A stretch of 64,000 nucleotides of DNA from Beijerinckia sp. L45 (GTDB lineage Bacteria > Pseudomonadota > Alphaproteobacteria > Rhizobiales > Beijerinckiaceae): assembly GCF_009765775.1 (NCBI RefSeq), contig NZ_LMUU01000051.1:6778-70777 (forward strand), read 5' to 3'. Below the pieces are notes generated by a model. That model was not told where the DNA came from and searched no databases. It saw only the letters and a list, made by a program, of their open reading frames with translations. This document shows positions 1 through 64,000 of the stretch, piece by piece. The position numbers and the translations under genes are program-made. Every line of letters starts with the position of its first letter. Positions within the stretch are counted from its first letter, which is position 1.

Positions 1-1
1 G

Positions 2-790
2 GAAGCCGGGACCTTCGATTTCTCGGCTTACGTCAATCACATCGTCGACTTCATGCAGGCGCTGGGGCCGCGATCGCATCTCGTGGCCGTTTGCCAGCCA
101 ACGGTGCCCGCACTCGCCGCGGCGGCGATCATGGCGGAAAACGACGATGCCGCACAGCCGGCAAGCCTGATCCTGATGGCCGGCCCGATCGACACGCGCA
201 TCAACCCGACCATGGTCAACAAGCTGGCCCTGGAAAAGCCGATCGAGTGGTTCAGGGACAAACTGACGAGCGCGGTCCCGGCCGGTCACAAAGGTGCGAG
301 CCGCCGCGTCTATCCCGGCTTCATGCAGCTTACCGCCTTCATGAGCATGAACCCGGAACGCCACAAGAAATCGTTCAAGGACATGGCGCAGGCGCTAGCC
401 GATGGCGACACCGCCAAATACGCGACGATGCAAACCTTTTACGAAGAATACTTCGCCGTGATGGACCTGCCGGCTGAGTTCTATCTCGAGACGGTCCAAA
501 TGGTGTTCCAGGATTTTTCCCTGCCCAAGGGCGAGCTCAGGGTCAACGACAGGCTGATCGATCTCAAGGCGATCCGCAAAACAGCAATTCTGACAGTCGA
601 GGGCGAGCGCGACGATATTTGCGGCCTCGGCCAGACCATGGCGGCGCAGGAACTATGCTCCAGCGTGCGGCCCTACAAGAAAACACACCACGTGCAGACA
701 GGTGTCGGCCATTACGGCGTGTTCAGCGGCCGCCGCTGGAACAGTGAAATCTATCCGAAGGTTCGCGACACCATTCAGATGGCGAGCTGA
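2..790 (+). CDS. phaZ: Intracellular polyhydroxyalkanoate depolymerase, C-terminal part (5' end outside window)
   Basis: Degrades intracellular poly(3-hydroxybutyrate) granules to release monomers or oligomers. The reading frame is open from base 2, so the N-terminus is missing; 262 residues are present. The fragment has the alpha/beta-hydrolase nucleophile region VAVCQP with Cys instead of Ser, as in the Ralstonia-type intracellular depolymerases, then an acidic region GERDDICG and the C-terminal GVGHYGVFSGRRW carrying the expected catalytic His. It ends in a TGA just before a bidirectional terminator shared with the converging helicase gene. A PhaC-like hydrolase is the only serious alternative, but the VCQP motif fits depolymerase. 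Confidence 0.9.
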   Translation, partial: EAGTFDFSAYVNHIVDFMQALGPRSHLVAVCQPTVPALAAAAIMAENDDAAQPASLILMAGPIDTRINPTMVNKLALEKPIEWFRDKLTSAVPAGHKGASRRVYPGFMQLTAFMSMNPERHKKSFKDMAQALADGDTAKYATMQTFYEEYFAVMDLPAEFYLETVQMVFQDFSLPKGELRVNDRLIDLKAIRKTAILTVEGERDDICGLGQTMAAQELCSSVRPYKKTHHVQTGVGHYGVFSGRRWNSEIYPKVRDTIQMAS

Positions 791-810
791 CCGCCGATCG
801 ACACGACTTT

Positions 811-850
811 AAAGCAAACAAGGCCGCTCCCGAGAGAGCGGCCTTGCTTT
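811..850. terminator. Bidirectional rho-independent terminator between phaZ and the helicase
   Basis: The arms AAGGCCGCTC (820-829) and GAGCGGCCTT (836-845) pair perfectly around a 6-nt loop. They are extended outward by AAAGCAA (811-817) and TTGCTTT (844-850), giving A- and T-rich flanks on both sides. The position between two convergent genes fits termination in both directions. Confidence 0.9.
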
Positions 851-870
851 AGGTCTGACCGGCTTCGGCG

Positions 871-2241
871 TTAAGACGGACGGCGCGGTGCACCCGAGCC
901 GGCGTTGCTTCGTGCCGGCGGCCGTCCCCCGGCGGGGCGTGGCCGCGACGATGCGGGGCGGTCGCCGGCGGCGCGGTTCTGACCACCCGCACCATGCTTG
1001 TGATCGAAGGCCGGACGGCCGGGACCACCCGAGCCACGACGCTCGCTGGCGCGATCGTACTGGCGCGGCGGACGCGCATCTTCGCGCGGTTCCGGATTGG
1101 CGGCAGCGCCCCGCGGATCGCGACGGTCTTCAGAGGGGATCGTCTGGCGCGTCAGCTTCTCGATGCTCTTGAGGAAGCCGCGCTCCTCGATGTCGCACAG
1201 CGAGATGGCCTGGCCCGTCGCCCCGGCGCGCGCGGTACGGCCGATGCGGTGGACGTAGGATTCCGGCACGTTGGGCAGGTCGAAGTTGACGACATGGGTG
1301 ACCATGTCGACGTCGATGCCACGTGCGGCGATATCGGTCGCCACGAGGATCTTGGTCGCGCCGTTCTTGAACGAGGCGAGCGCGCGTTCACGCTGCGCCT
1401 GGCTCTTGTTGCCGTGAATGGCGAGGGCAGGGATCCCGACCTCTTCGAGGTGGCGAACCACCTTGTCCGCGCCATGCTTGGTGCGGGTGAAGACGAGGCC
1501 GCGGTTCATCTCTTCCTGGCGGATCAGATCGGCGAGGACGTGACGCTTGCGCGCCGTCTCGATGAAGATCACGCGCTGGTCGACGCGCTCGGCCGTGGTG
1601 GAGACCGGGGTCACCGACACCTTGACCGGATCGCGCAGCAGGTCGCCGGCGAGCAGGCCGATTTCCTTCGGCATCGTCGCCGAGAAGAACAGGCTCTGGC
1701 GTGCCTTCGGGAGCAGGGGCGTCAGACGGCGGATCGCATGGATGAAACCCATGTCGAGCATCTGGTCGGCTTCGTCGAGAACGAAGATCTCGACATGATC
1801 GAGACGCACGGTGCGCTGGTCGAGGTGATCGATCAGGCGGCCTGGGGTGGCGACGAGAATATCGACGCCGCGCATCAGCCGGTCGATCTGCGGACGGATC
1901 GAAACACCGCCGAAGACGGTGGCGATGGAGAGGCCGAGGTTCTTGCCATAGACGCGGAAGCTTTCCGCGATCTGGCTGGCGAGCTCACGGGTCGGGGACA
2001 GAATCAGCGCGCGGCAGGTGTTCTTTTCCGGGCGGACCCGGTCCATCGACAGGCGATGCAGGATGGGAAGAGCGAAGGCCGCGGTCTTGCCGGTGCCGGT
2101 CTGGGCGATGCCGAGCAGATCCTTGCCGAGCAGAACGTGAGGGATGGCCTGTGCCTGGATCGGCGTCGGGGTGACATAGTTTTCGCTCTCGAGCGCCTTG
2201 AGAATGGGCGCGGAAAGGCCGAGGTCGGTGAATTGCGTCAA
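871..2241 (-). CDS. rhlE: DEAD-box ATP-dependent RNA helicase, RhlE type
   Basis: Unwinds RNA duplexes using ATP, probably in ribosome assembly and mRNA turnover. In the 456-residue protein the Q motif (PTPIQ, about 25-29), Walker A AQTGTGKT (46-53), motif Ia PTRELASQ (83-90), ATPGR (131-135), DEAD (156-159), SAT (187-189), ARGID (306-310) and HRIGRTAR (331-338) are all present and in order. From about residue 375 the tail is basic and low in complexity (Arg, Gly, Pro, Ala), typical of RhlE-like RNA-binding tails. It converges on phaZ. The rhlE name is by family resemblance; other DEAD-box paralogues look similar. Confidence 0.93.
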   Translation of the reverse strand: MTQFTDLGLSAPILKALESENYVTPTPIQAQAIPHVLLGKDLLGIAQTGTGKTAAFALPILHRLSMDRVRPEKNTCRALILSPTRELASQIAESFRVYGKNLGLSIATVFGGVSIRPQIDRLMRGVDILVATPGRLIDHLDQRTVRLDHVEIFVLDEADQMLDMGFIHAIRRLTPLLPKARQSLFFSATMPKEIGLLAGDLLRDPVKVSVTPVSTTAERVDQRVIFIETARKRHVLADLIRQEEMNRGLVFTRTKHGADKVVRHLEEVGIPALAIHGNKSQAQRERALASFKNGATKILVATDIAARGIDVDMVTHVVNFDLPNVPESYVHRIGRTARAGATGQAISLCDIEERGFLKSIEKLTRQTIPSEDRRDPRGAAANPEPREDARPPRQYDRASERRGSGGPGRPAFDHKHGAGGQNRAAGDRPASSRPRPAGGRPPARSNAGSGAPRRPS

Positions 2242-2497
2242 GATTGGCTTTCAAGGCATGGCAACAGCGTCGGTCGACCTGTCGCGTCATTGATGAAGGG
2301 GATGCCGTGCGTGACCGGCTTCGGTCGGTCGGCGAGTGGCGGTTCGAACGAGCCAGGCGGTGCACTGGGCTTCAGACGATCACGCGGCCAGATGCCGTCA
2401 CCGCAGATGCGGCTGCTCGCATTTGGTGGTTTTACGGCAAAAGGTCAAGCTTTATGTTGCATTGCGAGATTTGATGTCGCGGGTCGTGCTTCCCCAG
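2242..2497. other. Intergenic region upstream of the helicase, no gene seen
   Basis: This is leader and promoter space for the minus-strand helicase. On the minus strand a TTGACC hexamer occurs around 2440-2450, but its -10 partner is poor, so no promoter is called. No credible coding frame was found on either strand. Confidence 0.5.
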
Positions 2498-2525
2498 GTG
2501 ACAGATTTATTTTGACTGCTACACT
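2498..2525 (+). promoter_or_regulatory. Candidate sigma70-type promoter of the short transcript
   Basis: GTGACA (2498-2503) and TACACT (2520-2525) are separated by 16 nt. They match TTGACA in 5 of 6 and TATAAT in 4 of 6 positions. Start of transcription would fall near 2532, a few bases before the long Shine-Dalgarno. A second hexamer, TTGACT at 2512-2517, has no good -10 at 17 nt. Inferred from sequence only. Confidence 0.4.
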
Positions 2526-2560
2526 CTTCAAATCGTCAACGAACGGAAGGAGGTGATCCA

Positions 2561-2623
2561 GTGTTTCAAGGTCATGTCGTGAGCCAGCCGAGGATCTCTT
2601 TTCCATCGGGATGTCGCGCTTAG
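2561..2623 (+). CDS. 20-residue small ORF with an extreme Shine-Dalgarno
   Basis: GTG start at 2561 and TAG at 2621-2623. The core GGAGG (2549-2553) lies 7 nt before the start, ideal spacing, inside a 15-nt stretch complementary to the 16S rRNA tail. The peptide begins MFQGHVVSQP and has one Cys near the end. No family is recognised. Such an over-strong site suggests either very high initiation on a short peptide or a ribosome-holding leader. Coding is plausible but not proven, since there are too few codons to judge usage. Confidence 0.4.
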   Translation: MFQGHVVSQPRISFPSGCRA

Positions 2624-2714
2624 ACGCACCGGTGGTGAGAGAACGTCGGCGGTCGCGCTGACAGGCTCGGATCGACGGTCTGCCTTCGGGCGGACCCGAG
2701 AGCCTCCAAGACGG

Positions 2715-2745
2715 AAAGCCTCGGCGAAAGCCGGGGCTTTCTTTT
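2715..2745 (+). terminator. Rho-independent terminator with GAAA tetraloop
   Basis: AAAGCCTCGGC (2715-2725) pairs with GCCGGGGCTTT (2730-2740) through 11 bp including one T-G pair. The loop is GAAA and the stem is followed by CTTTT. It ends the short transcript and separates it from the Sir2 gene at 2867. Confidence 0.85.
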
Positions 2746-2866
2746 AAAAACGTGTCGGTTTTTAAGTTTGCCGGCTTGCGAGACCGATCGCCGCCGGTCG
2801 TGTCATCCAGTGGCTCACGCTCTACCTTCCTTGTGTCGCACTCTCGCAGGGAGCAGAGGCATCACG

Positions 2867-3631
2867 ATGGTCATTGCAGATATCGAAGCTGCGGCGAGCC
2901 AGCTGCGCCAGCTTATCGACTCGGCGTCGAACGTCGTCGCCTTCACCGGGGCCGGCCTCTCGACCGAAAGCGGCGTGCCGGACTATCGCTCAAAGAATTC
3001 GCCGTGGACGCGCTACACGCCGATCCCGTTCGACCTGTTCGTCGCGGACCCCGCACAACGCGTCGAAGCCTGGCGGCGGAAGTTCGCGATGGATGATCTC
3101 TACGCCGACGCGCGGCCGTCCCGCGGACACAGCGCGTTGAGTCAGCTCGTCCAGGCCGGCCAGCTTGCAGCGATCATCACGCAAAACATCGATGACCTGC
3201 ACCAGCGCTCCGGCGTCGGCCCGGATCACCTGATCGAGCTTCACGGCAACGGCACCTACGCGACCTGCCTCACCTGCGCGCAGCGCTATGAGCTGCCGCC
3301 AATTCGCCGCGCGTTCGAGGACACCGGGGAGGCGCCCCGATGCGTCTGGTGTGGCGGAATTGTCAAGTCGGCCACCATTTCGTTCGGCCAGGCGCTGCCG
3401 ACATCGGTTCTGAAAGCCGCACAAGCCGCGACGTTGGCGTGCGATCTGTTCATCGCCATCGGGTCGTCGCTCGTCGTCTATCCGGCCGCGGCGCTGCCCG
3501 TCCTGGCGCAACGTCATGGCGCCAAGCTCGTGATTTTAAACGGTGAAGCAACGCCCCTCGATCGTAGCGCCGACATGGTTCTGCGTGGTGACATTGGCAC
3601 CGTCCTCGACAGTGCCACGCGGGACCCATGA
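2867..3631 (+). CDS. NAD-dependent protein deacylase, Sir2 family
   Basis: Removes acyl groups from protein lysines using NAD+, giving nicotinamide and O-acyl-ADP-ribose. In 254 residues it shows GAGLSTESGVPDYR (28-41), QNIDDLH (106-112), the catalytic His in ELHGN (His126), four zinc Cys at 134, 137, 159 and 162, and the NAD-binding GSS (199-201). ATG at 2867 was chosen over an upstream frame extension because GGGAG lies at a workable distance and the N-terminus then matches CobB-like lengths. It stands alone between two intergenic regions. Substrates are unknown. A CobB-type class cannot be fixed without alignment. Confidence 0.93.
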   Translation: MVIADIEAAASQLRQLIDSASNVVAFTGAGLSTESGVPDYRSKNSPWTRYTPIPFDLFVADPAQRVEAWRRKFAMDDLYADARPSRGHSALSQLVQAGQLAAIITQNIDDLHQRSGVGPDHLIELHGNGTYATCLTCAQRYELPPIRRAFEDTGEAPRCVWCGGIVKSATISFGQALPTSVLKAAQAATLACDLFIAIGSSLVVYPAAALPVLAQRHGAKLVILNGEATPLDRSADMVLRGDIGTVLDSATRDP

Positions 3632-3844
3632 TCGAAGCGCGGATTGGTCGCCGCCGTTGGTAGAGAGACAAAGCTACCACACCTCGCCGGGATGTCCCTT
3701 CATCCACAAGAACGCTCGGTTTGCCGCTGTGCCAGCGCAGCGTCGATGCTATCAATAAAGGCCTGATTTGCAGGTGATTCGGGTGCGCTTCCCAGCGCAG
3801 GTGAATGCCACGATCGACAGTGTAAAGTTCTAAGGACGCACCAC

Positions 3845-4423
3845 GTGGGCACCAAGGATCCCATTTTACCATTTCGCGACATCGAGCCGGGCGACAGCGC
3901 GGCCGAGGGAATGGAGCTCGTCGAAATTTCCGGGCGCATCAAGTGGTTCGACGTATCCAAGGGCTACGGCTTCATCGCGCAGGATGATGGGGCGGCCGAC
4001 GTGCTGCTTCACGTGACGACCTTGCGGCGCGACGGGTTCCAAACGGCCAACGAAGGCGCGCGGATCGTTTGCGAAGCGCTTGTCCGGACCAAAGGCCTGC
4101 AGGTCTTCCGCATTCTGTCCATGGACGATTCCACCGCCGTTCATCCGGCCCAGTTGCCGGTTCGCACGCACGTGCAGGTGACGCCGAGCAGCGGTTTCGA
4201 AATCGTCGTGGTCAAGTGGTTCAACCGGGTTCGCGGATTTGGCTTCGTTTCGCGCGGCGATGGCACCGACGACATCTTCATCCATATGGAAACGCTGCGG
4301 CGTTACGGCATCGCGGAATTGAAGCCCGGCGACAGCCTGCTGGTGCGATTCGGCGATGGGCCCAAAGGCTTGATGGCTGCGGAAGTTCGCCTCCTCGAAG
4401 CGGCCTTGCCGTCGACCCATTAG
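3845..4423 (+). CDS. Two-domain cold-shock protein
   Basis: A 192-residue cytoplasmic nucleic-acid-binding protein with two cold-shock domains joined by a linker of about 30 residues. The first (about 28-92) has KWF, RNP1 KGYGFI (39-44) and RNP2-like VLLHV. The second (about 120-186) has KWF, RGFGFV and IFIHM. Tandem CSD proteins of this size are common in Hyphomicrobiales and act as RNA chaperones or regulators. GTG at 3845 is preceded by AAGGA at 9 nt; an internal ATG at 3911 would remove 22 residues outside the domain. DUF192 follows closely on the same strand, so cotranscription is likely. Confidence 0.9.
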
Positions 4424-4466
4424 CGTGCTTTTTCCCCGCCACGGTGCGGCTTGTGGGAACAGCGGA

Positions 4467-4931
4467 ATGGTCAGGGCAAACAGGGTTTTGGGTTGCGGGA
4501 CGCTCGTGTTGGTTTCGACCTTGATGGCGTCGAGTTGGGCTTTGGCGGCGACCGGTCTCGAAAAACTCGAAATCGACACGGCAAGCGGACCGCACATTCT
4601 GCAGGTCGAAGTCATGCGGACCCAGCCCGAGCTCGAGAAGGGCCTGATGTTCCGCAGATTTCTGCCGAAAGATCGCGGCATGCTGTTCGACTTCAAGGTC
4701 GAAAAGCCTGTCGAGATGTGGATGAAGAACACCTACATCTCGCTCGACATGGTTTTCATCGGCCATGACGGCCATGTCGTCGGCATCGCCCGCGACGCGG
4801 AACCGCTTTCGGAGACGATCATCCCGTCCGGCGCTCCGGCTTTCGGCGTTCTCGAAGTGAACGCTGGTGAGGCTGCGGCGATTGGTTTGAAAATCGGCGA
4901 TGCAGTGCATCATCCCCTTTTCAAGAACTAG
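4467..4931 (+). CDS. DUF192 family secreted protein
   Basis: A 154-residue protein of unknown biochemical function. From the ATG at 4467 the first about 27 residues form a signal peptide (MVRANR, a hydrophobic stretch, then SSWALA), so export to the periplasm is expected. The body has the family hallmarks EKGLMFRRFLPKDRGMLF and WMKNTYISLDMVFI. An in-frame upstream start exists at 4425 but would bury the signal sequence. It sits 43 nt after the cold-shock gene, a pairing seen in rhizobial genomes. The stop overlaps the stop of the converging small membrane protein. Confidence 0.9.
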   Translation: MVRANRVLGCGTLVLVSTLMASSWALAATGLEKLEIDTASGPHILQVEVMRTQPELEKGLMFRRFLPKDRGMLFDFKVEKPVEMWMKNTYISLDMVFIGHDGHVVGIARDAEPLSETIIPSGAPAFGVLEVNAGEAAAIGLKIGDAVHHPLFKN

Positions 4932-5233
4932 GCGCTCGTTTCAAAGGCCCGGAGGTTGTCCGCCGGCGCGGTCCGGCATGATGCCCGCCGCGGCGTGGCT
5001 GCTGTCGAGCGATGCTTTTTCGTCCACCTCGGCCAAGCCGCCGAAGGCGCGGTTGGTGGTGGTGGCTGGCCGGACCTCGGTCGTTGCGGACGGACCGTCC
5101 GCGACAAGCGCGTTTCTGGCGGCTTCCGGTTTCGCGGATCCTTGAGGAAATAGCCGAAGTGAAAGATCGAGATCGCCAGCACGATGCCGATCGTGAAGAC
5201 AGCCAACAGGGCGATTATGACGCCTGATTCCAT
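4928..5233 (-). CDS. Small single-span membrane protein, function unknown
   Basis: A 101-residue protein starting MESGVIIALL, with one hydrophobic helix at about residues 4-26 followed by a Pro-, Arg- and Thr-rich tail with no recognisable domain. The start is preceded by GGGAGAAGAGG. The N-terminal helix with RBS supports a real gene; the C-terminal half looks like low-complexity high-GC sequence. An overlapping frame on the same strand is also open but lacks the RBS fit. No family recognised. Confidence 0.5.
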   Translation of the reverse strand: MESGVIIALLAVFTIGIVLAISIFHFGYFLKDPRNRKPPETRLSRTVRPQRPRSGQPPPPTAPSAAWPRWTKKHRSTAATPRRASCRTAPADNLRAFETSA

Positions 5234-5392
5234 GCCTCTTCTCCCGTGTCCTGATTGCCGAATGCAACTCAACGTCGCGCGTGCGGGAACGATCCGGCGG
5301 AACGGCTTACCTTGTTGCCTCGCGAGGATTTGATTGCCTGCTGGTCGCGTAGGTATTTAGCGGCTTGTTGCGCCTGCAACAGTTTGATCTTA

Positions 5393-5419
5393 TGCAGTCC
5401 TATCGGTAGGACCGCTGCA
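5393..5419. promoter_or_regulatory. Bulged palindrome upstream of the P450 gene
   Basis: TGCAG-TCCTA (5393-5402) pairs with TAGGA (5407-5411) and, after a CCG bulge, CTGCA (5415-5419). The inner GTCCTATCGGTAGGAC is almost fully dyad-symmetric. It lies about 80 nt before the P450 start, so it may be an operator or an RNA hairpin. There is no T-run, so it is not a terminator. No binding protein can be named. Confidence 0.35.
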
Positions 5420-5497
5420 AAACGGGAAGCATTTCAGATAGATGCGTAGTGGTCGCAACAGTTTGGGTGCTTCGATGACAGCGAATCCCGCAGCCCG

Positions 5498-6718
5498 ATG
5501 ACGCGGTCATGCGAGTCGGATCCCTCGTTCTCTTCCGACGAACGACAGAGTCTAGACGATCGAAAAACGGCTGTCCTGGCGGCAGGGGATCACGCATCTC
5601 GCCTTCAGGTTCAGGCAGACGGCAGCGTCAGGATCAACGGCTTCAGCCTGGCGAGCCAGTTGCTGCGCCGGGGCGGGACTCGGCAGGCTGGCTTCAACGC
5701 GGCGCTGGTCGAACGCTTTCCCCAAAAGAATCTCTCCGTCCTGTTCAAGGAAGGCGATGCCCATCGCCTGCAGCGCTCGGCGGTCGCGCGCTTCTTCGCG
5801 CCGAAGGTGGTGAGTGAGCGCTACCGCCGGCTGATGACCGACCTGAGTGTTCGGCTCGTCGCACGCTTCAAGACCCGACGACGTGCCAGGCTCGACGATA
5901 TGAGCCTCACGCTGTCCGTCGCGGTTGCGGCCGAGATCGTCGGCGTGACCGAGAGTGTTTTGCCCGGCCTCGGCTGGCGTCTCAACCGTTTCTTCGCCCT
6001 GGAGGCGCCGAGCCTCGATGCGCGGTTCAGCACGGCCGCCTATATCGTCCGGGCGCAGGTCAACCTGCTTGCGGTGTACCTTTTGGATGTGAGGCCGGCG
6101 ATCCGCGCCCGCCGACGAGATCGCCGCGAAGATCTGATCTCCCATCTGATCGACCAGGGCTGGTCGGATCTCGATATCCTAACGGAATGCGTGACCTATG
6201 CGACGGCTGGCATGTCGACGACGCGCGAGTTCATCATCGTCGCTGCTTGGCACCTGCTTGAGCGCGGCGACCTGCGACGACGCTTTCTCGAGAGCGACGA
6301 AACCGGTCGGTGCGTTATCCTGGAAGAAATCCTCCGCCTCGAACCGCCGGTCGGCACGATCTTCCGTCGGACCAACGTCGCCGTCACGCTCGACGATGAC
6401 GGGCGCAAGACGGATATCCCGGCCGACACCGTCGTCGCCATCGACATCCGCGGCGTCAATGCCGATGAGGGTGTTGTGGGCGGGTGTCCGCACCGGCTCG
6501 ACCCCGACCGGGCAAAGCGCGGGCCGTCTGGCCATATGAGTTTTGGCGACGGCGCGCACAAATGCCCCGGCGCCTCGGTCGCACTGCAAGAAACCTCGAT
6601 CTTCCTCGACCATCTCCTCCGCGTGCCCGGTGTGACCCTCGCGTCGGCGCCGAAGCTCAGCTGGAACACGATGACGATGGGCTACGTGTTGCGGCGCGTG
6701 ATTCTGACCGCCGAATAA
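5498..6718 (+). CDS. Cytochrome P450
   Basis: A 406-residue soluble haem monooxygenase that would hydroxylate an unknown organic substrate with electrons from a ferredoxin, none of which is encoded nearby. It has the ExxR pair in LEEILRL (Glu277, Arg280), the haem loop FGDGAHKCPG with ligand Cys356, and a B/C-region motif DAHRLQRSAVARFF. The I-helix oxygen-activation motif reads AGMSTT (237-242), so Ser240 stands where an acidic residue is usual. No good RBS precedes the ATG at 5498, so the exact start is uncertain. It is a stand-alone gene. Confidence 0.92.
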   Translation: MTRSCESDPSFSSDERQSLDDRKTAVLAAGDHASRLQVQADGSVRINGFSLASQLLRRGGTRQAGFNAALVERFPQKNLSVLFKEGDAHRLQRSAVARFFAPKVVSERYRRLMTDLSVRLVARFKTRRRARLDDMSLTLSVAVAAEIVGVTESVLPGLGWRLNRFFALEAPSLDARFSTAAYIVRAQVNLLAVYLLDVRPAIRARRRDRREDLISHLIDQGWSDLDILTECVTYATAGMSTTREFIIVAAWHLLERGDLRRRFLESDETGRCVILEEILRLEPPVGTIFRRTNVAVTLDDDGRKTDIPADTVVAIDIRGVNADEGVVGGCPHRLDPDRAKRGPSGHMSFGDGAHKCPGASVALQETSIFLDHLLRVPGVTLASAPKLSWNTMTMGYVLRRVILTAE

Positions 6719-6794
6719 CGCGCGGCAACCTTCCGCCGGGACCAGGGTTCGCGCTGCATGCTCCGGCGCCCCGCCGGTGAGCGGATGCTCCGGT

Positions 6795-7463
6795 ATGATC
6801 AAGGCAGTCATTTTCGACGTGGACGGCACGCTGATCGACAGCGTCGATTTTCATGCTCGCGCCTGGCAGGACGCCTTCCGCGAGTTCGGCCACGAGATCG
6901 ATCTCGCCAAGATCCGGGGCCAGATCGGCAAAGGCGGCGACCAGTTGATGCCGGTCTTCCTGTCCAAGGACGAGCTGCATGCCATCGCCGACAAGCTTGA
7001 TGAGCGGCGTGGCACGATTCTGCACGAACGTTATCTTGCCAAGATCAAGGCATTTCCCGAGGTGCGTGCGCTGTTCCAGCGCATCCTGAAGGACGGTAAG
7101 CAGATCCTCCTGGCTTCGTCAGCCAAGGGCGAGGACCTGCAGACGTACAAGGAACTCGCCAGGATCGAAGACTTGCTCGATGCCGAGACCTCGTCCGACG
7201 ATGCCGACAAGAGCAAGCCGCATCCCGACATCTTTCAGGCGGCTATGTCCAAACTACCTGGTGTCGAGCCGGACCAGACGATCGTCATCGGCGACACGCC
7301 CTATGACGCCGAAGCGGCGGGCAGGGCAGGGTTACGCGCCATCGGCGTGCGCTGTGGCGGCTGGCCGGACGGTGCGTTGAAACAGGCCGGATGCATCGCC
7401 GTCTACCGCGATCCTGCCGATCTTCTGGCGCATTACGATGCTTCGCCGCTGGCCACCCTATGA
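6795..7463 (+). CDS. HAD-superfamily phosphatase
   Basis: A 222-residue phosphoglycolate-phosphatase-like hydrolase. Motif I is FDVDGTL with nucleophile Asp and acid/base Asp, followed by a helical cap domain (about residues 20-85). Motif II is ASSA, motif III is KPHPDIF with the catalytic Lys, and motif IV is GDTPYDAEAA. The substrate cannot be told from sequence; beta-phosphoglucomutase-like members differ in the cap. The ATG at 6795 puts motif I at residues 6-12 as usual; a GTG six codons upstream is possible. Confidence 0.9.
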   Translation: MIKAVIFDVDGTLIDSVDFHARAWQDAFREFGHEIDLAKIRGQIGKGGDQLMPVFLSKDELHAIADKLDERRGTILHERYLAKIKAFPEVRALFQRILKDGKQILLASSAKGEDLQTYKELARIEDLLDAETSSDDADKSKPHPDIFQAAMSKLPGVEPDQTIVIGDTPYDAEAAGRAGLRAIGVRCGGWPDGALKQAGCIAVYRDPADLLAHYDASPLATL

Positions 7464-7534
7464 ACAATTAAGGCTGCGGACTTCGGCCAGACGGGTTGGC
7501 GGCACTCGACCGACCGGCACACGCCGACGTCATG

Positions 7535-7558
7535 TTGACATGAGGGCAATTACCCTCA
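7535..7558 (+). promoter_or_regulatory. Promoter -35 element with an overlapping palindromic operator (MarR)
   Basis: TTGACA (7535-7540) is immediately followed by TGAGGGCAATTACCCTCA (7541-7558), a palindrome with 16 of 18 symmetric positions. It fills the -35/-10 spacer of the likely marR promoter, so a bound dimer would block RNA polymerase. The 18-bp size with two half sites matches typical MarR sites. Autoregulation by the gene at 7600 is inferred. The -10 is weak (AATACG or neighbours). Confidence 0.7.
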
Positions 7559-7599
7559 ATACGGGTTGGATAGGTCGGATCAATTTTGAGACCACGTTC

Positions 7600-8037
7600 A
7601 TGGCAACGCCCGAACCCGAATTCTGTAGTTGCGCGGCGCTTCGCCAGGCAACGCGTCACGTCACCCAATTTTACGACGCCGCGCTGGCGCCGTCCGGGCT
7701 CGGGCTCAATCAATATTCGATCCTCTCCCGGCTTAGCCGCTTCGGGCCGATGACGATCCAAAAGCTGGCGGCGCTCTTGGTGATGGATCGTTCGACGCTC
7801 GGGCATCTTCTGCGGCCGCTCGAAGCACGCGATCTGCTGACCTTGCAGACATCGCAGGAGGACCGCCGTAGCCGCATCGTAAGCTTGACCCAGGTCGGTA
7901 CGGATCTGTTTGCCAAGGCGCGACCGCTCTGGGTCGACGCCGAGCGGCATTTCGAAAGCCGCTTCGGCGCCGAGGCGGCGCATGCACTGCGTGCCACGCT
8001 CAAGCAAGTCACGCAAACCGATCTCACGATCCGCTGA
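7600..8037 (+). CDS. MarR-family transcriptional regulator
   Basis: A 145-residue dimeric winged-helix regulator. The winged helix spans about residues 35-95, with recognition region MTIQKLAALLVMDRSTLGHLLRP and the wing DRRSRIVSLT, flanked by dimerisation helices. ATG at 7600 is chosen because the promoter and operator lie just upstream; the longer open frame would run through them. It leads an operon with a tautomerase (19 nt after its stop) and an MFS carrier. This suggests that a small organic acid or aromatic ligand relieves repression of uptake and conversion of that compound. CxC near the N-terminus (FCSCAAL) could give redox sensing, though this is speculative. Confidence 0.92.
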   Translation: MATPEPEFCSCAALRQATRHVTQFYDAALAPSGLGLNQYSILSRLSRFGPMTIQKLAALLVMDRSTLGHLLRPLEARDLLTLQTSQEDRRSRIVSLTQVGTDLFAKARPLWVDAERHFESRFGAEAAHALRATLKQVTQTDLTIR

Positions 8038-8055
8038 TCCTTGAAAGGACACACT

Positions 8056-8436
8056 ATGCCGCTCGCCCGTATCGACGTTCCCGCCGGCAACACGCCGGAT
8101 TACCGCGCCACCATCGGTGCCGTCGTCTACGACGCAATGATCGAGACGCTGAAGGTACCGAAGGACGACCGCTTCCAGATCATCGCCGAACACGCGCCGG
8201 GCGGTCTGGTCATCGATCCGACCTATCTCGGCATCCAGCGCTCGGCGCAATGCATCATCATCCAGCTGACGCTCAACGAGGGGCGCTCCGTCGAGGTGAA
8301 GAAGGCTTTCTACGTGGCGGTCGCGGAGGGCCTGCACGCCCGGCTCGCCATCCGCAAGGAGGACGTCTTCATCAACCTCGTTGAGGTGAAGAAGGAAAAC
8401 TGGTCGTTCGGCAACGGCGAAGCGCAATACGCCTAA
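8056..8436 (+). CDS. Tautomerase family protein (4-oxalocrotonate tautomerase superfamily)
   Basis: A 126-residue protein starting MPLARIDV. Removal of Met exposes Pro-1, the catalytic base of this superfamily, which tautomerises or dehalogenates small unsaturated acids. The length is about twice that of the smallest family members, so it is likely a fused two-repeat form. AAAGGA lies 7 nt before the ATG. It is cotranscribed with marR and the MFS gene, which suggests a catabolic step on an imported acid. The exact substrate is unknown. Confidence 0.88.
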   Translation: MPLARIDVPAGNTPDYRATIGAVVYDAMIETLKVPKDDRFQIIAEHAPGGLVIDPTYLGIQRSAQCIIIQLTLNEGRSVEVKKAFYVAVAEGLHARLAIRKEDVFINLVEVKKENWSFGNGEAQYA

Positions 8437-8476
8437 GCGTCCGCCATCGACTGAGGGTAACGAGACGGGATCAGCC

Positions 8477-9781
8477 ATGCGACTCGCAAGAATTCACTAC
8501 AGCTGGGTCGTCCTGGCGGTCACCTTTCTGGTGCTCCTCGTCGGTGCCGGGATCCGTGCGGCGCCCGGCGTGCTGATGCTTCCGCTGGAGCAGGAGTTCG
8601 GCTGGTCGGCGGCGACGATCGGCGGGGCCGTTGCGATCAACCTCTTTCTATACGGCATGATCGGGCCTTTCGCCGTCGCGGTCATGGAGCGCTTCGGGCT
8701 GCGCCGCAGCGTCTGTGGCGCGCTTCTGCTCCTCGCCGTCGGCGTCGCACTGACGACGCTGATGCGGACGTCGTGGCAGCTGATGCTGCTCTGGGGCTTC
8801 GTCGTCGGCTCCGGAACGGGCATGATCGCGCTGGTGCTCGGCGCGACGGTGGCGAGCCGCTGGTTCGTCCGCCATCGTGGCTTGGCGATGGGAATCCTCA
8901 CCGCCAGCAGCGCCACTGGCCAGCTGATCTTTCTCCCGGCAATGGCAGCCCTCGCCACCCATGAGGGCTGGCGCGCGGTCTCCCTCGTCGCCGCCGCCGC
9001 GGCCCTGGCGCTCGTGCCCGTCGTCGCGCTTCTGCTGCGCGACCGCCCGATCGACATCGGCCTGATACCCTACGGCGGCAGCGAACTCGTTCCGCATCCG
9101 CGTGGCGGCCCGAACCCGGCGATGCGGGCGTTGATCGCCTTGCGCGACGGCAGCCGGTCCCGCGATTTCTGGCTGCTCGCCGGCAGCTTCTTCATCTGCG
9201 GCGCTTCGACCAACGGGCTGATCGGCACCCACCTCATTCCAGCCTGCAGTGACCATGGCATTCCCGAAGTCACCGCCGCGGGGCTGCTGGCGCTGATGGG
9301 GATCTTCGATTTTTTTGGCACCACGGGCTCGGGCTGGTTGTCCGATCGCTACGACAGCCGCATCCTGCTCGCCTGGTACTATGGGCTGCGCGGTCTCTCG
9401 CTGCTGTTCTTGCCTTACGCTTTCGACATCAGCTTTTATGGGCTTCCCGTGTTCGCGGTGTTCTACGGCCTGGACTGGATCGCCACCGTACCGCCAACGC
9501 TCAAACTGGCCGGCAAGGCTTTCGGCGACGCCAATGCGGCCTTGATGTTCGGCTGGATCGCGGCGTTCCACCAGGTCGGCGCGGCGGCGGCCGCCTGGTT
9601 TGCCGGCGTGATCCGCACGGGCACCGGCGCCTACACCGGCGCTTTCACCACCGCCGGGCTGCTGTGCATCGCCGCCGCGATGATGGTCACCTTCATCGGT
9701 GCCGATACGTCGTGGCTGCGGCGTGCCCGCCCACGGCTTAAAGCCGGTACGACGCAGCCGGGAACCGTCGGAGCGCCTTGA
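8477..9781 (+). CDS. MFS transporter
   Basis: A 434-residue inner-membrane carrier with 12 predicted hydrophobic segments. A central loop (about 195-225) follows segment 6, and the segment 2-3 loop reads MERFGLRRSV. The general look is that of OFA/monocarboxylate-type porters. It is the last gene of the marR-tautomerase operon, 40 nt after the tautomerase, so it probably imports the compound sensed by MarR. The C-terminus ends shortly before the tRNA-Pro gene. Confidence 0.88.
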   Translation: MRLARIHYSWVVLAVTFLVLLVGAGIRAAPGVLMLPLEQEFGWSAATIGGAVAINLFLYGMIGPFAVAVMERFGLRRSVCGALLLLAVGVALTTLMRTSWQLMLLWGFVVGSGTGMIALVLGATVASRWFVRHRGLAMGILTASSATGQLIFLPAMAALATHEGWRAVSLVAAAAALALVPVVALLLRDRPIDIGLIPYGGSELVPHPRGGPNPAMRALIALRDGSRSRDFWLLAGSFFICGASTNGLIGTHLIPACSDHGIPEVTAAGLLALMGIFDFFGTTGSGWLSDRYDSRILLAWYYGLRGLSLLFLPYAFDISFYGLPVFAVFYGLDWIATVPPTLKLAGKAFGDANAALMFGWIAAFHQVGAAAAAWFAGVIRTGTGAYTGAFTTAGLLCIAAAMMVTFIGADTSWLRRARPRLKAGTTQPGTVGAP

Positions 9782-9845
9782 CGAGGCTAGGGTGCCGTGC
9801 GACGGAACCCACGTCGTTGCGCCGCAGTTCGGGGCGCGATGACGA

Positions 9846-9922
9846 CGGGGCATAGCGCAGCCTGGTAGCGCGACGGTTTTGGGTACCGTAGGTCGGAGGT
9901 TCGAATCCTCCTGCCCCGACCA
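9846..9922 (+). tRNA. tRNA-Pro (anticodon TGG)
   Basis: A 77-nt cloverleaf. Acceptor arm CGGGGCA (9846-9852) pairs with TGCCCCG (9912-9918), discriminator A, encoded CCA. The anticodon stem ACGGT/ACCGT encloses loop TTTGGGT with anticodon TGG. The T-loop is GGTTCGAATCC. Confidence 0.97.
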
Positions 9923-9969
9923 CTTTTGTGGTAAGAGAATGATAGCCTTAAGCAATCGAGGGAACGGTG

Positions 9970-10275
9970 ATGAGCGCGCGTATTTTTAAGCCCGCCCGCG
10001 CTGCGACCCAGTCGGGCGCGGGAAATGCCAAGCTTTGGAAGCTCGTCTACGAGCCGGAGACGGCATTGCAGGCCGAGCCGTTGATGGGCTGGACCAGTTC
10101 CGACGACATGAACCGCCAGATCAAGCTCAGCTTCGCCACCAAGGACGAGGCCGTCGCCTATGCCGAGCGCAACGGCCTGGCCTACCGCGTGGAAGAGCCG
10201 AAAGCGGTCGTGCAGAAAACCTTCTCCTACTCCGACAACTTCAAGTCGTCCCGCCTCGGGCAGTGGACGCACTAG
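9970..10275 (+). CDS. Complex I accessory subunit NDUFS4-like (ETC complex I subunit family)
   Basis: A 101-residue homologue of the mitochondrial 18-kDa (AQDQ) complex I subunit, found in alphaproteobacteria. It is thought to stabilise the peripheral arm of NADH:quinone oxidoreductase. Recognisable parts are ARIFKPARAATQSG, WKLVYEP, MGWTSSDDM and the C-terminal FSYSDNFKSSR followed by W. A GTG directly before the ATG could also start it. It lies between tRNA-Pro and tRNA-Arg, away from the nuo operon, as is usual for this gene in Hyphomicrobiales. Confidence 0.93.
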   Translation: MSARIFKPARAATQSGAGNAKLWKLVYEPETALQAEPLMGWTSSDDMNRQIKLSFATKDEAVAYAERNGLAYRVEEPKAVVQKTFSYSDNFKSSRLGQWTH

Positions 10276-10287
10276 GCTTTACCGTCC

Positions 10288-10364
10288 GACCCCGTAGCTC
10301 AGCTGGATAGAGCAGCCGCCTTCTAAGCGGCAGGTCGCTGGTTCGAACCCAGCCGGGGTCGCCA
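10288..10364 (+). tRNA. tRNA-Arg (anticodon TCT)
   Basis: A 77-nt cloverleaf. GACCCCG (10288-10294) pairs with CGGGGTC (10354-10360), discriminator G, encoded CCA. The anticodon stem GCCGC/GCGGC holds loop CTTCTAA with anticodon TCT. The D-arm AGCTCAGCTGGATAGAGC and T-loop GTTCGAACC are standard. Confidence 0.97.
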
Positions 10365-10459
10365 CACCGCCGAGACGCTCCAGAAAGCTTGAACGTGGGA
10401 TAGATGTACACGGCGGGGCGACGCGTTTAGCGTCCGCTTCTTGCGATGGAGCCGCTACG

Positions 10460-10921
10460 ATGATCCTGCGAAATTCTTTCTATGCAGCGGCTGTTGCCGC
10501 GGGGCTGCTGGGATTGGGCTTCGGCAACAGTGTTGCCGCCCAAACCGCGACCGGGCCGCTCTCGCAAGCCGACGTTCCGGACCCTGCGGCTAAAACAGCA
10601 TCTCCTAAAAAACCGCATCCGCTGAAGCCGAAGGTCGCGCAGGCGAAAGCCGCGAAGCCCAAGTCGCCGGCGCTGGAGCCATGGGCTGCCGTGGACCCCG
10701 GTCGGGTCGCCCCGACGCCGCCACCTGAGCCGCCGGCGCCGCCCGTCGACAGCAAAGCGGCCGTTGCGGCCGAGAGCACGAGTCCGACGCCAAGCGGCCG
10801 CCCCGATCTCGCAATGAAGTGGAGCGGCAACAACGATTCGGCGAGCCAGACGCGGTCGCAAAACTACGGCGGCGACGCCGAAGGCGCGGGCGCCGCGATG
10901 GGGCTCAAGTTTCACTTCTGA
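10460..10921 (+). CDS. Secreted Pro/Ala-rich protein, function unknown
   Basis: A 153-residue protein with a signal peptide (about 1-28, ending NSVAAQ). A low-complexity middle rich in Pro, Ala and Lys (about 45-105) is followed by a C-terminal stretch ending MGLKFHF. The terminal aromatic Phe and alternation resemble an outer-membrane C-terminal signature, but no barrel is evident. Basic Lys-Pro repeats could contact nucleic acid or cell wall. It converges with the histidine-phosphatase gene, and the two overlap by 10 nt. No family recognised. Confidence 0.65.
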   Translation: MILRNSFYAAAVAAGLLGLGFGNSVAAQTATGPLSQADVPDPAAKTASPKKPHPLKPKVAQAKAAKPKSPALEPWAAVDPGRVAPTPPPEPPAPPVDSKAAVAAESTSPTPSGRPDLAMKWSGNNDSASQTRSQNYGGDAEGAGAAMGLKFHF

Positions 10922-11499
10922 TCGGCCGGTCGCGCGTCGATCTGAACGATCTGGCGTAACACCCAGCGTCGACCGTCGCTGCTGAGATCGAGACGGGTCA
11001 GCGGTGCGACGTCGAGGCGCCAGAAGCCGTTGGCGGACGCGCCGAGAACGGCAAGGGCCGCGCAGCGGACGACGGCGCCATGGGTAATCGCGAGCATTGT
11101 GCCGCGATTGGTCCGGCCCGCCTCGAGCCATTGACCGACACGGATCAGCAAGGCTGCGATCGAGCCACCGCCATGACCCTCATAGCTGGGATCGGCGAGC
11201 CAGGCGCCGAGCGCTTCGGGTTCCTCGTCCGCGATGGCGCCGAGGGGCCGTCCACGCCAGCGCCCGCAATCGAGATCCGCCAGCATCGGATCGACCGTGG
11301 CCTCGCAACCGAAAGCGGCAGCAGTTTCCGCGGCGGCGACGGCGGGACTGCGCAAAATCCTGGTGGCCTGGGGCAGGGCGGTGGCGTAGCGCGCGGCCGC
11401 GGCGGCCCCGCGTGCGGCGAGCGGCTCGTCAAACGGAAACGCCGCCGATCGCGTCGCCTCTGTCTCTGCATGCGCTACCAGAATTAAACGACCCGTCAT
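10912..11499 (-). CDS. CobC-like histidine phosphatase family protein with degenerate active site
   Basis: A 195-residue phosphoglycerate-mutase fold. It retains the catalytic-type His in LVAHAETE and a second His in AITHGAVVR. The Arg of the usual RHG motif is Ala, and the second pocket Arg (normally SPxxRA) is also Ala in RSPAVAAAET. Either it works on an unusual substrate or it is not a phosphatase. It diverges from the B12-riboswitch-controlled cbtBA genes, so a role in cobalamin synthesis (CobC/CobZ-like) or cobalt handling is likely. ATG at 11499 was preferred over an upstream start because LILVAH then lies at the N-terminus as in relatives. Confidence 0.8.
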   Translation of the reverse strand: MTGRLILVAHAETEATRSAAFPFDEPLAARGAAAAARYATALPQATRILRSPAVAAAETAAAFGCEATVDPMLADLDCGRWRGRPLGAIADEEPEALGAWLADPSYEGHGGGSIAALLIRVGQWLEAGRTNRGTMLAITHGAVVRCAALAVLGASANGFWRLDVAPLTRLDLSSDGRRWVLRQIVQIDARPADQK

Positions 11500-11529
11500 G
11501 AAAGCCTTGTTGACAGGCAACGAGGGCGC

Positions 11530-11632
11530 TGCCTAGTTTGCCGGGTAACGAACGAGGAAGTCGGTGAAAGACCGACGCGGGCGCGCCACTGTTACCATCA
11601 CTCGATGGAAGTCAGACCCTGGTTGGTTACAT
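11530..11632 (+). promoter_or_regulatory. Cobalamin riboswitch
   Basis: The conserved core is visible: GGAAG (11556-11560), CGGTGAAAGACCG (11562-11574), GCGCCACTGTTACC (11583-11596), and the B12-box-like AAGTCAGACCCTGG (11609-11622). The stem GGTAAC (11544-11549) with GTTACC (11591-11596) closes the core as P3 does in this class. It lies directly upstream of cbtB, a cobalt transporter gene, which is a classic target. It should lower cbtBA expression when cobalamin is plentiful. Exact ends are approximate. Confidence 0.88.
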
Positions 11633-11669
11633 TTTTCTCGAACGGGACGCGAAATCCCAAGAGGTTACC

Positions 11670-11879
11670 ATGGCCAACGTTACGCTTGCACCGACCCGCA
11701 CGCCGGTTGCGATTCCCCTCCGCGAGATCCTGCCTTGGGCGATTCTCGGCGGTCTCCTGATGCTGCTTGCCATCTATTTCATCGGCGCGGAGCAGGGCGC
11801 GACGTCGCTCTTCAAGGGCATGTACGTCCACGAATTCGTGCATGACGGTCGTCATCTTCTGGGATTCCCCTGCCACTAG
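11670..11879 (+). CDS. cbtB: Cobalt transporter subunit CbtB
   Basis: A 69-residue single-span membrane protein. The helix is at about residues 23-43, followed by a His-rich C-terminus (YVHEFVHDGRHLLGFPCH) typical of CbtB, probably a metal-collecting site. SD-like AGAGG precedes the ATG at 11670. It works with CbtA, 88 nt downstream, in uptake of Co2+ for B12 synthesis, under the upstream cobalamin riboswitch. Confidence 0.95.
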   Translation: MANVTLAPTRTPVAIPLREILPWAILGGLLMLLAIYFIGAEQGATSLFKGMYVHEFVHDGRHLLGFPCH

Positions 11880-11967
11880 CACTGTTTCGGCTGCCGGTAT
11901 CCGGCGGCCTGACGTCATGCGGTTTTTCGAAAACGGGCGATCGTGGATCGTCCCGAGGGGTATTGCT

Positions 11968-12696
11968 GTGAGCATTCATCATCTTATCATCCGTGGCATG
12001 CTGGTCGGCATCGTCGCAGGCCTTCTTGCCTTCGGGTTCGCCAAGATCTTCGGCGAGCCGCAGGTCGACCGCGCCATTGCGTTCGAATCGGCGGAAGCCA
12101 AGGCCAAGGGCGAGGCGCCGGACGAGGAGCTTGTCAGCCGCCAAGTCCAGGCCTCGATCGGGCTGCTGACCGGCGTCGTCGTCTATGGCAGTGCGCTGGG
12201 CGGTCTCTTCGCCATCGCCTTCGCCGCCTGCTACGGGCGCTTCACCAAGCTGTCCGTAAAGTCGGCGGCGGCGCTGATTGCGTTGCTCGGCTTCATCGCG
12301 GTCTATGTCGTGCCCTACCTGAAATATCCGGCCAACCCGCCTTCGGTTGGGGAGCCGGCGACGATCGGCATGCGCACCGGCCTGTATTTCTCGATGATCG
12401 TGATCTCGTTGATCGCGATGGTGGCGGCGGTGAGCCTCAAGCGCCTCTCGGAGAAGCGGCTTGGTCGATGGAATGCCACCGTGCTCGGCGGCGTCGCGTT
12501 TCTCGTCCTCATCGCGATCGCGCAGATCGCCCTGCCGGCGATCAACGAGGTTCCCGGCGAATTCCCGGCCTCGACGCTCTGGCAATTCCGCCTCGCCAGC
12601 CTCGGCATTCAAGCGGTGCTGTGGACGGTGATCGGGCTGCTGTTCGGGGAACTCACCGACCGCAGTCTGCGGGGCGGCATCAGCCGCTCGGCTTGA
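11968..12696 (+). CDS. cbtA: Cobalt transporter CbtA
   Basis: A 242-residue inner-membrane protein with about six hydrophobic helices, beginning MSIHHLIIRGMLVGIVAG as usual in the family and containing FGEPQVDRAI. GTG at 11968 is preceded by GAGGGG at 7 nt; an in-frame extension to 11767 would overlap cbtB and is rejected. It transports Co2+ with CbtB. Expression is expected to follow the B12 riboswitch through cbtB. Confidence 0.94.
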   Translation: MSIHHLIIRGMLVGIVAGLLAFGFAKIFGEPQVDRAIAFESAEAKAKGEAPDEELVSRQVQASIGLLTGVVVYGSALGGLFAIAFAACYGRFTKLSVKSAAALIALLGFIAVYVVPYLKYPANPPSVGEPATIGMRTGLYFSMIVISLIAMVAAVSLKRLSEKRLGRWNATVLGGVAFLVLIAIAQIALPAINEVPGEFPASTLWQFRLASLGIQAVLWTVIGLLFGELTDRSLRGGISRSA

Positions 12697-12708
12697 AACG
12701 AAGTGCCG

Positions 12709-13977
12709 TCAGACCACGGGACCTGGCGGCATAATGCCCTCGCGCATCAGCGCTCGCCGCAGCGGACCGACGAGCCGCACCGCGATCGCCCCGGCGCCAC
12801 GGATGGCGTCGACAGGGGCAAAATCCGTCATGATCGAACGGTTCAGCACGTCGACGCCGTTGGTGCGTAGTGCGATGTCGCGGCGGCGTCCGCGTTCGTA
12901 GGAATGCAGCGACGCCACCGCGCCGATGTCATGTCCGCGATCACGCGCGACCCTCAGGGTGGCAAGGAGCTGTGCGATATCGCGAAGGCTGAGGTTCAAC
13001 CCTTGCGCGGCGAGCGGCGGAAAGGCGTGAGCCGCCTCGCCAATCAGTGCGACGCGGGACCCGATCAGCCGGTTGACGCGCAGACCGCCCATCGGAAAGA
13101 AGCCGCGCGCGCTCTCCAGCGTGATGCGGCCGACGACCGATCGGGTCTGATGCTGAAGTTCCAGCGCCAACGCGTCGTCGTCGAGCGCCCGGCGGCGGTC
13201 GCCCTCCCGCGGGCTCATCAGCCAGACGAGCGATGACCGGTGCGGGTGTTCGTCCGTGCCTTGCAGCGGCACGAGCGTGCACGGCCCGGACCGGGTGTGA
13301 AATTCCGTCGAGACACCATTGTGCGGCTTTCGATGGCCGAGAAGTGCGGTGATCGCCACCTGCGGATAGCGCCACGCGCGCGCGGCGATGTTGGCCGCGA
13401 GGCGGGCTGGCGATCGCCGGCCGTCGGCGGCCACGATCAGCGTCGCCGCGTAGCGGAAGCCCTCGGCATCCTCGACGGTGACGGCATCGCTTGAAAAGTC
13501 GATGGTCTTGAGCAGGGTGTGGGTCAGCGTGATCCCGGGGAGGCTCGCGGCCTCGTCGGCAAAGCCCTGCACCAGCCGGTCGTTCTCGACGTTGGCGCCA
13601 AGCGCCTCGAGGTCGATCTCGTCGGCCTCAAGATACAGGTCCGGGACGGGGAGAAAGGGCGCTGTGTCGTCGATCATGCGGATCGCCTTGATCGGCTGAG
13701 CGCCATCGGCGAAACGAGACCAAACGTCGATCTCGCGGAGAAACCGCAGCGATCCTTCGAACAGCGCCACAGTGCGCCCGGTCGGCACCGCGTCGATCGG
13801 ACCGGCGCAGATCACAGAGAACCCCGCCTTGGCCAGCGCTACCGCGGCCGCAAGACCTGCCGCTCCAGCCCCGGAGACGATCACATCGGCGGTGGCAGTG
13901 AGGCCCGCGCTAAGCGCGGGCCGGGTGGACTGAGTCACAGGTCGCTCCGTGGTCGAGACCTGCGGGACATCGGGCAT
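12709..13977 (-). CDS. FAD-dependent ubiquinone-biosynthesis hydroxylase, UbiH/COQ6 family
   Basis: A 422-residue flavoprotein monooxygenase that hydroxylates the ubiquinone ring precursor. It has the Rossmann GAGAAGLAAAVAL (33-45), the second FAD motif VAADGRRSPAR and the third, GEAAHAFPPLAAQGLNLSLRD. Alphaproteobacteria vary in how many such hydroxylases they have and at which ring carbon each acts, so UbiH, UbiF or UbiL identity is not assigned. It converges on cbtA with 12 nt between stops. Upstream (minus strand) lies gltA, with a short gap. Confidence 0.88.
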   Translation of the reverse strand: MPDVPQVSTTERPVTQSTRPALSAGLTATADVIVSGAGAAGLAAAVALAKAGFSVICAGPIDAVPTGRTVALFEGSLRFLREIDVWSRFADGAQPIKAIRMIDDTAPFLPVPDLYLEADEIDLEALGANVENDRLVQGFADEAASLPGITLTHTLLKTIDFSSDAVTVEDAEGFRYAATLIVAADGRRSPARLAANIAARAWRYPQVAITALLGHRKPHNGVSTEFHTRSGPCTLVPLQGTDEHPHRSSLVWLMSPREGDRRRALDDDALALELQHQTRSVVGRITLESARGFFPMGGLRVNRLIGSRVALIGEAAHAFPPLAAQGLNLSLRDIAQLLATLRVARDRGHDIGAVASLHSYERGRRRDIALRTNGVDVLNRSIMTDFAPVDAIRGAGAIAVRLVGPLRRALMREGIMPPGPVV

Positions 13978-14038
13978 TGCGGCATCCGGGGCAAGCCGAC
14001 GAAAGGCCTCACACAGATACGGTCGCGTCTAGACTGGC

Positions 14039-15328
14039 TCAGCGCTTGTCCATCGGGACGTAGTCGCGCTTCGGCTTACCGGTGTAGAGTTGGCGCGGTC
14101 GGCCGATCTTCTGCATCGGATCCTCGATCATTTCCTTCCACTGCGCGATCCACCCTGCCGTGCGTGCGACGGCAAACAGCACAGTGAACATCGAGGTCGG
14201 GAAGCCCATCGCCTTCAGCGTGATGCCAGAATAGAAATCGATGTTCGGGTACAGCTTCTTCTCGATGAAATATTCGTCGCTGAGCGCGATGCGCTCGAGC
14301 TCCATCGCGATATCGAGCAGCGGATCGTCTTGAATCCCGACTTCGGCCAGTACCTCGTGGCAGGTCTGCTGCATGATCTTGGCACGCGGGTCGTAGTTCT
14401 TGTAGACGCGGTGGCCGAAGCCCATCAGGCGGAACGGGTCGTTCTTGTCCTTGGCGCGGGCGATGAACTTTGGAATGTTCTCGACCGAGCCGATTTCCGC
14501 GAGCATTTTCAGCGCCGCTTCGTTGGCGCCGCCATGCGCGGGGCCCCACAGACAGGCGACGCCAGCCGCGATACACGCGAACGGGTTTGCGCCCGAGGAG
14601 CCGGCCAGACGCACCGTCGAGGTCGACGCATTCTGCTCGTGGTCCGCATGCAGGATGAAGATGCGGTCGAGCGCTTTCGCCATGACCGGGTTCACCTTGT
14701 AGGGTTCACACGGCACCGCATAGCACATGTTCAAGAAGTTCGACGAATAGTCGAGATTGTTGTCGGGATAAACGAACGGCTGGCCGATCGTATACTTGTA
14801 GGCCATGGCCGCTAGTGTCGGGATCTTGGCGATCAACCGCATCGAGGCAATCATCCGCACCTTCGGATCGGCGATGTTGGTCACGTCGTGATAGAAAGCG
14901 GACATCGCGCCGATCGAGCCGACCATGACCGCCATTGGATGGGCGTCGCGGCGGAAACCCTGGAAGAAGCGGGACATCTGCTCGTGCACCATCGTGTGGC
15001 GCTGAATGCGGAACTCGAAGTCGGTCTTCTGCTCCTGGGTCGGCAGTTCACCGTAGAGCAGCAGATAGCAGGTCTCGAGGAAGGTGCCGTTCTCGGCAAG
15101 CTGGTCGATCGGGTATCCGCGGTGCAGCAGGACGCCTTCGTCACCATCGATATAGGTGATTTCGGATTCGCAGCTCGCCGTCGAAGTAAAGCCGGGATCG
15201 TAGGTGAACATGCCCGACTGGGCGTAGAGCTTTGAAATGTCGGCGACTGAGGGACCGATGGTCCCGTCCTTCACAGGCAAATTGATTGTCTTGCCACCGA
15301 GATTAAGAGTTCCGCTCGCTGTGCTCAT
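14039..15328 (-). CDS. gltA: Citrate synthase (type II)
   Basis: Condenses acetyl-CoA and oxaloacetate to citrate, the entry step of the TCA cycle. The 429 residues match the hexameric, usually NADH-sensitive bacterial form. They include [14 protein letters not shown] and [15 protein letters not shown] with catalytic His residues, and the family signature [17 protein letters not shown] with catalytic Asp downstream. The ATG at 15328 has AGAAGG 7 nt upstream. It lies downstream of gltX on the same strand, separated by 198 nt containing a long inverted repeat. Confidence 0.97.
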
Positions 15329-15410
15329 GAACGTGCCTTCTAACGAGAAACACCACAAAACGACTGGCTGGGATCTTCGAACGTCCTGAAGTCGTCCCGT
15401 ACGTGTTGCG

Positions 15411-15473
15411 TCGCGGCACGATTAGCTCATCGGTTAAACCGCTACAAGCAGCCGGCCCCGACACGTGCCGCGA
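15411..15473. repeat. 10-bp perfect inverted repeat in the gltX-gltA gap
   Basis: TCGCGGCACG (15411-15420) is the exact complement of CGTGCCGCGA (15464-15473), leaving a 43-nt loop. In the gltX-to-gltA direction it would form a stem in the gltA leader or after the gltX stop. No T-run follows, so a simple terminator is unlikely. It may be a processing or regulatory structure. Confidence 0.55.
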
Positions 15474-15526
15474 TTATGACAAAATCTTTTTGACTTGCAC
15501 GTGCGCGTTTTGAAGCGGCGGCTCGG

Positions 15527-16942
15527 CTAAGCAGCCTGATCCCGGAGACGACCGAGGCTCTCTTCGCGGCCGAGCACTTCGAAGACATCGAAGATCCCGG
15601 GCGAGACAGCATGGCCGGTCAGCGCCGCGCGCAGGGGTTGCGCAACCTGGCCGAGCTTGGTCTTGGTGTCCGCGACATAGAGCCGGACTGCTTCCTCGAT
15701 CGTTGGCGCCGTCCAGTCCGGCAGGGCGTCGAACCGGGGCAGCAACTCCTGGATATGACTGCGGCCGCCGCTCTCGAGAATGCTGGCGGCTTTCTCGTCC
15801 ATCGGCAGCGGGCGTGACGCGAAGAGGAAGCCTGCGCCGTCGAGCAGTTCCACGAGCGTCTTGGCGCGATCCTTCAGGCCCGGCATGGCGGCGAGCAGCT
15901 TGGCCCGCATCGCATCGTCGAGCGTCACGCCCGCGCCGTTCGGCAGGTAGGGCAGGGCGTCGGCAAGCGCGTCCACCAGCTCCTGGTCGCCTGAGGCCCG
16001 CATGTAGTGGCCGTTGATGTTTTCCAGCTTGGCAAAATCGAAGCGGGCCGGCGAACGACCGATACCGCCGAGGTCGAAGGCCTCGATCATCTCCGGCATC
16101 GAGAAATACTCGCGGTCGCCCGCCGACCAGCCGAGTCGGACGAGATAATTGCGGACCGCCTGCGGCAGATAGCCAAGCGCGCGGTAGGCATCGACGCCGA
16201 GCGCGCCATGTCGCTTCGACAGCTTGGCGCCGTCGGGTCCATGGATCAGCGGGATATGCGCCATCGCCGGGATCGGCCAGTTCAGCGCGTTGTAGATTTG
16301 CGTTTGGCGCGCCGCATTGGTCAGGTGATCGTCGCCGCGGATGATCTGGGTGACGCCCATGTCGTGATCGTCCACCACCACCGCGAGCATATAGGTCGGG
16401 GTACCGTCGGAGCGCAGCAGGACGAAATCGTCGAGGTCCTTGTTGGCCCAAGTCACCTTTCCCTGCACCTTGTCCTCGACGACCGTCTCGCCGTCGAGCG
16501 GCGCGCGCAGACGGATCACCGGCTCGACGCCGGCCGGGGCCTCGGACGGATCGCGGTCACGCCAGCGGCCATCGTAGCGGGGCGTGCGTTTTTCCGCGCG
16601 CGCCTGTTCGCGCATCGTGTCGAGCTCGGCCTGGCTGGCGTAGCAGCGATAGGCGTTGCCGCTGGCGAGCAGGCTTTCCGCGACGTCGCGATGCCGTGCG
16701 GCGCGTTGAAACTGATAAACCGTGTCGCCGTCTCCTTCGAGCCCGAGCCATGTCATGCCGTCGAGGATCGCGGCGATGGCCTCGGGGGTCGAGCGCTCGC
16801 GGTCGGTATCCTCGATGCGCAACAGCATCTTGCCGCCGAAGCGGCGGGCATAGAGCCAGTTGAACAAAGCCGTCCGCGCGCCGCCGATGTGGAGAAAACC
16901 TGTCGGCGAGGGAGCGAAACGCGTGACGACCTCTTCGGCCAT
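15527..16942 (-). CDS. gltX: Glutamyl-tRNA synthetase
   Basis: Charges tRNA-Glu with glutamate. The 471-residue class I enzyme has the HIGH-type element [12 protein letters not shown] (13-24) and the KMSKS equivalent AKLSKRHG (about 248-255), with a C-terminal helical anticodon-binding half. There may be a paralogue elsewhere, since many alphaproteobacteria carry two. The ATG at 16942 starts [13 protein letters not shown], as usual. It diverges from the amidase gene at 17162. Confidence 0.97.
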
Positions 16943-17161
16943 GAAGCACTATTCCTGTCAAAGCTGGGGTGAGCCGGTCGACGCGAGGCGCGATCCGGCC
17001 ATTGCCTGTCGTGTAGCATGGTTCGTTTCAAAGAGAAGCGTGAGCCTTCGGGCGACACACCAACATGTGACGCAGCACTTGGGCGCCGGAGCGGGTATGC
17101 GGCTCGGATCATGCCTGCCGGATGATATGACGCTTGGTCTGAAGCCGCCGCAGGTTTGGCA

Positions 17162-18682
<1,521 letters not shown>

Positions 18683-18736
18683 GGCCGAATCGACCTCTAG
18701 GCAGAGGCCACGGCGCCGGGCACAATCGCGCCCAAT

Positions 18737-20995
18737 GTGTCATCTCCCTTCGCGGGGTTTTACATGGCGGAGACGGTCGGCTCGGCGCTACGTGGCGCTT
18801 CCGCGACGCGCGGTAGTGCCGGCGATCGGCTGCGTCTGGCGCTCGCGGATCTCCGCCTGCGGCTCGCGCTCGCCTTCGAGGGCGAGGTCGAGCACCGCCG
18901 GCTGTTCCTCTGGCTGCCGGTTGCGCTTGGCGCGGGCGTCGTCCTCTATTTTACCGCCGATCGCGAGCCGCCGCTTTTCCTTTGCGGCGTGCTCTTCGCT
19001 GCCTTTGCGGCCGCCGCGTTTACCGCGCGGGCGCACCGCAAAGCCTTCTGCCTCTTCGTTGCGCTGGCCGCCTGCGCCGGCGGCATGCTGTCGGCGGGCT
19101 GGCGCACCGCAAGCGTCGCCGCGCCGGTGCTCGACCGCATCCGCATCGTCGACGTCGAAGGATACATCGAGGAGATGGATTTTCGCCGCACGGGCGCGCG
19201 CTTGATCCTGCGGGTCGCCGCGATGGATGGCGTCGATCCCGATAAGACGCCTTACCGCATCCGCGTGACGACCCGGCGCGCACCGCCGTTCGAGGCCGGC
19301 ACTTATGTGCAGATGAAGGCGCGGCTGCTGCCGCCCTCACGCGCGGCGCAGCCCGGCGGCTACGATTTTGCGCGCGACGCCTGGTTCGCCCGGATCGGCG
19401 CCGTCGGCAACGTACTGGGGCCGCTTGATCTCGCGGAAGCGCCGGAACCGCCGGATATTTGGCTCGCTGCGACGATGGCGATCGATCGCTGCCGCAACGC
19501 TCTGGCGCGCCGCGTCGACCAGATCGTGGGGGGCGACGCCGGCGCCATCGCCGCGGCGATGGTCACGGGCAAGCGCGACCTTCTTTCCGACGATGCGAAA
19601 AGCCTGATCCGCGAGGCCGGGATCTTTCACGTCATCACCATTTCCGGCGTGCAGATGACGCTCGTCGCCGGCATCTTCTTCGTCGGGTTGCGACGCATTC
19701 TCGCCCTAAGTCAGACCTTGGCGCTGCGCTACCCCATAAAAAAATGGGCGGCCGGCGCGGCCATCGTCGCCGCGGTGCTCTACGACATTGCCACAGGATC
19801 GCGCATCGGCACCGAGCGCGCGCTTTTCATGACGACCATCATGTTGGTCGCCGTGCTCCTCGACCGCCACGCCCTGTCGATGCGCAACCTCGCCTTCGCC
19901 GCACTGGCCGTGCTGCTGTTCGAGCCGGAAGCGCTGTTGGGCGCGAGTTTTCAGCTCTCCTTCGCCGCCGTTGCCGCGCTGATCGCGGTCTACGAGGCGC
20001 GTGCCGCCGGGCGTCGCTCTGAAGACGGCGCCGACATGAGCGGCAGGGGTGGCGGCAGGTTCGGACTGCGGCACGGCCACGGTCTGCGCGGCGCACTGTT
20101 CGCCACTTTCTGCGCCAGCAGCGCGACGGCGGCGTTCATGGCCTACGATTTCCACGAGATGAACCCGTACGTCCTTGTCGGCAATCCGCTGACGCTGACG
20201 ATCATCGAGATCTTCGCCGTACCGGGCGCGCTGCTCGGCACTTTTCTCTATCCGTTCGGTCTCGATGCCTTCGTCTGGCACTGGGTCGGCTTCGGCATCG
20301 CCATCATCATGGCCGCCGCGCGCTTCGTCGGCTCGCTGCCGGGATCGAGCCTGCATCTGCCGGCCTTCGCCCCGTGGTCGCTGGTGTTTTTCGCACTGGC
20401 CGTGCTCTCTGCGGTGATCTGGCGGAGTTTTGTGCTCCGCGCGACGGCGATCCCCTTGGCTCTCATCGGTCTCGCCGGCGCAGCCTCGGGTGCGACCTTC
20501 GACATCGCGGTGGCGCCGCTGGGCGATGCCGTCGCCGTGCGTCTAGCCGACGGCCGCCTCGCTGTCCTCGGGCAACGGCCCAGCGCCTTCGCCGCCGAAC
20601 AATGGCTGCGCGCCGATGCCGACGGGCGCGATGCCAAGAGCGCGGTGCAGAAATCGGCATGCGACACGCTCGGCTGCGTCGGGCATCTCGCCGATGGGCG
20701 GGCGCTGTCCCTGGTGCTGGATCAGGCGGCGTTTGCCGAGGATTGTCTGCGCGCGACGGTGCTGGTGACGCCGCTGTTCGCGCCAAGGGGCTGCGCCGCG
20801 CCGATCGTTATCGACCGCGAGTCTCTGAAGGCGACGGGCGCTGTGACCCTCAAGGTAAGCGGCGACAGCTTCGTCATGCAGACGGCGCGCGGGGCCGGCG
20901 AGAATCGGCCATGGTCACAGGCGCCGAAGGCGCGGTGGGGCCAGGCCGCGCCGAAGGAAGCGGTCGACGCCGAACCGCTCAGTAGCGACGAATGA
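18737..20995 (+). CDS. comEC: ComEC/Rec2-family DNA uptake channel protein
   Basis: A 752-residue polytopic membrane protein. The N-terminal part has a DUF4131-type region (about 50-220) with an OB-like soluble portion. The Competence domain follows from about 275, including [20 protein letters not shown], the family's conserved block, and several helices to about 560. The C-terminal part (600-752) is poorly defined and lacks the HxHxDH metallo-beta-lactamase motif. GTG at 18737 begins MSSPFAGFY; an ATG at 18764 is possible. Its end overlaps the converging lexA gene by 17 nt. It would carry single-stranded DNA across the inner membrane if natural transformation operates here. Confidence 0.88.
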
Positions 20996-21689
20996 GGCTG
21001 ACCAGCTTGCCCTGGATCTGCACCCGATCCGGCCCAAAAATCCGCGTCTCGTAAGCCGGGTTGGCGGCCTCCAGCGCGATCGAGGCGCCGCGCTTGCGCA
21101 GCCGCTTCAACGTGGCCTCCTCGTCGTCGATCAGCGCCACCACGATGTCCCCGGTTTCCGCCGTGTCCTGGCGGCGGATGACCACCGTATCGGAATCGAA
21201 GATGCCCGCCTCGATCATCGAGTCGCCGCGCACCTCCAGTGCGTAATGCTCGCCCGGCGACAGCATGTCCGGCGGAAGAGAAATGGTATGGCTGCGGCTT
21301 TGCAGCGCCGCGATCGGGGTGCCCGCCGCGATGCGGCCCATGACCGGGATCGAGATGATGCTCCGGCCGTCGTCGTCCTGGGCCTGCGCCGCGAGAGGGC
21401 GGACGCGACCGAGCGTGCCTTCGATGACGCTGGGCTCGAACCGCTTGCCGCGGTTCATGCCGGACGGGGTCGACGATTCCGGCAGGCGCAGCACCTCGAC
21501 GGCGCGCGCGCGGTTCGGCAGGCGGCGGATGAAGCCGCGTTCTTCCAAGGCGATGATCAGGCGGTGGATGCCGGATTTCGAGCGCAGGTCCAACGCATCC
21601 TTCATTTCGTCGAAGGAGGGCGGCACGCCCGTCTCCTGCAGGCGCTCGTTGATGAAGCGCAGCAGCTCACTCTGTTTTTTCGTCAGCAT
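20979..21689 (-). CDS. lexA: SOS repressor LexA
   Basis: Represses the DNA-damage regulon until RecA-stimulated self-cleavage. The 236-residue protein has an N-terminal winged helix (1-70, [18 protein letters not shown]) and the Ala-Gly cleavage site in [12 protein letters not shown]. The catalytic Ser is in [10 protein letters not shown], and the Lys lies further on in [12 protein letters not shown] linker of about 50 residues between the halves is long, as in alphaproteobacteria. A LexA box lies 112 nt upstream, consistent with autoregulation. Confidence 0.96.
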
Positions 21690-22020
21690 CCGAAACGCTC
21701 TCGCTGGTGGTCGGCTTTGCAGAAACCCAAGCCGAATCCTTGACGTCGTTACCTATATCAGGGACGGCAGCCTTAAACAAAGAGTGAACAGAGCGCATTT
21801 GTTCTTTTTGTGTTCCCGCGAGCTTGCGGCCTAAACGCTCGCCTAAGCCGTCCTTTCGTCGATGTGTATGGAAAGCTCGAAAGTGATTCAGGATCGACAC
21901 TGGAATTGGTGGCGGGAAGCATGTCCCTCCAGGCGCCAAACATCGCCGATCGATTGCCTTCTATTATGCTGTATCTGTCGAATGGAAGGCAACAACACCC
22001 GCCGTGTCCGCTGCTGGCTA
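21690..22020. other. Intergenic region lexA / peptide cassette, lower GC, no gene seen
   Basis: It holds the lexA leader with its LexA box. Beyond about 21840 the sequence becomes visibly richer in A and T than the flanking genes. On the minus strand TTGTTT and TATAGG 17 nt apart (within 21740-21785) could be the lexA promoter. No coding frame on either strand has an RBS or a recognisable product. Confidence 0.45.
21801..21815. promoter_or_regulatory. LexA box, direct-repeat alphaproteobacterial type
   Basis: GTTCTTTTTGTGTTC is an exact GTTC-N7-GTTC, the LexA site known from alphaproteobacteria. It lies 112 nt upstream of lexA and about 205 nt before the promoter of the peptide cassette, so it most likely serves lexA. 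Confidence 0.8.
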
Positions 22021-22049
22021 TTGACAAAAAAGTCGGATCTGACTCTAAT
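22021..22049 (+). promoter_or_regulatory. Near-consensus sigma70 promoter of the peptide cassette
   Basis: TTGACA (22021-22026), a 17-nt spacer, then TCTAAT (22044-22049): 6 of 6 and 5 of 6 consensus matches with ideal spacing. Transcription would begin near 22056, giving a leader of about 50 nt. This is the best promoter match in the window and is set in AT-rich sequence. Confidence 0.75.
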
Positions 22050-22105
22050 ATCGCCACTAGTCAAATGCCCAATTTTCTCGCAAGCTCGATTTGAGGAGAT
22101 GTATA

Positions 22106-22312
22106 ATGGTTTTGCCATATGATCCAGCCGTGGCGAGCAGCGATATTGCAAATGATCAGGCTGATGAGAGCGCCGTCATAAACAAACTATTCCAACTTTC
22201 CGCTTTATCGCATGAAGAGCTTGATCATTTGCAGCAACATATCGACGTCCTGGAAAAGCGACAAGATTCCGACACGCAGCACCACCATGAAGACACGCTA
22301 ACCGAAGACTGA
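22106..22312 (+). CDS. Small acidic His-rich peptide, candidate precursor of a modified peptide
   Basis: A 68-residue peptide with 16 Asp/Glu, only 3 Lys/Arg, 6 His and no Cys. GAGGAG (22093-22098) lies 7 nt before the ATG and a strong promoter lies upstream, so expression looks real. Residues 25-52 (NKLFQLSALSHEELDHLQQH and onward) look helical, as leader peptides often do. The C-terminus (53-68) is polar, with HHH at 59-61 and DTLTED at the end. Codon use is AT-richer than the neighbours (ATA, TTA, CTA, CAA), hinting at recent acquisition or an atypical gene class. It precedes an HExxH protein and a reductase on the same strand, suggesting a precursor peptide; it could instead be a small regulator. 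No family recognised. Confidence 0.65.
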   Translation: MVLPYDPAVASSDIANDQADESAVINKLFQLSALSHEELDHLQQHIDVLEKRQDSDTQHHHEDTLTED

Positions 22313-22321
22313 TTTCCATGC

Positions 22322-22345
22322 CTCATAACTTGGTTGAATTATGAG
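22322..22345 (+). promoter_or_regulatory. Stem-loop between peptide gene and HExxH gene
   Basis: CTCATAA (22322-22328) pairs with TTATGAG (22339-22345) around a 10-nt loop, 9 nt after the peptide stop and 19 nt before the next start. With no T-run it may act as a partial transcription or decay barrier that keeps the peptide transcript more abundant than the enzyme transcripts, as in many precursor/enzyme operons. It is AT-rich and therefore weak. Confidence 0.4.
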
Positions 22346-22364
22346 TATGTGACGGGTCTTGGCT

Positions 22365-23939
22365 ATGGTGGAACAGAGCGAAACTGTCGAATGGGCGAGC
22401 GATCCTATCGCCGCCAGCGGCTCTGGGGAGGAAGCACGACGGCCGGCAGGTGAGACCAAACCGTCCGGTTCGTCTATGGACGACGTTGTCGCTGCAAGTC
22501 CCTTGGGCGATCATCTCTATATCAACCGACAGCTGGATCAGTGTTTTCGTCGTCGTCTTGCGACGCTGGCTTCCTCTCTGGAGGGCGCAAAACGACTGAT
22601 GCTTCGACTAGAGGCGGCGAGCGAGTACGAGCGGTATCGTGTCATAGGCAGCACGGTCGTGCGTTGCGCGATCCAGCATGGTTTACGACAGGTCGAGACG
22701 GGGCAGCCGTACGGCCTGCCGATTGCGGATTGCGATGCCGTTCTGGCGGCGACTGCCAATTCGATCAATGCCGGTCGTTTCGGGGACGCGACATGGGGCG
22801 CCGGCCGCCGTATCGGAGACCAGATCTACCACGGTGCGATCTGGTCATCTCAAAGTGAGGCTGAAGATCCCGTGTCGGCGAAGGCGCTCGACTTCGTCGT
22901 ACGCGATAATTACCCGGGTGGTCCAAGCGATCCCTCGGCAAGCGAGATCGATGCGCTGCGACGCGGCGCGCGCCTACTTGAGGCGCTCCTGCCCAAAGTC
23001 GCTCGCAGCGCACTTGCCCATGCGCATTCCATCGTAATTTTCCGCTCAGGCGGTGCGTGGCAGCGGACCGCCTCCAGTTCGGAATTCCGTTTGGGCGGCA
23101 CGATATTTCTCAGCAGCAAATATCTGTCGAATCCATGGTGGGTGGCGGAGCACCTGTTCCACGAGGCGCTGCATCAACAGATGTACGATTTCCGTCACAC
23201 CCATTTGCTTCTGACGGCCGACTTCGATCGTGACGACGCGCCGCGCATCGTGTCCCTGTGGAACTCGCCCGACAGCAACCGTTGGGACGCGCACCGGTCG
23301 CTTGCCGCCTTCCACGTCTACGTTCATCTCGCACTACTAAGTCGCCTTATCGAGCAGCGGCCGCCTGCAAAAGCCTCCTCGTTTCCGACCGATCCGATGC
23401 GCATGATCGCGAGCACGGTCGCTTATCAGCGCGCGCATTATCTTGCAGAGCATTTGAAAGCAGAGTGCTGGAACGAACTGGGACCGGCAGGCAAAGTGTT
23501 CGTGTTGTTTTATACCCGGGTTCTCCAGAGCATCGACATCAGGCCGCCTCCGCCGGCCGCCTCGCTTCATCTGCTCCTCAACCGGTACTTGAGGGAAGCG
23601 CGGCGCGTCGATGCTTTAGGTCTTAAAGTCGAGCTCGTCAGTAACAACGCGCGGCTCGAATTGGAAAAGCTCGCCGCCGGTGAGACACGGGATGTAAAAT
23701 ACATTCTAGCCGCCTTGCAGAAGACGCAAGCGCTCGACGACTTCGAGGCGGCACTCGCCGAGGTCGACGAGCGCGATCCTGCGAAGCGCTTCGCGGCGAT
23801 ACGCGATCTGATCGCGAAGACGCTCCGCGAAGTCTCGATCGACGGCTATAGCCTCGGCGGATCCGGCCAAGTCGACGGCGCCATCCGTGCCATGGTGGAA
23901 ACATCGAGCGACCAACTCAAAGTTCTTCTCGCCGCCTGA
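22365..23939 (+). CDS. HExxH-motif protein, possible peptide-modifying enzyme
   Basis: A 524-residue soluble protein with no signal peptide or membrane span. A metal-binding HEALH occurs at 266-270 in LFHEALHQQ. A second His cluster, AAFHVYVH (His317 and His321), lies about 47 residues later. This layout resembles the HExxH putative peptide-modification family (TIGR04267, now described as 2-oxoglutarate/HExxH peptide beta-hydroxylases), where a third ligand follows in a similar hydrophobic helix; I infer the link from pattern only. A zinc peptidase is the main alternative. The C-terminal 150 residues are helical and Ala/Glu-rich. It follows the small peptide by 52 nt and precedes the reductase by 64 nt. 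The start at 22365 has no strong RBS; an ATG at 22477 is possible. Confidence 0.6.
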   Translation: MVEQSETVEWASDPIAASGSGEEARRPAGETKPSGSSMDDVVAASPLGDHLYINRQLDQCFRRRLATLASSLEGAKRLMLRLEAASEYERYRVIGSTVVRCAIQHGLRQVETGQPYGLPIADCDAVLAATANSINAGRFGDATWGAGRRIGDQIYHGAIWSSQSEAEDPVSAKALDFVVRDNYPGGPSDPSASEIDALRRGARLLEALLPKVARSALAHAHSIVIFRSGGAWQRTASSSEFRLGGTIFLSSKYLSNPWWVAEHLFHEALHQQMYDFRHTHLLLTADFDRDDAPRIVSLWNSPDSNRWDAHRSLAAFHVYVHLALLSRLIEQRPPAKASSFPTDPMRMIASTVAYQRAHYLAEHLKAECWNELGPAGKVFVLFYTRVLQSIDIRPPPPAASLHLLLNRYLREARRVDALGLKVELVSNNARLELEKLAAGETRDVKYILAALQKTQALDDFEAALAEVDERDPAKRFAAIRDLIAKTLREVSIDGYSLGGSGQVDGAIRAMVETSSDQLKVLLAA

Positions 23940-24003
23940 CTCGACCGAGACGACGCGCCCCAACATCGCGGCTCGTGCTCGCAGCCAAAACGGCGAGGCA
24001 TGG

Positions 24004-25263
24004 ATGAGTTCGATCCCGGGGAGCGGACATCAGGGAAGCCGGCATCCCGGGGTGCAGGCTCTGCTCCAAAAACTACGCCGCAACACCCCATTGGGCGCCC
24101 ACGAATTCGCGTTGCTCAAACGACAGATTTCTGGCCTGACGCCGGCCCGATCCGAGGCTTCTTGGGGGTCCGATGCCGGCCGGTCTACCAACCCGGCCCT
24201 CACCGATCGCGTGAATGATACGTTGTCCGGCGCCGCCGATCTGGTCGGCGGTGCGCTTTGCGCTTCGGGATTGAGCCTCCCCGCCGCGTTTTATAATCGC
24301 GCTCAAGGCCTCACGGTATCCAGCATCGGAATTGGCACGCATCGCGGCGCTTCCGACGATCAGACGGACGCGGCGTATCGCGCCGCGATCGGCGAGTCCT
24401 TTCGGCGTGGGATCAACCTTGTCGACACCGCCATCAATTATCGCAATCAGCGCTCGGAGCGCGCCGTCGGCGAGGCCCTGCGAACCTACCTGACCGCGGG
24501 CGGGCGACGAGACCAAATCACAATCTGCACGAAGGGAGGTTTCCTGATGCCCGACGCGATCCCGCCGGCACTCCAGGCGGACGACGTGGCGGCCAGCCGG
24601 CATTCGATCGCGCCGCTCTTTTTGCGCGATCAGATCGACCGCAGCCGGTGCAATCTCGGCATCGCAACGATCGATGTCTATTACCTTCACAACCCCGAAG
24701 TTCAGCTTGCAAGTGCTCGAAAGACGGTTTTCCAGGCCATCATGCGGCAGGCCTTTGAAGCCCTGGAACTAGCGGTGTCAGACGGAAAGATCCGGTTCTA
24801 CGGCGTGGCCACCTGGACCTTGTTCCACGATGATCATGTATCGCTTCAAGGGTTGTTCGATCTCGCGCAGGCGATTGCTGGCGACGAACACCATTTTCGC
24901 TTTCTGCAGGTGCCGTTCAATTTGGGAATGCGGGATGCGCAACAGCGTGGCATCGGGGGGAAACCGTCTCTCATTGAGGTCGCTGCCGTTTGCGGGATGA
25001 GCGTCTTGGCCAGCGCGCCCATCCTGCAGGGGCGGCTGGCGGCGGATCTGCCTGATGCGCTCGCCACGGCGATGCCCGGCCTGACGCGCGACTCGCATCG
25101 CGCTCTGCAGTTCGTGAGATCGACACCGGGTATCGTGGCCGCGCTGGTCGGGATGCGGCGGCTTCGACACGTCGCCGACAATCTCGCCCTCGCCACCGAG
25201 CCCCTGCTGTCGCGCGATGCGTATGAGGCTTGTTGCGCGCTGCTGGACTCGTATCGAGCTTAG
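24004..25263 (+). CDS. Aldo/keto reductase with long N-terminal extension
   Basis: A 419-residue NAD(P)H-dependent oxidoreductase. The TIM barrel starts only near residue 102 (LTVSSIGIGTHRG). The full catalytic tetrad is present: Asp141 and Tyr146 in VDTAINY, Lys177 in CTKGG, His229 in YLHNPE. The first 100 residues are an extra region, partly helical (GVQALLQKLRR), unlike ordinary members, and could recognise a partner or carrier. GAGG precedes the ATG at 24004; earlier in-frame starts overlap the preceding gene. Together with the HExxH protein and the small peptide it forms a likely three-gene operon. The reaction is unknown. Confidence 0.88.
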   Translation: MSSIPGSGHQGSRHPGVQALLQKLRRNTPLGAHEFALLKRQISGLTPARSEASWGSDAGRSTNPALTDRVNDTLSGAADLVGGALCASGLSLPAAFYNRAQGLTVSSIGIGTHRGASDDQTDAAYRAAIGESFRRGINLVDTAINYRNQRSERAVGEALRTYLTAGGRRDQITICTKGGFLMPDAIPPALQADDVAASRHSIAPLFLRDQIDRSRCNLGIATIDVYYLHNPEVQLASARKTVFQAIMRQAFEALELAVSDGKIRFYGVATWTLFHDDHVSLQGLFDLAQAIAGDEHHFRFLQVPFNLGMRDAQQRGIGGKPSLIEVAAVCGMSVLASAPILQGRLAADLPDALATAMPGLTRDSHRALQFVRSTPGIVAALVGMRRLRHVADNLALATEPLLSRDAYEACCALLDSYRA

Positions 25264-25329
25264 GCTCCAGTCAACACACGTCGTCGGCGATCGCTTGCGT
25301 TTTTAACGAGCTTCCGGAACAACGAAACG

Positions 25330-25746
25330 ATGCGCCAAGCCAGCCAATGTCTCGCCATCCCCACCGACGGCAAAGGCCTCTATGAGGTGACATGGGCGGT
25401 GCATCGTTTCGTCGAGAGCGAGCGGATCGAAACCGGCTTGCTGACCGTCTTCTGTCGTCACACCTCGGCCTCCCTGCTCATTCAAGAAAACGCCGACCCA
25501 GACGTTCAGGCTGACCTGAAACGGTTCTTCGAGGCGGTCGCGCCCGAAAATGCCGGCTATATCCACGGCGCGGAGGGGCCGGACGACATGCCGGCGCATA
25601 TCCGGGCGGCGCTGACCCAGACGCAGCTGTCGATCCCCATCGCGGACGGGCGGATGGTGCTGGGGACATGGCAGGGGATCTACCTGTTCGAGCATCGCCG
25701 TGCGCCACACCGCCGCTCGATCGCCCTGCATCTGATCGGTGTGTGA
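25330..25746 (+). CDS. YjbQ / UPF0047 family protein
   Basis: A 138-residue protein of the YjbQ family, for which weak thiamine-phosphate synthase activity has been reported in E. coli; its physiological role is unclear. The family blocks FCRHTSASLLIQENADPDV, IHGAEGPDDMPAHI and GTWQGIYLFEHR are all present, with the conserved His and Glu residues likely to bind metal. It follows the reductase by 66 nt and converges on the dihaem cytochrome gene. It need not belong to the peptide cassette. Confidence 0.92.
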   Translation: MRQASQCLAIPTDGKGLYEVTWAVHRFVESERIETGLLTVFCRHTSASLLIQENADPDVQADLKRFFEAVAPENAGYIHGAEGPDDMPAHIRAALTQTQLSIPIADGRMVLGTWQGIYLFEHRRAPHRRSIALHLIGV

Positions 25747-25848
25747 TCGCAATGAAAGGGCGCATGCCACTCGGGGCCGGACCTGACGAGGCGTGTCACG
25801 TCCACGTGGCGGGAGTAGCCTGTCGATGGCGCCTCGGCGGCCTCGCGC

Positions 25849-27648
25849 TTAAAGCGTCTTCAGATATTCCAGCAAGGCCTTCTTCTCGTCCGCGGTCAGT
25901 GTGGTCGTGCCATATTCGTGACCGCAGCGGCTGTCGCCGGAGTTGGGCTGGCTGCAATCGGTCGTCTCGAGCGTGTAGTCGAACTTCGTCTGGTCGGCCG
26001 CAATGCCGACCTTGTCGATGTCGTAGGCCGGGCCGATCTTGAAGCGGACCGGGCGCTCGGCAGCGGTCTTGAGCAGATCGCTCAGCGTCGGCACCGAGCC
26101 GTTGTGCAGGTAGGGCGCGGCGGCCCAGATCCCTTCCAGCACCCGCGATTCGTAGGCGTTCACCGGCGCCTCGCCGGGCGCGGTGGTCGTCGTCCCCAGC
26201 GACTTTTCCTTCGGTCCGGGAGCCCGGAAGGCGCCCTGCAGCGTGCGCAGGTTCGGCGGCAGGCTCTTCAACTGGATCGCTTTGGCGTCGCCAGCAATCT
26301 TGGCCTTGATGTCGAAGATCGCCTTGAGACGCGTGTCCTCGACGGCGAGACGCGCGATCGGGATGTAGTATTGCAGGATCGAGCCGATGACCGATAGGGC
26401 AAGAGTGTTAAACGCCTTATCGGTCGCTTTCAGCGGCGCCGTCAGGAACGGGATGGAGGCGCCATCGAGCGTCCCGGTTTTCGCCGTCCACGCCAGCACG
26501 TCATATTCCCGCGTATCCGTCCCGACGTTCTGGACCGGGGTCACCCAGGTTTCGTTGCCGAAAATGGGATCCGACTTTTTGACGATACCGTGGCATTCGA
26601 CGCAGCCGCCAGTGGCTTGCGGCCGATCGAAGACGACTTTTCCCGCCGCCACCAAGGCGGGGTCGACTGGCCAGCGCCACTTCGGCGGGCCGATCTTCTT
26701 GACGAGCGTCTCAAGCGTGTTCAGGCCGTCGAAGTTGGCCGAATTGTTTGCAAGATAATTGATCCGGAGCAGGTGCCACCAGCTCTCTTTCGTGGGCTCG
26801 AAAATCCCGAAGACGCCGTAGACTTCGCCGAGATTGCGTGACAGGGCGAGGAGATCGTTGCCGTTCGCCGCGAAGCCCGGCCATTGCGTGCGGTCCTGAA
26901 TCGGAGCGTTCCACAGGAAGGGATAGCGGACCGGCGCATCGGCGACATGGATGTTCTCGGGAATGAGACAGCTGGGCGGGGGTCCGAGATCGAGCCCCGT
27001 CAGGCGATTGAAGATCATCCCGACGGCGTCGAGCCGCACCGGCCCCCATGGTTTTGGCGGCAGCGCCTTACTGACGAGGGTGTGGTAGCGCAGATACCAG
27101 GCCTGGACCTCCTGGTGGAGCGCCGTCGCATCCTCGCTGTTCGCGCCCGTTTGTGCCAAAACCTCATTGGCGAAGGTCGTGAAGGCGGGCCCGTCGGTCA
27201 GGATATGCGAGACCGCCGTGTCGAGGTCCGCAAGAAAGCTTTGAAAGTCGGTGAAGGCCGGGCCGCCGTCGACCCGATAGGTCGTGCCGGCCACCGTGAT
27301 GTCGCGGGTATGGCAGGCCGAACACGTCATGCCCGCGATCTTGACCGGGGCCGGGCCCGATGCCGTAAACCCGACGGGCAGTCCATCGGGGCTATCCGGA
27401 TTGGCGAGATAGCCGTAGCGGCCGAGATGATCCGCGAGAAACGGCATGCCGTTCGGTTGCTGCAGCGCCTGCAACCACGGCAGCGGGATCATTTTCGAGC
27501 CCTGGTCCTGCTTGTAGAAATCGCCGCGGGTAACTGCCGTCCAGTTCGGCCCCTGGTCCATATAGGTCGGCGCCGTCTCGGCTGCATGGGCGTGCCCCCC
27601 GAGGATCGCGACCATCACAGCGGACGCCAAAAGCGCGGACGACTTCAT
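25849..27648 (-). CDS. Periplasmic dihaem cytochrome c, peroxidase/RoxA-like
   Basis: A 599-residue protein with a signal peptide (1-22, ending HAHAAE) and two haem c motifs, CSACH (109-113) and CVECH (349-353). Its size is far above the 350 residues of classical dihaem peroxidases. The block MIPLPWLQAL followed by PFLADHLGRYGYL is typical of the long dihaem proteins that include the rubber oxygenases RoxA/RoxB and proteins annotated as dihaem peroxidase. Whether it reduces peroxide or cleaves an organic substrate with O2 cannot be told. GGAGG lies 6 nt before the ATG at 27648; a start 4 codons upstream would overlap this SD. It is the last gene of the accessory block before moeA. Confidence 0.85.
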   Translation of the reverse strand: MKSSALLASAVMVAILGGHAHAAETAPTYMDQGPNWTAVTRGDFYKQDQGSKMIPLPWLQALQQPNGMPFLADHLGRYGYLANPDSPDGLPVGFTASGPAPVKIAGMTCSACHTRDITVAGTTYRVDGGPAFTDFQSFLADLDTAVSHILTDGPAFTTFANEVLAQTGANSEDATALHQEVQAWYLRYHTLVSKALPPKPWGPVRLDAVGMIFNRLTGLDLGPPPSCLIPENIHVADAPVRYPFLWNAPIQDRTQWPGFAANGNDLLALSRNLGEVYGVFGIFEPTKESWWHLLRINYLANNSANFDGLNTLETLVKKIGPPKWRWPVDPALVAAGKVVFDRPQATGGCVECHGIVKKSDPIFGNETWVTPVQNVGTDTREYDVLAWTAKTGTLDGASIPFLTAPLKATDKAFNTLALSVIGSILQYYIPIARLAVEDTRLKAIFDIKAKIAGDAKAIQLKSLPPNLRTLQGAFRAPGPKEKSLGTTTTAPGEAPVNAYESRVLEGIWAAAPYLHNGSVPTLSDLLKTAAERPVRFKIGPAYDIDKVGIAADQTKFDYTLETTDCSQPNSGDSRCGHEYGTTTLTADEKKALLEYLKTL

Positions 27649-27817
27649 CCCTGCCTCCAAACGAATTCAGCCGAAAAGACAATGAGTTATAATGTCGGCG
27701 CAGCGCGGAAATGACGCCGTCGTATCGAACGCAACACTATGCCGCCGTATCGGCGAAAACAACTAATACGTTCAGCCAAGGCTGCGTGGCGACTTGGGTT
27801 GTGGTTCGCGACTCGCG

Positions 27818-29044
27818 TCACCAGCCCTGCTCGAAGCGCAAGATCCGGCAGGGGGCGCCGGCTTCGGCCGCGGGCGCGTTGGGTTCGCGGATCACCAGGC
27901 ATTGCGCCTGCGCAAGCACCCGCAACATCGACGAATCCTGCACGATGTTCGGCACGGCGACCGGCGTGCCGTCGTCGCGCAGCGTCAATGCCGCGCGCAT
28001 ATAATCCTGGCGCTTGTCATTGGCCTTGAGCGCCACACCGAGGATTGCGGGTTCGCTGCGATCGATATGGGCGGTCTTGTCGCCGGACAAAGCGCGGACC
28101 AGCGGCACGAGAAACAAAGCGCTGCAGACGATCGATGAAACCGGATTGCCCGGGAGGCCGAGGATCGCCATGGCGCCGAGGTGCCCGTGGATCAGCGGCT
28201 TGCCGGGCCGCATGGCGATGCGCCAGAAGCCGAGCTCCATGCCTTCCTCGGCGAGGGCCGGCTTCACCAGATCGTGATCGCCGACGGACGCGCCGCCCAG
28301 CGTGATGAGGATATCCGCCTTGGCGTCGCGTGCGGCACGGATCGCCGCGACGAGCGGCTCCAACTGGTCGACGACGATGCCGAGATCCAGCACCGTGCCG
28401 CCGGCCGCGTCCACGAAGGCCGCGATCGCAAAGCTGTTCGAAGCGACGATCTGGTCTCGGCCGGCATGCGCACCCGGCTGCACGAGCTCGTCGCCGGTGG
28501 CGATGATCGCGACCAGCGGCTTGCGGGCGACGGGCACGCGTGGATGGTCCATCGCGGCGGCCAGCGCCAGTTCCGCCGCGCCGAGACGCGTGCCGGCGGG
28601 CAACAGCATTTCGCCAAAGGTGAAATCCAGACCGGCGCGACGGATGTTGCGGCCGGCGAGCGGGACGGCCGTCGCACGGATCCGGTCGCCATCGGCGATG
28701 GCGTCTTCTTGAATCAGGATCGTGTCGGCGCCGTCCGGCACCGGCGCTCCGGTGAAGATTCGGACCGTTTCGCCCGGCTGCAACGTCGCGCCGTAGCGTA
28801 GGCCGGCCGCGCTCTGGCCCACGAGTTGAAGCGGCGGCGCGCCTGCTGCGAGATCGGCGGCGCGCACGGCGTAGCCGTCCATGGCCGACATTGCGACGGG
28901 CGGCTGGGTACGCATCGCCTTCAAATCTTCCGTAAGCGTCCGGCCACGCGCGAGGTGCAGCGGCACCATCTCCGTCGGCATCGCCTTAGCCGACGCGAGG
29001 ACGCGCGCGAGGGCCTCGGCGACGGAAAGCAGGCCATCACTCAT
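27818..29044 (-). CDS. moeA: Molybdopterin molybdotransferase
   Basis: Inserts molybdate into adenylated molybdopterin to complete the molybdenum cofactor. The 408 residues contain the MoeA hallmarks: [26 protein letters not shown], the MoCF-binding core [12 protein letters not shown], and [10 protein letters not shown]. The start at 29044 overlaps the moaC stop in an ATGA arrangement. The frame stays open upstream inside moaC, but that extension is an Arg-rich shadow and is excluded. It is cotranscribed with moaC. Confidence 0.96.
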
Positions 29045-29517
29045 CGCGCTGTCCAATCGCCGGACTTGCCGCCGGTCTTTTCGAGGAGGGCGATACCTTC
29101 GATCCGCATGCCGCGATCGACCGCTTTCAGCATGTCGTAGAGGGTAAGGCAGGCGACGGAGACGGCGGTGAGCGCTTCCATCTCGACGCCGGTCTGGCCG
29201 GAAACCTTGGTTAGCGCCTTGACCCGGAAGCCGGGCAGGGCGGTGTCGGCCTCGATGTCGACGGTGACTTTGGTCAACGCGAGCGGATGACACAGCGGGA
29301 TCAGGTCCGCCGTCCTCTTGGCCGCCATGATCCCGGCGATCCGGGCGGTGGCCACGACATCGCCCTTCTTGGCGGTGCCGGAGAGCGCGAGATCGAGCGT
29401 CGCCGGCAGCATCGTGATGCGGCCTTCGGCGACGGCGACGCGCTCCGTCACCGCCTTGCCGGAGACGTCGACCATGTGCGCCGCGCCGCTTGCGTCGAGG
29501 TGGGTGAGCTTGCTCAT
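29041..29517 (-). CDS. moaC: Cyclic pyranopterin monophosphate synthase accessory protein
   Basis: Converts the MoaA product to cyclic pyranopterin monophosphate, the second half of Moco step one. The 158 residues show the MoaC signature [35 protein letters not shown] and a C-terminal GGKSGDW. It lies 4 nt overlapped with moeA, while its partner moaA is about 33 kb away in this window. Upstream is a GC-rich inverted repeat and then trpC on the same strand. Confidence 0.96.
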
Positions 29518-29542
29518 GGGAGCACGACGGTCGAGGCGGCTT

Positions 29543-29655
29543 CCCCTCCCCCTTGCGGGGAGGGGTGGGGGTGGTGGTCACGCTGTTCTTCGATCTTTAA
29601 GTGACGAGCAGACGGATGGACCCCCACCCCTAGCCCCTCCCCGCAAGGGGGAGGG
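29543..29655. repeat. Long C/G-rich inverted repeat between trpC and moaC
   Basis: The left arm CCCCTCCCCCTTGCGGGGAG (from 29543) continues GGGTGGGGGTGG. It is mirrored by the right arm ACCCCCACCCC (from 29620), TAG, then CCCCTCCCCGCAAGGGGGAG to 29655. The arms are complementary with few mismatches, and the middle is about 45 nt. Each arm is itself a palindrome around TTGCGG/CCGCAA. This has the look of an intergenic palindromic repeat common in Hyphomicrobiales rather than a simple terminator. Confidence 0.8.
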
Positions 29656-29686
29656 AGACGCACGCCGTGGTCATAGATGATGGTCG

Positions 29687-30499
29687 TCATATCGCGGCCG
29701 TGACGTCGGCCTGCAGCAGCATCCGCGTCGCGGCGGCGACGTCGTCTTGGCGCATCAGGCTCTCGCCGACCAGAAAGGTCTGGAAGCCGACGGCGCGCAG
29801 CCGCAGGCAGTCGGCATGGGTGAAGATGCCGCTCTCGCCGACAAGGATGCGATCATCAGGCACCTTGGCAGCGAGACGCTCGGACACGGTCAGCGAGGTC
29901 TCGAAGGTGCGGAGATCGCGGTTGTTGATGCCGAGCAGCGGCGTATCGAGTTTTAGCGCGCGCAAAAGTTCGGCCTCGTCGTGGACCTCGACCAACACGT
30001 CCATCCTCAGCTCGTGCGCGGCGGCGCAGAGATCGGCGGCGATGACGTCGTCGAGGCATGCCATGATGATCAGAATACAATCCGCGCCATGCGCGCGCGC
30101 TTCCGCGACCTGATAGCGCTCGAACATGAAATCCTTGCGCAGCGCGGGCAGGGTCGTGGCGCCGCGCGCGGCATCGAGAAAGTCGAGATCGCCCTGGAAC
30201 GACGGTCTGTCGGTCAGCACCGACAGGCAGGCCGCGCCGCCGGCCTCGTAGGCCTGCGCCAGCGCCGGCGGGTCGAAGTCTTCGCGGATCAGCCCCTTGG
30301 AGGGGCTCGCTTTTTTGACCTCGGCGATCAGCGCCAATGCGCCGGCGCGATGCTTGGCCTCGATCGCCTTGACGAAGCCGCGCGGCGGCGTCTGCGCCTC
30401 GGCCCGCGCCATCATCGCCGGCATCGGCACCAGCGCCATCGCGTCGAGAATCTCGCGGCGCTTGTAGGCTTCGATCGTCTTGAGAATGTCGGCCATCAT
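29687..30499 (-). CDS. trpC: Indole-3-glycerol-phosphate synthase
   Basis: Closes the indole ring in tryptophan synthesis, fourth step of the pathway. The 270-residue TIM barrel has [15 protein letters not shown] with the catalytic Lys and Glu region, [33 protein letters not shown] and LVGESGIF. Start is ATGATG at 30499/30496, right after the trpD stop at 30501, so the two are translationally close. It is a monofunctional form, not fused to trpF. Confidence 0.96.
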
Positions 30500-30500
30500 A

Positions 30501-31535
30501 TTACCCTACTGCGGCAGGATTGCCGCCGTTGGAGACAAGGACCAGCCGGTCGAGCACGGCCTTGGCCTGGCCGTCGTCGATCGCGCTCTGCGCCAGCGCG
30601 ACGCCGGCTTGCAGATCGGGCACGCGATCGGCGACGCGCAGGGCCGCAGCCGCATTGAACACCGCTATGTCGCGATAGGCATTTTGCGCCCCATCGAGCA
30701 CGCCGCGGAGCGCCGCTGCATTATGGGCGGGATCGCCACCGCGCAGGTCGGCGAGGCTCCGTCGCGCCAGCCCATAGTCCTCGGGCTTGATCTCGACGGT
30801 TTTTAGCGCACCGTCCTCGATTTCGACGATGGTGGTCGGGCCGGTGGTGGTGATCTCGTCGAGACCGTCCGAGCCGTGGACCAGCCACGCCCGTTCGGCG
30901 CCGAGATTGCCGAGCACGCGGGCCAGCGGCTCCAACCAGGCCGGCGCGAAAACACCGACGAGCAGCCGCTTCACGCCCGCCGGGTTGGACAGCGGCCCGA
31001 GCAGGTTGAAGATCGTGCGCACGCCGAGATCGGCGCGCACCGCCGCGAAATGGCGCATTGCCGCGTGATGCGCCTGCGCCGACATGAAGCCGATGTTGGC
31101 TTTGGCGAGGCAGCGCTCGATGTCCGCGGGGCTGCCACCGACGACGACGCCGAGCGCCGCCAACACGTCGCTGGAGCCGGAGCGCGAGGACGCCGCCCGG
31201 TTGCCGTGCTTGGCGACGGTGACGCCGCAGGCCGCGACGATGATCGCGGCGAGCGTCGAGACGTTGTAGGTGCCGTGGCCGTCGCCGCCGGTGCCGACGA
31301 TGTCGATGGCGTTGGCCGGCGCCCTGACCCGGAGCATCTTGGCGCGCATCGCCGCGACGGCGCCGGTCAGCTCATCGACGGTCTCGCCGCGGACGCGAAG
31401 GCCCATGAGGAAGGCGCCCATCTGCGCCGACGTCGCTTCGCCGGCGAGAAGGTGATGGAAGGCGGCCTCGGCCTCGGTTCGCGACAGCGGGATGCCGGTC
31501 GCGACCTGCGCCAGGAGCGGTTTGAACGGATCCAT
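30501..31535 (-). CDS. trpD: Anthranilate phosphoribosyltransferase
   Basis: Attaches phosphoribosyl from PRPP to anthranilate. The 344 residues include the PRPP loop [38 protein letters not shown] and the anthranilate region [11 protein letters not shown]. Its ATG shares one base with the trpG TAA (TAATG at 31535), so translation is coupled. It is part of trpGDC. Confidence 0.97.
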
Positions 31536-32146
31536 TACGCCGCGCCGACGCGGAGATGCGCGTTCCAGGACGCCGCAAGATCGAGAAAGTTCTTCATGAT
31601 CACGCGACCGTTTTCCGAGGCGATGCTTTCGGGATGGAACTGGACGCCATGGATCGGCAGGGTTTTGTGCGACAGCGCCATGATCAGCCCGTCGGTTTCC
31701 GCCGTGACGTTCAGAACCGGCGGCAGGCTCGACCACTCGACGACGAGCGAGTGATAGCGGGTCGCCTGAAACGGCTGGGCGATGCCGTGGAACAGGGTTT
31801 CGCCGCGATGCTCGATCGTCGCCACCTTGCCGTGCACCGGCAGGGGCGCGCGAACGACGTCGCCGCCAAAGGCTTCGCCGATGGCTTGGTGACCAAGACA
31901 GACCCCAAAGATCGGAATCGTCTGGCCGGCCCGCTTGATGACGTCGAGGCAGATGCCGGCGTCCTTCGGGGCGCAGGGACCCGGTGATAGGACGATGGCG
32001 TCCGGGCGACTGGCGATCAGATCGTCGACGCTGATCGCATCGTTGCGCACGACGTCGACGCTCACGCCGAGCGCACCGAAATCGTGCACCAGGTTCCAGG
32101 TAAAGCTGTCGTAATTGTCGACGAGGACGACGCGGATTTTGGCCAT
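31535..32146 (-). CDS. trpG: Anthranilate synthase component II (glutamine amidotransferase)
   Basis: Supplies ammonia from glutamine to TrpE for anthranilate formation. The 203-residue class I amidotransferase starts [19 protein letters not shown]. It has the oxyanion strand [11 protein letters not shown], the nucleophile Cys in [13 protein letters not shown] and the His-Glu pair in GVQFHPESI. Its partner trpE lies 3.3 kb upstream on the same strand, separated by two plus-strand genes, so the usual trpE-trpG junction is broken here. Confidence 0.96.
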
Positions 32147-32266
32147 GGCGGCTTTATCGTTCTCCCGCGCGGCGCAGGTCAAGCGCAGCCTTGCCCTCGA
32201 TCGTCACGCCTTCTTCGTGACGCTCTGTTTCGGTTAAGCTGCGAACCAGGGAATCGGAGATCGAGC

Positions 32267-33946
32267 ATGGCATCCAATGAGCCGACACGACGGGACGTCA
32301 TGGTCGCGGGCGCCGCGGTGACTTTGGCCGCCGCGACGGGCGGCGCTGCCGAGGCGCAGACGCCGGCCACGGTCACCGGCACGGTGCGCGAGGATATTTC
32401 CCGCACCGGCGGCCATGCCATCACCGACCTGCCGCTGCCCGGCGTGCTCGTGTCCAACGGCCGCGAGGTGGTCCGCACGGATGCCAACGGGCGTTACACC
32501 CTGCCGATCGAGCCGGGGATGACGGTGTTCGTCATCAAGCCCTCGGGCTTCGCCGTACCCGGCAATCTCGACACGCATCTGCCCTTGTTCTCCTATGTCT
32601 ACGAGCCGGACGGTACGCCGGAAACCCTCGGCCTGCGCTATCCCGGCCTATTGCCGACCGGTTTCCTGCCGAATTTCATCGATTTCCCGCTGATCCGCGT
32701 GCCGGAACCCAGCCGTTTCGACGTCGTGCTCCTGACCGATCCGCAGCCGGAATCGACGGCCGAGATCGAATACGTCCGCGACGACGTCGTGTCGGGGCTG
32801 ATCGGCATCGAAGCCGCCTTCGGCATCACCTGCGGCGATCTGATGTTCGACGACCTGTCGATGTACAACCGCTACAACCGGATCATCGGCAAGATCGGCC
32901 TGCCGTGGTGGAACATCGGCGGCAACCACGACCTGAACTTCGAAGCCCCCGACGCCAGGCACTCGCGCGAAACCTTCAAGCGCGTGTTCGGCGCGACCTA
33001 TTACGCGCATGAATATGCCGGCGCGACCTTCGTCATGCTCGACAATGTCGATTACCTCGGCCCCGACTCGACGAAGCCCGGCAAGAGCGGCAAGTATCGC
33101 GGCTTCTTCGGCGCCGACCAGCTCGCCTTCGTCGCCGCCCTTCTCAAGGAGACGCCGGCGGATCGGCTGATCGTGCTCGTCATGCACATCCCGCTGACGA
33201 CCTATCTTGATCCCGCCAACCTCGCGATGAACACCGTGAATGCCGCGGATCTGCTGAAGCTCCTCGGCGACAGGCCGAGCGTCAGTTTCGCCGGCCACAC
33301 CCATTCGACGGAGCATCACTATCTCGGTGCGGCGGACGGCTTTTCCGGCGCGACGCCACATCACCATCATGTGCTGACGGCGGTCTCCGGCTCCTGGTGG
33401 AGCGGCCCGCTCGATCACCGCGGCATCGCCTGCGCCGACAGCTATGATGGCACACCAAACGGCTTTCACATCCTGTCCGTCGACGGCGCAAGCTACACGA
33501 CGCGCTTCGTGCCGGCGGCGGAGCCAGGGGGCAAGCAGATGCGCATCGTCATCGAGGCGCAGGCGCACCAGGACGACCACGAAGTGTTCCGCACCGTGAC
33601 GATGTCGGAGCTGCTGCGCTCGCCGATCACCGCCGACCAGGCCGGAGGCGCCACCGTCCTGGTCAACGTGTTCGACGGCGGCCCGAAGACGGTGGTGACC
33701 GGCTTTATCGACGGCGGGCCGCCGCTGACGATGCTGCGGATCAGCCGGCCCGACCCGTTCATCCAGCAGGTCTACGGCCGCTATCCCGACACGATCAAAC
33801 CCTGGGTCAAGCCGATGGCATCGTCGCATATCTGGACGGCGAAACTGCCGGCCGGCCTGCGGCAGGGGACCTACGCGATCAAGGTCAAGGCGGTGGACGA
33901 ATATGGCCGCGAGCATCGCGACAGCATGGTGCTGGAGGTGATTTGA
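32267..33946 (+). CDS. Calcineurin-like phosphoesterase, Tat-exported
   Basis: A 559-residue three-part protein. It has a twin-arginine signal (TRRDVMVAGAAVTLAAA), an N-terminal beta-sandwich domain of carboxypeptidase-regulatory type (about 35-135), and a metallophosphoesterase core. The metal ligands show in LLTDPQPE, CGDLMFDD, GGNHDL, VMHIPL and AGHTHSTEHHY; the first motif lacks the usual His (DxH is DPQ). A C-terminal immunoglobulin-like domain completes the known calcineurin-like N/C-domain arrangement. Periplasmic phosphate-ester hydrolysis is likely; the substrate is unknown. It lies 35 nt before an MFS gene, and both interrupt the trp genes. Confidence 0.88.
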   Translation: MASNEPTRRDVMVAGAAVTLAAATGGAAEAQTPATVTGTVREDISRTGGHAITDLPLPGVLVSNGREVVRTDANGRYTLPIEPGMTVFVIKPSGFAVPGNLDTHLPLFSYVYEPDGTPETLGLRYPGLLPTGFLPNFIDFPLIRVPEPSRFDVVLLTDPQPESTAEIEYVRDDVVSGLIGIEAAFGITCGDLMFDDLSMYNRYNRIIGKIGLPWWNIGGNHDLNFEAPDARHSRETFKRVFGATYYAHEYAGATFVMLDNVDYLGPDSTKPGKSGKYRGFFGADQLAFVAALLKETPADRLIVLVMHIPLTTYLDPANLAMNTVNAADLLKLLGDRPSVSFAGHTHSTEHHYLGAADGFSGATPHHHHVLTAVSGSWWSGPLDHRGIACADSYDGTPNGFHILSVDGASYTTRFVPAAEPGGKQMRIVIEAQAHQDDHEVFRTVTMSELLRSPITADQAGGATVLVNVFDGGPKTVVTGFIDGGPPLTMLRISRPDPFIQQVYGRYPDTIKPWVKPMASSHIWTAKLPAGLRQGTYAIKVKAVDEYGREHRDSMVLEVI

Positions 33947-33981
33947 GGTAGAAGACGCTTAAAATATCGGAGGAATCGTCC

Positions 33982-35322
33982 ATGGATGTCGCAAACGTGA
34001 CGCGCGCTTCGGCGCGCGGCTGGGCCGCCGATTTGACGCCCGCCCATTGGCGCATCCTCGCGGCAAGCTTCATGGGCTGGATTTTCGACGGCTTCGAATC
34101 CTTCGCGCTTTTCCTCGTCGTCCCGATGGTGCTCAAGAGCCTGCTCACGCCGGATCAGGCGAGTATGGGGGCGATCTGGGGCGGCGCCGCCATTTCCATC
34201 ACGCTGCTCGGCTGGGGCATCGGCGGGCTGATCGGCGGCATCATGGCCGATTATCTCGGCCGCAAACGGATGATGATGCTTTCGGTATTGGCCTATGCGC
34301 TGCTCAGCGGGCTCACCGCGTTTTCCACCAGCTTCTGGATGTTTGCCGCTCTGCGTTTCCTGACCGGCCTCGCGATGGGCAGCGAGTGGAGCACCGGCGT
34401 CGCGTTGGTGGCTGAAACCTGGCCGGACAAGGCGCGGGCGAAGGGCTGCGGTTTTCTGCAATCGGGATTCGGCTGCGGCACCTTGCTGGCGGCCGGCGCC
34501 TGGATGGTTCTGCAGCAGTTCCACCCGATGGGTGCAGACACCTGGCGCCTGATGTTCGTCGTCGGCGCCATCCCGGCGTTTTTCGTCCTCTATATCCGCC
34601 GCGCCGTCGCGGAGAGCGACAAGTGGCTGGCGTCCGTGCGCGAGCGCCGCTGGGCGGCAACGGAAGGCGGCACCGTCTCGACTCAGGTCAAACGCCCTTT
34701 CACTTTGGCGGAAATCTTTCGCGAGCCGGAAAGCCGCAAGCGCGCGCTGCTGACATTCCTGCTTTCGTTGGCCACCACGGTCGGATGGTGGGGCGTCTCC
34801 AGCTTTTTGCCCGGCCACATGCTGCAACTCGCAAAGGCGGCCGGCGTCGCCAACCCGCCGCTTTGGGGCAGCAGTGCGGCGCTCGTCTACACGGCGGGCG
34901 CGGTCGTCGCCTATCTTCTCGCCGGCTTCCTCGCCGACGCCTGGGGACGGCGCGCCTTTCTGCTCTTCACCTATGCCGGCTGCCTGCTGTCGACGCCGCT
35001 CACCTATCTCTGGGCCAGCACGCCGCAGAGCCTGATGGTCTGCGCGGCGATCAACGGCTTCTTCACGCTGGGCTGCGCCTATTCCTGGATGGCGATCTAT
35101 CCGGTCGAACTCTTCACCTCGAGCGTGCGCTCGACGGCGGCGAGTTTCATCTTCAACGCCTCGCGTCTGATTGCGTGGGTTTTCCCGCTGATGGCGGCGG
35201 CGATGATCCAGACTTTTGGCGGTCTCTCCGCCGCAGCGATGACGCTTGGGTCGATCTACCTGCTCGGGCTGATCGTGCCATGGTTCCTGCCGGAGACTGT
35301 GGGGCGGCCGCTGCCGGACTGA
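33982..35322 (+). CDS. MFS transporter, aromatic-acid/metabolite:H+ symporter-like
   Basis: A 446-residue inner-membrane carrier with 12 hydrophobic segments. The loop 2-3 motif is GGIMADYLGRKRMMML, loop 8-9 is LAGFLADAWGRRAFLL, and a GSEWSTGVALVAETWP segment resembles sialate/aromatic-acid type MFS proteins. GGAGG precedes the ATG. It is probably cotranscribed with the phosphoesterase, so it may import what that enzyme releases. A 50-bp inverted repeat follows its stop and separates it from the converging trpE. Confidence 0.88.
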   Translation: MDVANVTRASARGWAADLTPAHWRILAASFMGWIFDGFESFALFLVVPMVLKSLLTPDQASMGAIWGGAAISITLLGWGIGGLIGGIMADYLGRKRMMMLSVLAYALLSGLTAFSTSFWMFAALRFLTGLAMGSEWSTGVALVAETWPDKARAKGCGFLQSGFGCGTLLAAGAWMVLQQFHPMGADTWRLMFVVGAIPAFFVLYIRRAVAESDKWLASVRERRWAATEGGTVSTQVKRPFTLAEIFREPESRKRALLTFLLSLATTVGWWGVSSFLPGHMLQLAKAAGVANPPLWGSSAALVYTAGAVVAYLLAGFLADAWGRRAFLLFTYAGCLLSTPLTYLWASTPQSLMVCAAINGFFTLGCAYSWMAIYPVELFTSSVRSTAASFIFNASRLIAWVFPLMAAAMIQTFGGLSAAAMTLGSIYLLGLIVPWFLPETVGRPLPD

Positions 35323-35324
35323 TC

Positions 35325-35374
35325 AGAGCATTTTCCACAAAAGTTGCAGACTTTCGTGACCGAGAAAATGCTCT
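35325..35374. repeat. Intergenic inverted repeat (REP-like), possible bidirectional terminator
   Basis: AGAGCATTTTC (35325-35335) and GAAAATGCTCT (35364-35374) are perfect 11-bp arms. Inside, AAAGT and ACTTT flank TGCAG. It sits 3 nt after the MFS stop, between convergent genes. The inner TTGCAGACTTTCGTG resembles CTGCAGACTTTTGCG in the element at 46684, suggesting a repeat family. Confidence 0.75.
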
Positions 35375-35449
35375 GACTTTTGAAACGTCTGACTTTTGAA
35401 AAGAAAGTGGTTTCTGATCGCTTCGGTGATTTCATCAAAGCGACAAGCT

Positions 35450-36955
35450 CTATCGGCCGAACCTGACCGCCTCTTCCGCCGCGCGGAACAGCGCCTGGGC
35501 CTTGTTGCGGCATTCGCGCTGTTCGCTTTCCGGATCGCTGTCGTAGACGATGCCGGCGCCAGCCTGGACGTGCATCGTGCCGTCCTTGACCACCGCCGTG
35601 CGCAGCACGATGCAGGTGTCCATCTCGCCGAAGGCGCTGAAATAGCCGATGCACCCGGCATAGATGCCGCGCTTGTCGGTCTCCAACTCGTCGATGATCT
35701 CCATCGCCCGGACTTTTGGCGCGCCCGATACCGTTCCGGCAGGAAAGCCGGCGCTGAGCGCGTCGATCGTGTCATGGGCCGGATCGAGCAGTCCTTCGAC
35801 GTTCGAGACGATGTGCATGACGTGGCTGTAGCGCTCGATGCCGAAGCGGTCGGTGACCTGTACGGACCCCGTGGTGGCGACGCGGCCGACGTCGTTGCGC
35901 CCGAGATCGAGCAGCATCAGATGTTCCGCGCATTCCTTCTGATCTGCCAGAAGGTCGGCGGCCAGCGCCTCGTCCTCGGCCTTGGTCTTGCCGCGCCAGC
36001 GCGTGCCGGCGATCGGGCGGATCGTCACCACGCCGTCGCGGACGCGGACGAGAATCTCCGGGCTGGAGCAGACGATCTGGAACCCGCCGAAATCGAGATA
36101 GCAGAGGAACGGCGCCGGATTGACCCGGCGCAGAGAGCGGTAAAGCGCGAAGGCGGGCAGGGCGAAGGGCGCGGAAAACCGTTGCGACAGCACGACCTGA
36201 AAGACGTCGCCGGCGCGGATATAGTCCTTGGCCCTGTCGACCATGGCGAGGAAACGCTGCGGCTCGGTGTTGGACACCGGGACGATCGGCGCGCCACTCT
36301 GGCCGCCGCGGGCGCTCGCACCATGGGCCAGCGGCCCGTCCAGCGTCGCGACGATGCCGGCGATGCGCTGCTCCGCCTGAGCGTAGGCGTCCTCAGCGGT
36401 TAGTCCCTCACGCGGCCGCACCGGCGTGACGATCGAGATCTCGTCGCGCACGTTGTCGAAGACCACCATCAGCGTGGGCCGCATGAAGATCGAATCCGGC
36501 ACGCCGATCGGATCGGGCTTCGCCGGCGCCAGCCGCTCCATCTCGCGGACCATGTCGTAGCCGAGATAGCCGAACACGCCCGCCGCCATCGGCGGCAGCA
36601 CGCCCTCGACGGCCGGGATGCGCGATTCCGCGATCAGCGCGCGGAGCGCCGCAAGGGGCGCCTCGGGGCAGGGGACGAAAGACTCCGGGGCCAGCAGGGC
36701 GTCGCGGGCGATTTCGGCGACACCGCCGGTCGTCTGGAACATCACATCCGGGTCGAGTCCGATCATCGAGTAGCGCCCGCGCGAGACGCCGCCTTCGATC
36801 GACTCGAGCAGAAAACACCGACCCTTGCGGCCAGCGGACAGCTTGAGAAAGGCGGAGACCGGCGTCTCGAGATCGGCGATCAGCCGCGCGACGAGCAGGC
36901 AGGCGTCGCCTGCCTCATAGCGGGGCGCGAAGTCTGCGAAAGCGGGTTCGATCAT
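35450..36955 (-). CDS. trpE: Anthranilate synthase component I
   Basis: Converts chorismate to anthranilate, first step of tryptophan synthesis and target of Trp feedback. The 501 residues have the N-terminal LLESIEGG region linked to Trp binding and the chorismate-binding C-terminal half with IAGTRWRGKTKAEDE, LLDLGRNDVGRVA, YSHVMHIVSNVEG and GAPKVRAMEIIDELE. The ATG at 36955 lies 8 nt after the ppiD stop, so ppiD-trpE is an operon. The frame is open further upstream within ppiD, but that is shadow. I saw no Trp-rich leader peptide. Confidence 0.95.
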   Translation of the reverse strand: MIEPAFADFAPRYEAGDACLLVARLIADLETPVSAFLKLSAGRKGRCFLLESIEGGVSRGRYSMIGLDPDVMFQTTGGVAEIARDALLAPESFVPCPEAPLAALRALIAESRIPAVEGVLPPMAAGVFGYLGYDMVREMERLAPAKPDPIGVPDSIFMRPTLMVVFDNVRDEISIVTPVRPREGLTAEDAYAQAEQRIAGIVATLDGPLAHGASARGGQSGAPIVPVSNTEPQRFLAMVDRAKDYIRAGDVFQVVLSQRFSAPFALPAFALYRSLRRVNPAPFLCYLDFGGFQIVCSSPEILVRVRDGVVTIRPIAGTRWRGKTKAEDEALAADLLADQKECAEHLMLLDLGRNDVGRVATTGSVQVTDRFGIERYSHVMHIVSNVEGLLDPAHDTIDALSAGFPAGTVSGAPKVRAMEIIDELETDKRGIYAGCIGYFSAFGEMDTCIVLRTAVVKDGTMHVQAGAGIVYDSDPESEQRECRNKAQALFRAAEEAVRFGR

Positions 36956-36962
36956 GGCGTCA

Positions 36963-38888
36963 TCACGACCCGTTGCCGCCACCGCCGGCATCGCCGCCGA
37001 TCGCCGCCGCCAGAGCCTGCGCGTTGATCTTGATCCCGAAATTCTGTTCGAGCCGGGCGAGGTACTGCGCCAGCGCATCGTCGAGATAGCCACCCTTGAC
37101 CTGCTCGATGATCTTCTTGAATTCGGGATTGTTGGCGTCCATCGGCGGCACCACGGCGTCGAGCACCTGGAACAGGATGCGCCCGCCGGCCGGATCGGCC
37201 GACGAGCCGGTCTTGTGCAGGCCGATGCCGAACACGGCGGCCACGACATTGGACGGCACCGACGGCGACCCGCCGCGCCTGACGTCGGCGCTATGCTGGA
37301 TCTTCAGGTTGCCCTGTTCCGCTGCGACGGCCGCGAAAGCCTTGCCGCCGTTGATGGCCTTCACCAGCTCTTCGCTTTTGGCCGCCAGACGCTTCGCGGT
37401 CTCGTCCTTGCGCCAGCCGGCTTCCACCTTGGCCCGCACGTCGGCGAGCGGCAGCAGGCGGGACGGCTCGATCGAGGCGACCTCGTACCAGGCATACCCA
37501 CCGTTGGCGGTCGAGATCATGTCGGTGTCGGCGCCGACGTCCGAGGCGAATGCCGCCTTCAGCAGTGTCGGGCCGTCGACGATGCCTTCGACCGGTTTGT
37601 CGGCCTTGTCGTGGCCCTGGGCGTCGACCGCATCGATGACCCGGGTCTGGGTGCCGACAGTGGCCGCGGCTTCCGTCAGGGTCTTGCCGGCCGAGCGCTG
37701 CTCCTCGATCTTGTCACGCAGCTTGGTCGCCTCGGCCTTGGCGCGGATGATCGCGATCTCGTCCTTCAGCTGAGCCGACACTTCCATCAGCGGCTGCTGC
37801 GTCTGCGGCAGGATCTTGCCGACATGCACCAGCACGCTGCCGAACTGCGTCTTCACCGGAGCGCTCACGCCGCCCTCGGGAAGGGCGAACGCCGCGTCCG
37901 AGACAGATTTTTCGGCAAGCTGGCCTTTGGTGACGGTGCCGAGGTCGACGTCCTTATCGGAAAGCTTGCGCTCCGCGATGAGCGCTTCGAAGGTCTCGCC
38001 CCCGTCGAGCTTGGCCTTCGCCGCCGTGGCCGCCGCCTCGTCGGGAAACACGATCTGCTGCAGCGCGCGCTTCTCCGGAACGATGAAGCGGATCGCTTTG
38101 GTCTCGTCATAGCGCTTCTGGACATCGGCGTCGGTGACCGCATCCGGCTTCACCAGGCTCGCAGGAATGACCGCCAGCGTTACCAGCTTGCGGAATTCGT
38201 TGGCCTGATAGAAGTCCTTGCGGTCCTGGTAGTATTTCTGGAGCTCGGCGTCGCTCGGCTTGGGGATCTCGCCCGCTGCCGCCGGCGGCAGTTCGAAGAA
38301 GTCGATCGCGCGGGTTTCCAGCTGGTAGCGATTGATCGCTTCCGACAGCGCCTGGGGAACCTCGACGCCCCCGATCACCGCGTCCGAGACGTCCTGGCGC
38401 AGAAGCACGTTGCGCTGCTCCTTAACGTAGCCGGCTTCGGTCAGGCCGTTGTCGCGCATCAGGGCTGCAAAGCGGAACTTGTCGAACTGGCCGTTGGCCC
38501 CCTTGAAACTGTCGTCTCTGAAGATCGACTTGGCGATGTCGGCGTCGCCGATCGCGAGCCCCATCTTTTGCGACTGCTGGTCGAGCACGGCTTCCGTCAG
38601 CAAGCGGGCAAGGACCTGACGATCGAGGCCCATGCGGCGGGCTTCGTCGTTGGTGATCCCACGCTTGGCCTTCTGCTCCATGCGCTGGAGCTCGGCCTGA
38701 TAGGCGTTGCGGAACGTGTCGACCGAGATCCGCACCGATCCGATCTTGGCGAGCTCGTTGGCATTGAAGCCGGTAAAGATGTCGCCGATGCCCCAGAAGC
38801 CGAAGCTGATGATGATGAAGCCGAGGACGATCGCCATCACCGCTCGCCCCATCCAACTTTGCGACGCGGCGCGCATCCGATTCATCAT
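36963..38888 (-). CDS. ppiD: PpiD/SurA-type peptidyl-prolyl isomerase, membrane-anchored
   Basis: A 641-residue periplasmic folding factor. A single N-terminal anchor (about 13-34, WMGRAVMAIVLGFIIISFGF) is followed by a SurA-like chaperone N-domain, a parvulin-like domain around 270-370 (VPEKRALQQIVF ... LPEGGVSAPVKTQFGSVLVHV), a second repeat and a C-terminal tail ending in Gly. It likely helps folding of newly exported proteins near the Sec translocon. Two ATGs in tandem (38888, 38885) are possible starts. It diverges from tpiA and is followed at 8 nt by trpE. Confidence 0.9.
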   Translation of the reverse strand: MMNRMRAASQSWMGRAVMAIVLGFIIISFGFWGIGDIFTGFNANELAKIGSVRISVDTFRNAYQAELQRMEQKAKRGITNDEARRMGLDRQVLARLLTEAVLDQQSQKMGLAIGDADIAKSIFRDDSFKGANGQFDKFRFAALMRDNGLTEAGYVKEQRNVLLRQDVSDAVIGGVEVPQALSEAINRYQLETRAIDFFELPPAAAGEIPKPSDAELQKYYQDRKDFYQANEFRKLVTLAVIPASLVKPDAVTDADVQKRYDETKAIRFIVPEKRALQQIVFPDEAAATAAKAKLDGGETFEALIAERKLSDKDVDLGTVTKGQLAEKSVSDAAFALPEGGVSAPVKTQFGSVLVHVGKILPQTQQPLMEVSAQLKDEIAIIRAKAEATKLRDKIEEQRSAGKTLTEAAATVGTQTRVIDAVDAQGHDKADKPVEGIVDGPTLLKAAFASDVGADTDMISTANGGYAWYEVASIEPSRLLPLADVRAKVEAGWRKDETAKRLAAKSEELVKAINGGKAFAAVAAEQGNLKIQHSADVRRGGSPSVPSNVVAAVFGIGLHKTGSSADPAGGRILFQVLDAVVPPMDANNPEFKKIIEQVKGGYLDDALAQYLARLEQNFGIKINAQALAAAIGGDAGGGGNGS

Positions 38889-39141
38889 GGCTTGAACTCG
38901 TCTCTGGTTTCGTTTTTGCCGCGCGGGGTTGATGTGGACCCGACGGTCGTCATCGCTTCGAGGCGTTTGCGGCGCGACTATAGAAAGGCGGGGGCGTCGA
39001 AGCAACGGATCGTGCGCGACCTTTGCGGTTCTCCGCCGGCGATGCTAACGGGGGTCGCGACCTATTTGAAACACCGAGCGCATTCGACCCCGATCTTCGA
39101 AATCCGGGCAGCGGGCCTGGCTCCAAGGAGGCTTTTCGTCG

Positions 39142-39924
39142 ATGGCACGACCGCAACCGCTTGTGGCCGGAAATTGGAAGATGAACGGGATGCTCGCCGA
39201 TCTCGCCGAGATCGAGGCGGTTCGCGACGCCGTCGATGCCGGCGGCGGGGGCGGTGCCGAAGTTCTGATCTGTCCGCCGGCGACGCTGATCGTGGCCGCG
39301 GCGAAACTCGTGCAGGGATCGCGTCTCAAGATCGGCGGTCAGACCTGCCGCTCCGAAATTTCTGGCGCCCATACCGGCGACGTGTCGGCCGCCATGTTGA
39401 AAGACGCCGGTGCAACCTACGTGATTCTCGGCCATTCCGAGCGCCGCGCCAGCTACGGCGAGACCAATGCCGCGGTCCGCGCCCGTGCGATTTCCGCGTT
39501 GGATCTCGGCATGTCGGCCATCATCTGCGTCGGTGAGACCAAGGCGGAACGCGAAGCCGGCCGCGCAACGTCCATCGTCGGACGCCAACTTCTCGGCTCC
39601 GTACCAGCGCATCCCGACCCAAGCCGGCTGGTCATCGCTTACGAGCCGGTCTGGGCGATCGGCACCGGGCTCACCCCGACCAACGCCGACGTCGCGGCGA
39701 TGCATCGCTTCATTCGCGGCGAGATCGAGCGCCTCGTGCCGGCCGGCGGTAGCGACGTCCGATTGCTCTACGGCGGCTCCGTACGACCGCGCAACGCCGC
39801 CGAGCTGATGGCGATCGCCGATGTGGATGGCGGTCTGATCGGCGGCGCGAGCCTCGACGTCGACGACTTCATGGCGATCGCCGGCGTCTATCGCGAGGAC
39901 GTCAAGGCTGCGGCCTCGGCATAG
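39142..39924 (+). CDS. tpiA: Triosephosphate isomerase
   Basis: Interconverts dihydroxyacetone phosphate and glyceraldehyde-3-phosphate. The 260-residue barrel has NWKMNG with Lys and Asn, GHSERR with the electrophilic His, AYEPVWAIGTG with the catalytic Glu, and the phosphate loops LYGGSV and GGASLD. AAGGAGG stands upstream of the ATG. It diverges from ppiD, the usual arrangement in the order. Confidence 0.97.
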   Translation: MARPQPLVAGNWKMNGMLADLAEIEAVRDAVDAGGGGGAEVLICPPATLIVAAAKLVQGSRLKIGGQTCRSEISGAHTGDVSAAMLKDAGATYVILGHSERRASYGETNAAVRARAISALDLGMSAIICVGETKAEREAGRATSIVGRQLLGSVPAHPDPSRLVIAYEPVWAIGTGLTPTNADVAAMHRFIRGEIERLVPAGGSDVRLLYGGSVRPRNAAELMAIADVDGGLIGGASLDVDDFMAIAGVYREDVKAAASA

Positions 39925-39980
39925 CGGCTGGGTCTTCCGGGGCCCCCAAGGCGTCCCCGGAAACAATATCACGAGACCAA

Positions 39981-40361
39981 TTAGTCCAGCTTCTCGACAA
40001 GGTACGACCGCACGCTTGCGGCCTTGTCGAGGTCCGCCTTCAGCTTGGTGTAGGTGGGCGATGCCAGCCAGGTCCGTGCATCGGCGACGGCAGGAAAGCT
40101 GATGACCGAGAGGTTCGACGGCGCGCCGCCGAACAGCGATTCGACCTTTTCGCGCATCACGAACTCGCCCTTGAAGTCCTTCAGGCTGGCGCGGATTTCG
40201 GCCGCCAGAGGCTTGAAAGCCGCGGGATCCGTGATGTCGAACTCATAAAGCAGAAACGCTCCCTTGTTGAGGGGCGCCTTGATCTGGGCGAAGGCGGACG
40301 GCATCGCCACGGGTGCAAGAGCGAGAGACAGGATCAATCCGAAACGCAGGGCAATCTTCAT
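39981..40361 (-). CDS. Secreted DUF1330-family protein
   Basis: A 126-residue protein with a signal peptide (1-25, ending SAFAQ) and a ferredoxin-like dimeric alpha/beta domain of the DUF1330 type (FLLYEFDITDPAAF ... SFPAVADARTWLASPTY). Function is unknown; family members resemble small monooxygenase-like or stress-associated proteins and are usually cytoplasmic, so export is a minor oddity. GGGAGGACACC precedes the ATG at 40361. It is inserted between tpiA and secG, which are usually adjacent. Confidence 0.8.
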   Translation of the reverse strand: MKIALRFGLILSLALAPVAMPSAFAQIKAPLNKGAFLLYEFDITDPAAFKPLAAEIRASLKDFKGEFVMREKVESLFGGAPSNLSVISFPAVADARTWLASPTYTKLKADLDKAASVRSYLVEKLD

Positions 40362-40688
40362 GGTGTCCTCCCGACGCGAGGCCGCCCGCTGATGCGGGAC
40401 AGGATGCCGTCGCGACCCGCCCGGCGTGCCGCCCGGCGAGAATGATGCCCAAAGCATGGCCCCTGGCGGAGCGCAAGGCGGATCGCCCGATGCAAGATGG
40501 ATTGCGGATCGAAGTGACATCTCTTAGAAGGAAGGCGCGGGCGGACTGAAGGCCAGATCGCCCCTTTCGCGTTGCCGATGCCAGGGTCTCTTTCGACACC
40601 TGGCGGGTGGTGACACGAGCGCATTCCTTTCTCCGTTATACGGTGCATGGCGTCCTCCGAGACGCGGTACTGACTTGGATAGTTTTCG
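40362..40688. other. Intergenic region between DUF1330 gene and secG, no gene seen
   Basis: This 327-bp divergent spacer must carry the promoters of both genes. Short frames are open on both strands, but none has an RBS with a recognisable product. No clear hairpin or repeat was found. Confidence 0.5.
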
Positions 40689-41102
40689 ATGCAGACGGTT
40701 CTGATCGTTGTTCACCTGATGATCGTCATCGCGCTCGTCGCGGTGGTATTGCTCCAGCGCTCCGAGGGCGGAGCGCTCGGCGTCGGCGGCGGCAGCGGTT
40801 TCATGACCGGACGCGGCCAGGCCAACGTGCTGACGCGCGCCACCGGCATTCTTGCCGCTCTGTTCTTCGTCACCAGCCTGAGCCTCACGGTTCTGGCCGG
40901 CTTCGGCCACGGGCAGCGTTCGATCCTCGACGGCAACGCGCCGGCTGGCGACAGCACGCCCGCAGCGCCGGCGGCCTTGCCGCCCAAGGGCGAAGGCAGC
41001 GTTCTCGACCAGCTGCGCAAGATCGAAGAACAGAAGGCCAGCCAGCCAGTCGCTCCGGCCCCCGAAGCGCCGACCGGCCCGGCCCCGCCGCGCGGCCAGT
41101 AA
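40689..41102 (+). CDS. secG: Preprotein translocase subunit SecG
   Basis: A small SecYEG membrane subunit that helps protein export. The 137 residues have two transmembrane helices (about 2-22 and 53-75) and the conserved loop LLQRSEGGALGVGGGSG plus GFMTGRGQANVLTRAT. A Pro/Ala-rich cytoplasmic tail, typical of alphaproteobacteria, makes up the last 55 residues. It is followed by pyrG. Confidence 0.94.
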   Translation: MQTVLIVVHLMIVIALVAVVLLQRSEGGALGVGGGSGFMTGRGQANVLTRATGILAALFFVTSLSLTVLAGFGHGQRSILDGNAPAGDSTPAAPAALPPKGEGSVLDQLRKIEEQKASQPVAPAPEAPTGPAPPRGQ

Positions 41103-41211
41103 GCCGCGCGACCAAGACAACACGTTTCCTGTTTCCGGCCCCGTCTGCTTTGTGTGGACGGCATGGTTGGTTGCGGATTTGGGGCTCCCCAAACTCGTAA
41201 AACATCGATAG

Positions 41212-42852
<1,641 letters not shown>

Positions 42853-42970
42853 ACGACCGCCGTCGGGGGACATCTACCCGGCGCCTTGAGACGCAATCGC
42901 CGTAAGGCGAATACCTGTGAATATGCAACCTATGATATAAGGCGCCTCTGCACGTCGGGGGAGCGCCTCT

Positions 42971-45364
42971 ATGCTGAAACATCGCAGAGTCTTTGTTCTT
43001 TTAACGTTTCTTCTTTTCCCGGCCGCACTCGCCGAAGTCCAGGAGGCGTCGCCTCAAACCGCTTCGCCAGTGCCGAGCGCGAAATCCGATGCCCTGGTCG
43101 GCGGCATTCACGGAAGCGTCGTGGCCGCGCTCACCTCGAAGTTTGGGACAGACGATATCGGCATTCCCGGTGCCGCCGTGACATTGCAGCAGAACGACAA
43201 AGCGGGTGGGGCGGGGACGCCCGCGGGCGCCACAAATGCAAGCGGCTTCTTTGCGTCGCCCTTGCAACCGGCCGGCAGCTATCGTGTCTGTGCCAAGGCT
43301 CCTGGCTTCGCGGAGGGCTGCACGGCCAAGCCTGTTACGGTCGCGCAAGGGTCTGTTTACGTCGATCCACCCCTTGCCCTGCAGCCCCTCGGCAGCGTGC
43401 TTTATGGCGTCGTCACGCTGCAATCCGGCGATATCGCCGCGCGTTCGGCGGGCGCAGTCGGCACCACCGCAAGCGCAGCCACTGTCGTTTTGAAAGATGC
43501 TTCTGGCCACGTTGTCGCCGGCCCGGTCCCGGTCGACAGCAGCGGGCGCTACGTTCTTGGAGGCGTATCGCCAGGCGCCAATCTTACGCTGACGGCTGCC
43601 CTTGGACAGGCCAGCGTTTCCAAGACGTTGACCCTTTCTGGGGCCGATCTCAATACGGGAGCCGCAAACGATCTGGTCTTGCCCTCGGCGTCACCGACCG
43701 TCACCGGCGTCACCATCGCTGCGGACGGCAAGCCCGTGACCCGAGTCGCGCCCGGCAGCACCGTGACGGTCACGGTGGCCGCAACCACGCCGACGCCGGA
43801 GCCCTTGCACTACCGTTGGATCACGAATTCGTCGGGACTTGCTGCCGAAGACAAAGCCAGCGTGATCTGGACGCTACCGACCGCCGACGTTGCCAACGTG
43901 CTGTTCGGCGAGGTTTCGACCGAACGCGGCGGTGCGACACGTTTCAGCGTCACCATTCCGCAGAGCGACAGGGCGACGGACACGCCCGGCAGCCTGACCA
44001 TCGTTCCCAGTGGTCGCGCCTTGCTGCCCCGAAGCGACGGGTCCGATCGTGCCGCGTCACGTCTGGTGGTTGGTGAGACAACCACCGGTCCTATCGGTCT
44101 GATCAAAAACGGCGCGGTCTCCGGCAGTGGTCCGTCGAACATCTGCATTCCCTGCATCTTCAGCACCGCCTATGCACCACCGCCGCACCAAGGTGATTTC
44201 ATCGATCCGGTTGCGATGATGAGCAACGCCTGCACGGATGAAACCAGCTGTAAGGCGGAGGCGACCGCTTACTACAAAACGATCGGCGCCCTCGATAGCG
44301 CCGGCAATCCCACCTCCACCTTGGGCACGCTCAAGGCCTGGAAGCAGACGTTCGGCTTTTCGGCGGACCCGACGACGCCGGCTGCCGGCGAGATCCACGC
44401 GACCTACTTCAACAACGCCGACCTTCAATTCGGACGCGACATGCATTGCCGCAGTGCCACGTCGATCAGCTCGACCTCGATCGCATGCTACGTGTCGAAT
44501 TACGGCGACGGGACGCACACGTTCGGCAGCGACCCGCAGACGGCCATCGCTCGGGCGATCGCCAACGCGGGACGCATCGCGACCGTGGCAATGACGTTCA
44601 GCCAAAGCCATCTGCTTCTGCTTGGGCAGCCGTCGCCGCCGCCCCAGGTCAACTTCTTCGTGTTCAATGCTGGCCTGAGCGACGTGAACGACGGCGCCCT
44701 GGTGACCGAGGCTGTGCTCGACAGCCAGGGGCCCAAAGCTCTTCCCGGCCTGTGCATCTCGTGTCACGCGGGAGCTTATGATGGCGCGGCGCACAACGTA
44801 AAGCTGGCGAATTTTCTGCCTTTCGATTCGCCGAGCTTTATCTTCAGCATCGCGAACCTGAATTTTCTGGAATCAAGCCAGCGCGAAGCGGTCCGATCCC
44901 TCAACGCCCTCGTCCATTCAGCCTCGCCGCGACCGACCATCCCGCAGTTGATCGATGGCTGGTATCAATGGTGCGGCGGCGTCGACAAGAAGAAATGCTA
45001 CATCGACGACATCGGGCATCCCTATTTTCCGAACGCCGCTTGCAAGTCCGGTACAGCCGCGTCGGATCAATCCTGTGGTTGGCCGGCGACGTGGGGCGGG
45101 ATCAACGCCGAAAGCTTCTATCAACGCGTGCCGCGGGTGTACTGTCGGACCTGCCACGTCGCGCAGTCGACTTTCCTCAACGTCGATTCGTTCATCGACT
45201 GGAAAAACCAGGAGCCTTTCATCAAATCGTATGTCCTTGCTTCGCAAGGAACACCGTCTGCCGCGAACTACATGCCGTTCGCCGAGGTCCCATATAAGGG
45301 ATTCTGGTTCGATTTTCAGGCGCAGACCGCGCTCAGCAGTTTCCTGGCAACGGTCGGTCCCTGA
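42971..45364 (+). CDS. Large secreted protein with carboxypeptidase-regulatory-like repeats and two haem c motifs
   Basis: A 797-residue exported protein with a signal peptide (1-21, ending LAEV). Residues about 45-265 form two or three beta-sandwich segments of the carboxypeptidase-regulatory type (IPGAAVTLQQ ... GATNASGFF; ATVVLKDASGHVV ... SSGRYVLGGV). The C-terminal half has CISCH (595-599) and CRTCH (725-729), both able to bind covalent haem, plus several other Cys (CIPC, CWQ-like pairs) that may form disulfides. The long distance between the haem sites is unusual. Function is unknown; a surface or periplasmic electron carrier or oxidase is possible. It stands alone after pyrG. Confidence 0.75.
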   Translation: MLKHRRVFVLLTFLLFPAALAEVQEASPQTASPVPSAKSDALVGGIHGSVVAALTSKFGTDDIGIPGAAVTLQQNDKAGGAGTPAGATNASGFFASPLQPAGSYRVCAKAPGFAEGCTAKPVTVAQGSVYVDPPLALQPLGSVLYGVVTLQSGDIAARSAGAVGTTASAATVVLKDASGHVVAGPVPVDSSGRYVLGGVSPGANLTLTAALGQASVSKTLTLSGADLNTGAANDLVLPSASPTVTGVTIAADGKPVTRVAPGSTVTVTVAATTPTPEPLHYRWITNSSGLAAEDKASVIWTLPTADVANVLFGEVSTERGGATRFSVTIPQSDRATDTPGSLTIVPSGRALLPRSDGSDRAASRLVVGETTTGPIGLIKNGAVSGSGPSNICIPCIFSTAYAPPPHQGDFIDPVAMMSNACTDETSCKAEATAYYKTIGALDSAGNPTSTLGTLKAWKQTFGFSADPTTPAAGEIHATYFNNADLQFGRDMHCRSATSISSTSIACYVSNYGDGTHTFGSDPQTAIARAIANAGRIATVAMTFSQSHLLLLGQPSPPPQVNFFVFNAGLSDVNDGALVTEAVLDSQGPKALPGLCISCHAGAYDGAAHNVKLANFLPFDSPSFIFSIANLNFLESSQREAVRSLNALVHSASPRPTIPQLIDGWYQWCGGVDKKKCYIDDIGHPYFPNAACKSGTAASDQSCGWPATWGGINAESFYQRVPRVYCRTCHVAQSTFLNVDSFIDWKNQEPFIKSYVLASQGTPSAANYMPFAEVPYKGFWFDFQAQTALSSFLATVGP

Positions 45365-45548
45365 GGGCATCGCGTCAGGGATGACCGTTGAACGCTGACC
45401 GGGAGTGCTGACCCGGGAGCGAAGTCTGCCGTCGCGAACCTGACGTTCGTCTGGCCTTCGCCACCCGTGGCGCATGAGGCCTGTTTACATCCGGCCCCGC
45501 TCTCCATATCACTCGCGTCCCATTCGCTCACCGAAAGCCATTCATCCC

Positions 45549-46680
45549 ATGCGCGCCGAAGCCGAAGCGCTCGTCGAATCGATCAAGCAATCCATGGGAT
45601 TGCTGAGGAGGCATCTTTGACGTCGATACTGCGACGCGCCGCTTAGCCGAACTCAATGCCAAGGTCGAAGACCCCGATCTGTGGAACGACGCGGATGCCG
45701 CGCAGAAAATCATGCGCGAGCGGACCGAGCTCGAGGATCGCCTCGGCTCCATCGCCCGCTTCGAGCGTGATCTCGAGGATGCCGCGACCCTCGTCGAACT
45801 CGGCGAGATGGAGGAGGATGCCGACACCGAGCAGGAAGGCATCGCCCAGCTGAAGGCGCTCAAGGTCGAGGCGGAGCGCCGCCAGGTCGAGGCGCTGCTG
45901 TCCGGCGAGGTCGACGGCAACGACACCTATATCGAAGTGCATTCCGGTGCCGGCGGCACGGAGAGCTGCGACTGGGCGCGCATGTTGTTTCGCATGTACG
46001 CCCGCTGGGGTGAGCGCCACAAGTTCAAGGTCGAGATCATCGAAGAGACGTCCGGCGACGAAGCCGGCATCAAGTCCGCGACCCTCGTGGTCAAAGGCCA
46101 CAACGCTCACGGCTGGGCCAAGACCGAATCGGGCGTACATCGCCTCGTGCGGATCTCGCCGTTCGATTCGAACGCGCGGCGTCACACCAGCTTCGCCTCG
46201 GTCTGGGTCTATCCGGTCATCGATGACAAGGTCGAGATCGACGTGAAGGAGTCCGACTGCCGCATCGACACGTATCGTTCGTCCGGCGCCGGTGGCCAGC
46301 ACGTCAACACCACCGACTCGGCGGTGCGTATCACCCACATCCCGTCGGGGATCGTGGTGGCATGCCAGGGCGAACGCTCGCAGCACAAGAACCGCGCGAC
46401 CGCTTGGAACATGCTGCGCGCCCGGCTCTACGAAGCCGAGATGATGCGGCGCGAGGCCGAAAACAGCAAGACCGAAGCCTCAAAGACGGAGATCGGCTGG
46501 GGTCACCAGATCCGCTCGTATGTTCTGCAGCCCTATCAGCTGGTAAAGGACCTGCGCACCGGCCACACCTCGGGCGCGCCCGACGACGTGCTCGACGGCG
46601 GGCTCGATTCCTTCATGGAAGCCTCGCTGGCGCAGCGCGTCTACGGCGGCGGCCCGGGCGAAGTGGAAGACGTCGACTAG
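45549..46680 (+). CDS. prfB: Peptide chain release factor 2, with programmed +1 frameshift
   Basis: Ends translation at UGA and UAA. Frame 0 runs from ATG 45549 through 23 codons to CTT TGA (45615-45620). The ribosome must slip +1 so that GAC at 45619 is read, after which 353 codons reach TAG at 46680 (376 residues). The slippery CTTTGAC and internal SD AGGAGG (45606-45611), 3 nt before CTT, are the classic E. coli arrangement; low RF2 promotes the slip. The protein has the UGA-recognition SPF in RISPFDS and the catalytic GGQ in GAGGQHVN. Autoregulation is inferred from this known mechanism. Confidence 0.97.
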
Positions 46681-46683
46681 AGA

Positions 46684-46723
46684 ATCGGACGCGAAGGCTG
46701 CAGACTTTTGCGTTCGATCCGAT
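46684..46723. repeat. Stem-loop repeat after prfB, related to the one at 35325
   Basis: ATCGGA (46684-46689) pairs with TCCGAT (46718-46723), extended by CGC/GCG pairs around CTGCAGACTTTTG. A second hairpin, GAGCGAT-GGCTT-ATCGCTC, follows within 46744-46763. The shared TGCAGACTTT core with the element at 35325 suggests a dispersed intergenic repeat that may also terminate prfB. Confidence 0.6.
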
Positions 46724-46855
46724 GCTCTAGATTTTTGGAAAAGAGCGATGGCTTATCGCTCAAGCGACGTCACTTGAGCGGCCAGCGCTAGACGGCAACG
46801 ACCCGAAGCCCCAGGGTAATATTCCGCGCCTGGATAGTATGAGGCGCCCGGAGGC

Positions 46856-47731
46856 ATGACGTTGGACACCCCACGGCGCGAGCGTATCTTCAACATCCCG
46901 ACCGTCGTCGTCGTGATCTGCGCGCTGTTGTTTCTGATCCAGGGGCTCGGCGATCTAATCGCACCGGAGACCTACGGCCGCCTGCTGATCCGCTTCGCCT
47001 TCGTGCCCGGCCGCTTCACCTTCGCCTTCGATCCGGACCGGGTGTCCGCCGCCTTCAATCAGATTGCGAAAGGCGACGAGTTGCGGGCGCAGATCGCCGC
47101 GGCGTTTCTCGGCGACGGCACCGCGCAATGGTGGACGGTTCTCACCTACGCCTTCCTGCATGGCAGCTGGATGCATGTGGGGGTCAATTGCCTTTGGCTG
47201 GTCGCTTTCGGCGGCGCCGTGGCGAAGCGCCTGAGCACCCTACGGTTCCTGGCGCTGCTTGCCGTCTGCTCGGTCGCCGGCGCCTTCGTCCACTACCTCA
47301 CCCACGTCGCGGATCTCGAGCCGGTGGTCGGGGCGTCTGCCGCGGTGTCCGGTGCGATGGGCGCGGCGACACGCTTCATGTTCCAAACGGGAGCCCCGCT
47401 TGGGACAGGCTTTGGCCGCAGAGGATCTGTCGATCGCGACGATGTGATGCGCCTGCCGGCCTTGAGCCTGTTCCAGACCCTGACCGATCGCCGCACGCTG
47501 ACCTTCATCGCGATCTGGTTTCTGTCCAACCTGATTTTCGGTGTGTCAGGCGCGATGCCGGGCCTCGGCGACGCGACCGTCGCGTGGGAGGCCCACGTCG
47601 GCGGGTTTCTGGCCGGGCTGCTGCTATTCGGCTGGTTCGATCCCGCGCCGAAACTCGCGCGTCCGGATCACGATATCGTGGCCGACGGGCCCGAGCCGAC
47701 GATCGCGCCAAGCGAAGGAGCCGAGTTTTAA
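46856..47731 (+). CDS. Rhomboid-family intramembrane serine protease
   Basis: A 291-residue polytopic membrane protein. Segment TYAFLHGSWMHVGVNCLWLVAFG is the conserved helix 2 with His/Asn. VGASAAVSGAMGA carries the presumed nucleophile (Ser161, in GAS-A rather than the canonical GxSG), and WEAHVGGFLAG carries the catalytic His247. It probably cleaves transmembrane substrates that are unknown here. GGAGG precedes the ATG by 2 nt, which is short; an alternative start is not obvious. It converges with the response regulator gene. Confidence 0.9.
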   Translation: MTLDTPRRERIFNIPTVVVVICALLFLIQGLGDLIAPETYGRLLIRFAFVPGRFTFAFDPDRVSAAFNQIAKGDELRAQIAAAFLGDGTAQWWTVLTYAFLHGSWMHVGVNCLWLVAFGGAVAKRLSTLRFLALLAVCSVAGAFVHYLTHVADLEPVVGASAAVSGAMGAATRFMFQTGAPLGTGFGRRGSVDRDDVMRLPALSLFQTLTDRRTLTFIAIWFLSNLIFGVSGAMPGLGDATVAWEAHVGGFLAGLLLFGWFDPAPKLARPDHDIVADGPEPTIAPSEGAEF

Positions 47732-47738
47732 ATCGGGA

Positions 47739-48179
47739 TCAAACCGATTTCGGCAGACAGGTCACTTCGAGGCGCAGGATCGCCGCGAGGTCGTCCATGC
47801 GGAACGGCTTCTGGAGCACGGGGCGTTCCGAATGCGACGCCGGGATGCCGGAGCGGCCGTAGCCAGTGGTGAAGATGAAGGGACAGCCGCGCTCTGCCAA
47901 AGCATCGGCCACCGGATCGATTTTCTGCGCGCCCAGATTGACGTCCAGCAAGGCCCCATCGATCGGTTCGCGACCGATGAACTCGATCGCCTCCGCGACA
48001 TGCGACATCGTTCCGGCCACCGCGAAGCCGAGCTCGTCGAGCATATCTTCCAAGGTCAGAGCGATGAACGGTTCATCCTCGACGATCAAGATACGCGGCT
48101 TGGTCACTCCGCCGTTGCCGCTCACCGTCGTATGGCCTTTGCGTTGAACATGAACCGATCTTTGCCCCTCGCTCAACAC
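47739..48179 (-). CDS. Single-domain response regulator
   Basis: A CheY-like receiver with no output domain: acidic pocket ILIVEDEP, phospho-acceptor Asp in GALLDVNLG, conserved Thr in FIFTTGYG and Lys in LQKPF. The 146-residue call starts at a GTG; GTG at 48107, just before TKPRILIVED, may be the true start and would give a normal 122-residue receiver. No histidine kinase is adjacent, so the partner is unknown. Stand-alone receivers of this type are common in rhizobia. Confidence 0.85.
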   Translation of the reverse strand: MLSEGQRSVHVQRKGHTTVSGNGGVTKPRILIVEDEPFIALTLEDMLDELGFAVAGTMSHVAEAIEFIGREPIDGALLDVNLGAQKIDPVADALAERGCPFIFTTGYGRSGIPASHSERPVLQKPFRMDDLAAILRLEVTCLPKSV

Positions 48180-48227
48180 AAAGTCTAGCCAAAGATAGGC
48201 TAAGGGTGAGCCCGTCGCGTATGTTCG

Positions 48228-48617
48228 TCACGCGTCAAGATGGCGCGTCCCGGTCTTGCGCAAGGACCATGGTGCGGCAACCGCGGCAACGAGCCATCCT
48301 GCGATCATCAGCATGCCGCCGGTCGGCGCGGCCATCGGCATAAGCCGCAAGCCGGCCATGGCGCGAATCGCAAGATCGCCGCAGAACAGGATTGCCCCAA
48401 GGGCGATCAGGGAGCCGGCGACGAGAAGACCGCGCTCCGCCTTCGCCCGCATCAGGGCGACGAGGCCAAAGAGCGCTGCCGCGTGGAAGAGCAGGAAGTC
48501 GGCGGCTGTGTGAAGCGTGGTATCGCCAACGATATGGGCCGCTGCCGCGGCCAGTCCAACGCCGGCGGCCCCGAAGAGGCCCGCAAGAGCCGCCAAAGCC
48601 ATCATCCAGACCCGCAT
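48228..48617 (-). CDS. DUF423 family small membrane protein
   Basis: A 129-residue protein with four hydrophobic helices, typical of DUF423. It begins MRVWMMALAALAGLFGAAGVG and has FHAAALFGLVAL and LGAILFCGDLAIRA as family blocks. Function is unknown. Its ATG overlaps the stop of the preceding O-antigen ligase gene (shared base 48617), so it is translated at the end of the exopolysaccharide operon, perhaps by chance of packing. Confidence 0.85.
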   Translation of the reverse strand: MRVWMMALAALAGLFGAAGVGLAAAAAHIVGDTTLHTAADFLLFHAAALFGLVALMRAKAERGLLVAGSLIALGAILFCGDLAIRAMAGLRLMPMAAPTGGMLMIAGWLVAAVAAPWSLRKTGTRHLDA

Positions 48618-49888
48618 CAGATCGCCTCTTGCTCCTGCCCCGAATCGTCGCGGACGTGGGGGCTTCCGGCCGCCCAGCGCAACCGCGCCGCCTCCATACC
48701 CCAAACCGCACCGAAGCAGAGAAAAAGCTGGCGCCAATGATCGACGTCGATCTGAAAGCCTTGCATCAGAAGGACGAAGAGGGTCGGCGCAAATACCTGG
48801 GCGAGGCGCTGGAACGGCGATCGCTTGAACATCAGCCGGAACCCGACGAAGAGGCTCGTGAGAACCAGCGCGAACCAGGCGAAGCCGCCGATCCAGCCGT
48901 CGTTGGCAAAGGCTCCGATATACGAATTATGCGGCTCGAGATCGAAGATGAGGCGGAAACGCAGCGGCCCGAAGCCTTCCGGCTTCTCCACCAGCATCGG
49001 CAGCGACCGCATCTGGTTGCCGAAACGTCCGGTGTAGCCTTCGTCATATTCCTGCGTGACCGCGGCGCGCTGTAGGAAGAAATTGCGCACGGTCGTGTCC
49101 GACAGCGCAGCCACCATGGCGAAGAGACCGAGGCCGAGGGCGAGGCCGCTCATCGTGAGAATGCGCTGCCGCATCGCACGGCTGTCGGCCGTGAGGTAGC
49201 TCGTGACAGCCATGATGATCAGCGCCGCGAGGGCCGCGCCCCAGGACCCGCGAGAATACGAGATGAAAACGCCGATGAGCACGAGGCCGAGACTGCCCAT
49301 CGTGAGCAGGATGCGTCGCGTGCTGCCGAGCAGAAGCATCTGCAGAAGATAGGTCGCGGCAAGCACGAGATAGGACCCGAAGACGTTCGGATCCTTGAAC
49401 GTTCCGGAGACGCGGCTCTCGACCGTGGTCAACAGCGGCGCGAGGCCGCCGATATCGAGGTAGCCGATGATGCCGACGATCGCGGAAACGACGGAGCCGA
49501 TGGTGAAGGCGTTGAGGCAGACCGTCGCGCGTCTAAGAGTCCGCTCGCTGAAGAAGATCGTGAAGAAGACGGTGGTGACGAAGAGATACAGCGATTGCAG
49601 CTGATACAGCCGCGCGTCGGCCTCTTCCCAGTGCGGCATCAGAGCGAGAAAGCCGGCCGTTTCGAACACGATCCACAACAGCAGCACGGGCGCGATCGCG
49701 CGATGGATCTTGAAGCCGCCGAAGGCCCAGATTGGCACCGCCAGAAGCGTCACGAAATCGTAAGGCGACGGCTCGATCAGCGAGATCATCCCGGTGAACA
49801 TCTGCAGCGCGAAGACGGCGTTGACGACGCGCTGGTAGTCGATCGTCAGGCGACGCGGCTTGAGGGGAAGCGCGACGGCGCCGGTCAT
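48617..49888 (-). CDS. O-antigen ligase / Wzy-like polymerase family membrane protein
   Basis: A 423-residue protein with about ten hydrophobic segments and a large periplasmic loop near 300-345 ending in EPHNSYIGAFANDG, where a His precedes the polar stretch as in Wzy_C/WaaL proteins. It most likely polymerises the lipid-linked repeat units of the exopolysaccharide made by this locus; a lipid-A ligase is less likely given the EPS neighbours. Its ATG at 49888 overlaps the upstream gene's stop (ATGA). Confidence 0.85.
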   Translation of the reverse strand: MTGAVALPLKPRRLTIDYQRVVNAVFALQMFTGMISLIEPSPYDFVTLLAVPIWAFGGFKIHRAIAPVLLLWIVFETAGFLALMPHWEEADARLYQLQSLYLFVTTVFFTIFFSERTLRRATVCLNAFTIGSVVSAIVGIIGYLDIGGLAPLLTTVESRVSGTFKDPNVFGSYLVLAATYLLQMLLLGSTRRILLTMGSLGLVLIGVFISYSRGSWGAALAALIIMAVTSYLTADSRAMRQRILTMSGLALGLGLFAMVAALSDTTVRNFFLQRAAVTQEYDEGYTGRFGNQMRSLPMLVEKPEGFGPLRFRLIFDLEPHNSYIGAFANDGWIGGFAWFALVLTSLFVGFRLMFKRSPFQRLAQVFAPTLFVLLMQGFQIDVDHWRQLFLCFGAVWGMEAARLRWAAGSPHVRDDSGQEQEAI

Positions 49889-51030
49889 GGTTTGCTTTCG
49901 ACCATCAAGAGGGTCAGCGGCTGGCGCACCAGCAGCCGCTCGCCGGTCTGGCAACCCGCGACCTGCATGATCGTGAAGAACAGTTCCGGCGTCGCGCCGA
50001 TCTCATCGAAGTTGCGGCTCGATGAGGTCGGATCGAGCAGCGAGGGATAGTTGATGATCGAGGGGCCAGCCTTGCAGAGATCGCCATAGAGCGTCTTGCC
50101 GGCGACCAGCAGGCGCGGCGCGCCCCAATGCAGGAGGTCGCGACCGACCGCGTAGTAGAAGCCGTCAACCGGAAAGACGCCGCCGCTCGGCGCCTGGAAC
50201 ACCGCAATCCAGAGGTTGCTCGGGCGGTGGTGCACGACGCCTCCCACCGCGTAAGCAAACGGCGCGATCGCCTTGCACGGCTTCGGCTTTGACTTTGCTT
50301 TGTAGGGATCCGCGTAGCGGATGGTGAAGGCCGTTCCATCATAGGCCCGCCACGACGCCGGTTTGGACGGATCGTCCGTGCGGAACAGGCAATTGCCGAA
50401 GGGCTGGCTGTCCCACCCGGTCGTCGAGACGAAGGCATAGCGGTAGGGGCCGTCCGCCACGATGTTCGAGGGATTGAAGAAACCGCGATGGCGGCCCTGC
50501 TCGACATCCTGGGTGAACGGCGCGCTTGCAACGACGAGAGGACTTGCCTCGTCGAAGTTGGCCCCGCCGTCGTGCGATTGATACGCCAGCACGGAATTGT
50601 ACCAGCATCCGAGTTCGCCGCTGACACGACACCGGCCATGATCGTCCGCGTGATACTCCTCGTGGACGAGTGCGCTCACGCTGCGCCCGTCCGGGGTCCA
50701 GGTCGCGGCGATGAAATTGCGATCGGCGTGGTGCGCCGGGTCGGCGTCGAGCGGACTGCCGAGCGCGACGTGGCAGTCGATCTTCAGATGCGCGAAATCC
50801 GGCCCGCGCAGCGCCCGATTGAAGAAGTGCAGGCCGAACAGCGTCACGCCACCGTTGCTGTCGCGATAGGCCCGCGGATTGAGATCGGGGATATCGTTGG
50901 GTTCACACCCATCGCGCGTCGAATTGAAGACGACGGACGGCGTTCCGCTCAGCGTCAGCGTGAGATCGGCGCCATGCGCCGGCGCCGCGAACATGAGCCC
51001 GAAGACGAGAACGAGCCGACCGATGCGCAC
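49885..51030 (-). CDS. Secreted protein of the exopolysaccharide locus, function unknown
   Basis: A 381-residue protein with signal peptide (1-20, ending AAPAHG). The body is rich in aromatic and Gly/Asp turns with blocks such as FIAATWTPDGRSVSALVHEEYH, LAYQSHDGGANF and FNPSNIVADGPYRYAFVST. This rhythm resembles sialidase/glycosidase beta-propeller blades (S/T-x-D-G-G-x-x-F Asp-box in SHDGGANF). It may be a glycan-binding or trimming enzyme acting on the exported polymer. It is translationally overlapped with the ligase/polymerase gene, which supports a role in the pathway. Not recognised as a named family. Confidence 0.7.
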   Translation of the reverse strand: MRIGRLVLVFGLMFAAPAHGADLTLTLSGTPSVVFNSTRDGCEPNDIPDLNPRAYRDSNGGVTLFGLHFFNRALRGPDFAHLKIDCHVALGSPLDADPAHHADRNFIAATWTPDGRSVSALVHEEYHADDHGRCRVSGELGCWYNSVLAYQSHDGGANFDEASPLVVASAPFTQDVEQGRHRGFFNPSNIVADGPYRYAFVSTTGWDSQPFGNCLFRTDDPSKPASWRAYDGTAFTIRYADPYKAKSKPKPCKAIAPFAYAVGGVVHHRPSNLWIAVFQAPSGGVFPVDGFYYAVGRDLLHWGAPRLLVAGKTLYGDLCKAGPSIINYPSLLDPTSSSRNFDEIGATPELFFTIMQVAGCQTGERLLVRQPLTLLMVESKP

Positions 51031-51058
51031 GATATTCCCCGCTTCATCGGTGATGAGA

Positions 51059-52603
51059 TCAGTAGGCGTTCTTGGCAGTCAGCAGCGCCACCGGCGTGGC
51101 GAAAAGGACGTAGATGTCGAGGAAGATCGACCAATTCTCGATGTAGTAGAGGTCGCATTCGACGCGCTTCTGGATCTTTTCCGGCGTATCGGTCTCACCG
51201 CGCCAGCCGTTGATCTGCGCCCAGCCGGTGATGCCCGGCCGCACGCGGTGGCGGGCGAAATAGCTGTCGACGACCTCGTCGTAGAGCCGATCGTCGGCCT
51301 TGGCATGCACTGCATGCGGGCGCGGCCCGACGAGCGAGAGATTGCCCTTGAACACGACATTGAAGAGCTGCGGCAGTTCGTCGAGCGAGGTCTTGCGGAT
51401 GAAGCGCCCAACGCGCGTCACGCGCGGATCGCCGCGGGTGACGAGCTTCGCCGCGGTGGCGTCGAGCTGTTCGGTGTACATCGAACGAAACTTAAAAACT
51501 TCGATCAGCTCGTTATTGAAGCCGTAGCGCTTCTGGCGAAACAGCGCAGGGCCCTTGGAGTCGAGTTTCACCGCAAGCGCGACAAGCAGCATCACCGGCG
51601 ACAACATCAGCAGGCAGAACAGCCCGACGACCTTGTCGAAGATCGTTTTGACGACGACGTCCCAGTCGGCGATCGGCTTGTCGAACAGGTCGATGACGGG
51701 AACGCTGCCGATGTAAGAGTAGGCGCGCGGGCGGAACCGCAGCTTGTTCATATGGGCGGCGAGGCGGATATCGACCGGCAGCACCCACAGTTTGCGCAGC
51801 ATCACCAGCAGGCGCTGTTCCGCGCTGATCGGCAGGGTAAAGATCACGAGGTCGAGCGGGGTGTGCCGCGCGAAATCGACGAGATCGTCGACATTGCCGA
51901 GCTTCGGAAAGCCGGCGACCACGTCCGGCGAACGCGCGTCGGTGCGATCGTCGAAAATGCCAAAGATATGCAGGTCGTCGCTGCCCTGTTCCGAGAAATC
52001 TTCGAGCAGCTTGTGCGCGGCCTCGCCACCGCCGACGATCACGGTGCGGCGGCTCAACCGGCCGGTTCGCGCGAGATGATCGGTGGTGAAGAACAGCGCT
52101 GTGCGCTCGACGACCAGCGCGACGAAGCCGGCAAAACCCCAATGGACAAGCCAGCCGTTGAGAAAGACCCTGTCGACCTGCGCCGCGTAGCAGACCCCGT
52201 AGGCCAGCGCGAAGATGCCGATCCAGGCCAGCGCGATGCGCCAGCCGAACCGGCTTGGGAGCCGAAGCACCGAGACGCGGAACACCCCAAGAGCCTGCAG
52301 CACCAGCATGATCAACGCGGCAAGGAGCGGCGCGCCGAGCAACGGCAAGACGGCAAACCCGAGGACCGGCACCACGACCATAAAGTAGGTTGCGATGCCG
52401 GTTGCGAGGATGAGGAAGAACTCGAACAGGCGCACGAGACCTTCGAGGATGACCGCCGAAATGATGCGGCGTCCCTTGTGCTGCGCCATTGCTTCCGCGA
52501 GGGCATCGAGCTCACGGGCGTGTGGATTGACAGCGCGTTCAGCCTCGCCGGCGCGGGCGGCCAGATCGATAGCGCGAAGGTCTTGTGCGGAAAAGGCAGC
52601 CAT
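51059..52603 (-). CDS. Undecaprenyl-phosphate sugar phosphotransferase (EPS priming)
   Basis: Transfers the first sugar-phosphate (often Glc or Gal) to undecaprenyl phosphate at the inner membrane. The 514 residues have an N-terminal block of four helices and a CoA-binding-like Rossmann segment ([17 protein letters not shown]). A fifth hydrophobic hairpin is followed by the catalytic domain with [37 protein letters not shown] and [17 protein letters not shown]. This is the PssA/WcaJ/ExoY-like architecture. It starts exopolysaccharide assembly. Confidence 0.93.
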
Positions 52604-52652
52604 GGCGTGCTTTCAAAAACGTCACAAGGAGAACGTCAGAGGACGGGGAACA

Positions 52653-53858
52653 TCATGAAGGAACGACGACGGACCGCTTGGCCTCGTCGCGCGTCAAAGC
52701 ACGCCGCGCAAAGGCGTCGCGATATCCGGCGATCACGGCATCGGCCATATTGGCGATCGAGAAACGGGTGGACGCGAACGCCGCGAGCTCTTCCGCCTGC
52801 TGACGGCGCTCCGCCGGATCCATATCGAGCATGCGCTCCATGGACTGCGCGAGCAACGCAGGATTGTCGGAGACAATCAACCTTTCGCGATACGGGCCGA
52901 AGACCTCGTTGATGCCGCCGACGTCGGTGGCGATCATCGGGATCTGTGCGCCTGCGGCTTCTAGAACGATGTAGGGAAGTGATTCCGCGCGGCTCGGAAT
53001 GACGAGGATCTTGCCGAGGGTGAAGGCGACCGGCGCCGGCATCGCGCCGGGGAAGGTCACGTGCGCTGCGATGCCCGCCGCTTCGGCCTGGCGGATGAGT
53101 TTTTGCTCGTCGGGACCAGAGCCGACGAGAATGAGCTTCAGAGCCTCGCCACGCCGCCGCGACAGCGCGGCGGTCGCGTCGATCAGGGTGTCGATGCCTT
53201 TCGCCGATCGCAGTTCGCCGACATAGACGAAGTCGGCGGCGTCGGGCTTCGGCCTGATCGGGGTGAATTCGTCCGGGTTGATGCCATTCTGGACGATGCG
53301 CACCAGCGCCTGCGTGTCACCGACGCGCTGATGAAAGCGATTGGCGATGAAAACGCTTTCGAAGAGCAGCACGTCGGTTCTCGCCGCGAGCAGCCGCTCC
53401 ACCGTCATGTAGGTGGCTTGCACCACCGGCGTCGCGATATGATTGAAGCTTCCGCCATGCGGCGTGTAGCAGCGGATCGGGGAAAAGGCGCGCGGCAGAT
53501 AGCCGGGCAGGCGGGCGTACAGCCCCCCCTTCGAGCCATGGCCGTGGATGACGTGCACCGTGAGCTGTCGCGCATGGGCATCGACACGCATGACGGCACC
53601 GATGTCCTGCAGATGCGGCGCGCGGCGCATGGGAATCCGCAGGATGCCGAGTTCGAGGATAGGCTCGAGTTTGGCGAGATTGTCCGTCGCGCGATCCCCG
53701 CCGGTGAGCGAGTCGACGACCAACCCGACGGCATGGCCGCGGGCAACCTGTTCGCGCGTCAGATCGAGGACGTGCCGAAACAGGCCGCCCAAAGGGGCGC
53801 GCAAGACGTGAAGAATACGCAAGGGGCTTTCACCTTGGCTCGCAGGATCAATGGTCAC
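52653..53858 (-). CDS. Glycosyltransferase family 4
   Basis: A 401-residue GT-B retaining glycosyltransferase. The N-terminal domain has LGGLFRHVLDLTREQ and HGHGSKGG. The C-terminal nucleotide-sugar domain has FVYVGELRSAKGIDTLI, LVGSGPDE and the E-x7-E motif in SRAESLPYIVLEAAG. It would add a sugar to the lipid-linked intermediate. It is the only ordinary glycosyltransferase in the window, so either the repeat unit is simple or further transferases lie elsewhere. GTG start. Confidence 0.92.
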   Translation of the reverse strand: MTIDPASQGESPLRILHVLRAPLGGLFRHVLDLTREQVARGHAVGLVVDSLTGGDRATDNLAKLEPILELGILRIPMRRAPHLQDIGAVMRVDAHARQLTVHVIHGHGSKGGLYARLPGYLPRAFSPIRCYTPHGGSFNHIATPVVQATYMTVERLLAARTDVLLFESVFIANRFHQRVGDTQALVRIVQNGINPDEFTPIRPKPDAADFVYVGELRSAKGIDTLIDATAALSRRRGEALKLILVGSGPDEQKLIRQAEAAGIAAHVTFPGAMPAPVAFTLGKILVIPSRAESLPYIVLEAAGAQIPMIATDVGGINEVFGPYRERLIVSDNPALLAQSMERMLDMDPAERRQQAEELAAFASTRFSIANMADAVIAGYRDAFARRALTRDEAKRSVVVPS

Positions 53859-53881
53859 CCGTCGAGCATGCCCTTGCGAGT

Positions 53882-54436
53882 CTAAAAAAAGCGTTCCCTC
53901 ACGAAGATCGTATCGCCAGGCTTGACCGGCTGCGCGACGGGGACACTGGCGGTGATCGGGTGCCCGTCGATCACCCGGGTGAGGTCGACCTCATACTTGT
54001 TGGCGCGCGGCGAGAAGCCGCCGGCGACCGCGATGGCGGTCTCGGCGGTCATCCCGTTGATATAGGGATACTGGCCTGCGGTGGTGACCTCGCCGAGCAC
54101 GAAGAACGGCCGATAGGCATCGATCTCGATCGACACCTTTGGTTCGCGAATGAAGCCTGCGCGCAGCTTCTCCTCGACGCTGCGCTCAAGCGCCGTCGTC
54201 GTGAGCCCCTGGGCGGTCACCGCGCCGATCAGCGGCATCGAGATCCGGCCGGTGGCGTTGACGGCGTAGCTGTTGCTCAGGCCATCCTGACCGAACACGA
54301 TGACCCGCAGGCGATCGCCGCTCGCCAGCGTGTAGGGCACGTCGGCATTGAAATCGGCATAGCCGTTCTGGCGCGGCGCGCAGCCGCTTACGACAATAGT
54401 CATCGCCAGACATAGGGCTGTGAGCCAGTGCTTCAT
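53882..54436 (-). CDS. Outer-membrane polysaccharide export lipoprotein (OPX, Wza-like)
   Basis: A 184-residue lipoprotein with a signal ending at lipobox VSGCAP. A Poly_export domain (YTLASGDRLRVIVFGQDGLS) and a SLBB-like segment (FFVLGEVTTAGQYPYINGMTAETAIAVAGGF) follow. It is short, lacking the extra domains and C-terminal barrel helix of E. coli Wza, as in the rhizobial ExoF type. It forms part of the exit channel with the PCP protein encoded divergently at 54596. An ATG at 54436 with GGGGACG upstream is preferred to one four codons earlier. Confidence 0.92.
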   Translation of the reverse strand: MKHWLTALCLAMTIVVSGCAPRQNGYADFNADVPYTLASGDRLRVIVFGQDGLSNSYAVNATGRISMPLIGAVTAQGLTTTALERSVEEKLRAGFIREPKVSIEIDAYRPFFVLGEVTTAGQYPYINGMTAETAIAVAGGFSPRANKYEVDLTRVIDGHPITASVPVAQPVKPGDTIFVRERFF

Positions 54437-54454
54437 CGTCCCCGCCATAGTATT

Positions 54455-54539
54455 AAAGCTTTGTTTACCGCTGCGATCGATGCCCGGAACCTAACCAAGC
54501 TATACGGTCGCGTGGTTAACAAAGCCTTGAATGGTAAAC
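54455..54539. promoter_or_regulatory. Divergent OPX/PCP promoter region with repeated GTTTACC-type sites
   Basis: AAAGCTTTGTTTACC (54455-54469) matches the complement of GGTTAACAAAGCCTT (54514-54528) at 13 of 15 positions. GGTAAAC (54533-54539) is an exact inverted copy of GTTTACC. The 147-bp spacer is AT-rich between GC-rich genes. The pattern suggests a dimeric regulator acting on both exopolysaccharide arms; no regulator is identified. Confidence 0.5.
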
Positions 54540-54595
54540 TATGTCTGAGCGATTAACTTCACATCAACTTCGATGCTGTTTAGATTAACGATAAT

Positions 54596-57151
54596 ATGAG
54601 TGCGGGATTTCCAATGCAGCGGACCTTAGATGGTGTCTCACAGCGGCAAGAGGCTGCGGGCGAGCTCGATCTCGGCGCACTCGGTGGCGTGCTGAAGCGG
54701 CGACGCCGCGCGATCATCGTTCCGACGGTTCTCGCGTTTCTTCTTATCTGCCTGTTCGTCAACGTCGTCACGCCTCGCTACACCGCGGAATCGCAGGTTC
54801 TGCTGGAAAACCAGGAGACCTTCTTCACCCGCCCCGACCGTTCGACGGCTCCGAGCGAACAGGCGTCCCTCGTCGATCCCGAAGCGGTCGGCAGCCAGAT
54901 CCAGCTTGTCACCTCGCGCGATCTCGCGCGGCGTGCCATCAAGGATCTCAACCTTCAGGGCAATCCCGAGTTCGACCCGGCCGCACGCGGCATGGGCGCC
55001 CTGACGCGCGTTCTCGTGCTTCTCGGCATCGCGCATGATCCGACGCAGGATACGGTCGATGCCCGCATCCTCCAGGCGTTCGAGGACAAGCTCACCGTCT
55101 ACTCGCCACCGAAGACGCGGGTCATTTCCATCCAGTTCCAGAGCAAGGATCCCGAACTGGCGGCACGTGCCGCGAACAAGATGGCGGAGCTCTATATCGC
55201 GGAACAATCCACCGCCAAGCGGACTAGCGCCAAGGCGGCCGCCGATGCCCTGAGCGGCCAGATCGCCGATCTGCGTCTGAAACTCGCCAAGGCCGATGCC
55301 GAGCGTGAGCAATATCGTCTGGATTCCGGCCTGCTTGCCGGCAGCAACAACATGACGGTGAGCGGTCAGCAGCTCGCAGACATCAACAGCGACCTGTCGA
55401 AGGCGCGCACGACCCAGGCCGATGCCCAAGCCAAGGCCTCGATGCTGCGCGACCTCATCCGGCAGGGCAAGACGGCCGACGTCACGGAAGTGATCAACAA
55501 TGATCTCGTGCGCCGCGTCGGCGAGCAGCGGGTGACGGCGCAGGCACAGCTCGCGCAGGAGTCGCGGACGCTGCTGCCGGGCCATCCCCGGATCAAGGAA
55601 TTGACGGCGCAGGTCGCGGACCTCAACGCGGCATTGAAGGCGGCGGCGAAGCAGGCCGCGTCCACGCTGGAAAACGAGTCCAAGATCGCGGGGCAGCGGG
55701 TCGCCAATCTCGAGACCGTGCTGACGCAACAGAAGAAGGTGGCCGGCGTCGCCAATGGCGATGAGGTCCGGCTGCGCTCGCTCGACCGCATCGCGCAATC
55801 CTACAAGGACCAGCTCGACAGTTCGACGGCAAAGTATCAGGAAGCGCTGTCGCGGCAGACCTCCATGGCGACGCCGGCCGATGCGCGGATCATCGCCCGC
55901 GCCGTCGAGCCGCAGGATCCGTCTTATCCGAAGAAGCTGCCCTTCATCATCTTCGGGACCGTCGCGACGCTGGTGTTCGTGGTCGGGTTGATCATCGCAC
56001 GCGAACTGCTCGCGGGTCCGCGCGATCTCGTGGATGAGGAGGTCGTCGCGCCACCGGTCGCACCGCGTCCGACGCGCCGGGAGCCGCCGCTCGCACCGGC
56101 GACAACAGTGGTCGCGCCTGTGGTGGCAGCGCCTGTCGAGCCGGCGCCAGCGTCAAAAGAAAGACCCGCTCCGACAGTGACGGAAGCGCCACCCGTCGTC
56201 CGCGCGCCGAAAGCACGCGAGCCTGGCGACGCCGTTCTCTCGTCGTCGGCGCAATTGCGCCAGGAGGTCGGTTTCGACCGGCCGGCGCGTCAGGACACCA
56301 TTGTGCTGCCGCCGTCGCGCACCGAGCGCGAGCCTAGAACGCCATGGGCCCTGACCGGCCTCGTCGAAAGAGTGAAACGGTTTGGCCAATCTGCCGCGGC
56401 ATCGCGCGGAGCGGACTTGATGGCCGAAGCGTCCGCTTTCCCTAAAGCGAGCACCGCGGGTGTGGGCTGGGATAGCGGCGTCGCGCCGCTCATGCCGCAG
56501 CAGACCCGCAGCCCCGTCACGCGGCCGGCGCCAGCCGAACGCGACATCGGCGAGGCGGTGGACATGGATGACCTGGCCGCGCGGATCGTTGCCGCGCACG
56601 TGCCGGGGCGCGGCCTTCATGTCGTCGGCGCCAGCCTCGGTTCGACGGCAGGTGCGACGGATGAGCTTCTTGCCCTTGCCCGTTCTCTGGCCGAGCGCGG
56701 CCGCTCGATCATCGTCGACCTCAATGCGTCACCATCCAATCTCGCGGCGCTGGCCGGGGTGGGCGAGGAGGGGGCCTATGCCGTCAAGACGCTTCCAGGA
56801 CTGGCCGAGCTGCTGTCGGGCAGCGCCTCGTTCGCCGAAGTGATCCACCGCGATCAGGCATCGCGCCTGCACTTCATCCCGACGGGCATGCGCGAAGCGG
56901 ATTTCCGCGATTTCGACCTGATCCTCGACGCGCTGTCCGAGACCTACGATTTCATCGTCCTTCTGGCCCCGGCATTCCCGCGCAGCGACATCGCGAAGGT
57001 GATGGCGCCCTATGCCGATTTCGTCGTGCTGACGGCGGCGAAGGAGGCGGACTCCAGCACGCTGTCGGTCCTGGAATCCGAGCTGATCGAGGCCGGTGCG
57101 CAGGAGGTTCTGGTCACCGGCCAGTTCGCCCGTGCGGTGGCCGTAGCGTGA
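54596..57151 (+). CDS. Polysaccharide co-polymerase (Wzz/Wzc-like) with degenerate kinase domain
   Basis: An 851-residue inner-membrane protein that controls chain length and couples polymerisation to export. TM1 is at about 38-57 and a Wzz domain follows. A long coiled coil spans about 200-420 (many Ala/Lys/Glu/Gln heptads), TM2 is at about 448-472, and a Pro-rich linker leads to a Rossmann-like C-terminal domain from about 670. The Walker A position reads VVGASLGSTAGATD (676-689) with no GKS/GKT Lys. The Walker A' strand SIIVDLN remains, and there is no Tyr cluster at the C-terminus. It therefore looks like a BY-kinase relic that no longer hydrolyses ATP. It is divergent from its OPX partner. 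Confidence 0.9.
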   Translation: MSAGFPMQRTLDGVSQRQEAAGELDLGALGGVLKRRRRAIIVPTVLAFLLICLFVNVVTPRYTAESQVLLENQETFFTRPDRSTAPSEQASLVDPEAVGSQIQLVTSRDLARRAIKDLNLQGNPEFDPAARGMGALTRVLVLLGIAHDPTQDTVDARILQAFEDKLTVYSPPKTRVISIQFQSKDPELAARAANKMAELYIAEQSTAKRTSAKAAADALSGQIADLRLKLAKADAEREQYRLDSGLLAGSNNMTVSGQQLADINSDLSKARTTQADAQAKASMLRDLIRQGKTADVTEVINNDLVRRVGEQRVTAQAQLAQESRTLLPGHPRIKELTAQVADLNAALKAAAKQAASTLENESKIAGQRVANLETVLTQQKKVAGVANGDEVRLRSLDRIAQSYKDQLDSSTAKYQEALSRQTSMATPADARIIARAVEPQDPSYPKKLPFIIFGTVATLVFVVGLIIARELLAGPRDLVDEEVVAPPVAPRPTRREPPLAPATTVVAPVVAAPVEPAPASKERPAPTVTEAPPVVRAPKAREPGDAVLSSSAQLRQEVGFDRPARQDTIVLPPSRTEREPRTPWALTGLVERVKRFGQSAAASRGADLMAEASAFPKASTAGVGWDSGVAPLMPQQTRSPVTRPAPAERDIGEAVDMDDLAARIVAAHVPGRGLHVVGASLGSTAGATDELLALARSLAERGRSIIVDLNASPSNLAALAGVGEEGAYAVKTLPGLAELLSGSASFAEVIHRDQASRLHFIPTGMREADFRDFDLILDALSETYDFIVLLAPAFPRSDIAKVMAPYADFVVLTAAKEADSSTLSVLESELIEAGAQEVLVTGQFARAVAVA

Positions 57152-57178
57152 TCCAAGGTGTGGGTTCGGTAGAGGCGC

Positions 57179-58405
57179 CTAAGCGCCGGGCTTGAGCGCC
57201 CGGAAGCGCTTAGCCAGCGTGAACAGGCGCGGGTTCTGCTTCACCATCCGTTTGGCGCGCTGCGACGCCGCGTGCAGTTTGAGATAAAACCATCCCCTCG
57301 GCGATGTCGAAACAAAAGTATCGAAGAGCGGGATGGCCTCGTCGCAGAAGGTGCCTTTGTAGCGGGCTTCGCCGATCCCGAGGTCGAAGGCCCGCAGACC
57401 GGCTTCGCATTGCGCGGCAATCACTTTCATCAGAAGCAGATCGCCGGGACTGCTTTTGGCGATCTCGACGGCGGCATCGAACGAGTTGAACATCCCGCTC
57501 CACTGGCCGGCATGTGCGGCGCCGCCATAGACCGCGACGATACGCTCGCCGGCCTTGAGAGCGTGGAGCTCGATCCCAAAGCCGTGCTGCCCTTCGGCAC
57601 TCGCGGTCTCGATGAAGGCGCGCATTTGCGGATCGTCGAAATCGGACGCGATGTTCTGGGCGCGAAAACGCTCGAGCCGCTGCGCGAAAAAGCAGTCCAG
57701 CACGGCTTCGCGCTCTTGCGCGGACGCGATCAGATGGGTGAGCGGCCCGATTTCGGCAAGCCGGCTTTCCTTCTTGCGGAGTTTCTTGCGGCTGTCCTTC
57801 GACAGCTTTTTCGCGAAGAACTCTTCGGCCCGCGTGGCGAGCGCTGTGCCGAAAGCCGCGCTGGGACTCGCCTGATGCGGGAGCGCCATGAAAGGATTGG
57901 CGGTGGCTCCCCAAACGTAAGGTTGGTTCACCAACAGAAAGGCGTCCGGCGCGTCGCGGCCGAGTTCCCGCGCGGCCCGCGACAGTAGCAGACGCAGATC
58001 GGCCGCCGTCCAGGACTGGCCGGGACGGAGCAGGCCGATGTTGAAATTGCTGTCCTTGCCACCCAGAAACGTCGCGACCCGAACGGCGCCGCGCTTCTGC
58101 AGGCCTAGGCAGAGCAGAGCGGCAGGTCGATCGTCCGCGCCGAATGCGAGCACGAAGAAGGGGGTGATCCCGGCCTTGCGGCCGAGCGTGGCGATCCATG
58201 GCACGAGCCAGGCTCGCGTCTGATAGATCGAGCAGGGTGCGCTGGTCTCGAGCTCCGCCCAGGCGGCCAGCACGACCGCATCGGTCTCGCGACGCAAGGA
58301 GACACGGGCAAACGCCGGGACGGCTGTTGCGGGGACGGGTTGCGTCGACGGAAGATCGAGTGCTGCACTCTGGGATCTCATCGCGGTCCTCGTCGCATCC
58401 GGCAT
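57179..58405 (-). CDS. CelD/BcsL-like GNAT N-acyltransferase
   Basis: A 408-residue cytoplasmic protein of the FemAB-like double-GNAT type (Acetyltransf_6 in annotation terms). The second GNAT half contains IELHALKAGERIVAVYGG and SPGDLLLMKVIAAQCEAGLRAFDLGIGEARYK. Such genes accompany cellulose or EPS loci and probably acetylate or otherwise acylate precursors or proteins. It converges with the co-polymerase gene (27 nt apart), and the deacetylase starts on the other strand 88 nt beyond its own start. Confidence 0.82.
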   Translation of the reverse strand: MPDATRTAMRSQSAALDLPSTQPVPATAVPAFARVSLRRETDAVVLAAWAELETSAPCSIYQTRAWLVPWIATLGRKAGITPFFVLAFGADDRPAALLCLGLQKRGAVRVATFLGGKDSNFNIGLLRPGQSWTAADLRLLLSRAARELGRDAPDAFLLVNQPYVWGATANPFMALPHQASPSAAFGTALATRAEEFFAKKLSKDSRKKLRKKESRLAEIGPLTHLIASAQEREAVLDCFFAQRLERFRAQNIASDFDDPQMRAFIETASAEGQHGFGIELHALKAGERIVAVYGGAAHAGQWSGMFNSFDAAVEIAKSSPGDLLLMKVIAAQCEAGLRAFDLGIGEARYKGTFCDEAIPLFDTFVSTSPRGWFYLKLHAASQRAKRMVKQNPRLFTLAKRFRALKPGA

Positions 58406-58493
58406 TTTCGGCTTCTTGGCCGTGGTTGTAGCAACGAAAGCTCAACGTCCCCTTGCCAGAATGGGTTAAGGCCAATGCAACAAGGGGGAGCCG

Positions 58494-59546
58494 ATGAGCG
58501 CAAGCAAGCAGCAGATCATCGCCGCCGGCTTTGCCTTCTTCCGCGCGACCCGACTGCATCGCCTCGTCGCACCGCTGACAGCGGGGCAGGGCGCCATCCT
58601 GATGATGCACCATGTGCGGCCGTGGTCAGGCAAAGCCTTCGCCCCGAACCGCCTCCTCGAGATCGAGCCTGGCTTTCTCGATGCGGCGCTGACGCGGATC
58701 AAGGCTTTGGGCTTTGATTTCGTGACGATGGACGAGGCGCTCAGCCGTCTGGGGAAGCCCGGCGCAAAGCGGTTCGTAACGCTGACGTTCGATGACGGTT
58801 ACCGCGACAACGTCGAGCATGCCCTGCCGATCCTGGAGCGCCACGCGGCGCCGTTCGCCCTGTTCGTCACAACCGGTTTCGCCGATCGCTCCGCGCGGCT
58901 GTGGTGGGTGGAGCTCGAAGAATCGATCCGGACGCTCGACGTCGTCTCGGTCGATATCGATGGGATGACGCTCGTCATGCCATCAAAGACGCCTGCGGAG
59001 AAGCTTGCGGCGTTCGAGGCCGTATACTGGCGGCTCAGGGGCGGGCCGGAAGATCGGTTACTTAAGGTCATCGCGGATCTCCTCTCGCAGGCCGAACAGT
59101 CCTCGCCCGCTCTTGTCGCGCCGCTATGCCTCGACTGGGCCGGTATCGTGGCCTTGGCGCGGCACCCCCTTTGCACGATCGGGGTCCATACCCTGACCCA
59201 CCCGATGCTGGCGAAACACCCGTCCGATATCGTGCGCCGCGAGCTCCTGGAAAGCCGCACCATCATCGAAGCCAAGATTGGCAAGCCGGCGCGGCATCTG
59301 GCTTATCCCGTCGGTGACCCCAACGCGGCCGGCCGACGCGAATTCGCGCTTGCCGAAGAACTGGGCTTTGCCAGCGCCGTGACGACCCGACCGGGCATGC
59401 TTTTTCCCGGGCACCGCGCGCACGTGCACGCTCTGCCGCGGCTGTCGCTGAACGGCAATTGGCAGAGCCTGGACAGTCTTGAGGTCCTGCTCTCCGGCGT
59501 TCCGTTCGCGCTGTGGAACCGCGGCAGGCGCCTCAACGTCGCCTGA
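58494..59546 (+). CDS. Polysaccharide deacetylase (NodB-like, CE4)
   Basis: A 350-residue protein with the CE4 motif TFDDGY (catalytic base Asp plus metal Asp), a second metal region in GVHTLTHPML (HxxxH) and HLAYPVGDPN. It removes acetyl groups from amino sugars or acylated polymer, here probably tuning the exopolysaccharide. No signal peptide is obvious, so cytoplasmic action on lipid-linked units is possible. It ends directly at the converging DUF2842 gene (stops at 59546/59547). Confidence 0.9.
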   Translation: MSASKQQIIAAGFAFFRATRLHRLVAPLTAGQGAILMMHHVRPWSGKAFAPNRLLEIEPGFLDAALTRIKALGFDFVTMDEALSRLGKPGAKRFVTLTFDDGYRDNVEHALPILERHAAPFALFVTTGFADRSARLWWVELEESIRTLDVVSVDIDGMTLVMPSKTPAEKLAAFEAVYWRLRGGPEDRLLKVIADLLSQAEQSSPALVAPLCLDWAGIVALARHPLCTIGVHTLTHPMLAKHPSDIVRRELLESRTIIEAKIGKPARHLAYPVGDPNAAGRREFALAEELGFASAVTTRPGMLFPGHRAHVHALPRLSLNGNWQSLDSLEVLLSGVPFALWNRGRRLNVA

Positions 59547-59759
59547 TCACGGCGCGTCGGGGCGTTCCATCCAGCGGATCAGCGGCATAATTGGCAGGAT
59601 CCAGGCCATACCGATCACGGCGTAGTACAGCCCCTGGACGAGACCTGGCGCGTCATGGATGGCCTGAACCTGGGCGAGCGCCATCGCCACCAAAGCATAG
59701 ATGACCACAAAACAAATGGTGATGACCACGCCGAGAAACTTGCGTTGACGGCGACGCAT
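59547..59759 (-). CDS. DUF2842 small membrane protein
   Basis: A 70-residue protein with two hydrophobic helices (about 8-30 and 42-60), ending in WILPIMPLIRWMERP, the DUF2842 signature found only in alphaproteobacteria. Function unknown. It lies beside ctaA, as in many relatives, so a link to cytochrome oxidase assembly is possible but unproven. Confidence 0.88.
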   Translation of the reverse strand: MRRRQRKFLGVVITICFVVIYALVAMALAQVQAIHDAPGLVQGLYYAVIGMAWILPIMPLIRWMERPDAP

Positions 59760-59886
59760 GGCATGCTCCGAGCGGCCGAGAATGGGCATGCGACAGGCGG
59801 CCCATGGACTTTGCCGAGGCTCTGGCTTTATCTGCCGCCCTCATCTCGCGTCAATCTGGCGTAAGGCCCAAGGAGCACTGTTCGCG

Positions 59887-60999
59887 GTGACCGATCTTTC
59901 CCTATCGCGCGCGACCGTCCGTGACATCGCGGCGGCCCATGTACGCGGCCGCACCGACGCTGTCTCGATCTGGCTGTGGTGCGTCGCGGCGCTGGTGATG
60001 CTGATGGTCGTCGTCGGCGGCGCCACGCGGCTTACCGAATCCGGCCTTTCGATCACAGAGTGGAAGCCGATCACCGGCGTGATCCCGCCGCTGACTCATG
60101 AGGGCTGGCAGCAGGCTTTCGACAAATACAAGCAGATCCCGCAATACCAGACGCTGTTCCCGACCATGGATCTCGGGGGCTTCCAGACGATCTTCCTCTG
60201 GGAATGGACGCACCGGCTGATCGGCCGGTTGCTCGGCTTCGCGCTGCTGGTGCCGCTGATCGTGTTCTGGGCGCGCGGCATGCTGTCGCGGCTCCTGAAG
60301 TGGCAGATGCTTGGCATTTTTGCGCTCGGCGGCCTTCAGGGTTTTGTGGGCTGGTGGATGGTGTCGTCCGGGCTGTCCGGCCGCGTCGAGGTTGCGCAGG
60401 AGCGGCTTGCCACGCATCTGCTGCTGGCGTCGATCACCCTGACAGCCCTGGTCTGGCTTGCCTCCGGCCAGCGCCGCACCTTTATTGCCGAGCGCCTGCC
60501 GGCGGCGCTGCGCCACCTTGCCAGCCTGATGATCATTTTGGTGCTGGTGCAGATCGCGATGGGCGGTCTCGTCGCCGGCCTGCGGGCCGGACAGTCCTAC
60601 AACACCTGGCCGCTGATGAACGGCCACTTCATCCCGCCGGCCGCTGACCTCGGCATGCTGACGCCACTGTGGCGCAACCTCGTCGACAACATCACCGCCG
60701 TGCAGTTCCAGCACCGCATGACGGCCTACGTTCTGTTCGGGCTGGCGATCCTGCAGCTCGTGTGGACGCGTCGCGTCGCGCCCGGAACCGCGGCGGCGCG
60801 CCGCTCGGTGGCGATTCTCGGCCTGGTGACGCTGCAGGCCGCGCTTGGCATTATCACGCTCGTGCTGGTGGTGCCGATCTGGGCCGGGCTGCTGCACCAG
60901 GCCTTCGCCATGCTCGTCCTCATCATGACGGTGGTGCACCGGCAGTGCCTCGGCGCCAAGGCGTTGGCCTGCCCGGAGCCGGCAAGCGGCACCCTGTAG
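59887..60999 (+). CDS. ctaA: Haem A synthase (COX15/CtaA)
   Basis: Oxidises haem O to haem A for aa3-type cytochrome oxidase. The 370-residue protein has eight hydrophobic helices in two four-helix halves. Haem-ligand His residues lie in EWTHRLIGR, ERLATHLLLA, FQHRMTAY and LLHQAFAM, all at the expected positions. GTG at 59887 with AAGGAG upstream gives the known N-terminus; the frame extends further upstream but overlaps DUF2842. The stop is 3 nt from that of metY. Confidence 0.95.
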   Translation: MTDLSLSRATVRDIAAAHVRGRTDAVSIWLWCVAALVMLMVVVGGATRLTESGLSITEWKPITGVIPPLTHEGWQQAFDKYKQIPQYQTLFPTMDLGGFQTIFLWEWTHRLIGRLLGFALLVPLIVFWARGMLSRLLKWQMLGIFALGGLQGFVGWWMVSSGLSGRVEVAQERLATHLLLASITLTALVWLASGQRRTFIAERLPAALRHLASLMIILVLVQIAMGGLVAGLRAGQSYNTWPLMNGHFIPPAADLGMLTPLWRNLVDNITAVQFQHRMTAYVLFGLAILQLVWTRRVAPGTAAARRSVAILGLVTLQAALGIITLVLVVPIWAGLLHQAFAMLVLIMTVVHRQCLGAKALACPEPASGTL

Positions 61000-61001
61000 G
61001 G

Positions 61002-62288
61002 TCAGACCGTTAGAGCCTGATCCAGGTCGGCGATGATGTCCTCCTTGTCTTCCAGACCGATGGAAAGCCGGACGACATCGGGGCCAGCGCCGGCGGCGAT
61101 CCGTTCGCCGTCCTCGATCTGGCGGTGGGTCGTCGAGGCCGGGTGAATCACCAGCGAGCGGGTGTCGCCGACATTGGCCAGGTGGGAAAACAGCTTCAGC
61201 TTCGTCACCAACCGGATGCCGGCGTCGTAGCCGCCAGCCACGCCGAAGCTGAAGACGGCGCCAGCCCCCTTCGGCGTGTAGCGTTGCGCCATCGCGTGGC
61301 CCGGATCGCTCGGCAGGCCGGCGTAATTGACCCAATGGACGGCAGGATGGCGGACGAGGTGGTTGGCGACGGCGAGCGCGTTGTCGCAATGGCGCTGCAT
61401 GCGCAAGGGCAGCGTCTCGATGCCAGTCAGGATCAGAAAAGCGTTGAACGGCGAAAGCGCCGGTCCGAGATCGCGCAGGCCCAGCGCGCGGCACGCCACC
61501 GCGAAGGTGAAGTTTCCGAAGGTCTCGCCCAGAACCATGTTGCCGTAGCTCGGGCACGGCTTGGACAGCAGGGGATAGCGGTCGTCCTGCAGCCAGTCGA
61601 AGGTCCCGCCGTCGACGATCAGGCCGCCGATGGAATTGCCGTGGCCGCCCAGAAACTTCGTGGCGGAATGCACGACGATGTCGGCGCCATGGTCGAATGG
61701 CTTGATGAGGTAGGGCGTCGCCAGCGTGTTGTCGACGATCAGCGGCACCTTGGCCTGCTTTGCGATGGCGGCGACGGCCTCGATGTCTGTGATGAAGCCG
61801 CCGGGGTTGGCGATCGATTCGATAAAGATCGCACGCGTCCTGTCGGACACGGCGGCAGCGAACGTCTCCGGCTGTTCGGGATCGGCCCAGTGGACGATCC
61901 AGCCAAAACTCTTGAACGCCTGGTTGAATTGGTTGATCGAGCCGCCGTAGAGCCTGGTCGAGGCGATGAACTCGTCGCCCGGCTGCATCAGCGCCTGGAA
62001 CACCACGAGCTGTGCCGCGTGACCCGACGCGACGGCAAGTGCCGCCGTGCCGCCCTCGAGCGCCGCAATGCGCTCCTCGAGCACGGCGTTGGTCGGGTTG
62101 GTGATGCGGCTATAAATATTGCCGAAGGCCTGGAGCCCAAACAGCGACGCCGCGTGGTCGGCATCGTCGAAAACGAAGGATGTGGTCTGATAGATCGGCG
62201 TCACCCGGGCATTCGTCGCCGGGTCCGGCTGGGCGCCGGCATGGATCGCCAGGGTGGAAAAGCCCGGGCTTCGCGGCTGGTCGGACAT
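61002..62288 (-). CDS. metY: O-acetylhomoserine sulfhydrylase (PLP-dependent)
   Basis: Makes homocysteine or methionine from O-acetylhomoserine and sulfide or methanethiol. The 428 residues belong to the Cys/Met metabolism PLP family, with YSRITNPT (phosphate/PLP region), ASGHAAQLV, the PLP Asp in VDNTLATPYL and the Lys in SATKFLGGHGN. The length and FGNIYSRI match MetY rather than MetZ or MetB. No SAM riboswitch was evident in the 58 nt upstream. Confidence 0.94.
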   Translation of the reverse strand: MSDQPRSPGFSTLAIHAGAQPDPATNARVTPIYQTTSFVFDDADHAASLFGLQAFGNIYSRITNPTNAVLEERIAALEGGTAALAVASGHAAQLVVFQALMQPGDEFIASTRLYGGSINQFNQAFKSFGWIVHWADPEQPETFAAAVSDRTRAIFIESIANPGGFITDIEAVAAIAKQAKVPLIVDNTLATPYLIKPFDHGADIVVHSATKFLGGHGNSIGGLIVDGGTFDWLQDDRYPLLSKPCPSYGNMVLGETFGNFTFAVACRALGLRDLGPALSPFNAFLILTGIETLPLRMQRHCDNALAVANHLVRHPAVHWVNYAGLPSDPGHAMAQRYTPKGAGAVFSFGVAGGYDAGIRLVTKLKLFSHLANVGDTRSLVIHPASTTHRQIEDGERIAAGAGPDVVRLSIGLEDKEDIIADLDQALTV

Positions 62289-62346
62289 GGGGTCTCCGGT
62301 GGAAGCTCGAGGGTCGGGCCTTTGCTAGCCGATCACGACCGTCGCG

Positions 62347-62769
62347 TCAGCGGGCGAGCTCGATTTTCGGACACCGATCCATGACCACGGTAAGGCCGGC
62401 GGCGCGCGCCCTAGCGGCCGCGGCCTCGTCGATCACACCAAGCTGAGTCCAGATGATCTTTGGATGCGGCACGAGCGCCAGCGCTTCGTCGACGATCCCG
62501 GCAACGGCGTCCGAGGCCCTGAAAATGTCCACCATGTCGATGGGGTGATCGACCGCGCCCAGGCTGGCGAAGACCGGCGCGCCGTGGATCGTCTGGCCGG
62601 CGAGGCCGGGATTGACGCCGACGCAGTCGTAGCCGCGCGACAGAAGAAATCGAAATATGTCGTTTGAGGGCCGGGCGGGATTAACGGACAGGCCGACCAC
62701 GGTGATCGTCTTGGTGTCGCGGAAAATCGTCGCGAGCAGGTCGTCACATTCTGCGGTCACTTGCGTCAC
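62347..62769 (-). CDS. CoA-binding domain protein
   Basis: A 140-residue single Rossmann protein of the CoA_binding type (YccU-like). It has the nucleotide loop [23 protein letters not shown] and the terminal block [19 protein letters not shown] plus [10 protein letters not shown]. Function is unknown; binding of CoA or a related nucleotide is expected. Start GTG at 62769 overlaps the moaA stop (GTGA), so it is coupled to moaA. It heads toward metY on the same strand. Confidence 0.88.
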
Positions 62770-63824
62770 CCGCCGGTGACGCTCATGTGCCGTCCGACTG
62801 CGGGACGCGCGAGCGTGCGGTCTATGATGAAGTCGTGGCCCTTTGGCTTGCGCGCGATCGCCGCGGTGATGGTGTCGTTGAGCAGATGGTCGTCGTTGGA
62901 GGCGCGAAGTGCGCTGCGCAGGTCGGCCGCGTCGTCCTGGCCGAGGCACATGTAGAGGGTGCCGGTGCAGGTCACCCGAACCCGGTTGCAGCTCTCACAG
63001 AAGTTGTGGGTCATCGGCGTGATGAAGCCGAGACGCCCGCCGGTCTCCTCGACCTTAACGTAGCGGGCGGGACCGCTGGTCTTATAGGCGAGGTCTGTCA
63101 GCGTATAGCGGCCCATCAGGTCGGCGCGGACCTGGTTCAAAGGCACGTACTGGTCGATGCGCTCTTCGCCGATCTGGCCCATCGGCATGACCTCGATCAT
63201 CGTGAGGTCCATGCCGCGCCCATGCGCCCACTCGATCATCCCAGGGATCTCATGATCGTTGACGCCCTTCAGCGCCACCATGTTGATCTTGATCGCAATG
63301 CCGGCATTCTGCGCCGCGTCGATGCCGCGAAGCACCTGAGAGAGGTTGCCCCAACGGGTGATCGAGCGGAACTTGTCGGTGTCGAGACTGTCCATCGAGA
63401 CGTTGATGCGGCGCACGCCGCAGTCGGCAAGTTCAGCGGCATATTTTGCCAGTTGCGAGCCGTTGGTCGTGAGGGTCAGTTCCTGAAGCGCGCCACTCTC
63501 GAGATGCCGCGAGAGGTTACGAATCAAACCCATGACGTTACGCCGGACGAGCGGCTCGCCGCCGGTCAGGCGGATCTTGCGGGTTCCGCGCGCGACGAAG
63601 GCGCTGCACAGCCGGTCGAGCTCCTCGAGCGTCAGCAGATCGCGCTTCGGCAAGAAATCCATGTCTTCCGCCATGCAGTAGACGCAGCGGAAATCGCACC
63701 GATCGGTCACCGAGACCCGGATATAATTGACATGTCGCCCGAAGGGATCGACCAGCGGAGCGGTGGCGGGGGGCTGGAATGACGTGGGGGTCGACGCGGC
63801 GGGAGGTGCGAATGCAACGGTCAT
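62766..63824 (-). CDS. moaA: GTP 3',8-cyclase
   Basis: Radical SAM enzyme that begins molybdenum cofactor synthesis by rearranging GTP. The 352 residues have the first cluster motif CDFRCVYC (Cys43, 47, 50). A C-terminal cluster formed by [11 protein letters not shown] binds the substrate, and the essential terminal GG is present (ends SVTGG). The partner moaC is elsewhere in the window. It overlaps the CoA-binding gene by 4 nt and diverges from the DUF971 gene. Confidence 0.96.
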
Positions 63825-63889
63825 GCAAAACTATATAGCGCAGGATCGCGCGCGCGGTAAGACATAGGCTGATGCAAAGGATCAACGAA

Positions 63890-64000
63890 ATGGACGCAGC
63901 CCAAACCGAATGGCCGACCGAGATCCGTCTCGTCGAAGGCGGCAAGGCGTTGAAGGTCGCCTTCGAAAGCGGGGCGACCTATACGCTGCCGGCCGAATAT
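63890..64000 (+). CDS. DUF971 / gamma-butyrobetaine hydroxylase-like N-terminal domain protein, 3' end outside window
   Basis: Only 37 codons are present. The frame begins MDAAQTEWPTEIRLVEGGKA and continues KVAFESGATYTLPAEY, the start of the DUF971 fold, a small zinc-binding domain also found in Fe-S-cluster-related and hydroxylase proteins. AAAGGA lies 8 nt before the ATG; an in-frame ATG at 63872 is an alternative. It diverges from moaA. Confidence 0.8.
   Translation, partial: MDAAQTEWPTEIRLVEGGKALKVAFESGATYTLPAEY

Follow-up and report, generated by a model that had tools for sequence, protein, structure and literature searches.

The question raised by this locus of the window, that is, of the whole 64,000-nucleotide stretch of Beijerinckia sp. 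L45 DNA analysed here, is what is made by a gene for a short acidic peptide followed by genes for an HExxH protein and an aldo/keto reductase (AKR). The original prediction, that the block is a peptide-modification cassette, is supported by a TIGR04267 match, by the predicted fold of the enzyme, and by conservation of the neighboring peptide, and the chemistry is what we infer from these. The three genes probably make a chemically modified, His-rich small peptide and, given that the same pair occurs in distantly related bacteria, may represent a new family of modified peptides. We consider it likely that they form a compact RiPP cassette, with a leader-core precursor, an HExxH oxygenase, and tailoring by a reductase.

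The cassette lies in an accessory insert between lexA and yjbQ (21824–25407), the flanks of which, at 21823 and 25408, are about 100 bases apart in the compared genome of the same genus (G003). The block had been placed between lexA and moeA, as was confirmed, with moeA identified by eye; besides the cassette, yjbQ and the gene of a di-heme peroxidase intervene. On direct reading, a sigma-70-like promoter (TTGACA-N17-TCTAAT; 22021–22049, + strand, as for all features below) has its boxes at 22021–22026 and 22044–22049, with a spacer of 17 bases, and a Shine-Dalgarno sequence, GAGGAGA (22093–22099), lies six bases ahead of the ATG of the peptide gene at 22106; the prediction had named both. The promoter is absent from the list of a consensus scan because position 2 of TCTAAT breaks the rule of that scan. 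The GC content was measured to be 0.48–0.51 across 21750–22499 and mostly 0.6–0.7 in the surroundings, so that the region of the promoter and peptide gene is indeed AT-richer, as had been noted. The stem-loop claimed between the peptide and enzyme genes did not hold up, being no better than shuffles in the window (z −0.72; 44/200 equally good); of the five loci folded downstream of the peptide gene, L032, L035, and L036 were likewise at shuffle level, and S. xanthophaeus alone showed a strong stem-loop (z −4.1; 0/200 shuffles as good).

An RNA element was ruled out, with no Rfam match within 21690–25400, as was a defence system, with no PADLOC match for any of the three cassette proteins. Phage origin was likewise rejected: none of 44 candidate IMG/VR stretches encodes a relative and phage records gave no match; PHROGs gave one match, between the reductase and a family of unknown function. 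Of the seven proteins scanned in or beside the insert, none matched a transporter family, and the only peptidase match was the self-cleaving domain of LexA.

The peptide gene (22106–22312) encodes 68 residues that are Cys-free, with a net charge of −13 and the C-terminus QHHHEDTLTED, in line with the acidic, Cys-free peptide described from the outset. Alignments divide the product into a leader part (22106–22279) with the pattern LS..EL..LQ..ID.LE, which is likely helical, and a putative core, HHHEDTLTED (22280–22309). Family-wide, the leader pattern is common and the tail is of the HHH or HDHDH type with Asp/Glu, the core being variable in length; a His-rich acidic tail is present in the 12 intact precursors of the held-out test and also at loci L085 and L086. 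In that test, in which leave-one-group-out profiles were run against 7,142 segments, the held-out peptides scored E values of 9e-10 to 9e-4, all outranking the non-family segments, the best of which reached 0.11. Furthermore, the profile recovered the peptides of L085 (7e-10) and L086 (5e-8), neither of which was used in building it; these two loci were found later via the enzyme alone, and the peptide is present at both.

The genome of the window holds only one precursor match at E ≤ 1. One match per genome was found in 11 of the 16 whole genomes searched, including a decayed copy at L042 (0.0036), and none in the other 5, which carry the outgroup loci L043–L046 and the fragment L047. The decayed copy, which is outside the profile training yet kin of trained rows, outranks the peptide of the window, L028, or L034 when that peptide is held out, and is unlisted at E ≤ 10 when the Janthinobacterium group is held out; its core and its enzyme are altered together in the alignments. 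By its dN (0.014–0.115) and dS (0.21–1.25; NG86), the Janthinobacterium peptide is under purifying selection.

The enzyme gene (22365–23939; 524 residues) encodes a predicted aKG-HExxH-type peptide hydroxylase. The profile search against TIGR04267 (aKG-HExxH peptide beta-hydroxylase) gave 42 bits, only 2 bits above the curated cut-off of 40 (E 9.4e-11), and 16 of 16 aligned rows match this profile at E ≤ 0.01. In an alignment of 18 rows, the window included, H266, E267, A268, and H270 of the HEALH site (residues 266–270; 23160–23174) are invariant. Of the second His cluster that had been pointed out at 317/321, both residues are present, and H317 (23313–23315) is invariant in the 18 rows but H321 is variable. 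By eye, His317 falls near the RP..G..H histidine conserved in other TIGR04267 proteins, with a spacing that differs by one residue, and it is proposed as the third metal ligand. HExxH is also the zincin motif. Pfam assigned no family to the 524-residue protein at E ≤ 1, hence neither a peptidase nor a radical SAM domain. The AF2 model (pLDDT 82.8) gave only five Foldseek hits at E ≤ 0.001, namely four chains of 8s5f, an aKG-HExxH oxygenase, and 22ob; with VIA, 8s5f matched with a Z of 23.7 (rmsd 3.2, 292 residues) and 22ob with a Z of 17.7 (311 residues), the next row being at 8.6. Profile and predicted fold thus place the window protein in the aKG-HExxH oxygenase family, from which Fe(II)/alpha-ketoglutarate hydroxylase activity on a peptide would be expected.

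PDB 8s5f is ChlB, a fused radical SAM/aKG-HExxH protein (PDB title; Morishita et al., 2024), which, as cited in the available text of PMC12636437, is reported to act on a RiPP precursor by beta-hydroxylation of its Asp and His. The two proteins have the HExxH oxygenase fold in common, the match spanning model residues 42–391. Unlike ChlB, the window protein has no radical SAM domain and therefore no cyclophane to start from; it also has an extra C-terminal helical region past the ChlB-like domain (23562–23936), a candidate leader-binding region. The leader and core of the cassette, and its AKR or methyltransferase partners, differ from those of ChlB as well. SjiH (PDB 22ob), compared by fold alone, is similar at the Z of 17.7 given above. 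In the available texts, hydroxylation by published relatives is described for His, Asp, Phe, Gln, and Pro (PMC13060819; PMC12636437). PesO, of the nitrilobacillin cluster, is likewise an aKG-HExxH peptide hydroxylase, but is described as targeting Pro, its partners being an MNIO and a nitrile synthetase and its cluster also containing peptidases and a transporter (PMC13060819, available text). A stand-alone aKG-HExxH enzyme beside a precursor, in a cluster described without a protease, is also the layout of PflC/PosC in Pseudomonas, where, in contrast, an MNIO-nitroreductase, a GNAT, and transporters are found and the precursors combine a leader of the nitrile-hydratase-like type with a Gln-rich, ARMD-containing core (PMC12636437, available text).

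The last comparison brings in oxidative backbone cleavage, which, instead of or besides hydroxylation, would leave a C-terminal amide in the manner of PflC/PosC, with the reductase acting on the carbonyl fragment. Such cleavage is known from family members (available text of PMC12636437), the cassette is without a protease, and the stretches past the His motif vary by lineage; however, no conserved ARMD-like tetrapeptide follows that motif in the 12 intact precursors, as judged by eye, and we regard this outcome as unlikely.

That the peptide is tied to the enzyme is seen in other bacteria: relatives of the enzyme have a relative of the peptide immediately ahead of them in Rhizobium, Sphingomonadaceae, Paraburkholderia, Janthinobacterium, and actinobacteria, and the full three-gene order also occurs in R. 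mayense and one actinobacterium. A neighborhood search had been proposed at the start, and it located the peptide gene next to that of the HExxH protein in further species and at all four reductase-bearing loci found (the window, L032, L036, and L085). The 13 peptide-paired enzymes form one group in the tree, with support of 100/100. The reductase was found at only 4 of the 15 clade loci, within the available flanks, and is therefore not essential to the core pair; a methyltransferase is present at other loci, and three of these four are fusions with the enzyme, that of Paraburkholderia among them. No partner gene was found for the Janthinobacterium pair. Thus, the peptide–enzyme pair is conserved and the cassette recurs, with a RiPP-type layout in which a short leader-core precursor gene lies beside a peptide-modifying enzyme.

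One-to-one pairing would also fit if the peptide stayed unmodified and were a His-rich metal chaperone or buffer, not the substrate of the enzyme, which it might provide with iron; tails of the HHH/HDHDH type are expected to bind metals. Against this, the family modifies peptides encoded next to it, and outside the clade related enzymes accompany quite different peptides, either in LanB clusters or, alongside a radical SAM protein, one of the VAGG type. This speaks for the peptide as a substrate, and the chaperone is very improbable. Hardly credible is the view of the enzyme as a zinc metallopeptidase, cutting the peptide or other substrates, with the peptide as inhibitor or pro-region, since the motif itself and the hydrolysis described for the aKG-HExxH enzyme PflC when the leader is missing (PMC12636437, available text) are outweighed by the lack of any Pfam family and the agreement of profile and fold on aKG-HExxH oxygenases.

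The reductase (24004–25263) matches PF00248 (89.4 bits versus 24; E 2.9e-25) and has homologues at L032, L036, and L085. Its tetrad, reported earlier as intact, is so: D155, Y160, K191, and H243 (numbered from 23962) are invariant in the three aligned homologues. The start is uncertain, with an in-frame ATG at 24004 giving 419 residues and the first in-frame GTG, at 23887, giving 458. The N-terminal extension contains a putative leader-like segment (24034–24168), and resembles the precursor leader, being perhaps a docking module, on mixed evidence. With a profile of the extension, the precursors of three AKR cassettes rank straight after the AKRs; for precursors of reductase-less loci, 10 to 614 of 1,000 shuffles were as good (L040 not scored), and for that of the reductase locus L036, 318 of 1,000. 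In whole genomes, the precursor ranked second, behind the reductase, in R. mayense (0.043) and G1730 (1.19) and was unlisted at E ≤ 10 in the genome of the window, and four of seven genomes without these three reductases gave matches (best 0.098).

With the leader profile, the window reductase scored 0.6 bits (30/1,500 shuffles as good) and the L036 reductase was at shuffle level (239/1,500), the L032 reductase and L028 methyltransferase being unreported; the L085 reductase alone stood out (0/1,500), and over 10,254 segments an unrelated L029 segment (0.014) outranked it (0.21). Pairwise, when each was compared with the leader of its own locus, the reductases of the window (p 0.139) and L032 (0.76) scored no better than shuffles. 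The window reductase did exceed shuffles against the L085 leader (p 0.0045), as did the L032 reductase against the window leader (0/2,000); for the L028 methyltransferase and the leader of its locus, p was 0.002, as one among 40 comparisons. The AF2 model of the reductase is poor (pLDDT 54.5; 3 sequences) and was set aside. A Nostoc plasmid match to the reductase (E 0.004) was taken as chance; it falls where an NRPS protein begins.

In the favored RiPP pathway, the probably helical N-terminal leader of the 68-residue precursor would deliver its His/Asp/Glu core to the Fe/alpha-ketoglutarate HExxH oxygenase, which would most likely beta-hydroxylate core His and/or Asp. The hydroxylated core would then be tailored by the aldo/keto reductase or, in other lineages, by a separate or fused O-methyltransferase instead, and the reductase could use its leader-like segment to dock on the partner to which the precursor also binds. 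Proteins encoded elsewhere would have to remove the leader and carry out export, or the full-length peptide would be the product. The likeliest function would be metal chelation by the hydroxylated His/Asp tail. A fuller version is possible and, on balance, doubtful: a new RiPP class of proteobacteria and actinobacteria, in which a metal-binding, His/Asp-hydroxylated peptide is made by a stand-alone HExxH oxygenase and an AKR (perhaps also a Streptomyces methyltransferase) with an N-terminal leader copy docks at the recognition site of the substrate, the methyltransferase elsewhere being fused to the oxygenase.

The cassette probably represents a RiPP family of the HExxH type whose core is rich in His. 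The available text of PMC13060819 presents few aKG-HExxH enzymes as described and their transformations as at present unpredictable; the modified residues of the core are not readable from sequence here. With only two or three genes per system and clear precursors in several orders, the clade makes substrate choice directly testable. If beta-hydroxylation of the poly-His cores is borne out, it would be a compact way of making metal ligands ribosomally, and the leader-like segment of the reductase, if real, would be a simple means for a RiPP enzyme to enter a maturation complex.

The promoter, ribosome site, 68-residue acidic peptide gene (22106-22312), gene for a 524-residue HEALH protein (22365-23939) and aldo/keto reductase gene (24004-25263) of the original prediction were all found, on the forward strand. 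Since the match to a genome of the same genus (G003) stops at 21823 and picks up at 25408 after about 100 bases, the cassette is regarded as an insert. The window order of comEC, lexA, yjbQ, moaC, and trpC is kept in G003 (moaC and trpC being named by eye), and in a second genome of the genus, G002, lexA and yjbQ are separated by approximately 1.6 kb of different sequence that does not match the window. A gene for a di-heme cytochrome c peroxidase (25849-27660; NF040606 match, with a RoxA-like C-terminal match) is absent at the corresponding place in both genomes and forms another insert, located between yjbQ and moeA (the latter named by eye).

The HEALH protein had been linked to TIGR04267, and indeed scored 42 bits against the cut-off of 40 for this NCBIfam family (aKG-HExxH-type peptide beta-hydroxylase), with no match in Pfam; all 16 rows of alignment A4 matched the same family at E ≤ 0.01. 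When it was compared, profile to profile, with 11 TIGR04267 proteins from the order of the window, the probability was 96% over 176 columns. The AF2 model (pLDDT 82.8 from 16 sequences) was compared with known structures: only five Foldseek matches reached E ≤ 0.001, each a chain of the ChlB HExxH domain (8s5f, E 4e-6) or SjiH (22ob, E 2e-5), and VIA placed 8s5f at Z 23.7 over 292 residues and 22ob at Z 17.7 over 311, the next row being at Z 8.6. H219, H266, E267, H270, H280, and H317 belong to the residues invariant across 18 aligned rows. Because H280 is not kept in ChlH—in a weak HMMER alignment (E 0.77)—its role may be limited to this enzyme subfamily.

The peptide was expected beside HExxH genes in other species, and this was borne out. 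A single scan of the GTDB genomes, in which three aligned relatives served as the query, yielded 16 loci, 10 of which contain an intact small ORF directly upstream of the enzyme gene. Together with those of S. xanthophaeus and the window, these make 12 intact precursors, in all of which a common leader pattern is combined with an acidic tail rich in His (HHH, HHDHDH, HDHDH, or similar). At the Janthinobacterium violaceinigrum locus (L042), the peptide tail is lost and the enzyme is altered at several otherwise conserved positions; the remaining five loci are L043-L046 and a fragment, L047. The Janthinobacterium peptide is under purifying selection, with comparisons across its two subgroups covering the leader only. 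Between the peptide and HExxH genes of the S. xanthophaeus plasmid lies a strong hairpin (L028, 7917-8039; z -4.1), which possibly sets the peptide:enzyme ratio.

In leave-one-group-out profiles, the omitted peptide was recovered every time, with E from 9e-4 (window) to 9e-10, and outranked all segments outside the peptide family (7,142 six-frame segments; best such 0.11 in any run). An eight-peptide profile gave a single match in each of 11 of 16 whole genomes (L042 at 0.0036) and none in the other five. A later enzyme search in the order of the organism carrying locus L034 matched 22 of 297 genomes and provided 20 loci: L034 itself (as L081), the only further close relatives, L085 and L086, each with the peptide upstream of the enzyme (E 7e-10 and 5e-8), and 17 with no such peptide within a flank of about 1.5 kb.

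The window enzyme itself had no match at E ≤ 0.001 in 148 other relatives and none among 397 other genomes of the phylum sample. In the class sample of 385 genomes, G831 was the one full relative besides the window's own genome, with a single weak match in addition, and 299 other genomes from the order of the organism carrying L040 gave one weak match; of 397 genomes in the order to which the window belongs, 23 encode TIGR04267 proteins of any kind.

In a midpoint-rooted enzyme tree (lacking the later-found L085 and L086), the 13 peptide-associated enzymes, L042 included, are split from the others by a branch supported at 100/100, and the window enzyme is sister to that of R. mayense (99/98). 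Partner genes were counted at these 13 loci plus L085 and L086, in flanks of limited length. A reductase is present at four of the 15 (window, L032, L036, and L085), and a PF13578-type methyltransferase at four (fused in L034, L036, and L040; a separate, divergent gene in L028). L036 belongs to both groups, and eight loci have neither gene in the flanks examined. The peptide–enzyme–reductase order of the window is repeated in L032 and L085. The actinobacterial three-gene cassette (L101) is preceded by a radical SAM protein (617-2740) and followed by a beta-propeller-like 313-residue ORF (7344-8285), both named by eye.

The N-terminal extension of the reductase was compared with the precursors by means of a profile built from three extensions (window, L032, and L085) and searched against 10,254 six-frame segments, some loci being represented twice. 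Below the reductases themselves, it retrieved exactly the precursors of these three cassettes (0.002, 0.054, and 0.28), the best further segment being at 0.68, and for each of these precursors none of 1,000 shuffled versions scored as well. The L085 extension aligned with the leader without gaps over 40 residues, with none of 2,000 shuffles as good; further tests of the leader likeness came out weaker or negative. Resemblance of the extension to the precursor leader is considered probable in the case of L085; for the window it is suggestive. The reductase's nearest plasmid relative (38%; L030, 7920-9125) is part of an NRPS cluster of Nostoc that also has a TauD/TfdA dioxygenase, and here too a dioxygenase and an aldo/keto reductase are neighbors.

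Outside the clade, related enzymes occur in LanB-type clusters of Nonomuraea and Spongiactinospora. In L029 (7974-14493), L045 (6010-11981), and L046 (5974-12473), the HExxH enzyme precedes an ORF of roughly 193 residues and a lantibiotic dehydratase, called by Pfam in L045, with which the L029 and L046 proteins cluster; in Nonomuraea, the end of the ORF is Cys-rich and a LanC-like gene comes after it (by eye). It is possible that such clusters make hydroxylated lanthipeptides. In Aphanothece (L043, 5935-9498), the HExxH gene is accompanied by a radical SAM protein and a 91-residue peptide containing VAGG. The alphaproteobacterium G831 encodes a peptide with two copies of PLKLVGNARLxLHHHMAPATE (reverse strand; L049 3128-3427, L103 4902-5201), upstream of a divergent HExxH enzyme whose C-terminus matches DinB_2.

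Searches of the open-access literature returned no title or abstract describing this cassette and nothing joining HExxH, RiPP, and aldo-keto reductase; subscription papers lay mostly outside this scope, and novelty is thus unproven. Two reports describe aKG-HExxH members that hydroxylate His, Asp, Phe, Gln, or Pro, and some that cut the backbone (PMC12636437; PMC13060819). Since His, Asp, and Glu predominate in the peptide tails of the clade, the simplest reading is that the HExxH enzyme would beta-hydroxylate His or Asp of the precursor tail; the new hydroxyl, or carboxylates, would then be the target of the reductase or methyltransferase. From the residues alone, we infer that the peptide may have a metal-binding role.
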